From a virus: a stretch of 42,594 bases of DNA. Made by a program: the position numbers and the translations under genes. Positions within the stretch are counted from its first letter, which is position 1; each line of letters opens with the position of its first letter. This document shows positions 1 through 42,594 of this stretch, piece by piece. The stretch spans positions 1-42,594 of IMG/VR virus record IMGVR_UViG_3300003937_000089. One strand, given 5' to 3'. The notes beneath the pieces were generated by a model. That model had not been told where the DNA came from. It saw only the letters and a program-made list of their open reading frames with translations, and did no database searches.

Positions 1-232
1 TCCGTAGGTGTGGGTTCTACAGTTGCCGTTGGTGTAGGTGTTTCGGTACTCGTAGGTACTGGTGTTTCTGTACTTGTAGGTACTGGAGTATCTGTTGGTG
101 TAGGTGTTGGAGTACTACTTTCCGTAGGTGTAGGAGTCTCAGTACTTGTAGGTACTGGTGTGTCCGTAGGTGTAGGGGTAGGGGTCTCAGTACTTGTAGG
201 TACTGGTGTGTCTGTTGGTGTTGGTGGTACAA
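1..232. repeat. Minisatellite encoding TP-rich linker, tract 1
   Basis: Degenerate tandem units of about 12-18 bases built on GTAGGTGTTGG / GTACTTGTAGGTACTGG. On the minus strand they encode P-T-P-T-S-T-E-T type sequence. The tract continues past the left edge. It is coding repeat DNA, prone to unit gain and loss, and not a CRISPR array because there are no unique spacers. Confidence 0.85.
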
Positions 233-1508
233 GTGATAGAGTGTTTGAATATATTGAAAATTGTAAATTGTAACTTGGGTTCGTGTTCAATATCTGTGAA
301 GCTGACTTCTTGTGGTATTCGTTTTGCCAACTGTAATTACATAAGGACGACATTCGAGAACCATATATAACGGTTCCGTTAGAGTCTCTAAAATGGATTA
401 ATGTATAAATGAAACTCAAATGATCTCCCGATAAAATGATACTGAGAGTATTTGAAGGACCACTTCCCTGTGAACAGTCACCAATTGGGTTAAAGGTTCC
501 TACCTCAATCCAATTCAATGTAGCGTCGTATTGATTTTGATTGTTAACGTATGATTGTGTAACCTCAGCATACCATAAAGTTAACCCTGAAAGTGATGGT
601 GTGAATTTTTGAACAGTACTCACATTTAAAGTTGTGGTATACCCCGTAGGTGTTGGTGTTGGAGTTGGTGTTTCAGTACTCGTAGGTGTAGGTGTACTAC
701 TTTCCGTTGGAGTTGGTGTTTCAGTACTCGTAGGTGTAGGTGTATTGGTTGCAGTTGGAATAGGTGTATCTGTAGGTGTTGGAGTTTCCGTACTAGTTGG
801 AATAGGTGTATCTGTAGGTGTTGGTGTCTCCGTACTCGTAGGTGTTGGTTCTACTGTACTCGTAGGTGTTGGTTCTACTGTACTTGTAGGTACTGGTGTC
901 TCCGTAGATGTTGGTGTGGGGGTTTCTGTACTTGTAGGTAATGGAGTGTCTGTTGGTGTAGGTGTTGGCGTACTACTTTCCGTCGGTGTAGGAGTTTCCG
1001 TACTTGTAGGTGTTGGAGTTGGGGTACTTGTTGGTTCTATTGTGGCCGTTGGTGTCGGTGTTGCACTATCGGGATACTCACATATAAAAAAGTAATGTGT
1101 TTCATCAGTTATTCCCGTGTATGTAAAAAGATCATTGTTTAAAATAAAATTTTCATAGTCATGTATAATATTTCCTTCACTATCCAAAATATTAAAATGA
1201 TCAGTAAAATCATCATAATTAAATGTAACAGTTAAACCTGAATAAATGTAGTTTGGGTCATTTACTGTATTATCGAACTCACAAAGTTTGATATTTTCTA
1301 TAGTAGAATCGTCATCACTTAAATCTTTTTTTATAGGTGTGTCAAAGGTGATAGAATTACCAAAATCCAACAATTTAGGGTCATAATCGTTGTTAAACCC
1401 CGCAATTTCATAATCGTAAGTCTCCGAATTATCGAGGACAACATCGACACTAATACCTAAATTCCTTAAAATATCTTGACTATTCATACTCTTATAAATA
1501 TCTTTCAT
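1..1508 (-). CDS. Thr/Pro-repeat surface or tail-fibre protein (partial, C-terminus beyond left edge)
   Basis: Reading the minus strand from ATG 1508 gives 502 codons without a stop, continuing off the left edge. The first ~145 residues are non-repetitive and acidic. They are followed by a long linker of [10 protein letters not shown]-type units, a ~115-residue globular segment (about 635 down to 235), and a second TP-rich tract. TP-rich linkers between globular domains are common in phage fibres, adhesins and secreted proteins of aquatic bacteria; I do not recognise the globular domains. An alternative start at ATG 1487 (residue 8) is attractive because a TATTTATA box lies 5 nt before it. 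The Gly/Val-rich plus-strand reading of the same DNA is a shadow. The gene is divergent from the plus-strand operon starting at 1541. The open frame is certain, the function is not. Confidence 0.8.
637..1071. repeat. Minisatellite encoding TP-rich linker, tract 2
   Basis: A second, longer block of the same degenerate GTAGGTGTTGG-type units, separated from tract 1 by about 400 bases of non-repetitive coding sequence. Whole sub-blocks recur nearly unchanged, for example the CTCGTAGGTGTTGGTTCTACTG unit around 835-885, which suggests recent duplication. Confidence 0.85.
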
Positions 1509-1526
1509 AACATTTGATATTTATAA
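1492..1526. promoter_or_regulatory. Divergent late-promoter region with 11-bp perfect inverted repeat
   Basis: TTATAAATATC (1492-1502) and GATATTTATAA (1516-1526) form a perfect inverted repeat with a 13-base spacer between the divergent genes. Each arm places a TATTTATA box before a gene: plus strand 1518-1525, with ATG at 1541, and minus strand 1500-1493, with ATG at 1487. Because the element is symmetric, each arm also reads TATAAATA, the T4 late box, in the other direction, so sequence alone does not fix the orientation. That it is a promoter is inferred. Confidence 0.55.
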
Positions 1527-1540
1527 TAAAACAACTTTCT

Positions 1541-2281
1541 ATGAATAATTTTATAAAACAGGTAATAGAAGAGAAATTTACCTCTAAAAAACAACAAGGT
1601 TTTTTCTATGCAAAGGCCAATGATGAGAGTCTAACTAAAAAAGAAAGAGCTAAGTGGAAGAAAATGGCGGACGAAATGTCTAAGGACACTGACTTTGAAA
1701 AAATTCCTGAAGTTGCTGAAAAAGAGGGTGATGTTGATGAGATAGTAGATGCAAAAGGAAATATCAAAAGAGGTGGTAAAGCATCCGACTTTCACGCTAA
1801 AGGAATAACATCAAAGAAAACAACAGATAAAACGGCTAAGGCGGTTGGTGGTTCACAGGGAACACATGGTGTTCACGGAACACATACCTCACTTAGATAT
1901 TGGGCTGAAAGTGATTTAACTAAATCGTTAGGTTATGATGATACGTTAGGTGACGACGAAAACTTTAAAAAGGCATATAAACATTTTACGGGTGAATTAG
2001 GATTAACTCATGATGATGCAATGAAAAGATTAGAATCAATGGGATATGACGAAAAATTACCCGAGGATAAAGTCAGACTTGTGGAGAACCCAAAAAAATT
2101 CATGAAAGATTACGTTGAGACAGTTCTTTCTAAGAAAAGTGATCACAAAGAGATTGTTAATGATAGTGAAAAAGAAATTAACCCAATCTTAAAAAGACAA
2201 TTAGATTCCTTAAAAAGATCATTAAAGAAAAATAATTTAAACGTATCAGATATAACTAAATTACTAGACGATAATGAATAG
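1541..2281 (+). CDS. Conserved phage hypothetical protein, possible internal head protein
   Basis: This 246-residue, highly charged protein is of unknown function. I chose ATG 1541 over the in-frame ATG at 1514 because the upstream codons cover the TATTTATA box and look non-coding. The N-terminus MNNFIKQVIEEKF is a short amphipathic helix ending in I-E-E, like the T4 capsid-targeting peptide cut by the gp21 protease at (L/I)-x-E. Residues ~14-50 (SKKQQGFFYAKAND and on) resemble a Lys-rich segment I associate with hypothetical proteins of large phages; that is family memory, not a domain assignment. A His/Gly patch follows at ~107-116. It overlaps the next gene by 8 bases, so the first four genes appear co-transcribed. 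Confidence 0.75.
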   Translation: MNNFIKQVIEEKFTSKKQQGFFYAKANDESLTKKERAKWKKMADEMSKDTDFEKIPEVAEKEGDVDEIVDAKGNIKRGGKASDFHAKGITSKKTTDKTAKAVGGSQGTHGVHGTHTSLRYWAESDLTKSLGYDDTLGDDENFKKAYKHFTGELGLTHDDAMKRLESMGYDEKLPEDKVRLVENPKKFMKDYVETVLSKKSDHKEIVNDSEKEINPILKRQLDSLKRSLKKNNLNVSDITKLLDDNE

Positions 2282-2765
2282 AGATCTTAAAGATAGGGTT
2301 TTTAAAGTACCTGAAGATATTTGTGATTATATACTTAAGTTTTTTAACTCATTAAGTGATAAGACGATAGACGGTACACAACGGGCTAAGAATTTACTTA
2401 GAACTAAGAATATTACTTATGGTCAAGCAAAAAGAATTATTCATGATTTAGAGAACATGGATAAAGAGAGTGACCACAACCAATTTCATCTGGCGGGGGG
2501 AGATAAAATGTTAGAATGGTGTAAAAAGTTTTTAAACGGAGAAAGAAACCTTATTAAAAACAATAAAGAATCTAAAAAAAGGGCAGACAATATTGCACAA
2601 TTGGATGACATAAGAAAAAACCCTTACCTATCGAAACACGATAAGAAAACAAATTACTCAATCCCAAGAAATATGATGAAATCTAACTCAGATAAAACTT
2701 CAGTTAGTCCCATTTCATCGTTAGGTATTTTTGAGGATGTTGAGAGAATTAAAAAATTATTATAA
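2274..2765 (+). CDS. Hypothetical protein
   Basis: This 163-residue basic, largely helical protein is not recognised. Its ATG lies inside the end of the previous gene (8-base overlap), and its stop shares a base with the next ATG (TAATG), so translation is probably coupled. The C-terminus, FEDVERIKKLL, resembles the end of the protein encoded two genes downstream (ENIKRIKRLLYK), possibly a shared targeting or docking peptide. The location in a run of putative head-associated genes suggests a virion or assembly role, but nothing in the sequence proves this. Confidence 0.7.
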   Translation: MNRDLKDRVFKVPEDICDYILKFFNSLSDKTIDGTQRAKNLLRTKNITYGQAKRIIHDLENMDKESDHNQFHLAGGDKMLEWCKKFLNGERNLIKNNKESKKRADNIAQLDDIRKNPYLSKHDKKTNYSIPRNMMKSNSDKTSVSPISSLGIFEDVERIKKLL

Positions 2766-3709
2766 TGGCAAGTCAAATAGAAAAAATATCAAAACAATTT
2801 TTAGACGAATCAATGTCAAGAAATGATTACCAAAAAACAAAGAGTTATGATTCTAACCATTCCAACGCAATTTCTGATGGGGACGATAAAGGTAAAGGAG
2901 AAAATAATGGTAAAGTCGGTTCAAGTACAGATATTAACACAAGAATTGATTCCTTAGGTAGAAATAAATATGGTCCTAACTTTGGTTATGGTATTGAAAA
3001 CACAAACGCATTATCTGATGGAGATGAGTTTGGTAGAGGTGAGAGAAATGGTGAAGTAGGTACAATAACCGACCAAAATCAAAGACAAGAACACATAAAA
3101 AGAAACTCATACAACTCTGATAACGGTTACGGTATTAATCACCCCAACGCAATTTCTGATGGGGATGAGTTGGGTAAAGGAGAGAATGACGGAAAAGTTG
3201 GTGGATTAACAGATAATCAAACAAGAGTGGATAATGTATCTAGAAACTCATACAACTCAAGTAATGGTTATGGTGTAAACCACCCTAACGCAATATCTGA
3301 TGGAGATGAATTAGGTAAAGGTGAGAATAACCAAATGGTTGGATCTATAACTGACATCAATACAAGAGCGGCAATAATTGCACAAAACAAATACAGTAAT
3401 GACTTAAATGGGTATGGTGTGAATCATCCTAATGCATTGTCGGACGGAGATGACTTAGGTAAAGGTGAAAATAATAATCAGGTTGGTTCACAAACCGATA
3501 TAAATAATCGTTTAGATAATCAAGCAAGAAACATATATGATGAAAACAATTCATATAGTTTAGTACACCCTAATGCAATTTCTGATGGCGATGAAAAAGG
3601 TAGAGCAGAAAACAATAATAGTGTAGGTACATCAAAAGATATAAACGAAAGAAACCAAAGTATTGCAAGGAACCAATATAGTGGTAATAGTGGTTATCCC
3701 GATTTTTAA
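2765..3709 (+). CDS. Six-repeat (47-residue period) acidic phage protein
   Basis: This 314-residue protein is made almost entirely of six tandem units. Each has the core N-A-(I/L)-S-D-G-D-x-x-G-(K/R)-x-E-N followed by V-G-x-x-(T/K)-D and a conserved Arg. Cores begin at residues 34, 81, 128, 175, 223 and 270, so the period is 47 with one step of 48. Between cores a Tyr/Asn/Gly segment (N-x-Y ... GYG) recurs. Asp/Asn/Gly-rich loops of this kind could bind calcium, but this is inference. The N-terminal ~15 residues end FLDE|S, a candidate prohead-protease site. It shares its first base with the previous stop. It is not assignable to a named family and is probably a virion protein. Confidence 0.8.
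   Translation: MASQIEKISKQFLDESMSRNDYQKTKSYDSNHSNAISDGDDKGKGENNGKVGSSTDINTRIDSLGRNKYGPNFGYGIENTNALSDGDEFGRGERNGEVGTITDQNQRQEHIKRNSYNSDNGYGINHPNAISDGDELGKGENDGKVGGLTDNQTRVDNVSRNSYNSSNGYGVNHPNAISDGDELGKGENNQMVGSITDINTRAAIIAQNKYSNDLNGYGVNHPNALSDGDDLGKGENNNQVGSQTDINNRLDNQARNIYDENNSYSLVHPNAISDGDEKGRAENNNSVGTSKDINERNQSIARNQYSGNSGYPDF
2864..3652 (+). repeat. Six tandem coding repeats, ~141 bp each
   Basis: Coding repeats of 141 bases (one of 144) within the 2765-3709 gene. The best conserved part is the NA(I/L)SDGD core. Copies differ at many synonymous sites, so the array is old and maintained by protein selection rather than a recent DNA duplication. Confidence 0.8.
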
Positions 3710-4416
3710 TGAAATTATTTAAAGATATATATAAGTTTTTAATAGGTGAACAATCTGAACCAAAATTAGCGTCAAAACCTAAAGCGTTGGCTAATGCAAT
3801 TAAAAAAAGAAACCCAATAAGTTTTTTTTATAATGGACCAAGAGATCAAGTTCAGGCCGGACGTAGAGTAAAAGTGGAGGTAGTCGCATTAGGACTATCT
3901 AAAAAAGGAAACATGATCATTAGAGGTTGGGTGCAACCCCCGTCAAGATCAAAGACGGGATTTAGTAAAAATAATTGGAGGACATTTATGGTTTCTAGGT
4001 TAAGTCAAGTAGAGATATTTGATCAAGAAACTTTTGACACAAAAAGACCGGGATATAAGGAAGGTGATGATAAATCAATGTCAACAACATACGTGACATC
4101 CGATTGGTCAGAAATACCTCAAGTAACTAAGGATACCGAACCATCCGCAGAACCCCAACAAACTGAACCACAACCACAACCTCAACAAACTGAACCACAA
4201 CCTCAACAAGTAGAACCATCCGTAGAACCTCAACAAGTAGAACCAACTTCTATAGAACCACAAAGTGATGAATTACCAAGTCCCGAACCTGAAAATAAAC
4301 CAAGTATAGAACCACCCGTAATTGATGATTCAGATGAGGAGGAAGAGGATGAAACAAATGATTACGATGGTTTGAATGAGAACATAAAGAGAATTAAAAG
4401 ATTACTTTATAAATAA
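3709..4416 (+). CDS. WYL-like small-barrel protein with Pro/Gln/Glu-rich tail
   Basis: A 235-residue protein in three parts. Residues 1-14 (MKLFKDIYKFLIGE) form an amphipathic helix ending in I-G-E, a candidate capsid-targeting peptide. Residues ~25-125 look like a WYL-type SH3-like barrel: A-I-K-x-R-x-x-I-S-F-F-Y-N-G-P, then V-E-V-V-A-L-G, I-I-R-G-W, F-M-V-S-R-L-S, and the ending R-P-G-Y. Residues ~140-215 are low-complexity, built from EPQQ/TEPQPQ units and then acidic. The C-terminus ENIKRIKRLLYK echoes the protein two genes upstream. WYL domains usually sense nucleic acid or ligands in regulators; here there is no DNA-binding helix, so a transcription role is not supported. It starts one base into the previous stop. 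Confidence 0.7.
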   Translation: MKLFKDIYKFLIGEQSEPKLASKPKALANAIKKRNPISFFYNGPRDQVQAGRRVKVEVVALGLSKKGNMIIRGWVQPPSRSKTGFSKNNWRTFMVSRLSQVEIFDQETFDTKRPGYKEGDDKSMSTTYVTSDWSEIPQVTKDTEPSAEPQQTEPQPQPQQTEPQPQQVEPSVEPQQVEPTSIEPQSDELPSPEPENKPSIEPPVIDDSDEEEEDETNDYDGLNENIKRIKRLLYK

Positions 4417-4436
4417 AAAATAAAAGTCTATATTTT
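4406..4436 (+). promoter_or_regulatory. Putative host-type promoter (TTTA-N19-TATATTTT)
   Basis: TTTA (4406-4409), 19 bases, then TATATTTT (4429-4436), 16 bases before ATG 4453. This fits the Bacteroidota -33/-7 pattern with one mismatch in the -33 box. Confidence 0.4.
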
Positions 4437-4452
4437 AATAAATTATAACACA

Positions 4453-5058
4453 ATGTCAAATACTCAATTAAATACAAAACCTATAAGTGCGGAGGATCTT
4501 ATGACTAAATTAGTTAACGCTAAAAAAGTTATGACTAAGGTTGATGGTGGGGACTACACTAAAGGTAATATAGATGAATCTGTTTTACAACAAAATGCCA
4601 GTGATGCGGTATCCCAAATAGAAAAGAAACCAAACACAAGAAACGTTGCCACTAATGTGGTAAATGAGGACAAGATTAATAATTCTAAATTACCCGATTC
4701 AATAAAACAAGCTATGATTAACAACCCAATACCTACTATGGATCAAATTTCGTTAGGCGACGGTTTAGATATGGGTTTATTAGAAGGTGCAAAAAAATTA
4801 ATGGAAAAAGAGGGAATGTCGTCACCTAAAAAATCAACACCTAATACTAAACAAGTAATTTCGGAAAGTCCTAATAACTCGGATCTTCAATCACTTATAA
4901 AAGAAACCATCAAAGACACTTTAGAAGAAATTGTCGACCGAAAATTAGAATTAATTTTAACGGCATCTAAAACCGCGTCAATTAACGAAACCTTAGTACT
5001 TAAAGTAGGGGACTCAATATTCAAAGGTAAAATTACTGGAGTAAATAAGTCTAAGTAA
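4453..5058 (+). CDS. Hypothetical protein
   Basis: This 201-residue hydrophilic protein is not recognised. The first ~140 residues are Asn/Ser/Lys-rich and probably disordered. The last ~55 contain a predicted helix (IKETIKDTLEEIVDRKLELI) followed by a small beta segment ending FKGKITGVNKSK, which could be a compact C-terminal domain. It is preceded by its own candidate promoter and followed by another before the glycosyltransferase gene, so it may be transcribed alone. No catalytic motif is visible. Confidence 0.7.
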   Translation: MSNTQLNTKPISAEDLMTKLVNAKKVMTKVDGGDYTKGNIDESVLQQNASDAVSQIEKKPNTRNVATNVVNEDKINNSKLPDSIKQAMINNPIPTMDQISLGDGLDMGLLEGAKKLMEKEGMSSPKKSTPNTKQVISESPNNSDLQSLIKETIKDTLEEIVDRKLELILTASKTASINETLVLKVGDSIFKGKITGVNKSK

Positions 5059-5060
5059 GG

Positions 5061-5092
5061 ATTGATTTCATCATATTTTTTTCTTATATTTT
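5061..5092 (+). promoter_or_regulatory. Host-type promoter (ATTG-N20-TATATTTT)
   Basis: ATTG (5061-5064), 20 bases, TATATTTT (5085-5092), 18 bases before ATG 5111. This is a close match to the Bacteroidota TTTG...TAnnTTTG arrangement. It would start transcription of the nucleotide-metabolism and glycosyltransferase run. Confidence 0.5.
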
Positions 5093-5110
5093 GATATATA
5101 ACAATAATAT

Positions 5111-6343
5111 ATGTCAAAAGTTAGAGTACTCGCAATTCCGTCAGATAGTCACGGTGTTGGGAAATATAGAATCATAGATCCATTTACTTATATTGGTGAT
5201 AACCATTCCGATGAAGTACATGTTGATCTTGTATTCGACGTACCTAATGAAAATAAGTTCTTCGAAAATTACGATATTGTATATTTTCACTCATTCATAC
5301 ACAGAGGTAATACCCAATTAAATTTAGATCGTATCGATTGGTTAAGGAAAGAAGGTATTAAAGTTGTTATGGATATTGACGATTTTTGGAGGGTGGATCA
5401 TAGACATCCAAACTACGAAACATTTAAAAGAAATGGTTATAGTAAGGCCCGTGCAGATTTACTTAAGAAATCGGATTACGTTACAACCACAACACCTATT
5501 TACCAAAAAACAATTAAAAGTCTTTTAGGGATAAAGAATGTTTCGGTTTTTCCAAATGCAGTAAACGAAAAGGAATCTCAATTTCAACCAAAACCATTGA
5601 AATCTGACTTAGTTAGATTTGGTTGGTTAGGTGGGTCTTCCCACTTATATGATCTTGAATTAATTAAAAGTGGTATCTCCACGATTACTCAACAATACAA
5701 AGATAAAAGTCAATTTGTGTTGTGTGGGTTTGATTTACGAGGTAATATGAAAACCATAAACCGTCAAACAGGGGAGATGTCAGAAAGACCAATTAAACCT
5801 ACGGAAACTGTATGGTATAAGTATGAAAAAATATTCACTAATGATTATAAATCTGTTTCCGAAAATTATAAGAACCATTTACAGACATTTACACAAACGC
5901 AATTCCCTGAAGAATTAAATCAACCTTATGTTCGTAGATGGACAATGGATATAAATAAGTACGCATCTAATTACAACTATTTTGATGTGTCTTTAGCCCC
6001 ATTAGTTAAATCCGAATTTAATTCTAATAAATCACAACTAAAGGTGATTGAAGCGGGATTTCATAAGAAGGCCATTATTGCAACAGAAGAAGACCCTTAT
6101 CTTATTGATTTAGTTTCTTCGGTTGAACGAGGTGGTGGAATTAATCCTAAAGGTAATTCCTTATTAGTATCGACAAATAAAAACCACAAACAGTGGGGTA
6201 AACATATGAAGAAACTAATAGACAACCCTAATATGATAGAAGACTTAGGTAATAAACTATATGAAACAGTAAAGGTAAAATATTCACTCGCCACTGTTTC
6301 TAAGGATAGAGTGGAATTTTTAAAATCAATTATAAAAAAGTAA
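5111..6343 (+). CDS. Glycosyltransferase, GT4-like (GT-B fold)
   Basis: This 410-residue protein has the architecture of a GT-B glycosyltransferase. The N-terminal Rossmann half starts VRVLAIPSDSHGVGKYRIIDP, with a Gly-rich acceptor loop, and contains a helix-strand set ending KVVMDIDDFW (~92-101). The C-terminal half opens FGWLGGSSHLYDLELI (~174-189). The donor-site region near residue 295-325 (DVSLAPLV ... LKVIEAGFHKKAIIA) has the conserved Glu before a Gly, as in family GT4. It would move a sugar from a nucleotide-sugar to an unknown acceptor in the host cytoplasm: phage protein, DNA base or surface glycan. Two more glycosyltransferases lie 3-5 kb downstream in the same direction. Confidence 0.8.
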   Translation: MSKVRVLAIPSDSHGVGKYRIIDPFTYIGDNHSDEVHVDLVFDVPNENKFFENYDIVYFHSFIHRGNTQLNLDRIDWLRKEGIKVVMDIDDFWRVDHRHPNYETFKRNGYSKARADLLKKSDYVTTTTPIYQKTIKSLLGIKNVSVFPNAVNEKESQFQPKPLKSDLVRFGWLGGSSHLYDLELIKSGISTITQQYKDKSQFVLCGFDLRGNMKTINRQTGEMSERPIKPTETVWYKYEKIFTNDYKSVSENYKNHLQTFTQTQFPEELNQPYVRRWTMDINKYASNYNYFDVSLAPLVKSEFNSNKSQLKVIEAGFHKKAIIATEEDPYLIDLVSSVERGGGINPKGNSLLVSTNKNHKQWGKHMKKLIDNPNMIEDLGNKLYETVKVKYSLATVSKDRVEFLKSIIKK

Positions 6344-6347
6344 AATT

Positions 6348-6581
6348 ATGTATTATTTAGCAACAGTAGGTTACGAAAAAGAACAATTGGATAGAAACGG
6401 AAATCCAAGATTAGACAAAGTAAAATATGTCGTACAGGCAGAGTCTGTAGAAGAGGCAACAATCGTCTTAAACAAATATAAATCGGAAGATATGAGATCA
6501 AGTGAAAGTATCTCAATCGTTAAAATGGCGGTTGAATGTGTTTTAGATCCAGCAATTACACCTGAACTTTATAAAGGATAA
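6348..6581 (+). CDS. Small protein resembling DUF4494
   Basis: A 77-residue protein. It opens with a beta strand (MYYLATVGYEKEQ), then K-Y-V-V-Q-A-E-S-V-E-E-A, the strand-helix pattern of DUF4494 proteins, small proteins typical of Bacteroidota and their phages, where an E-A-S/V-x-E-A helix follows a strand ending in V-x-A. The function of that family is unknown. The gene sits 4 bases after the glycosyltransferase and 4 bases before the HD-like gene, clearly within one operon. The family assignment is from memory of the pattern and is tentative. Confidence 0.65.
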   Translation: MYYLATVGYEKEQLDRNGNPRLDKVKYVVQAESVEEATIVLNKYKSEDMRSSESISIVKMAVECVLDPAITPELYKG

Positions 6582-6585
6582 CATT

Positions 6586-7146
6586 ATGTTAAACAAAGAA
6601 CAAATAGAAAATAATAAAAAGAAGTTACTTGAGACTTCGGAGAAATATGATGTGTTAACATCTGATTTACTTAAATTCTTAGGTGATGATCTTTTTACTT
6701 CCCCCGCATCAACTACATTAGATATGTACGGTGCCTATCCCGGTGGTTTAATAGAACATGTTTTTATTGCATCTAAATACGCGGTTAAGGTTAATAGTAT
6801 TTTACCTGAAAATTTACAACAATCCATTGATAGTATATTAAAATGTACAATCCTATCACAAATAGGTAAGGTATTTTTATTTGTACCAAATGAGAGTGAA
6901 TGGCACCGAAATAAGTTGGGTAAAATGTATGAATTCAACGATGAATTGGTATCTATGAGAGTAGGTGAAAGATCAGCGTATTATTGTTCAATATATGGAG
7001 TTAAATTAAGTGAAGAAGAATATCAGACGATAGTTAATTCTGATAAAGGTGATAATGATTTACAATCTAAATACCATTCAACACCATTAGCACAAATCGT
7101 TAAACAAGGGTTTGAGTTGGCAATATTTGAACAAAAACATGGATAA
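6586..7146 (+). CDS. HD-like protein with degenerate metal site
   Basis: A 186-residue protein. The segment at ~42-62 (SPASTTLDMYGAYPGGLIEH) matches the start of phage HD-domain hydrolases of the YhaM type, which carry A-P-A-S-T ... Y-x-G-G-L-x-E-H, the His being the first metal ligand. The family's H-D pair should follow ~25-30 residues later, in a context like 'LLHDLCK'. Here that position reads ILSQIGK (~90-96), so the His-Asp pair is replaced by Ser-Gln. Phosphohydrolase activity is therefore doubtful, and a structural or regulatory role is possible. AAAGGA upstream of the ATG is one of few Shine-Dalgarno-like sequences in the window. Confidence 0.7.
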   Translation: MLNKEQIENNKKKLLETSEKYDVLTSDLLKFLGDDLFTSPASTTLDMYGAYPGGLIEHVFIASKYAVKVNSILPENLQQSIDSILKCTILSQIGKVFLFVPNESEWHRNKLGKMYEFNDELVSMRVGERSAYYCSIYGVKLSEEEYQTIVNSDKGDNDLQSKYHSTPLAQIVKQGFELAIFEQKHG

Positions 7147-7780
7147 AAAGACATTAGAGGAATATCTAAAAAAGTTAGAAGGTTTTGAGGAAATCCTTTC
7201 AGAAGAGGACGAGGATAACATAGATGAGTCTTTTATGAATGAGGTGTCCGAGACGTTAAATAAATTAACGTCGGACTCTATGGATCATGTACAAAACTCT
7301 CAAGGTGTTGGTGTAGGTGATACTATTAATACTCCTTATGAATATAGTATTGGTTGTAAATTTAAAAAACTACACAAAGACGCAGTTACACCAACATATT
7401 CTAAAAAAGGTGATGGGTGTGTGGATTTACATTGTGTAAGTTATACATTGAATGAACAAACAAACCAAGTAACGTACAGTACAGGAATTTCATTAGAAAT
7501 ACCTTCAGGTTATGTTGGTTTAGTATTCCCAAGATCCTCAATTCGTAGGACCGTTTTGGAGTTAAGTAACTCTGTCGGTGTTATAGATAGTGGATATAGA
7601 GGAGAAATAATGGCAACATTTAACATTAATAAAGGATCTAACCAATCCACTATTTACGAGAACGGGGAAAGAATATGTCAACTAATGATTTTACCCTACC
7701 CCAAAATAAAATTTACTGAAGTTACTGAATTATCCGAAACCGATAGAGGAGAAGGAGGTTTTGGATCGACAGGTAAATAA
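7139..7780 (+). CDS. dut: dUTP diphosphatase (dUTPase), trimeric type
   Basis: Hydrolyses dUTP to dUMP and pyrophosphate, keeping uracil out of phage DNA and feeding dTMP synthesis. All five motifs of trimeric dUTPases are present, numbered from ATG 7139: GCVDLHC (93-99), PRSS (131-134), GVIDSGYRGE (147-156, with the catalytic Asp and Tyr), GERICQLMI (176-184) and RGEGGFGSTG (203-212, the C-terminal P-loop-like motif). The catalytic core spans ~70-213, a normal size. It is preceded by an unusual acidic 68-residue extension. I chose ATG 7139 over ATG 7112 because it gives an 8-base overlap with the previous gene rather than 35. It works in the same direction as the dCMP deaminase at 20.3-20.8 kb. 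Confidence 0.95.
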   Translation: MDKKTLEEYLKKLEGFEEILSEEDEDNIDESFMNEVSETLNKLTSDSMDHVQNSQGVGVGDTINTPYEYSIGCKFKKLHKDAVTPTYSKKGDGCVDLHCVSYTLNEQTNQVTYSTGISLEIPSGYVGLVFPRSSIRRTVLELSNSVGVIDSGYRGEIMATFNINKGSNQSTIYENGERICQLMILPYPKIKFTEVTELSETDRGEGGFGSTGK

Positions 7781-7801
7781 GGTTACACATATACATAATT
7801 A

Positions 7802-8500
7802 ATGGCTCAAAGAAAAAGTACAGGTACTAAGGTATCATCAAAACAAAGAATAAAAGAGATATTTAAAAAACCAAGAGAGAAATTTCTAACAGAGTCCCAA
7901 AAAGAGTATTGGGATACGTTAGAAGATAATGAAATAACATTATGTTTTGGACCTGCAGGTGTGGGTAAGTCGTATATCGCTATGAAAAAGGCGTGTGACT
8001 TATTGTGGAATGATAATAACAAATATGAAAAAATTATAATTGTTAGACCCGCTGTTGAGGCCGAAGAGAAATTAGGTTCATTACCTGGTGGATTAGAAGA
8101 AAAGTTAGACCCATATATTTTCCCATCATATTACCTTTTAAATAAAATAATCGGTAAAGAAAACAAAACTAAATTAAAAGATGAGGGGTTTATTGAGGTT
8201 GCCGCATTGGCATATATGAGGGGATGGAATGTAGATAATACTATTCTAATATTCGAAGAGGCCCAAAATGCCACACCGGCACAAATGAAACTACTTTTAA
8301 CAAGAATTGGTTTTAATTCTAAATTCTTTATATCGGGGGATTTAGAACAATCAGATAAATTTAAAGATAAAACTAAAAGTGGTCTTTATGATGCTAAGAG
8401 TAGATTAATGGATTTAAATAATGTGGGTGTATATGAGTTTGGAACTAAGGACATTGTTAGAAACCCAATAATTGGTAAGATATTAAAAAGATACGATTAA
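7802..8500 (+). CDS. phoH: PhoH-like ATPase
   Basis: This 232-residue P-loop ATPase of the PhoH family resembles the helicase half of RecD/UvrD-type folds. Walker A is GPAGVGKS (50-57). The IIVRPAVEAEEKLGSLPGG stretch (~78-97) is the family signature. Walker B reads ILIFEEAQN (148-156), with Glu where the family usually has Asp. Sensor motif GDLEQSD is at ~179-185. PhoH is widespread in marine phages; its role is unsettled, with RNA metabolism or phosphate stress proposed. It stands 21 bases after dut. Confidence 0.93.
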   Translation: MAQRKSTGTKVSSKQRIKEIFKKPREKFLTESQKEYWDTLEDNEITLCFGPAGVGKSYIAMKKACDLLWNDNNKYEKIIIVRPAVEAEEKLGSLPGGLEEKLDPYIFPSYYLLNKIIGKENKTKLKDEGFIEVAALAYMRGWNVDNTILIFEEAQNATPAQMKLLLTRIGFNSKFFISGDLEQSDKFKDKTKSGLYDAKSRLMDLNNVGVYEFGTKDIVRNPIIGKILKRYD

Positions 8501-8501
8501 C

Positions 8502-8532
8502 TTTACTTATAACAATAAATTTATTATATTAT
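8502..8532 (+). promoter_or_regulatory. Weak host-type promoter (TTTA-N19-TATATTAT)
   Basis: TTTA (8502-8505), 19 bases, TATATTAT (8525-8532), ATG at 8537. One mismatch in each box. If used, the mRNA would have almost no leader. Confidence 0.3.
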
Positions 8533-8536
8533 TAAT

Positions 8537-9187
8537 ATGGAGATTTTAATAAACATAGATGGGGTTTTACGTAACACAATTGCAAAGTTTGATTACCACT
8601 ATAAAGATTATTATTTAGATAGGGAGTCTGATGAAAAGACCGATGAGGAGAATTCGTTTGAGTACGGTGTTATAGAACCAGTTAAAAATAACTTCTTATT
8701 AGAGAGTTATTTATACCAATCTAAAAGTGAGTTCGATAATTTTATTTTCATTGATTATGCTATGGAAATATTTGGACATGCAAATCAAAGTTATTTAAAG
8801 GCATTTCATGATTTAAATAATCTTATATATGAAAATAAGGAACATAACTTTACTCTGATAGGTTTAGATCAATTAGGTAAATCTAAACCATCTACATTGT
8901 TCTTTCTTTCTAAAAACGGTTTTATGGGTAATAACGTTAAGTTTACCATGTCTAGTGAAATACCCAAACTTTGGAAAAATTGTGATTTATGGATAACGGA
9001 CAATAAAACAGTTATTGATCATTGTCCTAAAAATAAGAAGGTTGTAAAGTTCAATACTGACTATAACCAACACTTTACAAATCAATTAGAAATACATAAA
9101 TTAACAGAAATAGATAAGACATGGTTGAAATCTTCGGAGAATATTATTATCTCAACATTAGCAAAATTACTGAGACGTGCGAATTAG
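8537..9187 (+). CDS. HAD-like protein with Asn at the nucleophile position
   Basis: A 216-residue protein. The N-terminus MEILINIDGVLRNTIAKFDY has the shape of HAD motif I (hhhhDxDGVLR), but the first Asp, the phosphorylated nucleophile, is Asn (N-I-D-G). A motif II-like Ser/Thr lies in PSTLFFLSKNGF (~117-128), and CDLWITDNK (~149-157) resembles motif IV. HAD phosphatases of this small phage subgroup often act on nucleotides or polynucleotide ends, but losing the nucleophile makes hydrolysis unlikely. It may be a non-catalytic binder. Its end overlaps the next gene by 67 bases. Confidence 0.7.
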   Translation: MEILINIDGVLRNTIAKFDYHYKDYYLDRESDEKTDEENSFEYGVIEPVKNNFLLESYLYQSKSEFDNFIFIDYAMEIFGHANQSYLKAFHDLNNLIYENKEHNFTLIGLDQLGKSKPSTLFFLSKNGFMGNNVKFTMSSEIPKLWKNCDLWITDNKTVIDHCPKNKKVVKFNTDYNQHFTNQLEIHKLTEIDKTWLKSSENIIISTLAKLLRRAN

Positions 9188-9414
9188 AAGTCGAACCGAT
9201 CAAGAATGATAAGGGGGAACCACTACAAGTGGAACAAACAATAAACGTGTTTAAATACGATGCGGTTAAACAATGTATAGATACTATTTTAACTGAGAAT
9301 GTGGTGGACGATAACGGGTTAGGATTACTTAATTCAGAATTATCATTACCATTTAAATTTGCGTTTAACACACTAATAAAATATGGTATTTTAGTTAAAG
9401 AAGAATATGAGTGA
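9121..9414 (+). CDS. Conserved small phage protein
   Basis: A 97-residue protein of alpha/beta appearance. It starts MVEIFGEYYYLNI and contains INVFKYDAVKQCIDTIL (~40-56) and LSLPFKFAFNTLIKYGIL (~74-91). The balanced composition and closely packed overlaps on both sides (67 bases into the previous gene, 8 into the next) indicate a real gene. I have an impression of similar short proteins in other large marine phages but can name no family. No function is assigned. Confidence 0.65.
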   Translation: MVEIFGEYYYLNISKITETCELEVEPIKNDKGEPLQVEQTINVFKYDAVKQCIDTILTENVVDDNGLGLLNSELSLPFKFAFNTLIKYGILVKEEYE

Positions 9415-10474
9415 AAAAATAGAAAACTTGGAAAAAATAGAAAGTGCGTATGATAGGTTAAAATCTAACAAACATAAGTTATACTTTCTTACATATGATA
9501 CTAAAACAAATGCAAGGGCGTCAGTTAAATACATATATGACACCGTACACACTTTAAGAGAAAGTGGGTTAGATGCATACATTTTAGTTGAAGATAAAAA
9601 CTACGTAGGTGTTAATTCGTGGTTAGGTGACAGATTTAAAGATATACCAATTGTGAGTATAAAAGAGGATCAAGTTCAAATGGGTATTGAAGATATTTTA
9701 GTGGTACCTGAATACTACTCTAACGTACTTGAACAACTGGCATCAGTTAAATGTACTAAGGTTATGTTAGTACAACAAACCGAATATATATTTGAAACCC
9801 TACCTGTTGGTAGTAGATGGAGTGATTATGGTTTTGATAAAGTAATTACAACAACACAAAAATCTAAGGAATATATAAAAAGTATTTTCCCTGAGAATTT
9901 GATTCACGTAAATCCACCAAAGATTGGTGATGGATTCTCTCCTTCAGAAAACCCTACCAAACCTTTTATTGCCATTAGTGCGAGAGACCGAGGTCAACAT
10001 AGAAAAGTAATATCAGAATTCTATTTAAAGTACCCTCAACTAAGATGGGTTACATTTAAAGATATGGTACAATTAACCTATGAAGAATTTTCTACCCAAT
10101 TAAAAGAATGTATTTGTTCTGTTTGGATGGACGATGATTCTACTTTTGGGACGTTCCCTTTGGAGTCAATGAAGTGTGAAGTACCAGTTATTGGTAAAAT
10201 ACCTACAACAGAACCTGAGTGGTTGTCCGAGAATGGTATATGGACTTATGATTTAAATAAAATTGTAGAACTACTAGGTACTTACGTTTTAGCGTGGTTG
10301 GAAGGAGTAACAATTACTGACGAAGTAAAAGAAAAAATGAGAGAAACACTAATACCATACGATAGTGATATAATCGATAACAATGTGACATCTATTTTTA
10401 ATTCACTTAAAGAAGGAAGATTAAACGTATTGTCAGAAGCGTTGGATAAATTAAAACAAGAAGAAACAGCATGA
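9407..10474 (+). CDS. Glycosyltransferase, GT4-like
   Basis: This 355-residue protein has a GT-B pattern: KLYFLTYDTKTNARASVKYI (~24-43) as the first Rossmann strand and helix, TTTQKSKEYIKSIFP (~142-156) where an acceptor-half helix is expected, and FIAISARDRGQHRKVI (~178-193) opening the donor half. The donor-binding segment is FGTFPLESMKCEVPVIGK (~240-257), with the conserved E-x-M-x-x-x-x-P-V-I of family GT4. It overlaps its neighbours by 8 and 4 bases, so it is translated with the GT2 enzyme that follows. The target of glycosylation is not evident. Confidence 0.78.
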   Translation: MSEKIENLEKIESAYDRLKSNKHKLYFLTYDTKTNARASVKYIYDTVHTLRESGLDAYILVEDKNYVGVNSWLGDRFKDIPIVSIKEDQVQMGIEDILVVPEYYSNVLEQLASVKCTKVMLVQQTEYIFETLPVGSRWSDYGFDKVITTTQKSKEYIKSIFPENLIHVNPPKIGDGFSPSENPTKPFIAISARDRGQHRKVISEFYLKYPQLRWVTFKDMVQLTYEEFSTQLKECICSVWMDDDSTFGTFPLESMKCEVPVIGKIPTTEPEWLSENGIWTYDLNKIVELLGTYVLAWLEGVTITDEVKEKMRETLIPYDSDIIDNNVTSIFNSLKEGRLNVLSEALDKLKQEETA

Positions 10475-11256
10475 AAAATATAACCGTAATATTACCTATT
10501 CACGATTTGAAAGGTGAATATAATGAAATGTTTTCAAGAGCAATACTTTCTGTAGAACAGTTTCATGACGATGTCTCCCTATTATTAGTGGGACCTAAAA
10601 ATGTCTTGGGAGATCTAAAAAAAGATAGTATTTCAGATAAATTAGATGTTAATATAGTAATCAATGAAGGGGACACAGGTTTCTGTTCTCAAGTAAATTT
10701 GGGAATTGATAATTGTGAAACTGAATGGTTTTCAATATTGGAGATAGATGATGAATACACACCTAATTGGATTAAGTCATTTAGAACATACCATACTCTT
10801 TTCCCTGACGCGGATATCCTATTACCAATCGTTAAAGATGTTAATTCTGAAGGTAAACTTTTGAATTTTACAAATGAATCTGTTTGGGCATATGGTTTCA
10901 GTGAGAACCAAGGAGAACTAAGTAATGAAATACTTTTAGATTATCAAAATTACCAAACAAGTGGTGGTTTCTATAAAACAGAAGTTATTAAAGAAAATGG
11001 TTCATTTAAAGATAATATTAAACTCACATTTAGTTATGAGTTTTTATTGAGATTAACTCATAACGGCGCTAAAGTGGCCACTATCCCTCAAGTTGGGTAT
11101 AGACATGTAAACTTTAGAGAAGACTCATTATTTTGGTCCTATAAAAACTCAGACGATCACAAATTAGGTGATGGTGAAGCTAAGTTTTGGTTGGAGACCG
11201 CTAAAAAAGAATTTTTCTTCAAGAATAAACGAGAAGTAGAATACGTAGACAATTAA
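10471..11256 (+). CDS. Glycosyltransferase, GT2-like (GT-A fold)
   Basis: This 261-residue enzyme starts ITVILPIHDLKGEYNEMFSRA, the typical first strand and helix of family 2. A SLLLVGPKN strand comes next, then N-E-G-D-T-G-F-C-S-Q-V-N-L-G-I (~66-80), matching the N-x-G-x-x-x-A-x-N-x-G segment of GT2 proteins. The metal-binding D-x-D equivalent is ILEIDDEYTP (~90-99). A Gly-Gly segment (TSGGFYKTEV, ~163-172) marks the acceptor loop. It is cytoplasmic, with no membrane segment. It overlaps the GT4 gene by 4 bases and shares one base with the sigma gene start, forming a tight three-gene unit. Confidence 0.82.
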   Translation: MKNITVILPIHDLKGEYNEMFSRAILSVEQFHDDVSLLLVGPKNVLGDLKKDSISDKLDVNIVINEGDTGFCSQVNLGIDNCETEWFSILEIDDEYTPNWIKSFRTYHTLFPDADILLPIVKDVNSEGKLLNFTNESVWAYGFSENQGELSNEILLDYQNYQTSGGFYKTEVIKENGSFKDNIKLTFSYEFLLRLTHNGAKVATIPQVGYRHVNFREDSLFWSYKNSDDHKLGDGEAKFWLETAKKEFFFKNKREVEYVDN

Positions 11257-11957
11257 TGCCCAGAAAAAGAACCCAAAAAATGTACTTTGGGGAGGAGCAA
11301 GAACAAGCGGTAGTAAGATTTTTAGAATCAGAAAACGAAGACGAAAAGAATAAGATATTTAATGAATATTTAAGAGAACCTCTCAAAATAATGGTGGAAA
11401 GTATAATTCGCCGTTACAAACTTTATAGGAAAGACTATAATTTCGAACAAATACATACTGATACATTATCATTTTTAATGACTAAGATCAGTAAGTTTGA
11501 TACGACTAAAAATTATAAAGCATATTCCTATTTCGGTACTATCTGTAAAAATTACCTTATGGGTACAATACAGAAAGACCAAAAACTAATGAACAGGTCT
11601 GTTTCCTATGAAGACATATCCTCACGGATTGAAGATAGGGCGGACCTTTCTTACATTATAGACGAAGAAATTATAGATTATAAGGATGTCGTAAATAAAC
11701 TTACGGTTGAATTAGAAAAATTTATCGAAGAAGAAACCCTTAATGAGAATGAACAGAAGTTAGGATATGCCCTTGTTGAGGTCTTTACCAACTTTGAAAA
11801 GATATTTCAAGTGGGTGAAGGTAATAAGTTTAATAAAAACTTAATTCTATTATCCTTACGTGAGATGACTTCACTATCTACCAAAGAAATAAGAGTTGCT
11901 ATGAAAAAGTTTAAAAAACTCTATGAGGTATTGAAGTTAGATTTTATAAATTACTAG
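11256..11957 (+). CDS. 55: Late-transcription sigma factor, T4 gp55-like
   Basis: A 233-residue RNA polymerase sigma factor related to T4 gp55, which directs host polymerase to late promoters with only a -10 box. Residues ~40-110 form a sigma region 2: helices REPLKIMVESIIRRYKLY, then FEQIHTDTLSFLMTKISKFD and YKAYSYFGTICKNYLMG, the last matching the -10 recognition/melting helix. There is no obvious region 4 for -35 contact, as in gp55. The C-terminal ~60 residues (FNKNLILLSLREMT ... STKEIRVAMKKFKKLYEVL) form another helical unit. It is the likely reader of the lone TATTTATA boxes before structural genes, one of which lies 8 bases after its stop. Confidence 0.85.
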   Translation: MPRKRTQKMYFGEEQEQAVVRFLESENEDEKNKIFNEYLREPLKIMVESIIRRYKLYRKDYNFEQIHTDTLSFLMTKISKFDTTKNYKAYSYFGTICKNYLMGTIQKDQKLMNRSVSYEDISSRIEDRADLSYIIDEEIIDYKDVVNKLTVELEKFIEEETLNENEQKLGYALVEVFTNFEKIFQVGEGNKFNKNLILLSLREMTSLSTKEIRVAMKKFKKLYEVLKLDFINY

Positions 11958-11964
11958 AACAATC

Positions 11965-11972
11965 TATTTATA
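11965..11972 (+). promoter_or_regulatory. Late-promoter-like TATTTATA box
   Basis: TATTTATA followed by GGT and ATG 11976. Initiation at the usual distance from a -10 box would fall at or next to the ATG, giving a leaderless mRNA. No TTTG box lies 19-21 bases upstream. Confidence 0.5.
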
Positions 11973-11975
11973 GGT

Positions 11976-12353
11976 ATGAGAAGGAAAAAGAATTTATTGT
12001 CTTTAGATACTGATTCTGCACTTGCACTTATGCAAGAAATATATAACGACATTGTTGAACAAAAACAGACGGCTAGTATGATTACTAAAAAGATGTTGAG
12101 TTTTATGAAAGAAGCGGAAGATATGAGTGTAATTGGACCAGTTATTAAAGAACAACAGAAGATCATGAACGATTGTACTGAAAAGAAAATTTCCCTTGTG
12201 AAATTACAAAGTACACTCCTTAAACAAACAGGAGGTAGTGGTCCACAGTCAGGGGGTAAAATGGACCTATCCGAAGAGGATAGAATTTTACTGGAAAAAC
12301 TTATGAGAGAGGATGATGAACCCACAGATAATACTCAAAATTATAAGATGTAA
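11976..12353 (+). CDS. Hypothetical helical protein downstream of late sigma
   Basis: This 125-residue, almost wholly helical protein has a heptad-like stretch at ~15-85 (SALALMQEIYNDIVEQKQTA ... MTKKMLSFMKEAEDM). It then has a Gly-rich hinge and an acidic tail (LSEEDRILLEKLMREDDE). It is the first gene after the sigma factor and shares its last base with the next ATG. T4 gp33, the small co-activator that bridges gp55-polymerase and the clamp, has a similar size and acidic character, but I see no diagnostic match. A tail or baseplate accessory protein is equally possible. Confidence 0.65.
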   Translation: MRRKKNLLSLDTDSALALMQEIYNDIVEQKQTASMITKKMLSFMKEAEDMSVIGPVIKEQQKIMNDCTEKKISLVKLQSTLLKQTGGSGPQSGGKMDLSEEDRILLEKLMREDDEPTDNTQNYKM

Positions 12354-14248
12354 TGAGTAAGGTTAAACAACTTAGAAATAAATTAAAGTCTAAAATCGAT
12401 GTGATTAAAAAGATCAATGATGATCCTAAATTAAACACTGACGAATTATATGACATTTATGCGGATGGTATAACCAAGACCGATAAACTATTACAGACCA
12501 AAATAGATGGTCTAAAATCTAAGTTTAAGAAAAAAGGTGAGAAAACCGATATATTCAGTTCGATCATAGATGTTGCGTCTGGGTTTCTTAGTAATAAAAG
12601 TAACGACATTCAGGTTAATGATAAATTAATATCAGGTAATAAGATTAAGAAATATGCAATGGAGTCGGCAAGGATAACCTCTGAAGACTCTAAAAATATT
12701 GTTGCAGATGCCGTTAAAAAAGTATTGTTTGTAGATGAGGAGACAAGTATATGTGGTGTAGATACAGATATGCCCGCAAACACAATGTCTATTTCACCTA
12801 AAGAGTTTGACTTCTTAGAAGTTTTACAAACCGAACCCAACTCCAAAGTAGGTCTAATAATGTATGAGGACCCAAATAGTAGTACGGGTAATGTAAAAAT
12901 GAATAGAGATTTTTACGACACTTTCTCAAACCCATACACTTTTAGTTCCAATTCAGGTGCGAGTTTATTTGATTTAAATTGGAATGCCGGTACTCAAAAG
13001 TACGATGTAAGTGGATTACAAGGTGGTGGTGGTACCGTACCTAAGGTAGGTCAGTTTGTTGGGGATTACTACAGTAGTATTGAACAACCTAGTTTTGAAT
13101 ATATTGTTAAAACCGCAATGTTAATGACTCTACAAGGAGATGGTGAGAATCCACCTGTTTTTGATAAGGCGGTTAATGAATTAAACAAACTCTGTAATAA
13201 GTTATTTAAAATATGTAACTCTCCAAGTGAAGATTCGGGACTTATACAAACAACGAGTAAACAATTTAATGAGAACGATCAAGATATTGAATCGTATTTC
13301 GATTTCAATGATGTAGAGGGTATAGATTTAGATGATGAAGATGCAAGATATCGTAAAGTACTTAGATTCGTAGATTGTGGTAATTTTGAAGTACCGTCCT
13401 CATCCGATAATTTTGAAGATTTTGTTTACCTCTCACAAAATGGAGATTTAGGTCAATTAGTGGATTCAACCTTGGCAAACGCGGCAAATAATTCAGCAAT
13501 ACAGAGTGACAATTTTGCACCAATAGATAATATTAATTTAGAACTTATAAATTTATTTATCTTAAATGTACCAAAGGCATTAGTTTCATCAATAATATCA
13601 CCTAAAATGATGTTCCCTATAATTGTTGCATGGAAACAGATAAAGGGATTTGCGGGTGATGTAAAAGACATAATGAAAAAACTTTCAAAACTATTCTTCA
13701 AAATAATAAAAGATGTTTTTTGGAGATTTATAAAAGAGTTTTGGGGATTTATTAAAAGAGACCTTTTAAATTTTGTTAAAGAAATTGCGTTAAAGATAAT
13801 CACAAATAAATTTAAAAGATTCAGAAGAATACTTTTAGCAATTATCGCACTTATTAGAAAAATATTGGCTCGTGGTCTTGATAATTGTTTGGCAATATTC
13901 CAAGCAATAATAGACACGATATTAGGGGCGATAAATATGAGAGGTCCCACAATCAATATACCTGGTATATTACTTAGTTTTTCAGATTTGTTACCGGGGT
14001 ATAGTGCGGATAGAGCGTATATGAACGCGGCTGAGAGAATGGCCGGTTTGGGTCTTAATACGGGACCTATATATGGTGAGGCCAATGAAATGATGGGAAT
14101 GGTAAAAAGTATGATAGATGGTCAAAGTGAAGAAATAGACACTAACTCACACATCAAGGGTGGTAATAAGTTTACAGTATTGGCGTCTCCTATGGGACCA
14201 ATACCTATACCTCCAGGGTTTATTAATTTTTCAGGTAAAATGTTCTAA
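12353..14248 (+). CDS. Large structural protein, probable baseplate/tail component
   Basis: This 631-residue protein is not assigned to a family. Residues 1-100 are a Lys-rich coiled-coil-like segment (VKQLRNKLKSKIDVIKKI). Residues ~100-400 are a mixed, acidic domain with a Gly-rich loop. Residues ~400-540 are very hydrophobic and basic, with alternating amphipathic helices (FKRFRRILLAIIALIRKIL), possibly membrane-active. The end is Gly/Met/Pro-rich (ASPMGPIPIPPGFINFSGKM). It is followed by a 66-residue partner and a gp5-like baseplate protein, so a baseplate or hub role is the best guess from context. The hydrophobic region raises the alternative of an ejected, membrane-penetrating protein. 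Confidence 0.7.
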   Translation: MSKVKQLRNKLKSKIDVIKKINDDPKLNTDELYDIYADGITKTDKLLQTKIDGLKSKFKKKGEKTDIFSSIIDVASGFLSNKSNDIQVNDKLISGNKIKKYAMESARITSEDSKNIVADAVKKVLFVDEETSICGVDTDMPANTMSISPKEFDFLEVLQTEPNSKVGLIMYEDPNSSTGNVKMNRDFYDTFSNPYTFSSNSGASLFDLNWNAGTQKYDVSGLQGGGGTVPKVGQFVGDYYSSIEQPSFEYIVKTAMLMTLQGDGENPPVFDKAVNELNKLCNKLFKICNSPSEDSGLIQTTSKQFNENDQDIESYFDFNDVEGIDLDDEDARYRKVLRFVDCGNFEVPSSSDNFEDFVYLSQNGDLGQLVDSTLANAANNSAIQSDNFAPIDNINLELINLFILNVPKALVSSIISPKMMFPIIVAWKQIKGFAGDVKDIMKKLSKLFFKIIKDVFWRFIKEFWGFIKRDLLNFVKEIALKIITNKFKRFRRILLAIIALIRKILARGLDNCLAIFQAIIDTILGAINMRGPTINIPGILLSFSDLLPGYSADRAYMNAAERMAGLGLNTGPIYGEANEMMGMVKSMIDGQSEEIDTNSHIKGGNKFTVLASPMGPIPIPPGFINFSGKMF

Positions 14249-14249
14249 T

Positions 14250-14450
14250 ATGGATTTAAAAAAAGTTTTAGAGGTTTCAAATGAACCTTCAGTAAAATCT
14301 AATAAAGATTTAGAGGAAGGTTTAGAATTTTTAAATGATGAGTTTGAAAAGACAAAATATAGTATTGTAGAATTAACTAAACATTTGGATAAGATTGAGC
14401 AATTGTACAATAATATAAACGATGAGATGTTAAATAGAGTGAACAAATAA
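14250..14450 (+). CDS. Small coiled-coil protein
   Basis: Sixty-six residues starting at ATG 14250, one base after the preceding stop codon. The longer in-frame start at 14160 is rejected because it would lie inside the 631-residue gene. The protein is a single long charged helix with heptad spacing (EEGLEFLNDEFEKTKYSIVE ... LDKIEQLYNNINDEML). It shares its last base with the start of the baseplate gene (TAATG). It may be an assembly chaperone or small baseplate subunit; this comes from context only. Confidence 0.7.
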   Translation: MDLKKVLEVSNEPSVKSNKDLEEGLEFLNDEFEKTKYSIVELTKHLDKIEQLYNNINDEMLNRVNK

Positions 14451-15949
14451 TGAGTAGTATTATAAGTTTGGCGATTGTTGATAATAATGTCGACCCTAAG
14501 GGGATTGGTAGAATACGCGTTAAACTTACAGGTACACCCACAGGACCTATAGAGAAGTCAAGGGAATATGAACCATGGGACGATAACGATCCTTTTATTG
14601 CCAATCCATTTCTACCCACAAATATTAATTTTATACCTGAAATAGGTCAGGCGGTAAAAATAATTGTATATAATCCTGAAAATGATTTAGTTAACAGGGA
14701 ATACATAGCAGGACCATTCACCACAGTACATGATTTCCAAAGTCAAACTAATGCTAGACAAGTAGAAAATACTAGTTACGGATCTAACGTTAAAAAAATG
14801 AACAACGTATTCTCAGAAAATGGGACATATGTTAAAGAAAAATCAGAAGGGACATTATCTAATCTTAAAGACTACGCAATATATGGACCCTATGGTTCAG
14901 ATGTTTTATTCACTGAAAATGGTTTAACTCTTAGAGGTGGTAAATTAGTGTCTAAAGATAGTTCGTCGGATAAAGTTAGGACCGATATAATAAACTACCC
15001 CATACTTTCCGAAAAGAGATCAATTCTAAGTTTGAAAAAATTTGGAACAAAACAAGAAATTAAAGAAGAAGAGACTGAAGTGACCTCAGTACCCTTCAAA
15101 AAACTTTCCTATATAGTTGAGTATAATATTAATAATAGTCAAACTGGTCAGTCGGAATACGTTATTGATTGGTACATTTATGAAGTAAAGAAAATTTACG
15201 GACAAACATTTAACACCAACGTCTTTAACAGTGATGTTGCTCAAGACCTATCAGACTATTCTGAACAAATTAAATTAATTAATACAGATGGTACCTTGTC
15301 GTCACCCTCATTCTCCCAAACTGTTGATAGTTATGAGTTAGCATATATAACCATACGGAAAACCATATGTGAAATGAATTCCGAGGGTATTAGAAAGTTC
15401 GACGGTAATCTACCCAAAATAGATTTACACCCGTTTTATTACAGACCTGTGAGAACATTAACTAACCCTACCTTTTTAAGTAAAGTGACACCTTCTTGTC
15501 TTGGTACTACGGTAATGGGTTCAGGTCTAGTTTATAGTCCGAATGAACCAACACCAAAACCAAAAACAGAAAAGAAAAAAGAAAAAATACTTAAAACAGT
15601 TTCTTCAACACTTGAACAGTCATTTAGTACATTATCTTCTGATAGAATTTTTATGATATCTACCGACACAAATGTTGTGGGGACTAAAAAAATATTATTC
15701 AACAAGTTAAACAAATACGAATACACTCAAGAAGAACTTCTATCTTCGATTGAACCTAACACCTACGCAACTGTGAGAGGTGAAACCTTGTTGGATTATT
15801 TAGACATTTTAACAAGAGTTATTGCGGGTCATGCTCACCAACCAACAAAACCAATGGTAAAAAATGGTTACTCGGATTGGGATAAATTAGTAGAACTTAG
15901 AAAAACACTTGAAAATGACATCTTAAATAAGTCGATTAGAATAAACTAA
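14450..15949 (+). CDS. Baseplate protein with gp5-like OB-fold N-terminus
   Basis: This 499-residue protein has an N-terminal ~100 residues resembling the OB-fold domain of T4 gp5 and VgrG spikes: the strand-turn-strand D-P-K-G-I-G-R-I-R-V-K-L (~16-27), then W-x-x-x-x-x-P-F at ~43-50, and PEIGQAVKIIVYNPEN (~63-78). Unlike T4 gp5 there is no lysozyme domain. Instead there is a long unrecognised middle region and a Lys/Pro-rich segment (PTPKPKTEKKKEK, ~364-376). The C-terminal segment, LLDYLDILTRVIAGHAHQP (~446-464), has a His pair that could bind metal as in spike tips. The most likely role is a hub or central spike component of the contractile tail. Confidence 0.72.
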   Translation: MSSIISLAIVDNNVDPKGIGRIRVKLTGTPTGPIEKSREYEPWDDNDPFIANPFLPTNINFIPEIGQAVKIIVYNPENDLVNREYIAGPFTTVHDFQSQTNARQVENTSYGSNVKKMNNVFSENGTYVKEKSEGTLSNLKDYAIYGPYGSDVLFTENGLTLRGGKLVSKDSSSDKVRTDIINYPILSEKRSILSLKKFGTKQEIKEEETEVTSVPFKKLSYIVEYNINNSQTGQSEYVIDWYIYEVKKIYGQTFNTNVFNSDVAQDLSDYSEQIKLINTDGTLSSPSFSQTVDSYELAYITIRKTICEMNSEGIRKFDGNLPKIDLHPFYYRPVRTLTNPTFLSKVTPSCLGTTVMGSGLVYSPNEPTPKPKTEKKKEKILKTVSSTLEQSFSTLSSDRIFMISTDTNVVGTKKILFNKLNKYEYTQEELLSSIEPNTYATVRGETLLDYLDILTRVIAGHAHQPTKPMVKNGYSDWDKLVELRKTLENDILNKSIRIN

Positions 15950-15953
15950 GTGA

Positions 15954-15961
15954 TATTTATA
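15954..15961 (+). promoter_or_regulatory. Late-promoter-like TATTTATA box
   Basis: TATTTATATAAG lies 4 bases after the baseplate-gene stop and 18 bases before ATG 15980. No -33 TTG is present at 19-21 bases. This would start a late transcript for the putative fibre gene. Confidence 0.45.
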
Positions 15962-15979
15962 TAAGAAACTAATTACAAG

Positions 15980-17353
15980 ATGTCATACTATCGTTCATAT
16001 TTTGAGAAAAACAATACAATAATTAAAGGATTAAAGGTTAATACCTCTAAAAACCCTGCAACTGAAATTTTTTATGGGTCAGGGTTTTCTAAGTTTATCC
16101 TAAAATTAGATTTAGATGGTTTAAAATCTAAAGTGGATAATGGTGATTACGTCCTGAACTCAAATACAGTACATAGAATTCACATGACCAACACTATTTT
16201 TGGGGATGAGACATTCTTAGGTGCAAAAAGAGGTACAGGAAGAGAAAGAACCACTTCATTTAAACTTATATTATTTAAAATAGATCAGTATTGGGATGAG
16301 GGTGTTGGTTTTGATTATGAAGATTCAGGATATGATTACACCACAGGAAATGATACTTTTGATATAAGACCTTCAAATTGGTTCTCAAGGACAACTTTAG
16401 ACTCATGGTCTGCAGAGGGAGTATACTCTAATAACCCAACCATTATTGGTGAACAACAGTTTGATAATGGTAATGAAAATTTAGATGTAGATATAACAGA
16501 TTACGTAAACGGAATTTTAACGGGTACTACAGTAAATTATGGTTTGGGTGTTGCATTTGAACCTCTTTATGAAGATCTGTCATCTGAAGTAGACCAATCG
16601 GTTGCATTCTTTACAAAATATACACAGACATTTTTTGAACCTTACTTAGAAACCAACTTCGATGATAGGATTATTGATGATCGTGAAAATTTTATAGAAA
16701 AAACAGATCAGAATTTATTTTTATATGTGAATAAAGAAACCAACTTCTTTGACTTAGATCAAATACCAAGTGTTGATATTTTAGACTCAACTAAAACTCC
16801 GATATCTGGTTTAACCGATCTTACTGTTGAAAAAGTTAGAAAAGGAGTTTACAGAGTTATATTAGGTATAGATGGATTGGTTTGTGACGGTAAACGTTTC
16901 TTCTACGATGTGTGGAAAGGAATTAAAATCGAGGGAAACACTTTTCCCGATATAACACAAAAATTTATACCTAAACCATATTCTTCTAAATTTAGTATTG
17001 GTGAAAATCAAAAAGAATCCAATAAATATATTGTACAATATTCAGGTATAAAACAAAATGAAAAAATCAAATCGGGTGAAGTAAGAAAACTAACCACAAT
17101 ATTTAGAACAATTAGTAAATCAACAAACGAATTGTTTGATGAGGTTTTCTATCGTATCTATATTAAAGAGGGGGTAAGTAATGTAAATGTTTTTGATTGG
17201 ACTTACATGGATGTGACCAATGAAAATAGTTTTATGTTAGATACTTCAATACTAATACCAAGAGAATATTACATAGAAGTGAAGGGTATTAAACATAACG
17301 AGGAGATTTTTTATCCCGAAGCAATAAAATTCGAAATTGTATCCGAAAAATAA
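15980..17353 (+). CDS. Putative tail/fibre protein with DNRLRE-like beta domain
   Basis: This 457-residue, beta-rich, Asp/Asn/Tyr-rich protein has no transmembrane segment. Residues ~20-220 resemble the DNRLRE-type beta-sandwich found in surface proteins: a start with repeated S-x-F strands, ...TSFKLILFKIDQYWDEG... (~92-108), then V-D-I-T-D-Y-V-N-G-I-L-x-G (~171-183) followed by Y-G-L-G-V-A-F (~189-195), the family's D-V-T-x-x-V ... G-L-x-L motif. The rest (~220-457) contains Ig-like strands. The location right after a baseplate gene and behind a late-type box suggests a virion fibre or wedge-attached adhesin. Confidence 0.65.
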   Translation: MSYYRSYFEKNNTIIKGLKVNTSKNPATEIFYGSGFSKFILKLDLDGLKSKVDNGDYVLNSNTVHRIHMTNTIFGDETFLGAKRGTGRERTTSFKLILFKIDQYWDEGVGFDYEDSGYDYTTGNDTFDIRPSNWFSRTTLDSWSAEGVYSNNPTIIGEQQFDNGNENLDVDITDYVNGILTGTTVNYGLGVAFEPLYEDLSSEVDQSVAFFTKYTQTFFEPYLETNFDDRIIDDRENFIEKTDQNLFLYVNKETNFFDLDQIPSVDILDSTKTPISGLTDLTVEKVRKGVYRVILGIDGLVCDGKRFFYDVWKGIKIEGNTFPDITQKFIPKPYSSKFSIGENQKESNKYIVQYSGIKQNEKIKSGEVRKLTTIFRTISKSTNELFDEVFYRIYIKEGVSNVNVFDWTYMDVTNENSFMLDTSILIPREYYIEVKGIKHNEEIFYPEAIKFEIVSEK

Positions 17354-17367
17354 AATACTTATTAGAT

Positions 17368-17811
17368 ATGGACAATATTAAAAAATTAATAAAAAAACAT
17401 TTAAACACACTCAACGAAGAGAGAACAGAGAATTATATGTTCTTTAGTAATCTTGAACAAATACGTAGACAATGTGATATTCTTTTAAACTTAGATAAAA
17501 ATGTAATCGAAGATATATTACAAAATGGTCATGATTGGGCAGACGACCACGTTAGTGTTGCGAAGGAAAATATGGACCAAGTTTTAGATTTCCTAATGAA
17601 TCAAACTGAAGATGGTCATGAATTACACGAAGCAAAGAAAAAAAAGAAAAACAAATTATGTTCAAGAGGAATATCTGCGGCTAAATCTAAATTCGACGTT
17701 TACCCAAGTGCATATGCCAATGGTTATGCGGTCCAAGTTTGTAAAGGAAAAATTAAAGGTTTAGATGGTAAAAAAAGATGTTCAGGTTCATACTGTAAAA
17801 AGAAAAAATAA
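17368..17811 (+). CDS. Basic phage protein with YPSAYANG motif, candidate head-packaged protein
   Basis: A 147-residue protein in two parts. Residues 1-88 are helical and end in L-H-E (86-88). Residues 89-147 begin AKKKKKNKLC and are strongly basic. They carry the motif K-F-D-V-Y-P-S-A-Y-A-N-G-Y (~108-120), with four Cys (98, 124, 138, 143) that could bind zinc. This C-terminal domain is a recurrent small domain of unknown function in phages and bacteria. The N-terminus has an amphipathic helix ending L-N-E (15-17). Both L-x-E sites fit prohead-protease cleavage, which would release a ~59-residue basic peptide suited to DNA binding inside the head. That processing is inferred. Confidence 0.75.
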   Translation: MDNIKKLIKKHLNTLNEERTENYMFFSNLEQIRRQCDILLNLDKNVIEDILQNGHDWADDHVSVAKENMDQVLDFLMNQTEDGHELHEAKKKKKNKLCSRGISAAKSKFDVYPSAYANGYAVQVCKGKIKGLDGKKRCSGSYCKKKK

Positions 17812-17829
17812 AATTTTAAATAAAATAAT

Positions 17830-18570
17830 ATGGCTGATAAAGTAACACAACAAGACCCAAATAACCAAGAAGTTAAAAAAGGGTTTGTATTTAATGAAAC
17901 AGGTAATATCATGATGGCAACTACTGATATGACCAATGCAACAATAGAAAAAGAAGTAAGAGATGTATTTGCGGAAGTATCCGTATTTTTTGGTGCAATG
18001 ACAAAGGCGTTGGATAATGAAGGTAAATCTCTTTATGATTATGATGCATTACAAAAAATAATAGACTCTTCGGGTTGTTTCGTACACGTTAACGAAGAAG
18101 ATGTTAATCATAAATCTAATTCTTGGGGAGCTACGTTTTCTAAGGAACTATTAGAAGGGGTTCTTGGACTAGCCACAGGTGTAGGAGGATTGGCATTTGC
18201 AAAGGCGATGGTTAGTTCGGTTGGAAAAGAGGGATTAACTATTTCAGGAAATAAGGATCATACATCAAAGAAGGCAAGTAACATTATATTCGTATGTGAG
18301 TACTTGTTAGGTATGCCCGTCATTAGTGCTATTGTATGTACTTTTGATACTGAACAAAATTCACAAGCATTGTCTATAGGACCTTGTATAAAAGAACATA
18401 GTACAAGTACTGAGTTAACTATACATAAAGATACCTACATGTTTGTAACACCATCGTTTATAAAACAATATTCAAGTGATCTACTTGATGGTATGAATGA
18501 TCCTGAACTTGAACAACTAACTAAGAAATTTCAAGAATTTTTAAACCCACCATCAACACCAAAGAAATAA
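17830..18570 (+). CDS. Hypothetical protein with Gly/Ala-rich hydrophobic segment
   Basis: This 246-residue protein is not recognised. It has a hydrophilic N-terminus (~1-40) and a mixed domain. A Gly/Ala-rich stretch at ~99-132 (LEGVLGLATGVGGLAFAKAM) is hydrophobic enough to be a membrane-associated or packed helix. A further beta-type region follows (IIFVCEYLLGMPVISAIVC, ~152-170), then a charged C-terminal helix. There is no signal peptide and no catalytic motif. It lies between two genes for basic, probably head-associated proteins. Confidence 0.7.
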   Translation: MADKVTQQDPNNQEVKKGFVFNETGNIMMATTDMTNATIEKEVRDVFAEVSVFFGAMTKALDNEGKSLYDYDALQKIIDSSGCFVHVNEEDVNHKSNSWGATFSKELLEGVLGLATGVGGLAFAKAMVSSVGKEGLTISGNKDHTSKKASNIIFVCEYLLGMPVISAIVCTFDTEQNSQALSIGPCIKEHSTSTELTIHKDTYMFVTPSFIKQYSSDLLDGMNDPELEQLTKKFQEFLNPPSTPKK

Positions 18571-18579
18571 TATAGAAAA

Positions 18580-19563
18580 ATGAAAATACATATCAACGAA
18601 GAAGATAAAAAATATATGGAAGACTGCCTATCAAATGGTGAGGTCCTCCAAGAAGATTTGGGTCGTTGGTTTAAAGAAAAATGGGTTGATGTATCTAGAA
18701 AAATAGATGGTAAACACCCACCATGTGGTCGTAAAGATGCGGATGGTGACAAGAAGAGAAAAGGTTACCCTAAATGTAGACCGTCCAAAAAAGTCAGTAA
18801 AAAGACTCCTAAAACCACAAGTTCATATACTAAGAAAGATAAAAAGAAAATGACTCGTCAAAAAAGACGTGCAGAAAGAAAAAGTAATAAGAAGGGTAAG
18901 GGAAATACCCCTACATACACTAGTATTGATGAGAACAGAATAATCTCTTTGGTTTTCCACAATTTAGAACAAAAAAAATTAGACATTCAAGAACCTAAAC
19001 TTAATTTAGTAAATGAATCTAAAGTTTTAAGTGAAGGACTACAATACCATATAGATAATAACCTACCAATCGTCGAGAATGTATATAGGATCTATTCTAA
19101 TGAGTTTTTCAATATATATAATGAAGTACGTCAATTAAGTGAAGATAATGTCTTAGAAGTCTCAGGAATCGATTTAGATTTAATAAAGACTGATTTAGGA
19201 CAAACAGGATTATATGAGGGTAAAGAAGTTTATTTAGACATTCCATTTGTGGAAAATCAAGACGAACATTTAGTTGAGGCTAAACACAGAGGTAGAAATG
19301 TTAAATTAAACAAACCTTTTAGAACACCAGGTGGACCTAAGAAGTTTGCGGTATACGTGAAAACTCCAAAAGGGACTATTAAAAAAGTAACCTTTGGTGA
19401 CCCGAAATTAAAAGTTAGAAATAATAACAAAGCGGCAGCTAAATCATTTAGAGCTAGACATAAGTGTAGTGAAAAGAAAGATCGTACTAAGGCAGGATAT
19501 TGGAGTTGTAATATTGCAAGATATCGTAAGGCGTTAGGTATAAAATCCTCTAATCCTTGGTAA
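18580..19563 (+). CDS. DUF5872-like basic protein with C-terminal phage domain, probably protease-processed
   Basis: This 327-residue protein appears to be three pieces joined. Residues ~24-105 match the DUF5872-type pattern: DLGRWFKEKWVDVSR, then CGR ... YPKCRPS, then a very basic K-K-x-x-R-Q-K-R-R-A-E tail. Its Cys residues may bind zinc. Residues ~110-233 are acidic-helical. Residues 234-327, starting A-K-H-R-G-R, form a domain (F-R-T-P-G-G-P-K-K-F-A-V-Y-V-K ... F-G-D-P ... F-R-A-R-H-K-C ... Y-W-S-C-N) that I associate with structural or prohead proteins of T4-like marine phages. The junction reads L-V-E|A (231-234), a prohead-protease-type site; L-S-E|G (150-153) and L-Y-E|G (211-214) are further candidates. 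A DNA-compacting head protein is plausible but not proven. Confidence 0.75.
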   Translation: MKIHINEEDKKYMEDCLSNGEVLQEDLGRWFKEKWVDVSRKIDGKHPPCGRKDADGDKKRKGYPKCRPSKKVSKKTPKTTSSYTKKDKKKMTRQKRRAERKSNKKGKGNTPTYTSIDENRIISLVFHNLEQKKLDIQEPKLNLVNESKVLSEGLQYHIDNNLPIVENVYRIYSNEFFNIYNEVRQLSEDNVLEVSGIDLDLIKTDLGQTGLYEGKEVYLDIPFVENQDEHLVEAKHRGRNVKLNKPFRTPGGPKKFAVYVKTPKGTIKKVTFGDPKLKVRNNNKAAAKSFRARHKCSEKKDRTKAGYWSCNIARYRKALGIKSSNPW

Positions 19564-19564
19564 T

Positions 19565-20065
19565 ATGAAACTTTACAATTTATTTGAAGGTTATTACGAC
19601 CCACCAGAGTATCCTGATTCCTCGGGTATGGGGTTTTATGATGATGAACTTGATGACGTTGAAGATCAGTTTGATTTATTGTTATGGGACAAGAAAACTG
19701 GTTTGTTTATCGTAAGAAACAAACAGACAAAAATTAAGTACTTATCTCACACTGATATGGTAGATATTGACTACCATATGGCCGATATGTATCCTGAAGA
19801 AGATGAGGATGAAGATGGTCGTTACACATATAATAGATTAGATAAAGACAATGCCGAAATGGTAGAAGAAAGTTTAACTATGTTTGCTACCATAGCAATG
19901 GAAGAAGGTGATGTAGGTAAAGACTATGATGAGTGGGAAACAGGGGTTTCTTTAATAGAATATGGTAGAATAATAATTAGAGGACTTTACATTAATGAGA
20001 AAGACGTTTTTAACTCATTAATGGACATTATTAAACAAAGTAAAAGAACAAACTTTAAACTTTAA
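19565..20065 (+). CDS. Hypothetical acidic protein
   Basis: This 166-residue, very acidic protein (Asp/Glu-rich throughout) is not recognised. The N-terminus MKLYNLFEGYYDPPEYPDS contains L-F-E|G at residues 6-9, a short capsid-targeting-like peptide as in neighbouring genes. A beta-hairpin-like segment follows (LLLWDKKTGLFIVRNKQTKI, ~38-57), and the C-terminal half is helical. It begins one base after the preceding stop and shares a base with the next start. No function is assigned. Confidence 0.68.
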   Translation: MKLYNLFEGYYDPPEYPDSSGMGFYDDELDDVEDQFDLLLWDKKTGLFIVRNKQTKIKYLSHTDMVDIDYHMADMYPEEDEDEDGRYTYNRLDKDNAEMVEESLTMFATIAMEEGDVGKDYDEWETGVSLIEYGRIIIRGLYINEKDVFNSLMDIIKQSKRTNFKL

Positions 20066-20376
20066 TGGGGGATACTTTACCATATAGAGAAATATTATCC
20101 GACAACCACAGTACACGAGTGTTTTCAAAAGATATAAATGAATCTGAATTAAAATGGCACTTCGATAACGAAGATCGTGAGGTTACTTTTTTACACGAGA
20201 GTGATTGGTCATTTCAAATGGATAATAAATTACCAATTAAAATAACTAAAGGGTTAGTTATTAATATCCCCGAAGGTGAATTCCATAGAGTTATTAAGGG
20301 GACGGGTGATTTAAAGGTTAAAATAAGAAAACTTAATAAAACTCGACTTCTACCCCACACTCATTCAACAAAATAA
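20065..20376 (+). CDS. Small cupin-like phage protein
   Basis: A 103-residue single-domain beta-barrel candidate. The pattern E-L-K-W-H-F-D-N-E-D-R-E-V (~27-39), then W-S-F-Q-M-D-N-x-L-P (~47-56), then I-N-I-P-E-G-E-F-H-R-V-I-K-G (~66-79), fits a small cupin fold in which a His of the last motif would face a metal. I know comparable short cupin-like proteins from T4-like phages; their substrate is unknown. It is the last plus-strand gene of the run, and its 3' end overlaps the convergent dCMP deaminase gene by 44 bases. Confidence 0.7.
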   Translation: MGDTLPYREILSDNHSTRVFSKDINESELKWHFDNEDREVTFLHESDWSFQMDNKLPIKITKGLVINIPEGEFHRVIKGTGDLKVKIRKLNKTRLLPHTHSTK

Positions 20377-20773
20377 GAGATCGTTCTTGACTTTCTTTCC
20401 ACTTACCTGAATTTTTAGTAGTACAATGTTTTTTACATACAATCTTTATTACTCCCGATTGTACCAAACCCCTTGCACAGTCCATACATGGTAGTCCTGA
20501 AGTTAGATATACTGTGGATTGTTTTAATGATACACCTATTCTCGCTGCATTATATATGGCGTTTCTTTCTGCATGTTCAAACCAAAAGTATTTTTCAGGT
20601 CGTTCTTGTCTCTGAACCACATTATCGTTTAGTCCTCTTGGGAATGAGTTATATCCCGTACTTAATATCTCATTATCTTTACCAACAATAACGGCACCTA
20701 TTTTAGTCTTAATATCTTTAGACTTTTCTTTAACTTGTTCTGCAATACTAACAAAGTAATCTTTCCATATCAT
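20333..20773 (-). CDS. Deoxycytidylate (dCMP) deaminase
   Basis: This 146-residue zinc enzyme converts dCMP to dUMP, the substrate for thymidylate synthase. Zinc and catalytic motifs are visible: H-A-E-R-N-A-I-Y-N-A-A-R (~68-79, His ligand plus catalytic Glu) and P-C-M-D-C-A-R-G-L-V (~95-104, two Cys ligands). The N-terminal segment K-I-G-A-V-I-V-G and T-G-Y-N-S-F-P-R-G match the family's nucleotide-binding face. The length is close to compact phage dCMP deaminases. It cooperates metabolically with the phage dUTPase. It is convergent with the cupin-like gene and overlaps its end. Confidence 0.92.
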   Translation of the reverse strand: MIWKDYFVSIAEQVKEKSKDIKTKIGAVIVGKDNEILSTGYNSFPRGLNDNVVQRQERPEKYFWFEHAERNAIYNAARIGVSLKQSTVYLTSGLPCMDCARGLVQSGVIKIVCKKHCTTKNSGKWKESQERSLILLNECGVEVEFY

Positions 20774-20806
20774 AAGTTATAATATACAGAAAATATTGCA
20801 ATAAAA

Positions 20807-20831
20807 AAAGGGGACCGAATCGATCCCCTTT
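20807..20831 (-). terminator. Intrinsic terminator after the major capsid gene
   Basis: AAAGGGGA (20807-20814) pairs with TCCCCTTT (20824-20831) around a 9-base loop. Read on the minus strand the stem is followed by a run of seven T. It lies 26 bases beyond the capsid gene stop and before the deaminase start. Confidence 0.85.
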
Positions 20832-20856
20832 AATATTAATAGAACTTAAAGATATA

Positions 20857-22569
20857 TTATCTTAAAGTATCTAAGTTGAATGTTTGTAATCCTGCAACGT
20901 TGATCACACCGAAGTAACGGTTATTAACCATTTTCTTAGCGTATCTCGTCATGATACCCTTGATCGGTGTAAAGTTGAATGGATTGTACATTGTAGGTGT
21001 AAGTTGTAACGGTACGTAAGGTGCGTAAATGTACCCTGCGTCTAACAACGACTTTCCTTTATGTCCAACCAATACTTTACCCGCTGGGAAGTAAGGATCT
21101 CTATACACTTGGTATCTTCCTGCTAAAGTACCAACTTTCTCAATACCCATATTGTACTGATCTTGTTCTGCACCTGCGTTAGATACGTGGAAGTACTCTA
21201 AGTCATCGAATACAGCTGAAACTTCAGAAGAAACAACGATCCAGTTAGCACCACCTCTAAGTGTAGTTTTATGGATTTGAGCCGATAATTGGTTAATTTT
21301 AGTAATTAACGTTTGGTTCCAATCCTTTTGAGTGTATCCTTGTAGTGTTGCGTTTCCGTTTCCACCATATTTCCACTCATTGTAGTCCCATTTAAGGTTC
21401 CAAGCTGCACCTTTTCTTAAGTCTCTTAAGATCTCTCTATCAACCTCAGCCGCGATTTGCTCAGATAACAATGCTGTTAACTCAGCCTCAGCGTCGATGT
21501 TATGGAAAGCAGATACATCCTGAGCCAATTCAGGAGACCAGCTAGCTCTTAGTTTTCTTTCAGTAACAGAAACTGTTACAGAATCTAAATCGAAAGATAC
21601 TTCTCCGATTTCATCTTCGAATTCTAATGTAGCGTATTGTCTGTAAGTTCCTGTAAAACCTGATGCCGCTTCAGTTCCTGCTGCGTCAAATTTTGTATAA
21701 CCTGATGCCGGTGTATAATCTTCAAGATCTATCTGTAAGTAGATTACACCATCTTTATCAACGATATCTGGATATTGACCACCTGCAGCACCTGTTCCTT
21801 TAGCACCGTACTCAACAATACCACTTCCGTATTTCTGAGTTACAACGTTAAAAGGTAAGTTACCAGCCTTAATAGCCGAGTTTTTGATATCTAATGATGC
21901 CAAAAATTCTTCAGTATCCATTTCGTTACCGTTAGGTCCCGCAAGTTTACCTGATCCTAATTTAGAGAATCCTCCAAACTTAACAATTACACTTGATTGT
22001 TCTCCTGCTGCCATAGTACCAGCATCTGTAGCAATACCTTCGTTAAATACTACAACTGCCGATCCTGCTAAATCTTGTACAGAAAATTTACCTTTTGAGT
22101 AATCGTAGATACCTTCTGCAGCGTCATCACCTTCTTCATAAAATCTATCATAAAGGTTAGTCCCTGTGAAGTCTCCGTTTGCGTCTTGACCTGGAGATGC
22201 GTAAGGTGCTGTATGACCAGTACCGCCAGCTCTTTCTGCAATTTTAGGTACAAAGTAGAACAATTTACCAATTGGTAAGTTCATAGCTTGTACAGAAACG
22301 ATATCGTTTGCCAATAATTTAGAGAATACTCTTCTAATGATTGGAAAAACAACTGTTTCGAATGAACCTGATGAGTCAGACACAGCAGCTTCGTTAATTA
22401 GATAAGACGCTTGGTTTTCATACAACTGAGCGATGTTATCTTTTTGATGTCCATTAAGTCCCTCTAAGAAACCTAGGTCATCCCATTTTTTGATGGTATC
22501 TTCTTTGATAACTCTTAGGTGTTTTAACCCGATGTTACCAACCATACCTGATTCTAATAATGCTCCCAT
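20857..22569 (-). CDS. 23: Major capsid protein, T4 gp23-like
   Basis: This 570-residue protein forms the hexamers of the head shell. The position in the order protease-scaffold-capsid, and the start of the mature region, match T4 gp23. After residue 60 comes the junction Y-L-I-N-E|A-A-V-S-D, in the same place as the gp23 maturation cut (residue 65/66, I-A-E|A type). Next comes V-V-F-P-I-I-R-R-V-F-S-K-L-L-A-N-D-I-V-S-V-Q-A-M, the conserved N-arm and P-domain entry. A Gly/Ala-rich insertion domain occupies ~110-300. The C-terminal part contains DLRKGAAWNL and a loop with R-D-P-Y-F-P-A-G-K-V-L-V-G. It is followed by a strong terminator, as expected for the most expressed late gene. Confidence 0.93.
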   Translation of the reverse strand: MGALLESGMVGNIGLKHLRVIKEDTIKKWDDLGFLEGLNGHQKDNIAQLYENQASYLINEAAVSDSSGSFETVVFPIIRRVFSKLLANDIVSVQAMNLPIGKLFYFVPKIAERAGGTGHTAPYASPGQDANGDFTGTNLYDRFYEEGDDAAEGIYDYSKGKFSVQDLAGSAVVVFNEGIATDAGTMAAGEQSSVIVKFGGFSKLGSGKLAGPNGNEMDTEEFLASLDIKNSAIKAGNLPFNVVTQKYGSGIVEYGAKGTGAAGGQYPDIVDKDGVIYLQIDLEDYTPASGYTKFDAAGTEAASGFTGTYRQYATLEFEDEIGEVSFDLDSVTVSVTERKLRASWSPELAQDVSAFHNIDAEAELTALLSEQIAAEVDREILRDLRKGAAWNLKWDYNEWKYGGNGNATLQGYTQKDWNQTLITKINQLSAQIHKTTLRGGANWIVVSSEVSAVFDDLEYFHVSNAGAEQDQYNMGIEKVGTLAGRYQVYRDPYFPAGKVLVGHKGKSLLDAGYIYAPYVPLQLTPTMYNPFNFTPIKGIMTRYAKKMVNNRYFGVINVAGLQTFNLDTLR

Positions 22570-22604
22570 TTTAAATTTGAGTTTTAGTTTTTTTATTTAT
22601 TTTA

Positions 22605-23921
22605 TTATAATTTTGACATTAAATCTTTCATTCTCTTAAACTGTGGACTTTCGTATGCTTTTGTTTCTGAAAGTACTTCTTGAGATGAGGATGATGTCGG
22701 AGTTGAAACGATTGATTTTGCAACCGATTCAGTAACATTTTGTTTTGAACCTAATTCACCTTCTATTACTTTATAAGTGGATTTAGATTCTGTTAAAGAA
22801 GTGACAGAGTCAAATCTTTTCAAAATATTTAATTTCTCTTGACGAGTTGTCGAATGTTCTGTGAACAATCTTGTAGCGTATGCCAAGTTAGCGTTAAACA
22901 CAGCAACCTCGTTTAGTTTCTCTTTAAATAAAACTAACGCCTTTTTATATTCACCGTTTTGTTTCTTTAAAGTTTCAACCTCTTCGTTGATTGCACCTGC
23001 CTTATATTTAGTCTTAGACTTAATACCGGCTCTGTTAGCACCTCCCTTGTCACCATGTACATTGGATTTTGTTCTTGCAGCTTCGTCGACTTCCTCTTCA
23101 TGAGATTCTTCCTCTTCAGAGACTTCTTCTTCCATTTCCTCCTCAGATACTTCTGATTCGTCAATTTCTTCTTCAGATACCTCCTCTTCGGAAACTTCTT
23201 CTTCTTCTTCAGAGACTTCTTCTTCGGATACGTCTTCTAATTCAATTTCGTAGACAGTGTCATCAGTTTCAGATACTTCTTCTTCAGATACCTCTTCTTC
23301 CATATCGGTCTCAGATACTTCTGATTCCTCAACTTCTTCTTCAGATACCTCTTCGTTGTATTCTTCTTCGACTTCACTTTCTTCGTCATCTAATTTGATG
23401 ATGTATTCGTCGTCTCCGTCTTCGAGTTCAACATTATCACCGTCACGTTTCACAACAATTCCGTCTTCAGGTTTCATTGATTTGAATACCTTTAGGACTT
23501 CATCGTCAGATGCGTCGGTCATGTCAAGTACTTCGTCTTCTCCTTCTTCTTCAGAATCCATTGGTAATGAAAAATCTTCGTCCTCATCATCTATTGATAA
23601 TTCGTCGTCTGATTCGTCTTCACCCTCTTCATCTTCCATGTCTGGATCAACGTCGTCTGCTGGCTCGTCGTTTATCGAAGTTTCGTCATCATTTCCTTCC
23701 TCGTCTTCAATTCCTTGTTCCGAGATTGGCATATCTTGTTCGTCTTCTGTTATAGGAGTTTCGTTACCTTCAACTTCCTCTTGTTCCATAGATTCGTTTA
23801 GGACATCGTTTAGTTCTTCCTTCATAGTTGAAGCAAGTATACCTTTTGCGTTTGCCTTTACTGCCTCTTCAAGATCTTGTACTTGAAGCAATGCTTGTTC
23901 TAAAATGGATTTTTTACTCAT
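22605..23921 (-). CDS. 22: Prohead core scaffolding protein, T4 gp22-like
   Basis: This 438-residue protein is identified by position between protease and capsid genes and by composition. The first ~290 residues are extremely acidic, with many S-E-E-E-V-type units (~185-275). The remaining ~150 residues are helical with a coiled-coil (EEVETLKKQNGEYKKALVLF). The end, S-P-Q-F-K-R-M-K-D-L-M-S-K-L, resembles the capsid-binding C-terminus of gp22-type scaffolds. Sites of the L-x-E type (LNE|S near 42-45, LTE|S, VIE|G) suit degradation by the prohead protease during maturation. The acidic repeat region is far longer than in T4 gp22. A Ser-rich open frame on the other strand is an artefact of the Glu codons. 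Confidence 0.88.
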   Translation of the reverse strand: MSKKSILEQALLQVQDLEEAVKANAKGILASTMKEELNDVLNESMEQEEVEGNETPITEDEQDMPISEQGIEDEEGNDDETSINDEPADDVDPDMEDEEGEDESDDELSIDDEDEDFSLPMDSEEEGEDEVLDMTDASDDEVLKVFKSMKPEDGIVVKRDGDNVELEDGDDEYIIKLDDEESEVEEEYNEEVSEEEVEESEVSETDMEEEVSEEEVSETDDTVYEIELEDVSEEEVSEEEEEVSEEEVSEEEIDESEVSEEEMEEEVSEEEESHEEEVDEAARTKSNVHGDKGGANRAGIKSKTKYKAGAINEEVETLKKQNGEYKKALVLFKEKLNEVAVFNANLAYATRLFTEHSTTRQEKLNILKRFDSVTSLTESKSTYKVIEGELGSKQNVTESVAKSIVSTPTSSSSQEVLSETKAYESPQFKRMKDLMSKL

Positions 23922-23940
23922 TTGTATATTATAGTTTAAT

Positions 23941-23948
23941 AATAAATA
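23941..23948 (-). promoter_or_regulatory. Late-type box variant TATTTATT upstream of scaffold gene
   Basis: On the minus strand TATTTATT lies 19 bases before ATG 23921. One base differs from the TATTTATA box of other structural genes; no -33 TTG was evident. Confidence 0.3.
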
Positions 23949-24002
23949 CTTGTTAATTAAGAAAAAATTACTTTTGTGATATAGTAATCAAAGAAAAGTT
24001 TA

Positions 24003-24686
24003 TTATTTAGATAAGAAACTATTCAGATTACCCATAAGTTTACTCATTCTCTCGTCTACAATAGGTTGTTCTTCAATGGATTCTTCGTACTTTTCTCTAT
24101 CTCCTGGATCTTGGAATACATAAGCGCCAGGTGTTGATGGGGATGATACTAAATCAAAACAAACCAATTCGAAGTCCTCCTGTACTATATTCTGACCTTT
24201 AACCGATTTAAGAGACCCAACTCCCCTTGATGATATACCTAAGGTAACACCGTTCATTAATAACATTGCGGCTTGATCACCTTTAGTACTTACAATACCC
24301 GATTTTTTCCAACCAGGTGAAAGAAGTAATTTAATTTTTCCCATAAGAATTTTACCGTCCCACCAAGTCTCGGTGATCGTATGTGAAACTCTATCTAAAT
24401 CTATAAGTGAAGATGATGGATGATTTAGTTCATTTAACGCTGAACCCTTATCAATTATTTCTTGATACTTTTCCATCTCTCTTTTGAGTAATCTCTCTGG
24501 ATAGATTCTTCCGTTCTTATTCGGAGTATCATATTTCTGTAGAACAGCGTAAAGGATAATATCTTCAGAGAAATCAATTCCCTTCATTTCTGATATAACA
24601 CTTTTATTCTCTTTGGGAGAAATAAATCCCGCGTCATATTCTATTAATATTCCTTTACCTGTTTCTTTTGGTCCTAATACTTTCAT
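24003..24686 (-). CDS. 21: Prohead core protease, T4 gp21-like
   Basis: This 227-residue serine protease cuts scaffold, core and capsid proteins after (L/I)-x-E during head maturation. Catalytic His is in E-L-N-H-P-S-S-S-L-I-D (His 89), followed by R-V-S-H (99-102). Catalytic Ser is in L-G-I-S-S-R-G-V-G-S-L (149-159). F-E-L-V-C-F-D-L-V-S-S-P-S-T-P-G-A is the typical post-Ser strand. The N-terminal half has the family's N-x-N-G-R-I-Y-P (56-63). Many proteins in this window carry matching cleavage sites. The ATG is preceded at 20 bases by a TATTTATA box. Confidence 0.93.
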   Translation of the reverse strand: MKVLGPKETGKGILIEYDAGFISPKENKSVISEMKGIDFSEDIILYAVLQKYDTPNKNGRIYPERLLKREMEKYQEIIDKGSALNELNHPSSSLIDLDRVSHTITETWWDGKILMGKIKLLLSPGWKKSGIVSTKGDQAAMLLMNGVTLGISSRGVGSLKSVKGQNIVQEDFELVCFDLVSSPSTPGAYVFQDPGDREKYEESIEEQPIVDERMSKLMGNLNSFLSK

Positions 24687-24705
24687 GTATCTGTAGTTTT
24701 ATTAC

Positions 24706-24713
24706 TATAAATA
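24706..24713 (-). promoter_or_regulatory. Late-promoter-like TATTTATA box before the protease gene
   Basis: Minus-strand TATTTATAGTAATAAAAC, with the box 19 bases before ATG 24686. The following G is shared with the boxes at 11965, 29914, 33319 and 34431. No TTG at -33. Confidence 0.45.
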
Positions 24714-24727
24714 CATGGAAAACGGAC

Positions 24728-25153
24728 TTATTTTTTCTTTTTGTGGAAATTGTATAATAATTCGTTATCTAAACAAGTATCTATGATCTCACATAGTAAA
24801 CCATACATGTCTGTTTTCAAGTCTTTATCCTTTACGTTTACTTGTTTTAACGTGTATAGAGTAACTTCTAAATTCATAAAAGATCTCTTTTCTTTTTTTA
24901 TACCTTTAGTTCTTACATCTAAATCAACAATCGATTCTGATCTAAAAAGTCCGTGACCTAAATTGTGTACTAATCTTTTTATTTTGTTTTTCGACGATCT
25001 TAATATTGCATCGTAATCCTCACATATTTCTTTGGGTTCTAACCAAGAGTTTAAAGAGAGGTAAATTGTCTTTAAGTTTTTATGGTTTATCGTCCCATAT
25101 CCAATCTTAACGTTTTTGTGATCCCCTAATGGGATGTAACGTCCTAGTTTCAT
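24728..25153 (-). CDS. Hypothetical protein, insertion in the head module
   Basis: This 141-residue basic protein is not recognised. It has an N-terminal beta-type part (RYIPLGDHKNVKIGYGTINH), a helix with G-H-G-L-F, and a C-terminal helical part ending FHKKKK. It has its own host-type promoter (TTTG-N20-TATATTTT, 25189-25221), unlike the surrounding late genes. Together with the divergent rpsU gene it splits the head module between the core protein and the protease, so the two genes may have entered as one early-expressed cassette. Confidence 0.65.
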   Translation of the reverse strand: MKLGRYIPLGDHKNVKIGYGTINHKNLKTIYLSLNSWLEPKEICEDYDAILRSSKNKIKRLVHNLGHGLFRSESIVDLDVRTKGIKKEKRSFMNLEVTLYTLKQVNVKDKDLKTDMYGLLCEIIDTCLDNELLYNFHKKKK

Positions 25154-25188
25154 TTAATTCATTATTATAATCTTTTAATGGTGTTTAA

Positions 25189-25221
25189 TAAAATATAAGT
25201 AATTTTCTTTGGAAAAACAAA
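25189..25221 (-). promoter_or_regulatory. Host-type promoter for the 24728-25153 gene
   Basis: On the minus strand TTTG (25221-25218), 20 bases, then TATATTTTA (25197-25189). This is an excellent match to the Bacteroidota consensus TTTG-N19/21-TAnnTTTG. It overlaps the divergent rpsU promoter: the two TTTG boxes are only 6 bases apart. Confidence 0.6.
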
Positions 25222-25238
25222 TTTTTCTAGTATATTTA
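25208..25238 (+). promoter_or_regulatory. Host-type promoter for rpsU
   Basis: TTTG (25208-25211), 19 bases, TATATTTA (25231-25238), 19 bases before ATG 25258. This again matches the Bacteroidota consensus. The short leader has no Shine-Dalgarno sequence. Confidence 0.6.
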
Positions 25239-25257
25239 TTAATATACAAAATTATAT

Positions 25258-25449
25258 ATGCTAATAATAAAAGTAGACAAAGGTGGTATTGAGAAAGCGA
25301 TAAAGAAATTGCGTAGAAAAGTAAGAAACGTAAAACAAATCAATAAACTCAGAGAGAATAAACAATTCACTAAACCATCCGTCAAAAAAAGACTACAAAA
25401 ACAAAAGGCGGTGTATATACAGAAACTGAAAGACGAAAACGAGCAATAA
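25258..25449 (+). CDS. rpsU: Ribosomal protein bS21 homologue
   Basis: A 63-residue, strongly basic protein matching bS21 along its whole length: M-L-I-I-K-V opening strand, then a helix (IEKAIKKLRRKVRNVKQI). It is followed by L-R-E-N-K-Q-F-T-K-P-S-V-K-K-R and a C-terminal helix (QKQKAVYIQKLKDENEQ). The L-I-I start, K-P-S-V-K-K-R and A-V-Y-I-Q-K-L elements are those of Bacteroidota bS21 rather than the shorter proteobacterial form. bS21 binds the 30S platform next to the anti-Shine-Dalgarno end of 16S rRNA. A phage copy could replace the host protein on ribosomes and shift initiation. It is the only plus-strand gene inside the minus-strand head module and has its own promoter. Confidence 0.92.
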   Translation: MLIIKVDKGGIEKAIKKLRRKVRNVKQINKLRENKQFTKPSVKKRLQKQKAVYIQKLKDENEQ

Positions 25450-25451
25450 AA

Positions 25452-25493
25452 AAATCCCCATTTGAGACTTTGATGTATCAAAAACAGGGATTT
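25452..25493 (-). terminator. Branched hairpin terminator between rpsU and the core-protein gene
   Basis: AAATCCC (25452-25458) pairs with GGGATTT (25487-25493), enclosing a small inner hairpin TTTGA/TCAAA (25469-25482). On the minus strand the outer stem is followed by seven T, so it should end the portal/core-protein transcript. On the plus strand it lacks a T-run. Confidence 0.6.
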
Positions 25494-25518
25494 ACACCTC
25501 TAAGGTAGCTGCCGTAAA
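25491..25518. other. Small structured element next to the terminator
   Basis: TTTAC (25491-25495) can pair with GTAAA (25514-25518), enclosing the hairpin ACCT-CTA-AGGT (25496-25506) and an unpaired AGCTGCC. It overlaps the terminator stem, so the two folds would compete. The structure is predicted by eye only. Confidence 0.25.
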
Positions 25519-25524
25519 GGAATA

Positions 25525-26259
25525 TTATTCTGACAAGTTATTTAATAACTCTTCTAATCTGTATAAGTTATACTTACTTTGAGTCATTTCATTAATCTCG
25601 GTCTTAACCTCAATAGATTTCGTTTTAAACTCTGCGTCCGATTCTACTATTGAATCTAATTTTCCTTTAATACTTTCTGTTATCTCTTCAAATTTAGTTT
25701 CTAAATCTTCTTGGTTAAGGGATAGTATGTTTTTTAATCTACCTTTTTCTTCTTCATTTAATGTCTTATCAAAACTAACATTAAAGTTATTTACTAAGAC
25801 AGAATTTAGTAATGATTCGTTAACCCCCTCATCTACAGTAAGTGATTCGTTAGTTTTATTTTTTGTTAAATGTTCAACTAAATATTTTTTAGCAATAACC
25901 TTATCGGAGATATTACTTAAATTATCTGGTGTAGATAAAGAATCAATACTTTCGTATAAATCATTACTTTTAGATTCTACATTAGATAAGGATTCATTTA
26001 ATTGATTTAAATCTGTTTGTATCTCAGAAGTCTTTTCCTTTAAAATTCTTGATAGTTCCTCAACATATAGTGTTGCGGTTTCTTTATCTTCAAAAGTTTT
26101 ACCTTCCAATTCCTCATATAATGAATACATCTCTTTGAGTGTATCATTTTTAGTTATAGGTTTAAAATATGTGTTAAGGTTATTTTTAAAATCCTTTTTA
26201 CCATATGATTCAGTCAATTTAACTAAAATCTTATTTTTAATGTTCCCGAATGTTGCCAT
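25525..26259 (-). CDS. Prohead core protein candidate (gp67/gp68 position)
   Basis: This 244-residue protein is almost all coiled-coil, rich in Leu, Glu, Ser and Asn (EIQTDLNQLNESLSNVESKS). It has the position of the small core proteins gp67/gp68, between portal and protease genes, in the T4 head cluster. N-terminal K-I-L-V-K-L-T-E|S (~9-18) fits a prohead-protease site after a short amphipathic helix, as seen in T4 core proteins. It lies two bases from the portal gene. Identity by sequence with gp67 or gp68 cannot be claimed; the assignment is by context and composition. Confidence 0.7.
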   Translation of the reverse strand: MATFGNIKNKILVKLTESYGKKDFKNNLNTYFKPITKNDTLKEMYSLYEELEGKTFEDKETATLYVEELSRILKEKTSEIQTDLNQLNESLSNVESKSNDLYESIDSLSTPDNLSNISDKVIAKKYLVEHLTKNKTNESLTVDEGVNESLLNSVLVNNFNVSFDKTLNEEEKGRLKNILSLNQEDLETKFEEITESIKGKLDSIVESDAEFKTKSIEVKTEINEMTQSKYNLYRLEELLNNLSE

Positions 26260-26261
26260 AA

Positions 26262-28073
26262 TTAGTCGTTTAATATGTCTTTGAGTTTATTCTCTACTTC
26301 ATAAATATTCTGTTGTGCCTTATTAACATCAAAAAGATCATCAAAATCTTGTGATTCATCACCTAACATACTTAATATTTTAGATTTATTTGATTTTCCT
26401 GTCCCTTCACTAAGAGGTTCTTCACCTCCTATGTCTCCTGCTGGTGGGGGTGGTGCACCTCCCATTTCATCTCCTTCAACAGGTGAGGAAGTGTCCATAG
26501 ATTGTCTCTCCTCCTCAGGTATACCATACTTCTTATCAACTTCATCAAACACGCCCGTTCTTTTTATAATGTTAGGTGTAGCCCCTAATTCACCACCAAG
26601 TGCACGTTCGAGTCTTTGTTGTTGTAAATCAAGAACCACATCGTTATCACTCATACCTAAGATGTTTTTCTTAGCCCATGTATGTGAAACAGGTTGTATA
26701 CCTATCTGTGATTGATCTGATGTTGCATCTTTATAAAGTGTTATCTTTTCTTTCCATTGTTCTACTTTTAATAAATCAGATTGTGCGGATGGATTAGTAA
26801 GGGATAATGTAAAATTATCCAACTCGTCCTCTAAACCTAATAAGTAAAGATGAACTAATGCAATTTTGTTTAGTTCTTGGATTAAGGATTTTTGAATTCT
26901 ATTAATAGTTCTTGCAAAACGTATGTCCATTAGTGCCAATGTCTTACCGTCACCAACGATTTCCTCAAATCCTAAGAATGCTTTGGGTATTCTAAGAGCG
27001 GCTAACATCTTCTTTTGAATGTACTCAATATCTGCAATCTCACCTAAGTTCTGTGCTCCTGGTAATGTTTCAATTGGTGAAGTTTGACCCGGATCTCTAA
27101 CAGGAATAAAGTAATCTTGGTCTACAGCCATTTGGTTGTATCTCATGTCTACTTGTCCATTTTGTGGGTCAACAACCTGATCTCTTTTGAATTTGTTTGC
27201 CACACGTTGTACATAAGATTCAATGTCTTTATCATCCATGTTACCCACGAATACTTTAAATACTCTTCTTTCGGGTGCTCTTGATGTTCTGTATATTAAC
27301 ATTGCATCTTCTGCAAGTAGTAATTGTTTCCATATACGTCTTACCTTATCTAACATTGACGTACCATAAGGTAATTTTCTATCGTCCCCTAATAATCTAA
27401 AGTGTGCGACTTCCCATGCTTGGAACTCCATGTCTTTATTTTTCCACGCGAATCTCAGTTCTCTACTTGGCATTGTAACATTTGACGATGGTTCCGCTTT
27501 ATGTACGTTGGACGCTGCACCTTCATGTCGTTCTATTTCTATGTTAGGTAATTGTTGACACCCAACTACACCTCTTTCAGGATCTATTTTTAAATAAACG
27601 AAGTTATCACCGTACTTACCTAAACCTCTACACCACATTTGTAGGTTAGTGTTTACGTCTAATATATTCTCAAAAAGATCTGTGAGTATGTTTTTTACCC
27701 TTTTTGACTCTGAATAAATTGTAAGTATATCCCCCTTTTCTGAAAGGGTTGTTGATTCTTCAGAATATATATCTAAAGCCGCAGAAATTTCCGGTGTAAA
27801 TTCCATAGACTCATAATCATAATACGCTGCTAATCTATTTGGTTCATAATAAACCGATTGATTATATAATGATTGATCTAATTTAGACCACTTATCTGCA
27901 ATATATTGAGATTGTTGTTGTTGGAGAAGTTCCTTTTCATAATCTTCTCTACTATCTGTTTTTAACAGTTGGTCTCTATCAAATTTATATTGTGGGGGTT
28001 TCGAAGGTTGGTCTGCGGTAAAACCGAAAACCTTTGTTAACCTTTGATACACTGTCATATTTTGTTTTGCCAT
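26262..28073 (-). CDS. 20: Portal protein, T4 gp20-like
   Basis: This 603-residue protein forms the dodecameric ring at the head vertex through which DNA enters and leaves. Recognisable gp20-type segments include NRLAAYYDYESMEFTPEISA (~79-98) with A-L-D-I-Y-S-E-E next, W-C-R-G-L-G-K-Y-G-D-N-F-V-Y-L (~146-160), and W-E-V-A-H-F-R-L-L-G-D-D-R-K-L-P-Y-G-T-S-M-L (~219-240). I-R-R/K-type stem helices and F-L-G-F-E-E near 365 follow. The C-terminal ~100 residues are Gly/Pro-rich and acidic (PPPPAGDIGGEEP), a probable disordered tail. The length is slightly above that of T4 gp20. The start codon is preceded by TATTTATT-AAT, a late-type box variant. Confidence 0.93.
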   Translation of the reverse strand: MAKQNMTVYQRLTKVFGFTADQPSKPPQYKFDRDQLLKTDSREDYEKELLQQQQSQYIADKWSKLDQSLYNQSVYYEPNRLAAYYDYESMEFTPEISAALDIYSEESTTLSEKGDILTIYSESKRVKNILTDLFENILDVNTNLQMWCRGLGKYGDNFVYLKIDPERGVVGCQQLPNIEIERHEGAASNVHKAEPSSNVTMPSRELRFAWKNKDMEFQAWEVAHFRLLGDDRKLPYGTSMLDKVRRIWKQLLLAEDAMLIYRTSRAPERRVFKVFVGNMDDKDIESYVQRVANKFKRDQVVDPQNGQVDMRYNQMAVDQDYFIPVRDPGQTSPIETLPGAQNLGEIADIEYIQKKMLAALRIPKAFLGFEEIVGDGKTLALMDIRFARTINRIQKSLIQELNKIALVHLYLLGLEDELDNFTLSLTNPSAQSDLLKVEQWKEKITLYKDATSDQSQIGIQPVSHTWAKKNILGMSDNDVVLDLQQQRLERALGGELGATPNIIKRTGVFDEVDKKYGIPEEERQSMDTSSPVEGDEMGGAPPPPAGDIGGEEPLSEGTGKSNKSKILSMLGDESQDFDDLFDVNKAQQNIYEVENKLKDILND

Positions 28074-28076
28074 ATT

Positions 28077-28084
28077 AATAAATA
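28077..28084 (-). promoter_or_regulatory. Late-type box variant TATTTATT upstream of portal gene
   Basis: TATTTATT then AAT then ATG 28073 on the minus strand, the same 3-5 base spacing to the ATG as at 11976, 29909 and 1487. Confidence 0.35.
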
Positions 28085-28133
28085 TTAGTCTTTATAATAT
28101 ACGAAATTTTTTTCACTTTTTAAACCTGTTTAA

Positions 28134-29909
28134 TTATCTATAACCTCTTTTACTAAATAACCAACTATGTTCCATGTATTGGTCCTTACTGATATTTTGA
28201 TTAGATGGGTTATATGGTTGTCCGTCAGTAGTCATAGATCCGACAGCATCGAACGCGGTTCCATGAGAATAGAAAGATTTTTTTGTTTCATAAGTCCTTT
28301 CTGAGAGTAACCATGAGTCTAACATTGCTTTGTTTGCGCTATCGTTTCTCTTTAGTTGAGTGAAACATATATCACCCACGTACATTGCAATGGCCATCGC
28401 CATGATTGCATCATCATGTGCCCCCTTCATGTGGTTAGGTCTACCGTTTATATAAACAAACGTGTTTAATTCATTTAATAATCGAGATGACTTAACTATA
28501 AATCCATGTCTAAGTTTTTCTTCAAAAGACGCAACTATTTGTGTTCGTTTGTTATTAAAATTAATACCAGGTATTTTTTCCTGTGCCTTCTTATTGTATT
28601 GCCAAATATTATTTGAGTTCACCCCGTCAATATATTGGTCCTTATAACCCATTTCCTGTAGTTTACGTGATGTTGCAATACCCATACCCCCCGTTATGTC
28701 TGTAGCGACAAACGCCTTATAAAGTGTACCCCATTTATAAACTATCGATGCCAAATCATCTGGTGGAATCTTACCCACATATTCCGCAACCTGTTCGTTT
28801 TCATCAAAATCAATCACACATATTGATGACGAGTCAGCACTATCTCCACGAGATACGTCAACACCCATTATATATCTATGACCCTCAACAGGTTCCTTCC
28901 ATAACCAAAAAGTACCCTGCATGTATTTTTCCATTGGATCCTTTATCATGGTTTTTCTTATCCTGTCTTGTATTGTATTTGGGATAACACCATCACCAGA
29001 ACCGAGGAAGTCGCACTCCAATTCTTGTGCGATTTTTCTTTTGTCATACTTGAATTTTTTTGCCATATTCTCAAACCAATGAGAGTACGGTTTGTATCCT
29101 TTCTCGAGTAATTCTTCATATCCTTCCCAACCCTGTTCTAAAATTATTTCATCATCATTATATTGTTCTCTATTCAACATATAATGTATGATATCGTCTA
29201 CTTTAATCCATTTTAAGTCACTGGCATATCTTGGATCTTTAAACCATCTTAAATCGGTTATTTTAAAATCATTCATACCTCGTAACGCCTGATCATATAC
29301 CCCATAATAAATTGGATCATGTCCGTTAGGTGTGGATATAAGTATTACTTTACCACCCGTAGATAAGGAGGCCATACAAGCCGCCCAAAAATCTTCTCCC
29401 GCTTCAATATATGCAGCCTCATCAAAAACCAATACTGTTGGTGTATAACCACGAAGTGCATCGGCAGATGTCGCAACCGCCTTAACCTCACATCCGTTAT
29501 TCATACGATACCTACTTTCAGAATTTTTATCAGGTGAAAACCCAACGTTAATCCATTCTGGCCATTGATCTAAAAAACCTCTAACTTTATTAGCCATTTC
29601 TATCGCAGTATCTCTCTTGTTAGCGATAATAAGTATTCTTTCTGGGTTTTCGGGTTTTGCGGTTTGTATACGTTTAGATAACCAAGCTGCGGTTACAGTA
29701 GATACACCCGCCTGTCTATACTTACGAGTTATATTTTCATTATAGTTGTCGTAGTCTTTAATTAATTCAACTTGGTCTGGAAATAACTCTAATGGTACAT
29801 ATTTCTTTTGTGTATTATCATACGTGGTTAAATATGTTTTAAGTGCATACGGAGTATCTTTCATGATCTTCGCGTATTCCTTTAACTGTATGAGTTTATG
29901 TTTATCCAT
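28134..29909 (-). CDS. 17: Terminase large subunit, T4 gp17-like
   Basis: This 591-residue DNA-packaging motor has an N-terminal ATPase and a C-terminal nuclease. The ATPase has a Walker A-like R-Q-A-G-V-S-T (65-71), Walker B V-L-V-F-D-E-A-A (159-166, Glu catalytic) and coupling motif S-T-P-N-G (192-196). The RNase H-fold nuclease has Asp in M-G-V-D-V-S-R-G (Asp 351), Asp 404 in V-A-T-D-I-T-G-G and the pair H-D-D-A (Asp 499/500). It uses the portal encoded downstream. No small terminase was recognised in the window, and gp18/gp19 tail genes, which sit between gp17 and gp20 in T4, are missing here. A TATTTATA box precedes the ATG by 4 bases. Confidence 0.95.
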   Translation of the reverse strand: MDKHKLIQLKEYAKIMKDTPYALKTYLTTYDNTQKKYVPLELFPDQVELIKDYDNYNENITRKYRQAGVSTVTAAWLSKRIQTAKPENPERILIIANKRDTAIEMANKVRGFLDQWPEWINVGFSPDKNSESRYRMNNGCEVKAVATSADALRGYTPTVLVFDEAAYIEAGEDFWAACMASLSTGGKVILISTPNGHDPIYYGVYDQALRGMNDFKITDLRWFKDPRYASDLKWIKVDDIIHYMLNREQYNDDEIILEQGWEGYEELLEKGYKPYSHWFENMAKKFKYDKRKIAQELECDFLGSGDGVIPNTIQDRIRKTMIKDPMEKYMQGTFWLWKEPVEGHRYIMGVDVSRGDSADSSSICVIDFDENEQVAEYVGKIPPDDLASIVYKWGTLYKAFVATDITGGMGIATSRKLQEMGYKDQYIDGVNSNNIWQYNKKAQEKIPGINFNNKRTQIVASFEEKLRHGFIVKSSRLLNELNTFVYINGRPNHMKGAHDDAIMAMAIAMYVGDICFTQLKRNDSANKAMLDSWLLSERTYETKKSFYSHGTAFDAVGSMTTDGQPYNPSNQNISKDQYMEHSWLFSKRGYR

Positions 29910-29913
29910 ATCC

Positions 29914-29921
29914 TATAAATA
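29914..29921 (-). promoter_or_regulatory. Late-promoter-like TATTTATA box before the terminase gene
   Basis: Minus-strand TATTTATAGGATATG: box, four bases, then the start codon. It sits directly behind the terminator hairpin of the upstream operon, so the terminase transcript must begin here and would be leaderless or nearly so. Confidence 0.55.
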
Positions 29922-29926
29922 CAAAA

Positions 29927-29948
29927 AAAGTGGTCTATTGACCACTTT
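29927..29948 (-). terminator. Intrinsic terminator of the 29966-34365 minus-strand operon
   Basis: A perfect 9-bp stem AAAGTGGTC (29927-29935) / GACCACTTT (29940-29948) with loop TATT. On the minus strand the stem is followed by a T-run. It separates the upstream operon from the terminase gene. Confidence 0.85.
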
Positions 29949-29965
29949 CTTATAATCCGTGTTAT

Positions 29966-31282
29966 TTAATTGTCGTCTTCAGGAGAAAATGTAATTCCTA
30001 ATGACCCTAAGAATCCTCCGAGACCATCGTCATCGTCATCTTCTTTTTCTCTATTATATTGGTCCTCTTCGTAATCTTCATTTTGTAAATCTTGTATGAT
30101 TTGGTCCACCATATTACTTAAAATACTTTTACCCATTGCAGATCCTCTCATTATTTCTTTAGCCACTCTGAAAAATTCTTCAGCGTCTAATTGAGAAAAT
30201 CTTGAGAAAAGATAATTTTGGATGTGTGTCATATCTTCTTGATTTAACCTATCAGGATATGAAGATCTAAATTTTTCCCAAATAATCGGTCCTAATCTTA
30301 AATCCCAAATTTCTGAAGGTAAAGTGTCAGTTTTATTCATCACCATTTCTGCAGATCTTGGATCGTCGGGTAAACCTTGTGTACCCATAATTTCCATTAC
30401 TCCTTTAATTACTTCGTGTATCAATGCGGGAAAAAATACCGCTCTTGCAATAATTGTAGGTGGATCAGTTTCCGTATCAATTTCCTCCTTACCGGCTTGG
30501 TTTCCATCACCCATTCCCATTTCCATCATTCCGTCAGGTAATACCCAATAAAGTAAATCGTTAACTGACATTAATACACCGTATTGATTTACGATGTTTG
30601 GATCTCTTTCAGTTAATTCATTTGCAACCAACTCAAACATATAATGTCCTTTTTTAGATGCTCCCTGTATTAATGCGTTAATAAATCTTCTTTTCGCGGT
30701 TTCCTGATCGAACTTTTCCATCGCATCCATAAAGTCTTCTAAACCATCTTCAGCCTCTTCAGGGTTTACACCAAATTGTTGTTCTACCTCTTCTTCACTT
30801 GGATCTTCTGATTCCTTAGAAAAACCTTCTGAATCTATACCACCTATACCAACTAATTTCGCATCGAATTGTAGTGTGTCTTCAGGTAGTGACATTTCTT
30901 TCTTAACAAGTTCTACCGCTAAGTTCTCTAAATATTCTTTATTGTCTTGTTCAAATCGTAAAACACTCATCAATGTTCGTTGCATAGTACTCATTAACTG
31001 AGATAGTACGTTTTGGTCTGTTATATTACCTTCCTCACCCGTATATCTTTTTACTTTTGCAACAACATCTTTAAATCTCTTAGATGCCAATAATTCTTCA
31101 AAATTAGACTCAACACCTTCTGGTGATTCTTCAGGAAATGAAGGATTATCTTTAAAGGGTGTTTCTCTCGATGCCAATTTGTCTTCAACATCGGGTGTTA
31201 TTCTTTCAGGGTTATCTCCGTAATCTACGGGCATTTCCTTTAAACCTTTTATGGTTTCTAATAATTCTTTTTTACTAATCAT
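29966..31282 (-). CDS. Hypothetical acidic structural candidate
   Basis: This 438-residue acidic protein is not recognised. It has a helical N-terminal ~110 residues, with M-S-T-M-Q-R-T-L-M-S-V-L-R-F-E-Q. A disordered acidic stretch (~155-180) follows, then a well-conserved-looking helical domain ~180-400 containing F-F-P-A-L-I-H-E-V-I-K-G (~279-290) and W-D-L-R-L-G-P-I-I-W-E-K-F (~321-333), and a D/E-rich C-terminus. The N-terminus has L-L-E (7-9) and L-K-E (14-16) sites. It is the last gene of the operon and next to the terminase; a head-completion or packaging role is possible, but no motif supports a specific one. Confidence 0.7.
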   Translation of the reverse strand: MISKKELLETIKGLKEMPVDYGDNPERITPDVEDKLASRETPFKDNPSFPEESPEGVESNFEELLASKRFKDVVAKVKRYTGEEGNITDQNVLSQLMSTMQRTLMSVLRFEQDNKEYLENLAVELVKKEMSLPEDTLQFDAKLVGIGGIDSEGFSKESEDPSEEEVEQQFGVNPEEAEDGLEDFMDAMEKFDQETAKRRFINALIQGASKKGHYMFELVANELTERDPNIVNQYGVLMSVNDLLYWVLPDGMMEMGMGDGNQAGKEEIDTETDPPTIIARAVFFPALIHEVIKGVMEIMGTQGLPDDPRSAEMVMNKTDTLPSEIWDLRLGPIIWEKFRSSYPDRLNQEDMTHIQNYLFSRFSQLDAEEFFRVAKEIMRGSAMGKSILSNMVDQIIQDLQNEDYEEDQYNREKEDDDDDGLGGFLGSLGITFSPEDDN

Positions 31283-31848
31283 TCTGCCGCCATTTTTAAA
31301 TTAAGACCTATAGAATCAAAACTTAGTTGTTTTGGTAACTTAGCTTTAGGTTTTGGTTTATGTTTTGGTTCAAAAGGATTTTCTCTTTTTGGTTTACCTG
31401 GTCTCGTACTTGGTTTTTCTCTTACAGGTGCATCAGTATCTGGTTTAGATGGTTCAGGTGACTGTTCGTCCACACTAAAATAATTTTGAGCCGCAGCTAA
31501 TGCATCAGGTGAGTCTGAAAGTGCACCAATCATCTCATATATCTCCTTTTTAGTTGTAACCTCTGTATGATAGTTTTCTTTAACCACACCTTCTACCCAT
31601 TCTTCGATACTTGTTTCTTCTTCCCCTAATTCTTCGTCTTCTTCAGTTTCTTCTTCATAGGTAACAAATTTTTCACCTTTTCTTTTTGCGTCTTCCACAC
31701 CTTGTGTATCGTCCTTAGGTATATTCAAAGTTTCTTCAGATAAAATTCTATTAGATAATTCAGTAATTTGTTTATCCGTCAATTTAGAAAGGAACTTCTC
31801 AGTGAACCCCTCATTTAAAAGTTTTGATACTATTACGTTTCTTTTCAT
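31279..31848 (-). CDS. Hypothetical protein, candidate head-targeted
   Basis: This 189-residue protein is not recognised. N-terminus M-K-R-N-V-I-V-S-K-L-L-N-E|G (1-14) is an amphipathic helix ending in L-N-E, as in T4 capsid-targeting peptides. The middle (~55-95) is acidic. Residues ~125-175 are Pro/Lys-rich (RPGKPKRENPFEPKHKPKPK), basic and probably disordered, and could contact DNA. It overlaps both neighbours by 4 bases, indicating coupled translation. Confidence 0.68.
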   Translation of the reverse strand: MKRNVIVSKLLNEGFTEKFLSKLTDKQITELSNRILSEETLNIPKDDTQGVEDAKRKGEKFVTYEEETEEDEELGEEETSIEEWVEGVVKENYHTEVTTKKEIYEMIGALSDSPDALAAAQNYFSVDEQSPEPSKPDTDAPVREKPSTRPGKPKRENPFEPKHKPKPKAKLPKQLSFDSIGLNLKMAAE

Positions 31849-32249
31849 ATTCCCGTATTATAATTTAATTCTTCTTTTATTAGTTTAAAACCTCTTGATT
31901 CTATTTTTTCACTAACCTTATCTATTTTTTCACCAAATGAAAAAGTAAGTCTTTCAAACTCACTTTCGAAATCAAACTTTTCCCACCCCAATGAAATCAC
32001 ACCGTCTACGGCATCAATTACACCAAAGTAATCTGATTTTTGTATTAGATCTAAATCAATGTCACTATTTTTAAGTACACCAACTAAACTAATATATTCT
32101 AAATGGGGAGATAGTGTTTCTGTACACGTAGATGCGGGTATATGGTACCACTCCTCTATATCAAATTCGAGTTGATCACTAAAAATAAATTCATATTGTT
32201 TCTGACCTTTATAGTCAGCTCCAATTTCATTGATATAGATAAGTCTCAT
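31845..32249 (-). CDS. Conserved hypothetical phage protein
   Basis: This 134-residue alpha/beta protein opens M-R-L-I-Y-I-N-E-I-G-A-D-Y-K-G-Q-K-Q-Y-E-F-I-F-S-D. It then has Y-I-S-L-V-G-V-L (~52-59) and Y-F-G-V-I-D-A-V-D-G-V-I-S-L-G-W-E (~74-90). This recurrent pattern matches a family I have met as an uncharacterised protein in large T4-like marine phages; the family name is not known to me. No catalytic residues stand out. It lies within a tightly packed operon, 1 base from the upstream gene and overlapping the downstream gene by 4. Confidence 0.72.
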   Translation of the reverse strand: MRLIYINEIGADYKGQKQYEFIFSDQLEFDIEEWYHIPASTCTETLSPHLEYISLVGVLKNSDIDLDLIQKSDYFGVIDAVDGVISLGWEKFDFESEFERLTFSFGEKIDKVSEKIESRGFKLIKEELNYNTGI

Positions 32250-32250
32250 A

Positions 32251-33285
32251 TTACTTAAAATATTTACTCAAAGTATCATCAACATTTTTGTTAATTTCCT
32301 TTTTGAGTTCATCTAAATCAAGTTCTACGTCTTCTTCCATTTCAGATACTTCTTCGTGTCTCACGCTTAAATCTGCAATGTCTTCGATTCTTTTTTCTTC
32401 TATTTCTTCTGGTTCGGGTAAATCACTTGTTTCCTCAATAGGTGCATCAACAAAACTTTCTAATTTATCCATTATCTCATCTAATTCTTCGTCAGATGGT
32501 AATTCACCTTCCATGTCTGAGTCTTCAGATGGAATATCATCCATTCCTTCTTCGTCTGAGAAATCATCTTTAGGTTCAAATCTTTCTGCAATTTCTTCTC
32601 TATCTTCCTCATCTAACGAATCAATATTGACAGCTGAAAGAACCATGTTGATAACATACTTAATATCATCACTTTCCATTTTTTCTTTTACATCTCTCAA
32701 TGCTTGTCCTAATTTACCAGAGAATTTTTGAATGTCGGCCATATAATCCGATCTCTTACCTTCTTCCTCACCTTCAGGTTCCATCGCAGGTTCATCAGAC
32801 GGTATTTCGTCTTCTATACCTGAATCTGCCGGTGGTAAATCATCGATAGGTGCATCATCTACAGGAGCGTCAGCTACAGGTTCTGCGGGTACGTCCTCTA
32901 CAGGAGCATCGGCCACAGGTTCTGAGTCCTTAGTCTTTAATACGTATTTTTTTGCTTCGTTTAATGATTCCTGTCCACTAATGAGTTCTAATCTTTTTAA
33001 TGCCTCAGAGTATGATTTGAATTTATTTTTATTTTTCATAAAAATACCTCCGATATAATCTAAAGAACCTTCTGTAAGACCTTTCTTTACGAAATAACCT
33101 TCTTTTTCTTTTACTATACCGTACACACCGTTAGATGATTCTTTAATGAATTGAACTGACTTAGTAGAATTTCCTTCAGTAATGTTGGATTTTTGAGATA
33201 TACCATAATTGGCAATCTCCATAATTCTTTTTAATTTTTCGTCTACAGGTAATTTTTCACTACCCAATGGTCTTAGATCTGACAT
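32251..33285 (-). CDS. Acidic phage structural/core candidate
   Basis: A 344-residue protein. An N-terminal part (~1-110) contains D-L-R-P-L-G-S-E-K-L-P-V-D-E-K-L-K-R-I-M-E-I. It is followed by a Pro/Ala/Asp repeat linker (PVADAPVEDVPAEPVADAPV, ~123-150). A helical domain (~180-240) and a long acidic tail come next. Candidate L/I-x-E sites include I-K-E|S (~48-51), L-T-E|G (~70-73) and L-N-E|A (~108-111). Composition resembles the scaffold gene gp22, and a core or scaffold accessory is plausible. The ATG is preceded by paired TATTTATA/TATAAATA boxes, so this may be the first late gene of its operon. Confidence 0.68.
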   Translation of the reverse strand: MSDLRPLGSEKLPVDEKLKRIMEIANYGISQKSNITEGNSTKSVQFIKESSNGVYGIVKEKEGYFVKKGLTEGSLDYIGGIFMKNKNKFKSYSEALKRLELISGQESLNEAKKYVLKTKDSEPVADAPVEDVPAEPVADAPVDDAPIDDLPPADSGIEDEIPSDEPAMEPEGEEEGKRSDYMADIQKFSGKLGQALRDVKEKMESDDIKYVINMVLSAVNIDSLDEEDREEIAERFEPKDDFSDEEGMDDIPSEDSDMEGELPSDEELDEIMDKLESFVDAPIEETSDLPEPEEIEEKRIEDIADLSVRHEEVSEMEEDVELDLDELKKEINKNVDDTLSKYFK

Positions 33286-33296
33286 ATTTAAATAAT

Positions 33297-33326
33297 TATT
33301 TATAACTTATTCTTATACTATAAATA
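33297..33326 (-). promoter_or_regulatory. Late-type promoter region with boxes in both orientations
   Basis: On the minus strand TATTTATAG (box 33326-33319) and, further downstream, TATAAATA (33304-33297), upstream of ATG 33285. This is the only minus-strand structural gene with both orientations in tandem. It does not settle which orientation is the active one. Confidence 0.4.
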
Positions 33327-33355
33327 CAACAATATCGAGAAAAATATATTGATCT

Positions 33356-34123
33356 CTATTGTTCTATAGATAATTTCTTATCTGTGGTTTTAGTTTGGAT
33401 ATCTAACAACTTCCCTATATACCCATTTCTTCTTAATAATTTGAATGCCAAATTCTCATAAGAAAACTCTCCACCGTCATCCAAACCACTTTGTCTAAAC
33501 TTTTTTAGTTTAACTTTTAGGAGTTTTATGTCTTCTAAAACATCCTCTCCTTTATCGAACCTTTCCGATATATCATCGATTCTATCTTCAAAATCTTCTG
33601 ATTTTTTTAATATCATATTTTTATCAATTGACTGCACTGTTTTAACGGGGGTTACTACCCACTCATCATTTAATACAGAATAGATACCTGAGGCGTGATG
33701 TGGTTCATTTACATCTTGAACGTAAATTTCACAATCAAACCCTTTAACTAAAATTTCATGTTGTTTATTCCAAAGACTTCTTTTACTATTAAAAAAACCT
33801 TTTAGAAGGTCTAAATTATAATCCGTCTCATCGTAATCCACTAATATGTGTAAATCCACATCTGAGTATTTTGACCAATTATAGTTTGCGAGTGACCCCG
33901 TTAAAATTACATCGTGTATAAAAAATTCTATATCTAAGTAATCCATGAATTTTTCTGTAACATCCATAAGTTTCTTTCTTATTTCGTCATGCATAAAAAA
34001 TTCACCATCCTTGACATCAAAAATGTCATTAGACAATGAATCCCTTACTTCAAAAGATTTGACTATCTCTTGATTGTTACCGATTTCCTCAATTAGTTCA
34101 TCAACAATCTGTTTGTTTTCCAT
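33356..34123 (-). CDS. Nucleotidyltransferase (Pol beta-like fold)
   Basis: A 255-residue protein. The signature G-S-L-A-N-Y-N-W-S-K-Y-S-D-V-D-L-H-I-L-V (~72-91) matches the Pol-beta nucleotidyltransferase core, G-S ... D-x-D, with the two metal-binding Asp in S-D-V-D-L. A third acidic residue is likely in C-E-I-Y-V-Q-D (~130-136). The H-H-A-S-G-I-Y-S-V segment follows. The C-terminal ~90 residues are helical. Such stand-alone phage enzymes may modify RNA, protein or small molecules by NMP transfer; no substrate can be inferred here. It overlaps the KTSC gene by one base, so the two are likely translated together. Confidence 0.82.
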   Translation of the reverse strand: MENKQIVDELIEEIGNNQEIVKSFEVRDSLSNDIFDVKDGEFFMHDEIRKKLMDVTEKFMDYLDIEFFIHDVILTGSLANYNWSKYSDVDLHILVDYDETDYNLDLLKGFFNSKRSLWNKQHEILVKGFDCEIYVQDVNEPHHASGIYSVLNDEWVVTPVKTVQSIDKNMILKKSEDFEDRIDDISERFDKGEDVLEDIKLLKVKLKKFRQSGLDDGGEFSYENLAFKLLRRNGYIGKLLDIQTKTTDKKLSIEQ

Positions 34124-34365
34124 TACAGTTTCTTGTACTCATAAGATCTCCCAATATTTAAATTAAAAAATCTACCTTGCGATTCCGCCATCCTAAGTTT
34201 CGTAAACTTTTCCCACGGAACTTTATAATACTCATAAACAACACCACTTTTAAAAGTGATTTTTAATGTTTCATCTTCCGTATTGTAAGATGCGGACTTT
34301 AGATTAGATGACTCTATCTCTACAAGAATCTCTTTTCCGTTGATTTTCTCTGATGTAATTGCCAT
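34123..34365 (-). CDS. KTSC-domain protein
   Basis: This 80-residue protein matches the KTSC domain over most of its length: S-S-N-L-K-S-A-S-Y-N (~19-28, the region giving the family its name), L-K-I-T-F-K-S-G-V-V-Y-E-Y-Y-K-V-P (~34-50), then F-x-x-L-R-M-A-E-S-Q-G-R-F-F-N (~54-68). KTSC domains occur alone in bacteria and phages and are sometimes fused to nucleic-acid-related enzymes; their biochemical role is not established. Its start overlaps a host-type promoter region upstream, and a TATTTATA box lies 66 bases before the ATG. Confidence 0.88.
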   Translation of the reverse strand: MAITSEKINGKEILVEIESSNLKSASYNTEDETLKITFKSGVVYEYYKVPWEKFTKLRMAESQGRFFNLNIGRSYEYKKL

Positions 34366-34382
34366 AACTTATTATTTTAATT

Positions 34383-34414
34383 TTAATATAACAATTTAAA
34401 CAGACAAAGTCAAG
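34383..34414 (-). promoter_or_regulatory. Host-type promoter (CTTG-N20-TATATTAA) before KTSC gene
   Basis: Minus strand: CTTG (34414-34411), 20 bases, TATATTAA (34390-34383), ATG at 34365. One mismatch in the -33 box and two in the -7 box. Confidence 0.4.
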
Positions 34415-34430
34415 TTAGTCCGATGTATCC

Positions 34431-34438
34431 TATAAATA
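34431..34438 (-). promoter_or_regulatory. Late-promoter-like TATTTATA box
   Basis: Minus-strand TATTTATAGGATAC, directly downstream of the Hsp20 terminator. The 8 bases after the box match the terminase-gene box context (TAGGATA). It would add late expression to the KTSC/nucleotidyltransferase operon. Confidence 0.4.
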
Positions 34439-34453
34439 TCTAATAAAAATTAA

Positions 34454-34470
34454 ACCCCCTAATCGGGGGT
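34454..34470 (-). terminator. Intrinsic terminator after Hsp20 gene
   Basis: ACCCCC (34454-34459) / GGGGGT (34465-34470) with a 5-base loop. On the minus strand the stem is followed by TTAATTTTTATT. It lies directly after the stop codon of the Hsp20 gene. Confidence 0.8.
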
Positions 34471-34475
34471 CTAAT

Positions 34476-34847
34476 TTATGAAACTGAAATAGTTCTTTGT
34501 TTAGTTTTTTTCTTACTCTTAGGGAAATTTATGTAGAGTATCCCATCTTTAACTTTAGCGTCAATCTTCTTTTCATCAATATCGTCAGGTAAAGTATAAG
34601 TTCTTTCAAATGAACCCATATAATCAGTGGAATCCTCAGTTCTACTATAATTGACCTTAAGTAAGTCCTCTTCAACCACGATATTGATATCGTTTTTATT
34701 AAGACCCGGAACAAGAAATTGTAATTCATACTTATTCTCATCCTCATGTCTATGTACATTGACACGACCACTTTGAGTGGTCTCAGTTTTAGAGTCGAAA
34801 AACTCATCAACAAATTTGATCCATGGATCGTTTCTAAATAAAATCAT
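34476..34847 (-). CDS. Small heat-shock protein, Hsp20/alpha-crystallin family
   Basis: This 123-residue holdase chaperone binds unfolding proteins and prevents aggregation. The alpha-crystallin domain runs from ~27 to 115: R-V-N-V-H-R-H-E-D-E-N-K-Y-E-L-Q-F, then V-P-G-L-N-K-N-D-I-N-I-V-V (~46-58) and F-E-R-T-Y-T-L-P-D-D-I-D (~78-89). It ends with K-D-G-I-L-Y-I-N-F-P (~98-107), the family's G-I-L hallmark. The N-terminal arm (M-I-L-F-R-N-D-P-W-I-K-F-V-D-E-F-F) is short, and the C-terminal tail lacks a clear I-x-I/V beyond T-I-S-V. It is divergent from the phage ClpC gene, with a shared regulatory region. Hsp20 genes are common in marine T4-like phages. Confidence 0.92.
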   Translation of the reverse strand: MILFRNDPWIKFVDEFFDSKTETTQSGRVNVHRHEDENKYELQFLVPGLNKNDINIVVEEDLLKVNYSRTEDSTDYMGSFERTYTLPDDIDEKKIDAKVKDGILYINFPKSKKKTKQRTISVS

Positions 34848-34920
34848 AATTTAATTTTTTAATTTTTTTTATTAAACACATAAGAACAAAATGAATACCA
34901 ATACCATAAATGAGACATTC

Positions 34921-34959
34921 TGTCACAAATATAATCATTATACGTGACATATTGTCAAG
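34921..34959 (-). promoter_or_regulatory. Hsp20 promoter with operator-like inverted repeat
   Basis: On the minus strand the -7 box TATATTTG (34933-34926) matches the Bacteroidota consensus exactly; CTTG at 34959-34956 lies 22 bases upstream, slightly long. TGTCAC (34921-34926) and GTGACA (34944-34949), a perfect 6-bp inverted repeat, flank the -7 box and enclose the near-centred palindrome ATAATCATTAT (34931-34941). The layout is that of a repressor site on a promoter. The regulator is unknown. Confidence 0.5.
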
Positions 34960-34981
34960 TAGTAAATCATATGGGGTATTG

Positions 34982-35013
34982 TTTGACTTTTGGAACAATT
35001 TTATGTATCTTTA
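34982..35013 (+). promoter_or_regulatory. Host-type promoter for the ClpC-like gene
   Basis: TTTG (34982-34985), 20 bases, TATCTTTA (35006-35013), 19 bases before ATG 35033. The -33 box and spacing match the Bacteroidota consensus and the -7 box has one mismatch. Confidence 0.6.
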
Positions 35014-35032
35014 TTTAAAACACTTTTAATAT

Positions 35033-37048
35033 ATGTCAGTAGATTTTTTCGAAGAGGGAACACAGTCCCAAAGTAAAAGAGGTAAGAAAGGTAGTAAGAC
35101 GCCAGTTTTAGATAATTTTTCACGAGACCTAACACAATTAGCATTAGATGGGGATATCGATCCTATCATTGGTAGAGATAAAGAGGTACATCGTATTGCA
35201 CAAATATTATCTCGTAAAAAGAAAAACAATGTTGTCATTGTTGGTGAAGCGGGAGTTGGTAAATCCGCATTAGTGGAAAAACTTGCACTACTTATAAGTG
35301 CGGGTAACTGTCCTACCAATCTTTTAGATAAAAGGATTATGTCGTTGGATTTAACGTCTTTAGTTGCGGGGACAAAATATAGAGGTCAATTTGAAGAAAG
35401 AATTAAAGTAATTCTAAACGAACTACAAGACGCACCTAATGTGATTATTTTCATTGACGAGATACACACCATGGTTGGTGCGGGTAACGCTTCGGGTTCT
35501 ATGGATGCCGCTAACATACTTAAACCGGCACTTGCAAGAGGTGAGATACAATGTATAGGGGCAACCACTTTCGATGAGTATAAGAAAAATATTGAGAAGG
35601 ACGGTGCTCTTGTAAGAAGATTCCAAAAGATTATATTAGAAGAACCGACAACGGTAGAAACTATCGATATTTTAAAGAATTTAAAAGATTCTTATGAGGA
35701 CTATCATAGAGTCGATTATCAAAAAGACGTAATTGAAACTATTGTGAAGTTATGTAAACGATTTATTACGGACAAACAATTCCCTGATAAGGCTATCGAT
35801 GTTTTGGATGAATTAGGATCACAGAAAAAAATAAATATTAAGATACCAGAATCTATAGAGAAACTGAAAAAAAGTTGTGAATCTATTAGAATTAAAAAAT
35901 TAGAAGTTGTAAAGAATCAGGATTACGAAAAGGCAGCAAACCTTAGAGATCAAGAAAGAAAGATCCTCAAGAAATTAGATAATGAAAAGAAAAAATGGAA
36001 TAAAGAACAACAACTAAATAAGAAACCTATTTCAGTGGACGATGTTTATAATATTATTACCGACATCACAGGGGTACCAATTAATAAATTAGATACTAAG
36101 GAAACCAAATCACTATTATCTTTAGAGAAAACAATATCCAAAAATGTTATTGGACAAGACGATGCCGTTGAGATCATATCAAAATCAATAAGAAGAAATA
36201 GGGTTGGTGTTAAGGGTCATAATAAACCTATTGGTTCTTTCATGTTCTTAGGATCTACTGGTGTGGGTAAAACACACTTAGCAAAAACATTAGCCAATAC
36301 CTTATTTGGAGATCCCGACAAGATTATAAGGGTAGATATGAGTGAATTCATGGAAAAACACAATGTTTCCAAACTAATTGGGTCTCCTCCGGGTTATGTC
36401 GGATTTGAAGAAGGTGGTCAGTTAACCGAGAAAATTAAGAATAATCCATTTTCAGTTGTCTTATTTGACGAAATAGAAAAGGCACATAAAGATGTCTTCA
36501 ATATCCTACTTCAAATATTGGATGAGGGTAGGTTAACAGATTCATTTGGTAGGAAAGTAAATTTTACTAATACTTTGATAATAATGACGTCGAACGTCGG
36601 TGCTAAGAAAGTTGCCGATTTTGGTGGGGGTGTAGGTTTTACATCTGACGGTGATAGGGCTAAAGTAAAAGACTCAATCATTAAAAAATCATTGAAACAA
36701 AAATTTAGTCCTGAATTCTTAAATAGAATCGATGATATTATTGTATTCAATAAACTACAAGATAAGTCACTTAAAAAAATTATCACTATCGAGTTAAATA
36801 AATTATCAAAAAGACTTATCGAGAGTGATTACAAAATAAAATTTGATCGTAGTGTAAGTCAAGAAGTTTTAAATAGAAATTCTGAAGAAGAGTATGGTGC
36901 GAGACCAATAAAACGAATCATACAAAACCTGTGTGAGGATTTTATAAGTGATAAGATTTTAGAAGGTGAGATTACGGAGAATTCCGATTTCATCTTAAAA
37001 ATTAAAGACGGAAACATGGAATTATCAAAAAATATTCCCCTGATTTAA
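35033..37048 (+). CDS. clpC: ClpC-like AAA+ protein unfoldase lacking the N domain
   Basis: A 671-residue, two-ring AAA+ ATPase. D1: Walker A GEAGVGKS (71-78), pore loop K-Y-R-G (115-118), Walker B IIFIDEIH (138-145), Arg finger in A-L-V-R-R-F (192-197). A UVR-like coiled segment (N-Q-D-Y-E-K-A-A-N-L-R-D, 295-306) takes the place of the long ClpB middle domain, as in ClpC. D2: Walker A GSTGVGKT (407-414), pore loop G-Y-V-G (454-457), Walker B VVLFDEIEKAH (475-485). V-G-F (534-536) sits where ClpC/ClpA carry the ClpP-docking loop. The usual ~150-residue N-terminal substrate/adaptor domain is missing, replaced by ~25 basic residues. The sequence around F-L-N-R-I-D-D-I-I-V-F-N looks Bacteroidota-like. 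It probably docks on host ClpP and redirects proteolysis. Confidence 0.93.
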   Translation: MSVDFFEEGTQSQSKRGKKGSKTPVLDNFSRDLTQLALDGDIDPIIGRDKEVHRIAQILSRKKKNNVVIVGEAGVGKSALVEKLALLISAGNCPTNLLDKRIMSLDLTSLVAGTKYRGQFEERIKVILNELQDAPNVIIFIDEIHTMVGAGNASGSMDAANILKPALARGEIQCIGATTFDEYKKNIEKDGALVRRFQKIILEEPTTVETIDILKNLKDSYEDYHRVDYQKDVIETIVKLCKRFITDKQFPDKAIDVLDELGSQKKINIKIPESIEKLKKSCESIRIKKLEVVKNQDYEKAANLRDQERKILKKLDNEKKKWNKEQQLNKKPISVDDVYNIITDITGVPINKLDTKETKSLLSLEKTISKNVIGQDDAVEIISKSIRRNRVGVKGHNKPIGSFMFLGSTGVGKTHLAKTLANTLFGDPDKIIRVDMSEFMEKHNVSKLIGSPPGYVGFEEGGQLTEKIKNNPFSVVLFDEIEKAHKDVFNILLQILDEGRLTDSFGRKVNFTNTLIIMTSNVGAKKVADFGGGVGFTSDGDRAKVKDSIIKKSLKQKFSPEFLNRIDDIIVFNKLQDKSLKKIITIELNKLSKRLIESDYKIKFDRSVSQEVLNRNSEEEYGARPIKRIIQNLCEDFISDKILEGEITENSDFILKIKDGNMELSKNIPLI

Positions 37049-37055
37049 CTAAAAA

Positions 37056-37087
37056 CTTGACTTTTTTAAAAAATATATATATTTATA
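37056..37087 (+). promoter_or_regulatory. Promoter-like sequence downstream of clpC
   Basis: CTTG (37056-37059), 20 bases, TATTTATA (37080-37087). It has both a -33 element at the right spacing and the late-type box, directly after the clpC stop and in front of a gene-free plus-strand interval with two terminators. Confidence 0.4.
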
Positions 37088-37091
37088 CATC

Positions 37092-37126
37092 AAAGGTACT
37101 CTTTGTCGAATACCTTTTCGTTTTTT
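37092..37126 (+). terminator. First terminator after clpC
   Basis: AAAGGTA (37092-37098) pairs with TACCTTT (37111-37117) around a 12-base loop, followed by TCG and six T (37121-37126). Confidence 0.5.
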
Positions 37127-37167
37127 CTCGTTAAATTATTGGTGTTGAAACCAGTATAGACCTAAAA

Positions 37168-37195
37168 CCCCAGCAAACCTTGTTGGGGTTTTTTT
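37168..37195. terminator. Bidirectional terminator between convergent transcripts
   Basis: CCCCAGCAA (37168-37176) / TTGTTGGGG (37180-37188), a 9-bp stem with one G-T pair and loop ACC, followed by seven T on the plus strand. The stop codon of the convergent minus-strand gene (37194-37196) overlaps the T-run. On the minus strand a shorter T-run follows. Confidence 0.85.
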
Positions 37196-37631
37196 ATATC
37201 CCCTTTTCTATTGCCTTCTTAACAGCGGATGAAAATGTTGTCTTATCAAAAGGTATATCATCATTTTGTAAATCTATAAATGTGGACTCTACCGTAGATT
37301 TGGCTCTTCCTTCCACCTCAATCACTTCCCCGTCCATGTAGATCAGTAAAGTAACAATTGTTTTTTTACTCACTTTCGTCCATGGACCAAGTTGGATCCC
37401 TGTTTGAGGGGACTCTATTGATTGTACAATAACATCAATCGGTTTACCATCCATACATAAATTGTATTTATCTGAGATAATGTCTTCCATCATCTGTTTT
37501 ATACCGAATGTAATCCTTCTTTTACTGATTTCTTCCATTTCAATTTCAGTGGTTACTGATTTAATAGAATAACAATCAACCTGTGAAAATAATAGGGTTG
37601 GGAATAATAAGAGTATTAGTAAATTTTTCAT
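37194..37631 (-). CDS. Exported protein of unknown function, last gene of the CsgG-like operon
   Basis: A 145-residue protein with a clear signal peptide (MKNLLILLLFPTLLFS), cut probably just before Gln 17. The mature part has two Cys (20 and 59) that could form a disulfide. It contains an alpha/beta domain: P-I-D-V-I-V-Q-S-I-E-S-P (~64-75), K-K-T-I-V-T-L-L-I-Y-M-D-G-E-V-I-E-V-E-G (~89-108) and a C-terminal helix (TTFSSAVKKAIEKGI). Size, export and position beside a CsgG-like gene recall the periplasmic accessory CsgE of curli systems, but no CsgE signature is visible. The 'strand, E-G-x-A/G, helix' ending also resembles the CsgG/LpoB-type fold. Confidence 0.75.
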   Translation of the reverse strand: MKNLLILLLFPTLLFSQVDCYSIKSVTTEIEMEEISKRRITFGIKQMMEDIISDKYNLCMDGKPIDVIVQSIESPQTGIQLGPWTKVSKKTIVTLLIYMDGEVIEVEGRAKSTVESTFIDLQNDDIPFDKTTFSSAVKKAIEKGI

Positions 37632-37633
37632 AA

Positions 37634-38983
37634 TTAAAATCTGATTTTACCACCAGTCAGAACTTGATAGTTTAATGCATTACCTCCCGATTGCCAAACT
37701 CCCGTAAAACTGATGTTATATTTAAATGTTTTTGTGATTTGAATATCCCAAGAACTAAATGGTACTATTAATAATCCAGGGTCCCACCACTGACCCTCAT
37801 AATACTGTGTGAATGGAGAATACACCCCCAATATTAGAGCCGATGTTGTGATCTTCGGAGTTACTCTAAAGTTTCTATGAATACCACTGACTGCGGATAG
37901 ATTTTGTAATTCTCTTTTACCTAATTTACCTATTGTAAAATTAGCACCCACCATACCCGTAAATTTCTTTTTACCAAACTTAAATGATTCTAAAACAGTA
38001 GTTGTATTTAAATGGTTTTGATCAAAGTTGGTCATCGTGGTGTTTGCACCCACTAAATTAAATGTCCTATTTGGGTTTATCCATGATTTGTAGAAAGTTA
38101 AACTAAAATCATTAGTTACGGTTGTGTATGTAAATAACGCACCTTGGACTCTACTCTTTTTTGTATTCGCACTTGTAATAGATCCTACCACTTTTATTTG
38201 TCGACCATTCGAATTGTCTTGGTTATCAATAACCACGATATCTCCTGATGCTATTAGTGAACCTCTATTTTTATTGTCTGACTCTCCACCATCTATTGCA
38301 TTAGAAACTGAATTTGCCAAAGACATGGTTAACCCACCTTCTTTTGATTCCTCTTCAGTCGCAGTTTCACTACCTTCTGTCGATGTACCGTTTTCGTTAG
38401 TGTTACCTTGACTACCGTTAGTTTCATTAGAACCTGATTCGTTAGACTGTTCAGAACTATTGTTAGATTCACCCCTATTCTCGCTTTTGTTATTGGATCC
38501 TACGGATTGTTCTTTAGAATTTTCGGTTTTAGTATTATTCTTCCCCTTCTTTCTTTTCTTCTTCTTTTTTGATGCGTTATCGATGGCCTCCGCCACGGGG
38601 ACACCTGATGATGATAGTGCCTGTGGTAACATGTCCCCACCCAAAACACTCATTATATTTGTAATTACTGTGATAGTATTTTGAACTATCACTGCATTTG
38701 TATTATTAGTAACTATTTGGGATATTTCTTGACATGGGTTTGAAGAGTTAGATTGAGTAACTATGTTCATCCACGAATCAAAAGTACCATTAGTAAAATC
38801 GAGCTGTGTGAATGTCTGTACGTTACCAAAATAATTCAGAACAATTTCATCACTTGAACCCATCTGAATTGTTTGTTGATTTAAAGTACAGGGATCTGTA
38901 AACGTGTAGGACCACTGACCGTAACCAACCAATGGTAATAAAAATAATATTACCGCAATTATTTTATTCTTCAAATATCCCAC
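37634..38983 (-). CDS. Putative outer-membrane beta-barrel protein
   Basis: A 449-residue protein with signal peptide (NKIIAVILFLLPLVGYG, cut before Gln 23). Residues ~23-125 form an N-terminal domain with three Cys. Residues ~137-215 are a low-complexity linker, first Lys-rich (KKKKKRKKGK) and then Ser/Asn/Glu/Gly-rich. Residues ~240-449 show alternating-hydrophobic strands with aromatic girdles and end G-G-K-I-R-F, i.e. with C-terminal Phe, the usual last-strand signal for outer-membrane insertion. I infer a ~10-14 stranded barrel. It overlaps the CsgG-like gene by 20 bases, so they are probably produced together. It may anchor or gate the export system; I know no named homologue. Confidence 0.72.
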   Translation of the reverse strand: MGYLKNKIIAVILFLLPLVGYGQWSYTFTDPCTLNQQTIQMGSSDEIVLNYFGNVQTFTQLDFTNGTFDSWMNIVTQSNSSNPCQEISQIVTNNTNAVIVQNTITVITNIMSVLGGDMLPQALSSSGVPVAEAIDNASKKKKKRKKGKNNTKTENSKEQSVGSNNKSENRGESNNSSEQSNESGSNETNGSQGNTNENGTSTEGSETATEEESKEGGLTMSLANSVSNAIDGGESDNKNRGSLIASGDIVVIDNQDNSNGRQIKVVGSITSANTKKSRVQGALFTYTTVTNDFSLTFYKSWINPNRTFNLVGANTTMTNFDQNHLNTTTVLESFKFGKKKFTGMVGANFTIGKLGKRELQNLSAVSGIHRNFRVTPKITTSALILGVYSPFTQYYEGQWWDPGLLIVPFSSWDIQITKTFKYNISFTGVWQSGGNALNYQVLTGGKIRF

Positions 38984-39668
38984 GTTTAATCATTCTTTTT
39001 ACAATACGAGCCGTTCCAGATTCCAACGCCTTTTTAGTTGCAATACCAATTGTTGATTTATTGAACTTTACATCATTAACGGAACCAATTTTAGTTCTTT
39101 TTATTGTGACCGCCTCACCACTTCCACTTCCTGTAAAAATGGTACCGTTCTCAGCATTAACAAATCTTACCTGCATACCAATAATAGTTTTTAGTACGGT
39201 CTTCACCCCGTCAATTGTAACTTCCTCTTCTTCAGATACCGAATAATCATATATTTCGACATAAACAAAATACTCCGCTAAAACAACATTACCCACAACC
39301 TTAATATCGTTAGATGATATTCCTTTTGCAGCTGCCTTATGTTGTTTAACCATTCTTTGTTTAATTTCTTCTTTATCTTCCGTAAATAAAAATCTATCAG
39401 TCCATTCCAAATAAGATAGAGTTATGTTACTAACACCTAATCCCACCCTATTTTCTCTTAATTCGGGGTAAAATTCATATAACTCCGGTGTAAAACCAAT
39501 ATTTAAAACTTGGATTGGTAATTGGTAATCTAACATATAATCAGATACCTCATCTATATCAATATCCTGTTCAAACTTACCTTTATAATTTTCGGTCTCT
39601 GTTTTACCTAATTGAGCCTTAACTGTAAAACTTAATAGTAACGATATAATTAAAAATATTCTTACCAT
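38964..39668 (-). CDS. CsgG-like secretion-channel protein
   Basis: A 234-residue exported protein (signal peptide VRIFLIISLLLSFTVKA, cut before Gln 19). The mature region fits the CsgG family: R-V-G-L-G-V-S-N-I-T-L-S-Y-L (~73-86, the first strand and helix of the periplasmic fold), D-I-K-V-V-G-N-V-V-L-A-E-Y-F-V-Y (~121-136), M-Q-V-R-F-V-N-A-E-N-G-T-I-F-T-G-S-G-S-G-E (~164-184) and a C-terminal helix. In CsgG nonamers the transmembrane barrel comes from two hairpins. E. coli CsgG is a lipoprotein; here no lipobox Cys follows the signal peptide. CsgG-like genes have been reported in other marine phages. A role as secretion pore for the neighbouring exported proteins is inferred. Confidence 0.75.
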   Translation of the reverse strand: MVRIFLIISLLLSFTVKAQLGKTETENYKGKFEQDIDIDEVSDYMLDYQLPIQVLNIGFTPELYEFYPELRENRVGLGVSNITLSYLEWTDRFLFTEDKEEIKQRMVKQHKAAAKGISSNDIKVVGNVVLAEYFVYVEIYDYSVSEEEEVTIDGVKTVLKTIIGMQVRFVNAENGTIFTGSGSGEAVTIKRTKIGSVNDVKFNKSTIGIATKKALESGTARIVKRMIKRGIFEE

Positions 39669-39919
39669 GTTATGTCTTCTTCTTTTTTCTCTTTCTTAGG
39701 AGGTATAACAATTGTTTTAGTTATTACCAAAGTATCCTTTATACTACTTGGGGTATTTATTTTTTGTTCCATGACAGGTAAATTTACCTTTTCTTCTTTA
39801 GGTTCAAATACAGATTGCATGTTAGCAATTAATAGTCCGAAACCCGCCGTTATAACTAAACCAATACCTGTTACTATTTGGTTTTTAATTTCTGAAAAAA
39901 ATCCTTTATTTTTACTCAT
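39662..39919 (-). CDS. Small single-pass membrane protein
   Basis: An 85-residue protein with one predicted membrane helix (IVTGIGLVITAGFGLLIANM, ~15-34) after a short Lys-containing N-terminus. A ~50-residue tail follows, ending Lys/Glu-rich (PPKKEKKEEDITW). Orientation by the positive-inside rule would place the N-terminus in the cytoplasm and the tail in the periplasm. It overlaps the CsgG-like gene by 7 bases and the T9SS-cargo gene by 4. The size and topology are also those of some phage holins or spanin-like proteins, but no lysis gene is nearby. An inner-membrane anchor for the export operon is the simpler reading. Confidence 0.7.
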   Translation of the reverse strand: MSKNKGFFSEIKNQIVTGIGLVITAGFGLLIANMQSVFEPKEEKVNLPVMEQKINTPSSIKDTLVITKTIVIPPKKEKKEEDITW

Positions 39920-40653
39920 TGTTTTATTGTTTTAAATGTTTTTACAAATTGTCCGTTAGTAATATGTAAGAGATAAACACCTTGTGGTAATGAAGATAAG
40001 TCCATTTGAAATTGTACCCATCCCGCGAAAAAAGACTTCCTCTCTTTTAAAAATTCTAATCCCCCATAGTTTAATACTCTAATAATATAATCTCCATTAT
40101 CTGGTACTGTCAGGTCGAACGTAATGGGACCTTTAGTTGGGACTGGATAAACAATCCCATAAATACCGTCAGTAGGTCTAGTATCGAAAGGCATTGATCG
40201 TTTATTAACATACCCATCCGTATTTTCAACTTCAATATCCCAACCTAATTCGGTACCCGCAGTTTTCCTACCTATTGTAATTGGAATTTCTGTCCAATTT
40301 TGATCAGTAACTTTAAATCTTACCGTAAATAATTCTGTTGTATTGATTATGGTAAAATTACCGAAGGAGGGATCATAACCTCCCCATCTAACAGTTTCGC
40401 CTTCCCAGTCCATTGTATAGGTTAACCACTCCTGTGCCTTGGGTGTCACCGTAATTGACACAAACTCTAAATAGTTTGGATCGTAATTCAATGCAAATTC
40501 AAGACTACCGACAATCTCACCCTCAGTTTCAATTTCTATGGGTAGATTAATGTAATCACTTACAGGTACTTCAATCTCAGGTACATTAAATACGACCTGA
40601 GATTGTGCACTTGTTGTGAATATTAATACTAATGTCAGTAATAATAATCTCAT
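39916..40653 (-). CDS. Secreted protein with cohesin-like domain and type IX secretion sorting domain
   Basis: A 245-residue exported protein in three parts. Signal peptide 1-18 (cut before Gln 19). Residues ~20-150 form a beta-sandwich resembling cohesin domains: V-P-V-S-D-Y-I-N-L-P-I-E-I then G-S-L-E-F-A-L-N-Y-D-P-N-Y-L-E-F-V-S-I (~49-67). Residues ~164-245 form a C-terminal domain with the hallmarks of T9SS type A sorting domains: Y-P-V-P-T-K-G-P-I-T-F (169-179), a strand V-L-N-Y-G-G, D-L-S-S-L-P-Q-G-V-Y-L-L-H-I (218-231) and T-F-K-T-I-K-Q at the end. Bacteroidota secrete and surface-attach proteins through such domains. For a phage gene this implies use of the host T9SS. Confidence 0.82.
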   Translation of the reverse strand: MRLLLLTLVLIFTTSAQSQVVFNVPEIEVPVSDYINLPIEIETEGEIVGSLEFALNYDPNYLEFVSITVTPKAQEWLTYTMDWEGETVRWGGYDPSFGNFTIINTTELFTVRFKVTDQNWTEIPITIGRKTAGTELGWDIEVENTDGYVNKRSMPFDTRPTDGIYGIVYPVPTKGPITFDLTVPDNGDYIIRVLNYGGLEFLKERKSFFAGWVQFQMDLSSLPQGVYLLHITNGQFVKTFKTIKQ

Positions 40654-40654
40654 A

Positions 40655-41749
40655 TTAATTTAAACCTGTTCCATTGGCATCTCCTAATATTAATAAGTAG
40701 AAGTTACCCGTAGTTGTGTTATTAATTAATGGAGATAAAAACTCCGTTAGACCCGGTATAGAACTAGACTGATCTGATGTTGCACTACTAATAGTAGTAT
40801 ACTGTGCTTCAGTAAAGAACAATACATCTGGATTAGAAGAATAACTTGAGTTACCTTGTGCTAATCTAGAGAATACCATATATGAATCCGATGCGGTAAT
40901 TCCATTATTTTGATTTGTATTCGCAGTATAGAACTGAATTCCTGATGGTGATTGTACCCCCGCAGCAATTTGTGCGATCATATTAGCATCTGCAGTTGAT
41001 AGTGCGGTACTCGCATCTAAACCACTTGCAATCTTGAGTCTAATTTGCCAATAATCCTGATCTAAATTTTCTGAGAACACCGACTCCCCATTCGAGTTGG
41101 TTGTTACTGTGGTAACATCTGTCCAAGACGAACCATCTGACGATTTTTGTAATATTACATCAATAGAGTCTGCTGGATTTGTCCCACTATTTAGAATTGT
41201 GGCGGTATAATCAAATGCCGGTTCTATAAAATTACCACCATTATCTTGTGTACCCAATACCCCATCAGTCCCATCAGACTTTACATAATAAGCGGTAAGG
41301 TCGGTAGTAAAATCTACGTCCGCAACTGCCGAGTTTGTATAGTTAGAAAGAAAAGGGGCATTTACTGTAAACATGTTACCCGCAATCATATCGAAAGTGG
41401 TAGATGATCCTGAATAAACCCATACCACTTTTATAACTCCACTTGTTGAATCGACATCATAAGACAAATACCCGGCAGGGCCAGATGTATTGTTATATGT
41501 TAAAGTGGGTTCATCAAATACCGTGTTATCATAATTAAATGAAAACTGAATACCTTTAACATCATTACCCGACGTATTATCGTAATAAATGTCAAATGTT
41601 GTGTTTGAGGTTGATGAGGTGGATTCTAAAGTGTAAGTTGAATCAAAGATAATATAAGGTTTAGTTGCGTCAGGTGAAGTCGTCTGCCCGAAGACAGTCA
41701 TCGTACCAATTAGCAAAGATAGTGTTAGAAAAATGTTTTTAAGTTTCAT
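40655..41749 (-). CDS. Secreted cohesin-like plus dockerin-like protein
   Basis: A 364-residue exported protein (signal peptide KLKNIFLTLSLLIGTMTVFG, cut before Gln 22). Residues ~35-150 resemble a cohesin beta-sandwich: Y-D-N-T-S-G-N-D-V-K-G-I-Q-F-S-F-N-Y-D (~56-74). Residues ~175-240 are a second beta domain. Residues ~248-300 contain two dockerin/F-hand-like halves: A-L-S-T-A-D-A-N-M-I-A-Q-I-A-A-G (249-264) and N-Q-N-N-G-I-T-A-S-D-S-Y-M-V-F-S-R-L-A (278-297), the latter with the Asx-rich calcium loop. The C-terminus F-Y-L-L-I-L-G-D recurs in the next gene upstream. It lies one base from the T9SS-cargo gene, which carries the other cohesin-like domain. Confidence 0.8.
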   Translation of the reverse strand: MKLKNIFLTLSLLIGTMTVFGQTTSPDATKPYIIFDSTYTLESTSSTSNTTFDIYYDNTSGNDVKGIQFSFNYDNTVFDEPTLTYNNTSGPAGYLSYDVDSTSGVIKVVWVYSGSSTTFDMIAGNMFTVNAPFLSNYTNSAVADVDFTTDLTAYYVKSDGTDGVLGTQDNGGNFIEPAFDYTATILNSGTNPADSIDVILQKSSDGSSWTDVTTVTTNSNGESVFSENLDQDYWQIRLKIASGLDASTALSTADANMIAQIAAGVQSPSGIQFYTANTNQNNGITASDSYMVFSRLAQGNSSYSSNPDVLFFTEAQYTTISSATSDQSSSIPGLTEFLSPLINNTTTGNFYLLILGDANGTGLN

Positions 41750-41766
41750 CGTTTTTTTTTACTTTT

Positions 41767-42594
41767 TTAATTTTTATGTCCTACTCTTAATAAATAGAAT
41801 GTTGTCTGATTTCCATTGGCTAAATCAAATAGAGACCATGATCCGTAACCAACGTATATCGTTTTATCGTCTGAATCCGCAGCAACTGCCGGCCAAATGG
41901 TCGGGTTTTGCCAAGAATTTGTGTTCCATATTTCTTGTCCCCCACCAGGGTAACTAGAAATGTTACCGTGTCTTCTCTGGTGCATTAGATAGATATCAGA
42001 GACAGAAAACGAACCTGTATTATTCACATCCATTCTCCAATAATCTTTTGAACTGAATGTGTCTGATAATAATCTATCTTGAAACCAATTTATATCTGTG
42101 GTTATAAGTGTTCCTAATGACGGATTAATATCTATTGTAAAATCGTAATCGTTGTAATTTAATGTGGTATTAAAAGAATAATACCCATTTGAATCTGTTG
42201 TTGTTGTTGCTTGAGTCGTATATGAAAAACCGACTTGATTTTTATTCTGTGTCTTTAGATAAACTGTTTGTCCTCCAATACCTTGTTCTTCTCCCCCTTT
42301 AATATAACCACTTGCCGTGATTGGTACAGCGTTAGGGTCGGTAGCAGACCATTCTGCAAATGGATGACTAGGACTGAGTTGATTAAATTGACCTGTATTG
42401 TAGTTAGCGGGTATTTCATATTGGAAATTTGCAGCACCTATACCACCAAAATTCTGTATTCTATATTCAAATTCATACCATACAGTTTTATCTAGGGTTG
42501 CCGTACCATAAGCCCATACATTCCAACCATAATGTTTAGTAACTATATCATTAGTCTTACCAATACCTTTAATCATAAACTCATGTGAGTCATC
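41767..42594 (-). CDS. Extracellular dockerin-like multidomain protein (partial, N-terminus beyond right edge)
   Basis: The frame is open to the right edge (D-D-S-H-E-F precede Met 42576), so the gene starts outside the window; at least 275 residues are present. Contents in order: a beta domain with Y-E-F-E-Y-R-I-Q-N-F-G; a carboxypeptidase-regulatory-like domain (G-Y-I-K-G-G-E-E-Q-G-I-G-G-Q-T-V-Y-L ... D-S-N-G-Y-Y-S-F); and a dockerin-like pair (I-T-T-D-I-N-W-F-Q-D-R-L and D-V-N-N-T-G-S-F-S-V-S-D-I-Y-L-M-H-Q). The C-terminus F-Y-L-L-R-V-G-H matches that of the next gene. No T9SS sorting domain is seen. It is probably an extracellular matrix-type or adhesive protein, exported like its operon partners. 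Confidence 0.8.
   Translation of the reverse strand, partial: DDSHEFMIKGIGKTNDIVTKHYGWNVWAYGTATLDKTVWYEFEYRIQNFGGIGAANFQYEIPANYNTGQFNQLSPSHPFAEWSATDPNAVPITASGYIKGGEEQGIGGQTVYLKTQNKNQVGFSYTTQATTTTDSNGYYSFNTTLNYNDYDFTIDINPSLGTLITTDINWFQDRLLSDTFSSKDYWRMDVNNTGSFSVSDIYLMHQRRHGNISSYPGGGQEIWNTNSWQNPTIWPAVAADSDDKTIYVGYGSWSLFDLANGNQTTFYLLRVGHKN

Follow-up and report, generated by a model that had tools for sequence, protein, structure and literature searches.

What would a phage do with a run of seven genes whose products nearly all bear export signals? The window analysed here is a 42.6-kb virus record whose contig is that of a T4-like phage, with a gp23-related major capsid protein (found by tblastn) and, from reading the translations, a large terminase and a portal. 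Filling positions 37194–42594 are seven co-directional minus-strand open reading frames (genes 1–7, encoding 145, 449, 234, 85, 245, 364 and at least 275 residues), spaced from gene 1 to gene 7 by +2, −20, −7, −4, +1 and +17 nt (gaps positive, overlaps negative). The longest open frame of the region runs to 451 codons, compared with a maximum of 171 codons over 100 shuffles. A first-pass annotation had described a tightly packed minus-strand operon of almost exclusively exported products, and the analysis confirms it. As the comparisons below show, a large family of Bacteroidota viruses carries conserved genes predicted to encode sugar-binding proteins that are linked into a chain outside the infected cell by cohesin–dockerin contacts of the cellulosomal kind and exported through the type IX secretion system (T9SS) of the host.

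A terminator-like hairpin with a 13-pair stem and a T run (37164–37192) separates the operon from a convergent clpB-like gene, and a promoter scan returned fewer sites than in shuffles and was uninformative. Adjoining the operon, as judged from their translations, are phage chaperone genes for Hsp20-like (34476–34847) and ClpB-like (35033–37048) proteins. Elsewhere in the window, a long minus-strand frame at 3–1508 encodes many repeats typified by a 16-residue sequence, with a stalk- or linker-like appearance, and the protein encoded at 2765–3709 consists of several repeats of about 44 residues (NAISDGDELGKGEN...GYGVNHP).

A cohesin on a putative T9SS-sorted anchor

The putative surface anchor is gene 5 (39916–40653, 245 residues), in which a signal peptide, read from the sequence, is combined with a cohesin (PF00963; E = 3e-9, 37.5 bits against a Pfam cut-off of 24.1) and a type A T9SS sorting domain. 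The latter is recognized both as Por_Secre_tail (PF18962; E = 1.6e-7, exceeding the Pfam cut-off) and as TIGR04183 (28.9 bits against a cut-off of 23), which occupies residues 168–245 of 245, the extreme C terminus. The cohesin and T9SS cargo domains claimed for this operon are therefore confirmed, all three models scoring above their cut-offs, and both domains also lie beyond curated cut-offs in distant relatives of gene 5.

By its signal peptide and C-terminal sorting domain, gene 5 appears to be T9SS type A cargo. It resembles the cargo of Bacteroidota in carrying TIGR04183 at the very end of the chain behind an export signal, but is encoded by a phage, so that the T9SS of the host would have to be borrowed. 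We found no published description of a phage cohesin or dockerin, or of phage T9SS cargo, in the open-access literature.

A candidate adaptor and head with a shared docking-like module

Upstream of gene 5 is gene 6 (40655–41749), a candidate adaptor composed of an N-terminal cohesin-like domain, an X-like domain and a dockerin-like end, as assigned from the fold and profile of a homologue fused to gene 5. Gene 7 (41767–42594), the 5′ end of which lies outside the window, pairs a putative glycan-binding head with a C-terminal X-like/dockerin-like module; in relatives the full-length protein has about 400 residues and a signal peptide. The C-terminal modules of genes 6 and 7 are homologous (profile–profile hhalign probability of 99.6% and E = 4.8e-25), each comprising an X-like β-domain and dockerin-type F-hands. 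The F-hand loop of gene 7 reads DVNNTGSFSVSD, and a second such loop is present in 41 of 49 gene-7 proteins and in 29 of 29 fusion proteins.

The dockerin-like modules proposed for genes 6 and 7 gain support from these loops, from the profile of the fused homologue, which matches the ScaB dockerin (PDB 4uyp_B; E = 0.0016) across both repeats, and from a sub-threshold resemblance to Dockerin_1 (PF00404; best score of 20.2 bits against a Pfam cut-off of 22.9). Scaffoldin X-dockerins are also among the weak PDB matches of the shared module. In the AF2 model of the fused homologue, the N-terminal domain corresponding to gene 6 is predicted with high confidence, and the high-probability Foldseek matches are dominated by cohesin structures; this domain is cohesin-like by fold only. 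The dockerin region of the same model has low confidence, and therefore no interface is predicted. Which cohesin would pair with which dockerin is inferred, with the existence of genes 6 and 5 as one single protein in clade B and the module common to genes 6 and 7 serving as indirect pointers to the predicted binding.

Exchange of putative glycan-binding heads

Whereas the docking end of gene 7 is kept, its head varies. Among relatives, Pfam assigns the heads to Lectin_C (22 of 32), LamG (9), GEVED (2) and PA14 (2), and the sugar-site motifs EPN and WND occur in 28 of 49 gene-7 proteins. The head of the window's own clade is PA14-like by eye only, with neither a PDB sequence match nor a Pfam PA14 match; a match of gene 7 to SdrD_B is below the Pfam threshold. 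No glycoside hydrolase family appears among the Pfam matches of the heads, which are binding modules.

Pairwise comparisons separate the history of the heads from that of the operons. Between loci L025 and L034, identity is about 90% for genes 3, 5 and 6 but 38% for the head; for L109 and L025 the relation is reversed, with 28–65% identity in genes 3, 5 and 6 and 77% in the head. Within gene 7 itself, the dockerin ends of L006 and L015 are 86% identical and their heads 34%. As far as these alignments indicate, such discordance is typical of a binding module exchanged by recombination, and the swapping of sugar-binding heads would favour a glycan-binding role at the surface.

Putative envelope components, two of them related to the CsgG fold

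The remaining four genes encode putative envelope proteins. Gene 3 (38964–39668) is an exported protein whose AF2 model (pLDDT of 77.6; the five models spanned 41–78 mean pLDDT on a shallow alignment) adopts a predicted CsgG fold. In a Foldseek search of the PDB, CsgG occupies ranks 1–17 (probability 1.00, E = 2e-7 to 4e-6, TM of about 0.45), and the next match after this block is PelC, which has the same type of fold but lacks its own pore. Sequence comparisons gave a different picture: the window's gene 3 has no match to CsgG (PF03783), one of 27 relatives reaches an E value of 0.022, alignment of the gene-3 family by hhalign with CsgG of E. coli and of Pelagibacter phage HTVC008M is not significant, and nor is anything in a PDB sequence search.

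The pore of CsgG is made by two membrane hairpins from each subunit. The gene 3 model contains three long strands followed by a C-terminal helix. The second hairpin of gene 3, with landmarks read by eye, has 13 residues compared with about 29 in CsgG, roughly half the length; therefore we claim no pore, and a role as a CsgG pore is unproven. Nor does the protein have, where its signal peptide ends (VKAQLGK), the Cys of a lipoprotein; of 65 relatives, 9 show a lipobox pattern, not always a convincing one. Of the CsgG-like protein expected at this locus, then, the fold stands, and membership of the family by sequence and a proven pore do not.

Gene 1 (37194–37631) encodes a small exported protein, part of which resembles the strand–strand–helix core of gene 3 (hhalign probability of 60%, E = 8.8e-5). 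CsgF was considered for gene 1 and rejected, there being no match to CsgF of HTVC008M; short matches to ribosomal protein S1 were judged to be chance. In the operon Pfam detects neither CsgE nor CsgF and no curlin repeats, and a canonical curli operon is rejected given the absence of CsgE, CsgF, CsgA and CsgB.

In gene 2 (37634–38983), an exported protein, a conserved N-terminal domain and a low-complexity linker precede a candidate C-terminal β-barrel. Depending on the locus, the N-terminal domain is combined with one or the other of two distinct barrel-like C-terminal domains. The β-barrel originally proposed is plausible from the sequence but unconfirmed by a PDB search with the barrel region, which returned nothing significant. 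The operon of some phages includes another exported, barrel-like protein (L026, 3741–4535; L034, 11211–12020; L053, 13513–14331), and the barrel of this second protein is fused to the gene-2 N-terminal domain in clade C.

Gene 4 (39662–39919) is a small single-span membrane protein conserved in nearly all loci. Its final residue is Trp, and all 23 distinct C-terminal hexapeptides of the family end in W. Another conserved small membrane protein (WKEMLLILLGAFVG...DYWF...DKML...DEEDG), encoded at 9635–9991 of L053 and in relatives, often lies within the operon; it is missing from the window's seven genes.

Distribution and a cultured representative

The cassette is common, with gene 3 encoded on at least 545 IMG/VR contigs. 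In most of 84 loci, non-redundant yet phylogenetically dependent on one another, the core order 5-4-3-2-1 is found again, provided that the contig extends that far. Clade A is arranged as in the window. In clade B, with its 6–5 fusion, gene 7 follows gene 1 or lies beside it. Clade C has longer gene-5 relatives as well as the different barrel on gene 2; gene 7 was not detected there, and the clade C proteins tested keep the cohesin or the sorting domain above cut-off. For L100 and L106, no T9SS domain was detected in the relative of gene 5.

Outside viral collections, gene 3 gave a single match, on the 254-kb phage-like contig CAIWBA010000291.1 (L053), which is binned into an uncultured Bacteroidetes MAG; none of 395 other genomes of that phylum has it. 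The idea that the family belongs in an operon of the bacterial host is rejected, its sole candidate being phage-like.

The same gene order, sought in other Bacteroidota phages, exists in culture: Flavobacterium phage vB_FspM_immuto (Immutovirus) carries all seven genes as gp013–gp019, the gene 4 counterpart being recognized by profile. It differs from the window in sequence (about 46–59% identity for genes 1, 3, 5 and 6) and in having a C-type lectin as its head. Its operon has been annotated gene by gene, mostly as hypothetical, and not recognized as a system. By a simple home-made rule that gives some evident false positives, export-signal-like N termini are found in 7 of 7 operon proteins of immuto and 10 of 176 others. 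In this complete genome the operon is surrounded by replication and nucleotide genes and lies well away from those for the virion; in L006, a close relative, it directly follows a ribonucleotide reductase gene.

Comparison with known systems

The closest analogue in organization is the cellulosome scaffoldin system, with which the operon shares a cohesin anchor, an adaptor bearing a cohesin-like domain and a dockerin-like end, and a dockerin-bearing carbohydrate-binding partner. It departs from cellulosomes in being phage-encoded, in having no enzyme that we could find, in placing one cohesin on each separate scaffold protein, in its T9SS anchor and in a dockerin similarity that is below the Pfam threshold. 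Among CsgG-fold envelope proteins, PelC is similar in fold to gene 3, but Pel polysaccharide genes were not seen here and gene 3 has no sequence similarity to solved structures.

Marine phages offer a second comparison. Pelagimyophages and methylophage Melnitz carry csgG and csgF, for which sibling capture or lysis has been proposed, and are stated to lack CsgA and CsgB (PMC7029224, PMC9004378). In HTVC008M (L055), where CsgG and CsgF are true Pfam members, we find that gp018 (10638–11960), downstream of csgG, has PA14 and curlin repeats above Pfam cut-offs. By eye, gp016 of that phage (8871–9554) contains many curlin-like repeats. These phages and the window's are alike in being marine, T4-like and in having a CsgG-fold gene in an export operon; they differ in that the window operon matches neither CsgG nor CsgF by sequence and has T9SS and cohesin modules in place of curlin. 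That two export routes of marine T4-like phages, with no detectable sequence similarity, both come with apparent glycan-binding-type heads supports the reading as a surface adhesin for each.

A model for surface display

An exported multi-protein assembly was the central claim of the first-pass annotation, and it finds support in the cohesin and dockerin-like modules, the T9SS anchor, the preserved gene order, the 6–5 fusion and, in immuto, the distance from virion genes. We consider it marginally the better bet that the operon encodes a cellulosome-like surface-display complex without enzymes, with an anchor, an adaptor and a glycan-binding head on the infected cell. Sec export signals or a membrane anchor would take the operon proteins into or across the envelope, where the host T9SS would recognize gene 5 by its C-terminal sorting domain and carry the cohesin to the outside of the infected cell. 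The dockerin-like end of gene 6 would then plug in, with gene 6 offering a second, cohesin-like domain, and gene 7, plugging in by the same kind of end, would present its exchangeable head. Genes 4, 3, 2 and 1 (a putative inner-membrane tether, two periplasmic proteins related to the CsgG fold and the outer-membrane barrel candidate) may help to export, guide or seat the chain. As genes 6 and 7 have no sorting domain, we infer that they are carried along by gene 5 or pass through an assembly of genes 2 and 3. Most probably the infected cell would end up with a glycan-binding surface; this could hold it to neighbouring cells or to particles of polysaccharide, or late in infection could hide its own receptors.

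Masking could also be the main purpose: bound to glycans of the infected cell and of the debris it leaves, an exported lectin complex would keep other phages from adsorbing and spare the progeny from loss on debris. We think this unlikely, although it accounts for the lectins as well as tethering does, takes the same T9SS route to the surface and suits heads that swap like receptor-binding modules. A lectin common to the phage's own tail fibres was looked for and rejected, as immuto has no lectin paralogue elsewhere and hence gives no direct sign of a ligand shared by head and tail fibre. Still less probable is that genes 1–4 make up a device that spans the envelope and disrupts the outer membrane at lysis, with the cohesin proteins as part of it. 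In 47 of 84 loci a GH19 endolysin is found close to the operon, usually no more than 600 bp away, with no fixed side or orientation; also nearby are a holin (14 of 84 loci) and two kinds of exported protein, one SprT-like (31) and one a NUC1-like nuclease (9), and the CsgGF pore of Melnitz has been proposed to act in lysis (PMC9004378). The GH19 adjacency may signal a part in lysis, or may reflect only shared late expression; in immuto, one of the 47, the GH19 endolysin and the holin are about 27 kb away, and lysis genes alone would leave the lectin heads and T9SS sorting unexplained.

Least likely of all, and in our view very improbable, is that the complex ends up on released particles as extra adsorption fibres. 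Modular glycan-binding heads do resemble tail-fibre tips, but signal peptides and T9SS sorting would keep these proteins apart from virions assembled in the cytoplasm. These export signals, together with the distance of the immuto operon from the virion module, likewise make a virion fibre module unlikely.

The complete operon for the proposed surface-display complex is available in a phage in culture, immuto, grown on Flavobacterium sp. LMO8, and therefore surface display, aggregation, exclusion and lysis are directly measurable. A broader proposal, which we advance tentatively and with some doubt, is that Bacteroidota phages encode a non-enzymatic, cellulosome-like adhesion organelle, displayed through the host T9SS with recombining lectin heads, by which infected cells stick to glycans, and that pelagiphages achieve the equivalent by a curli route with a PA14 head. 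If so, the puzzling CsgG genes of marine phages would gain a testable purpose. By means of a modular, exchangeable adhesin that travels through the host T9SS, phages would be remodelling the exterior of the cells they infect, a general and unrecognized viral strategy for controlling where the infected cell is when it bursts.

Follow-up and report, generated by a model that had tools for sequence, protein, structure and literature searches.

Introduction

Cohesin–dockerin scaffolds are best known from cellulosomes. In cellulosome scaffoldins and Coh-X-Doc chains (PDB entries 3kcp and 4fl4), an anchored cohesin is combined with an adaptor of cohesin, X module and dockerin and with dockerin-bearing clients, and the phage operon described here appears to contain counterparts of these parts. 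It differs in that the parts are encoded by a phage, a type IX secretion system (T9SS) sorting domain serves as the anchor, the clients are lectin-type proteins and one dockerin repeat is degenerate.

Phage-encoded T9SS cargo is already known. Cryophage has been described to carry genes whose products end with a T9SS type A domain, PA14 also being present in one, and host-system hijacking and superinfection were discussed in the same paper (PMC7468147); an ORF of crAss-BACON with a T9SS domain has also been published (PMC6949934). The phage protein that we refer to as the anchor is therefore not the first phage T9SS cargo. It resembles the Cryophage proteins in being phage-encoded and in carrying a T9SS type A C-terminus, but in Cryophage enzymes and PA14 proteins are tagged directly, and the available portions of that paper mention no cohesin, dockerin or CsgG operon (PMC7468147). 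Phage CsgG operons are likewise known: the CsgG–CsgF curli operon of pelagiphages and of phage Melnitz is similar to ours in pairing a CsgG-fold pore with small exported partners (PMC7029224, PMC9004378). Going by the accessible parts of these two papers, our operon differs in that no CsgF was recognized and that it includes cohesin–dockerin proteins and T9SS cargo.

The closest isolated relatives are the Flavobacterium phages vB_FspM_immuto (MW353175–MW353177, NC_055915), in which the gene order is the same and the anchor has a homologue of about 51% identity, QQO91933.1 ('Cohesin domain-containing protein'). It is annotated as a cohesin only, and immuto has a C-type lectin where our sequence has a PA14-like domain. 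No open-access paper combining 'Flavobacterium phage' with 'cohesin' was found, and no description of a phage cohesin–dockerin–T9SS operon was found in the open-access literature, subscription papers lying outside the scope of the search.

Here, we report an analysis of a 42,594-base IMG/VR virus record (the window). Starting from sorting and cohesin domains, a conserved operon and the swapping of domains among its products, we lean towards the reading that a T9SS-exported phage anchor bears dockerin-tagged binding proteins, building a cellulosome-like display at the surface of the infected cell. The cohesin domain of the anchor and the operon that surrounds it both go beyond the first-pass annotation of this DNA, which had dealt with the sorting domain.

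Results

Operon organization and the anchor protein

The window encodes a major head protein (phrog_138) and a terminase (phrog_2), in keeping with the earlier assignment of the anchor gene to a phage. Seven genes follow one another on the minus strand, on which all of the operon features given below lie: the 3′ part of a lectin-type gene and the genes for a 364-residue partner, the anchor, an 85-residue protein, a 234-residue CsgG-fold protein, a 449-residue protein and a 145-residue protein. Successive genes are spaced by 17, 1, −4, −7, −20 and 2 bases. A terminator-like hairpin of 13 pairs (37164..37192) lies between the operon end and a convergent ClpA/B-like gene (phrog_4871). Sigma-70-type promoters were rarer than in shuffled sequence, and for this reason none is claimed.

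The anchor gene (39916..40653) begins with ATG and encodes 245 residues, in which a signal-peptide-like start, a cohesin domain and a C-terminal T9SS type A sorting domain can be distinguished. The start (residues 1–19, 40597..40653) is hydrophobic as read by eye and ends in SAQSQ. Residues 22–128 (40270..40590) belong to the Cohesin family, scoring 37.5 bits against PF00963 (cut-off 24.1); profile A1 reached the archaeal cohesin 2xdh_A with an E-value of 0.0025, and the median dN/dS of this domain is 0.072 (nine sequences, all 36 pairs usable).

The sorting domain occupies the extreme C-terminus (residues 168–245, 39919..40152). A T9SS type A pattern had been read in the last ~80 residues, and the motifs indeed lie there: YPVPTKG at residues 169–175, DLSSLPQGVYLL at 218–229 and FVKTFKTIKQ at 236–245. 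The search against TIGR04183 (Por_Secre_tail) that had been proposed as a check gave 28.9 bits (E = 8.4e-7, all 72 positions covered, curated cut-off 23), and PF18962 gave 32.0 bits (curated cut-off 27). In a six-frame search, the anchor (31.1 bits) was the sole TIGR04183 match within the 42,594-base record, and the same search of 14 well-known genomes found signal in two and passed the cut-off in one. TIGR04183, PF18962 and Cohesin were each matched in 13/13 aligned anchor homologues (E ≤ 0.01), and the median dN/dS of the sorting domain, 0.134 (nine sequences, 36 pairs of which 32 were usable), indicates purifying selection; the linker and the signal region gave 0.186 (26/36 pairs usable) and 0.240 (34/36), respectively. 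As every homologue matches and the codons are under purifying selection, the match is not due to chance. Among 28 viral or phage records hand-picked from the loci, each contained exactly one TIGR04183 match, always above the cut-off; the type A tag is thus kept on the anchor and absent from the lectin-type proteins.

Partner protein and its natural fusion to the anchor

The partner (364 residues, 40655..41749, ending in GDANGTGLN) would comprise a signal-like start followed by cohesin-like, Ig/prealbumin-like and dockerin-like regions. This architecture is taken from fused homologues rather than from the partner itself, for which no Pfam match above the cut-off was obtained. Its putative dockerin-like loop (residues 277–288, 40886..40921) has the form N-x-N...D, in which N277, N279 and D288 do not vary across 30 homologues; N replaces the first D of the dockerin loop in the clade of the window.

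In three of the 36 locus groups described below, partner and anchor form a single chain of 630–648 residues. A scan with these fused chains returned 220 relatives in viral contigs, 80 of which were taken on; together with two from a genome scan they make up 82 loci, in which the fused profile was found in 81, the CsgG-like gene in 78, the 449-residue family in 76 and the 145-residue family in 68. The 77 complete ORFs of 560–700 residues gave 64 distinct fused proteins, with matches (E ≤ 0.01) to TIGR04183 and PF18962 in 64/64 each, to Cohesin in 56/64 and to Dockerin_1 in 15/64. Since the two proteins are naturally fused in many phages, it is suggested that partner and anchor act together.

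A separate arrangement was seen in three contigs, in which the chain is split by TGA and an immediate ATG at the junction that also divides the two genes in the clade of the window (L151, 639–2531; L155, 9956–11848; L167, 9956–11848). The anchor half after the TGA has no signal peptide in these contigs, and readthrough, reinitiation or fission are possible.

One fused protein (L092) was modelled from a 46-row alignment with a pLDDT of 76. The model consists of a β-sandwich (residues 32–176), an Ig-like piece (180–249), three helices in a dockerin-like arrangement (261–271, 279–285 and 295–305), a second sandwich (407–535) and a seven-strand C-terminal domain (557–637). The second sandwich, compared as residues 404–541, matches the cohesin CaCohA2 (6kgd_A) with a Z-score of 16.0 and an r.m.s.d. 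of 2.8 Å over 136 residues and is a cohesin. Residues 31–307 matched 3kcp_A, from the multimodular components of Clostridium thermocellum, a Coh-X-Doc fragment of CipA, with a Z-score of 13.2 over 234 residues; the r.m.s.d. of 10.1 Å means that the module order agrees but the relative placement of the modules does not. The N-terminal cohesin-like domain of the fused protein, and hence of the partner, is a prediction of this model.

The dockerin-like region can be followed through the fused proteins, all 64 of which keep the loop D294-x-N296...D305, while the first repeat has lost its calcium ligands except for the last D. Searched against the PDB, the profile of these 64 proteins (A13) matched T9SS sorting domains (5jvk, 8glk_D and 8glj_D), a dockerin (4uyp_B) and cohesins, with modest E-values of 0.002–0.04. 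A type I dockerin would show a PF00404 match above the cut-off and two calcium-loop repeats; here only the second loop keeps D-x-N...D, and in Pfam neither the partner nor the lectin-type protein of the window has a dockerin match above the cut-off. We therefore describe these ends as dockerin-like, without claiming full membership, and infer that they may work like a dockerin.

Lectin-type binding proteins

The gene for a putative secreted binding protein leaves the window at its right edge, and only its 3′ part is present (41767..42594). The fragment covers the end of a PA14-like region, followed by an SdrD_B/CarboxypepD-like and dockerin-like region that is common to the lectin-type proteins, with every match below the cut-off; the best scores of the relatives against the dockerin model PF00404 were 12.3–16.0 bits (cut-off 22.9). 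The PA14 assignment itself is weak: no Pfam match was obtained for the window-type lectin, PA14 adhesins appeared in its profile search at E = 0.12, and a relative of the window's protein (L003) aligned pairwise with a PA14-bearing protein (L116) at E = 3e-6.

The N-termini vary. Among 14 distinct lectin-type proteins, Lectin_C was above the cut-off in six (two of them also with Laminin_G_3), GEVED occurred in two and PA14 in one, and no named domain was found in the other five. Two of the lectin-type proteins (L015 and L096) are 85% identical over their C-terminal 187 residues and have no detectable similarity upstream, which is a domain swap as judged by sequence.

The composition of these clients bears on a nutritional explanation, in which a phage mini-cellulosome would hold binding or degrading modules and infected cells would feed on polysaccharide or break down matrix. 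Cohesin–dockerin scaffolds are typical of cellulosomes, and an endoglucanase and a GH39 protein are among the T9SS cargo of Cryophage, according to the accessible part of the paper (PMC7468147). However, no glycoside hydrolase domain was found in the 14 proteins scanned, only binding or Ig-like domains, so that the defining feature of a cellulosome, a scaffold carrying plant-polysaccharide enzymes, is absent from the clients scanned. We regard this explanation as unlikely.

CsgG-fold protein and the remaining operon genes

The 234-residue protein (38964..39668) has a signal-like start. Confidence in its AlphaFold2 model is low (pLDDT 63), but Foldseek placed CsgG at each of ranks 1–25, with E-values down to 9.4e-7, and comparison with 6l7a_A gave a Z-score of 9.9 and 5.5 Å over 162 residues, the first non-CsgG entry having a Z-score of 7.9. 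On the strength of the model, the protein has a CsgG fold. It belongs to no Pfam family and lacks the lipobox cysteine after its signal, so neither the Pfam match nor the lipobox of a CsgG protein is present; a lipobox-like GC does occur in the diverged homologue of L220. The resemblance was seen by fold search only, as sequence profiles of the CsgG-like, 145-residue and 449-residue proteins gave nothing useful against the PDB.

The three other proteins have no family identity from sequence or PDB-profile searches. The 85-residue protein (39662..39919), with one transmembrane-like stretch by eye, is encoded by a gene that overlaps the end of the anchor gene. The 449-residue protein (37634..38983) looks exported, with a low-complexity middle and a conserved C-terminal region of ~240 residues; family and PDB-profile searches gave no match above chance, and by eye it is possibly an outer-membrane protein. 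The final gene (37194..37631) encodes an exported-looking protein of 145 residues. The profile of its family (24 sequences) matched ribosomal protein S1 in the PDB over 53 positions (E = 7e-4), the only and weak profile match, which is probably due to chance; an S1 identity was rejected accordingly.

Given the CsgG fold, the operon might instead serve as a curli-type pore module that times lysis or mediates uptake, a role suggested for pelagiphages and phage Melnitz, with the cohesin–T9SS gene as a passenger. Phage CsgG/CsgF operons have been published (PMC7029224, PMC9004378), as far as the available parts of these papers go. Against this, the order of the cohesin–T9SS anchor and the CsgG-like gene is kept in very diverged phages, and the sorting domain is intact in all 28 picked records; we find this reading improbable. 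Alternatively, the CsgG-fold pore and Sec alone might carry out export, with the T9SS domain persisting as a relic of a bacterial cohesin protein. This would suit phages that encode their own putative pore, but it is quite unlikely given that the sorting domain is under purifying selection and is retained in 64/64 fused and 13/13 split proteins.

Distribution and the PorV/PorQ-family neighbour

A scan with the anchor found 14 viral loci of 75–98% identity, in most of which the seven operon genes were found, and alignment-based scans found 47, 34 and 48 loci. The resulting 122 loci (including a copy of the window; many are fragmentary) fall into 36 groups by shared 400-mers. BLAST matches were obtained for the partner and the anchor in 35 groups each, for the CsgG-like and 449-residue proteins in 33 each, for the 145-residue protein in 31 and for the 85-residue protein in 12; the count for the lectin-type protein (35/36) is not independent because its C-terminal region is like that of the partner and the two cross-match.

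Among 50,697 phage records, the only isolates matched were the four GenBank/RefSeq records of vB_FspM_immuto, the host of which is Flavobacterium sp. LMO8. The operon genes, except the 85-residue one, were found there by similarity, located after genes for ribonucleotide reductase and nuclease. The host phylum proposed from the sorting domain in the first-pass annotation agrees with these relatives. Host contamination of the contig was rejected because the operon is found again next to phage genes and in the complete genomes of immuto. As for a bacterial origin nearby, a CsgG-like match was found in 2/296 genomes of one order and the fused profile in 1/196 (E ≤ 1e-20); a scan of genome contigs found two loci (L203 and L204), the first flanked by tail and endolysin genes.

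A more diverged lineage is represented by L220, a contig from a genome sharing its taxonomic order with a Flavobacterium MAG, and by seven viral contigs (L221–L227). Its cohesin–T9SS protein has 916–959 residues where complete, and its gene is followed by one for a PorV/PorQ-family protein and then by the transmembrane, CsgG-like, 449-like and 145-like genes, these last four in the order of the window. Family tests were made on L220: its cohesin–T9SS protein scored 29.1 bits against TIGR04183, above the cut-off, and 22.9 bits for cohesin (cut-off 24.1), and the PorV/PorQ-family protein scored 73 bits (E = 3e-20, below the cut-off of 90). In the viral contigs, the PorV-like gene adjoins the cohesin–T9SS gene near 8001–8870 (5776–6645 in L225). 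A sequence search of the PDB with the PorV-like protein gave no match, and none of the 28 records that resemble the window in kind has the gene. In the G151 contig, the PorV-like protein shares 79–97% identity with its counterparts in six viral contigs and 55% with that in a seventh, and this closeness is why the contig is taken as phage.

PorV and PorQ are T9SS factors, so a phage-encoded neighbour of this family supports a link to T9SS. Ig-like decorations are common in phages and the T9SS sorting domain too has an Ig-like fold, which would suit virion proteins whose T9SS-like domain is an Ig-like fold of the phage particle, unused for export, but this is very unlikely in view of the curated T9SS models that match all aligned homologues, the signal-peptide-like starts (by eye), the position of the immuto operon after ribonucleotide reductase and nuclease genes rather than a tail module, and the PorV/PorQ-family neighbour in the second lineage.

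Discussion

The reading that we favour, a surface scaffold held by the anchor, can be set out as a series of steps. The anchor would first be exported by Sec, after which its C-terminal domain would hand it to the T9SS of the host; the latter would move it across the outer membrane and fix it on the cell surface, as its sequence leads us to infer. The anchor cohesin would then be an exposed socket. The partner, which is also cohesin-like, and the lectin-type protein would each present an Ig/X-like module and a dockerin-like plug at the end, and binding of these plugs to the anchor would build a small cellulosome-like scaffold displaying binding domains on the infected cell. In the records examined, the lectin-type proteins lack a type A T9SS tag, so that their route to the surface would be either carriage by the anchor or passage through the CsgG-fold pore. 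Infected cells thus probably carry virus-made adhesive proteins on their surface. The benefit is the least certain step: host glycans may be masked against competing phages, or the infected cell may stick to cells or particles.

More tentatively, the scheme could extend to widespread tailed phages of Bacteroidota, which would share a T9SS cohesin anchor, a Coh-X-Doc adaptor, swappable dockerin-lectins, a CsgG-type pore and, in one lineage, a PorV/PorQ factor; the lectins, riding on the anchor, would pass through the T9SS of the host and prevent superinfection or trap new host cells.

If the surface scaffold exists, it would constitute a viral programme that makes use of the host T9SS, together with a plug-and-socket scaffold of the cellulosome type, to remodel the surface of the infected Bacteroidota cell. 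It would suggest that T9SS is able to carry piggy-backed partners, and it bears on the unsolved purpose of the CsgG operons of marine phages. Its testable parts (socket, plug, tag and pore) are available in an isolated pair, immuto and Flavobacterium sp. LMO8.

Several further observations were made. Another phage gene with a T9SS domain, this one of type B, lies in a related locus (L003; 4248–5522, minus strand) and scored 51.4 bits against PF13585 (CHU_C; cut-off 27); the type B model TIGR04131 was matched in 4/28 picked records. Beside this gene lies one for an exported-looking protein of 121 residues (3881–4243, minus strand) with a single terminal dockerin/EF-hand-like loop, DFDGDGIVGAED, for which only EF-hand matches below the cut-off were obtained. 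In the window itself, positions 634–1095 hold a low-complexity ORF of repeats (12 protein letters), and glycosyltransferase-like genes were recognized by eye at 5111–6343 and 9407–11256, possibly pointing to further surface modification.

Follow-up and report, generated by a model that had tools for sequence, protein, structure and literature searches.

We find that a tailed phage encodes cohesins and dockerin-like modules on neighboring proteins of a seven-gene cluster (p1-p7), and our confidence is evenly balanced on the reading that these proteins form a closed chain of anchor, adaptor, and tip, held together by cohesin-dockerin-like contacts on the outer face of the infected cell and perhaps adhesive. 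This reading builds on the computed domains of p3, p2, and p5, on homology among the modules, and on synteny, a gene fusion, and the swapping of tips among related phages. The window (the whole stretch of DNA analyzed) is a 42.6-kb IMG/VR record with T4-type major head protein, portal, and terminase families present. Among the phage records searched, its nearest named relative is Flavobacterium phage immuto, and carriers of the cassette are viruses of Bacteroidota-type bacteria.

The cluster comprises the last genes of the window, on the minus strand, as do all features of p1-p7 given below. It is headed by p1, p2, and p3 and is tightly packed, with neighbors overlapping or spaced within ~20 bases. 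The putative tip protein p1 (41767-42594) has a variable N-terminal recognition domain, an SdrD_B/CarboxypepD-like domain, and a dockerin-like module; its 5' end is cut by the contig end, and full-length relatives have 332 to 770 amino acids. The putative adaptor p2 (40655-41749) combines a signal peptide, a cohesin, a transthyretin-like domain, and a dockerin-like module, whereas the putative anchor p3 (39916-40653) combines a signal peptide, a cohesin, and a T9SS type A sorting domain. Signal-peptide-like starts, judged by eye, are present on p2, p3, p5, p6, p7, and full-length p1 relatives, and together with the T9SS tail of p3 they lead us to expect the products outside the cytoplasm. A preliminary description had singled out p1, p2, and p3, with the same gene boundaries and strand. 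What it noticed is real, and the arrangement is more extensive than described; the T9SS tail of p3 and the remainder of the cluster (37194-39919) were missed.

Both p2 and p3 carry a cohesin. That of p3 (40270-40590) matches the Pfam Cohesin family (PF00963) above the curated cut-off (E = 3.3e-9, 37.5 bits versus 24.1). The p3 tail is a T9SS C-terminal sorting domain (39919-40152, YPVPT...KTFKTIKQ), which scores above the cut-offs of both Por_Secre_tail (PF18962; E = 1.6e-7, 32 bits versus 27) and TIGR04183 (E = 8.4e-7, 28.9 bits versus 23), and its profile matches solved T9SS tails. From this sequence, p3 is predicted to be T9SS type A cargo that would be placed on the cell surface. The window p2 itself has no match to the Pfam cohesin, which is found in 4 of 21 p2 relatives at weak scores (best E = 0.0022). 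The AF2 model of p2 has a mean pLDDT of 51, with a usable N-terminal domain (residues 26-172, 41234-41674) mostly at 55 to 79. Compared with known structures, the best 39 VIA-align rows for this model are all cohesins (Z = 13.1 over 136 residues to CipA, 1aoh), and the first non-cohesin row reaches only Z = 8.5; Foldseek returned 2vo8 (E = 2.0e-4, TMt 0.70). The N-terminal domain of p2 is thus a cohesin by modeled fold, without a curated sequence score. Between the cohesins of p2 and p3, hhalign finds only a weak likeness (27.5%), and nsp5 matches of p2 were judged to be due to chance. The cohesin-like sandwiches noted earlier on two genes are therefore borne out, for p3 by curated Pfam score and for p2 by AF2 fold.

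Over their C-terminal ~120 residues, p1 and p2 share homology (hhalign, 96.7%). Furthermore, p2 and p3 are a single gene of ~630 to 670 codons in a second phage clade, and the module of this fused homologue is matched by the modules of p2 (residues 243-364, 40658-41023) at 99.9% and p1 (41770-42138) at 99.2%. Pfam Dockerin_1 (PF00404) has no match in the window p1 or p2; it matches 13 of 17 fused homologues (best E = 7.8e-5; one score, 19.1, lies below the cut-off of 22.9) and 3 of 22 p1 relatives (best E = 0.0011). The solved structure nearest to the profile of the fused homologues comes from the adaptor scaffoldin ScaB, whose dockerin (4uyp_B) is matched at E = 4.7e-4. The AF2 model does not resolve the dockerin part of p2, where pLDDT is under 40. 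The middle protein p2 carries both a cohesin and a dockerin-like module, as the preliminary description had it, like an adaptor scaffoldin.

Only the second F-hand loop of these modules is canonical, where a type I dockerin has two calcium-binding loops. In p1, this loop is DVNNTGSFSVSD (41995-42030), with D1, N3, and D12 invariant in 19 relatives; in p2, it is NTNQNNGITASD (40886-40921), with N1, N3, and D12 invariant in 21 relatives. The corresponding patterns are DVNN[DT]G.....D for p1, DVNGDNNITISD for the fused form, and N.NQ..GIT..D for p2. The first loop is degenerate in p1, p2, and the fused form, keeping only the Asp at position 12, which is why we term the p1 and p2 modules dockerin-like; their earlier designation as F-hand-like dockerin halves is apt. 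All 21 p2 relatives have Asn in place of Asp at position 1 of the canonical loop, and 17 have Ala at position 5. Judging from the loops, p1 and the fused form probably bind calcium, but for p2 this is doubtful. The calcium dependence previously suggested for the assembly is weakened by Asn1 and Ala5 in p2 and by the degenerate first loops, and it has more plausibility in p1 and in the fused homologues than in p2.

The modules occur together with great regularity. Among p5 loci flanked by 5 kb or more in both directions, p2 and p3 were both present in 46 of 46 (28 fused in one gene and 18 adjacent), as were p6 and p7, with p1 in 45; note that many contigs are near-identical and each was counted. 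Likewise, p5, p6, p7, and p1 were found, in two gene orders, in all 48 fused-gene loci with 7 kb downstream (near-identical contigs each counted). The pairing that the preliminary description proposed to look for in related phages is hence a constant of well-flanked p5 loci. A total of 315 relatives of the fused protein were matched in IMG/VR. Each cassette has two cohesins and two dockerin modules. Fifteen large phage contigs (126 to 309 kb) have two dockerin modules each and no other client, or three where p1 is duplicated (one contig). We infer that the p2-p3 fusion and the balance of two cohesins with two dockerin modules are what a p3-p2-p1 chain would need. The earlier idea of a surface scaffold is favored by co-occurrence, fusion, the matched module set, and the p3 T9SS tail, and as an interpretation it is partly supported; the structure may be a simple three-link chain rather than the suggested polymer. 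Bacterial genome contigs scanned with two patterns gave a single match, a phage-like contig (L053, JAAEPJ010000011.1) in a MAG whose phylum is represented by three genomes, and this may be binning contamination. Exported genes resembling DNA/RNA non-specific endonucleases adjoin the cassette in L097 (11226-11810), L099 (10565-11176), and immuto (gp012, annotated NUC1).

The tip of p1 is the exchangeable part of the cassette. An SdrD_B-like domain (CnaB/transthyretin type; 42097-42294) scores below the curated Pfam cut-off in the window p1 (E = 7.2e-5) and is present in 17 of 19 p1 relatives at E <= 0.1. On a common C-terminal connector, the N-terminal domains swap between C-type lectin, ConA-like, GEVED, PA14, and Ig. 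The p1 proteins of L014 and L018, for example, share 86% in the C-terminal 150 amino acids and 34% in the N-terminal part, and L024 and L026 have p2 proteins that are 94% identical, yet their p1 tips differ. The tip in the window's own group is PA14-like by a weak match (E = 0.054).

The same cassette is present in an isolate, as gp013-gp019 of immuto (NC_055915), with identities of 54% for p2, ~51% for p3, and 59.5% for p5. In its annotation, only gp013 (lectin) and gp015 ("cohesin domain-containing") have domain names, and no system is described. Searching immuto with the module profiles gave the modules of p1, p2, and p3 and no others.

The remaining four genes may be helpers. In structural searches with the AF2 model of p5 (38964-39668; pLDDT 71.5), the best 17 Foldseek rows are CsgG (E = 2.8e-7; Z = 11.7), followed by LptE- and PelC-like folds (10.4 to 8). 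Pfam CsgG (PF03783) has no match in the window p5 and matches 5 of 18 relatives (best E = 8.5e-5). Profile-profile comparison of p5 with 12 CsgG references was not significant, so its identification as CsgG by sequence profile was rejected and only the fold claim is kept; by its model, p5 is a CsgG-fold protein, remotely CsgG-like. The p5 signal peptide has no lipobox or lipid-anchor cysteine in the window, which some relatives do have. Given the missing cysteine and the nonsignificant profile alignment, a p5 pore is not established. The exported protein p7 (37194-37631) is related to p5 (hhalign, 95.1%, E = 3.5e-8), and its ribosomal protein S1 matches were judged to be due to chance. The exported protein p6 (37634-38983) has a Ser/Asn/Gly-rich middle and is conserved across loci, with no match in Pfam and other family searches. 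Three further assignments were discarded: neither p7 as CsgE nor p6 as CsgF had an hhalign match, and p6 as an outer-membrane barrel has a mixed final residue (F 25, L 15, Q 8) and a strand pattern not above shuffles (68/500).

The small protein p4 (39662-39919) has one apparent membrane helix. Its family (also L052, 13426-13737; L085, 7642-7980) has a long, polar, Pro/Ala/Asn-rich tail ending in a conserved C-terminal Trp motif, [E/K/H/D]-[E/I/D]-[S/T/P]-W, and could bridge the inner and outer membranes. Small membrane ORFs that look spanin-like or holin-like by eye lie between p3 and p5 in L028 (10111-10380), L074 (5437-5703), L090 (7512-7871), and L092 (3376-3729). An extra exported gene of ~265 codons, p6-like in its C-terminal style, lies between p6 and p7 in L121 (10206-11015) and L082 (3741-4535).

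We propose the following chain. The host T9SS would export p3 and, judging from its tail, fix it to the surface. The p3 cohesin would hold the dockerin-like module of p2, and the p2 cohesin would in turn hold that of p1, which would present a tip that is exchangeable and binds sugars or surfaces (C-type lectin, ConA-like, PA14, or GEVED). More speculatively, self-joining of p2 might lengthen the chain. The CsgG-fold protein p5 and its relative p7, with p4 and p6, may help to export or anchor it. The weakest step is the purpose, which might be that the infected cell sticks to neighbors or glycans and thereby brings its progeny into contact with new hosts. Against the chain, p1 and p2 have no T9SS tail that would take them across the outer membrane. 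The weak likeness of the two cohesins, the absence of a curated score for the p2 cohesin, the low-pLDDT dockerin part of p2, the degenerate first F-hand loops, and, for p5, the missing lipobox and nonsignificant CsgG comparison also count against it. A fuller version, in which the phage encodes a self-assembling cohesin-dockerin fibre, exported by the T9SS with CsgG-fold helpers and tipped with lectin or PA14 domains, with which infected cells catch their neighbors before lysis, is tentative and to our minds rather unlikely. The same reservation extends to a further part of that version, namely that such a fibre is widespread and is the Bacteroidota equivalent of what curli cassettes are in marine phages.

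Other explanations cover parts of this evidence. The scaffold could be a surface coat for superinfection exclusion that covers or blocks receptors of the infected cell and so keeps competing phages from adsorbing, with its variable tip bound to glycans of the host itself. The surface display implied by the p3 T9SS tail, the glycan-binding and variable p1 tips, and a glycosyltransferase block in immuto would all suit such a coat; however, a single lipoprotein would be a simpler route to the same job, and we think it unlikely. A second possibility, which strikes us as distinctly improbable, is an envelope or lysis module, in which CsgG-fold proteins combine with small membrane proteins into a pore or a bridge between the inner and outer membranes, and the cohesin-dockerin part is accessory. 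The p5 fold, the spanin-like or holin-like ORFs that some relatives have between p3 and p5, and an endolysin-like ORF directly upstream in L103 are in keeping with it, and there is precedent in the proposal for Melnitz CsgG, the Melnitz curli genes having been the subject of a pinholin hypothesis (PMC9004378). However, the holin and endolysin genes of immuto are separate (at 22 and 44 kb), and the T9SS tail, lectin tips, and cohesins of every cassette would go unexplained.

It is very unlikely, in our judgment, that p1-p3 are virion-associated adhesive fibres, serving either as decoration of the particles or as tethers for released ones. Lectin and PA14 tips do resemble adhesion domains, and p1 has a weak match to a tail fibre (PHROG 2636, E = 0.026), but the signal peptides of p2, p3, and full-length p1 relatives and the p3 T9SS tail indicate export rather than virion assembly in the cytoplasm, and the immuto cassette (10.5 to 16.4 kb, amid replication and nucleotide genes) is far from the structural genes (~80 to 160 kb). 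Display on the infected-cell surface is favored over virion decoration or lysis because of these export signals, the T9SS tail, the position of the immuto genes, and the presence of holin and endolysin elsewhere. The modules might instead be generic beta-sandwiches and EF-hand-like repeats of secreted Bacteroidota proteins that do not bind each other, as the degenerate first F-hand, the missing Asp at position 1 of the p2 loop, and the lack of a curated cohesin or dockerin score for p2 would allow. The matched pairs of cohesins and dockerin modules, their strict co-occurrence, the p2-p3 fusion, and cohesin structural rows well above other folds argue against this, and we give it little credence.

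The proposed chain has a parallel in cellulosome scaffoldins such as ScaB of Acetivibrio cellulolyticus, which likewise have an anchoring cohesin, an adaptor with cohesin and dockerin, and a dockerin-tagged client. It differs in being phage-borne, in having one cohesin per protein (no arrays) and two dockerin genes per phage, and in its degenerate first F-hand and T9SS tail as anchor. Cellulosomes are marked by dockerin-tagged plant-wall enzymes, and a Pfam scan found no enzyme domains on p1 or p2 relatives. The cassette also resembles the curli (type VIII) cassettes known from pelagimyophages and from Melnitz, which are likewise phage-borne, exported clusters in which a CsgG-fold protein is encoded close to genes for replication (PMC7029224, PMC9004378). 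Here, in contrast, the connectors are cohesin-dockerin-like, export would be by T9SS, and p5 is only remotely CsgG-like; curlin repeats, CsgE, and CsgF have no Pfam match in p1-p7. Phage cargo with T9SS tails is known from Cryophage, where it includes a PA14 protein (PMC7468147), and from BACON phages (PMC6949934), and the variable cargo is a shared feature. Cohesins are unmentioned in both reports, whereas in the present case the protein with the tail is the anchor in a cassette of several proteins. We found no natural phage cohesin-dockerin system in the literature, mostly outside subscription journals. The parts are thus known; the combination and the phage carrier appear to be new.

If true, this would be, as far as we could find, the first described virus-borne assembly of cohesin-dockerin type, and because the cassette group includes a cultured phage and its host, it lends itself to immediate testing. 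It would also be relevant to the presence of surface-fibre export genes in marine phages, for which the reason is an open question, since curlin repeats and cohesin-dockerin modules, which are unrelated connectors, both adjoin CsgG-fold proteins with PA14-type tips. The curli genes of pelagimyophages have been given a "sibling capture" hypothesis, and CsgA and CsgB were described as missing from these phages (PMC7029224). In addition, protein engineering could gain new orthogonal pairs of connectors from the cassettes.

We also made two minor observations. In pelagiphage HTVC008M, gp018 (L132, 10638-11963) has PA14 and curlin repeats, a polymerizing module, in one protein, both above the Pfam cut-offs, and it adjoins a FecR-domain protein and CsgG/CsgF, which parallels the design proposed here. 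In the window, ClpB-like AAA+ and small-heat-shock-like genes, recognized by eye from motifs, adjoin the cassette (35033-37048 and 34476-34847), and GroEL/GroES are found elsewhere in immuto.
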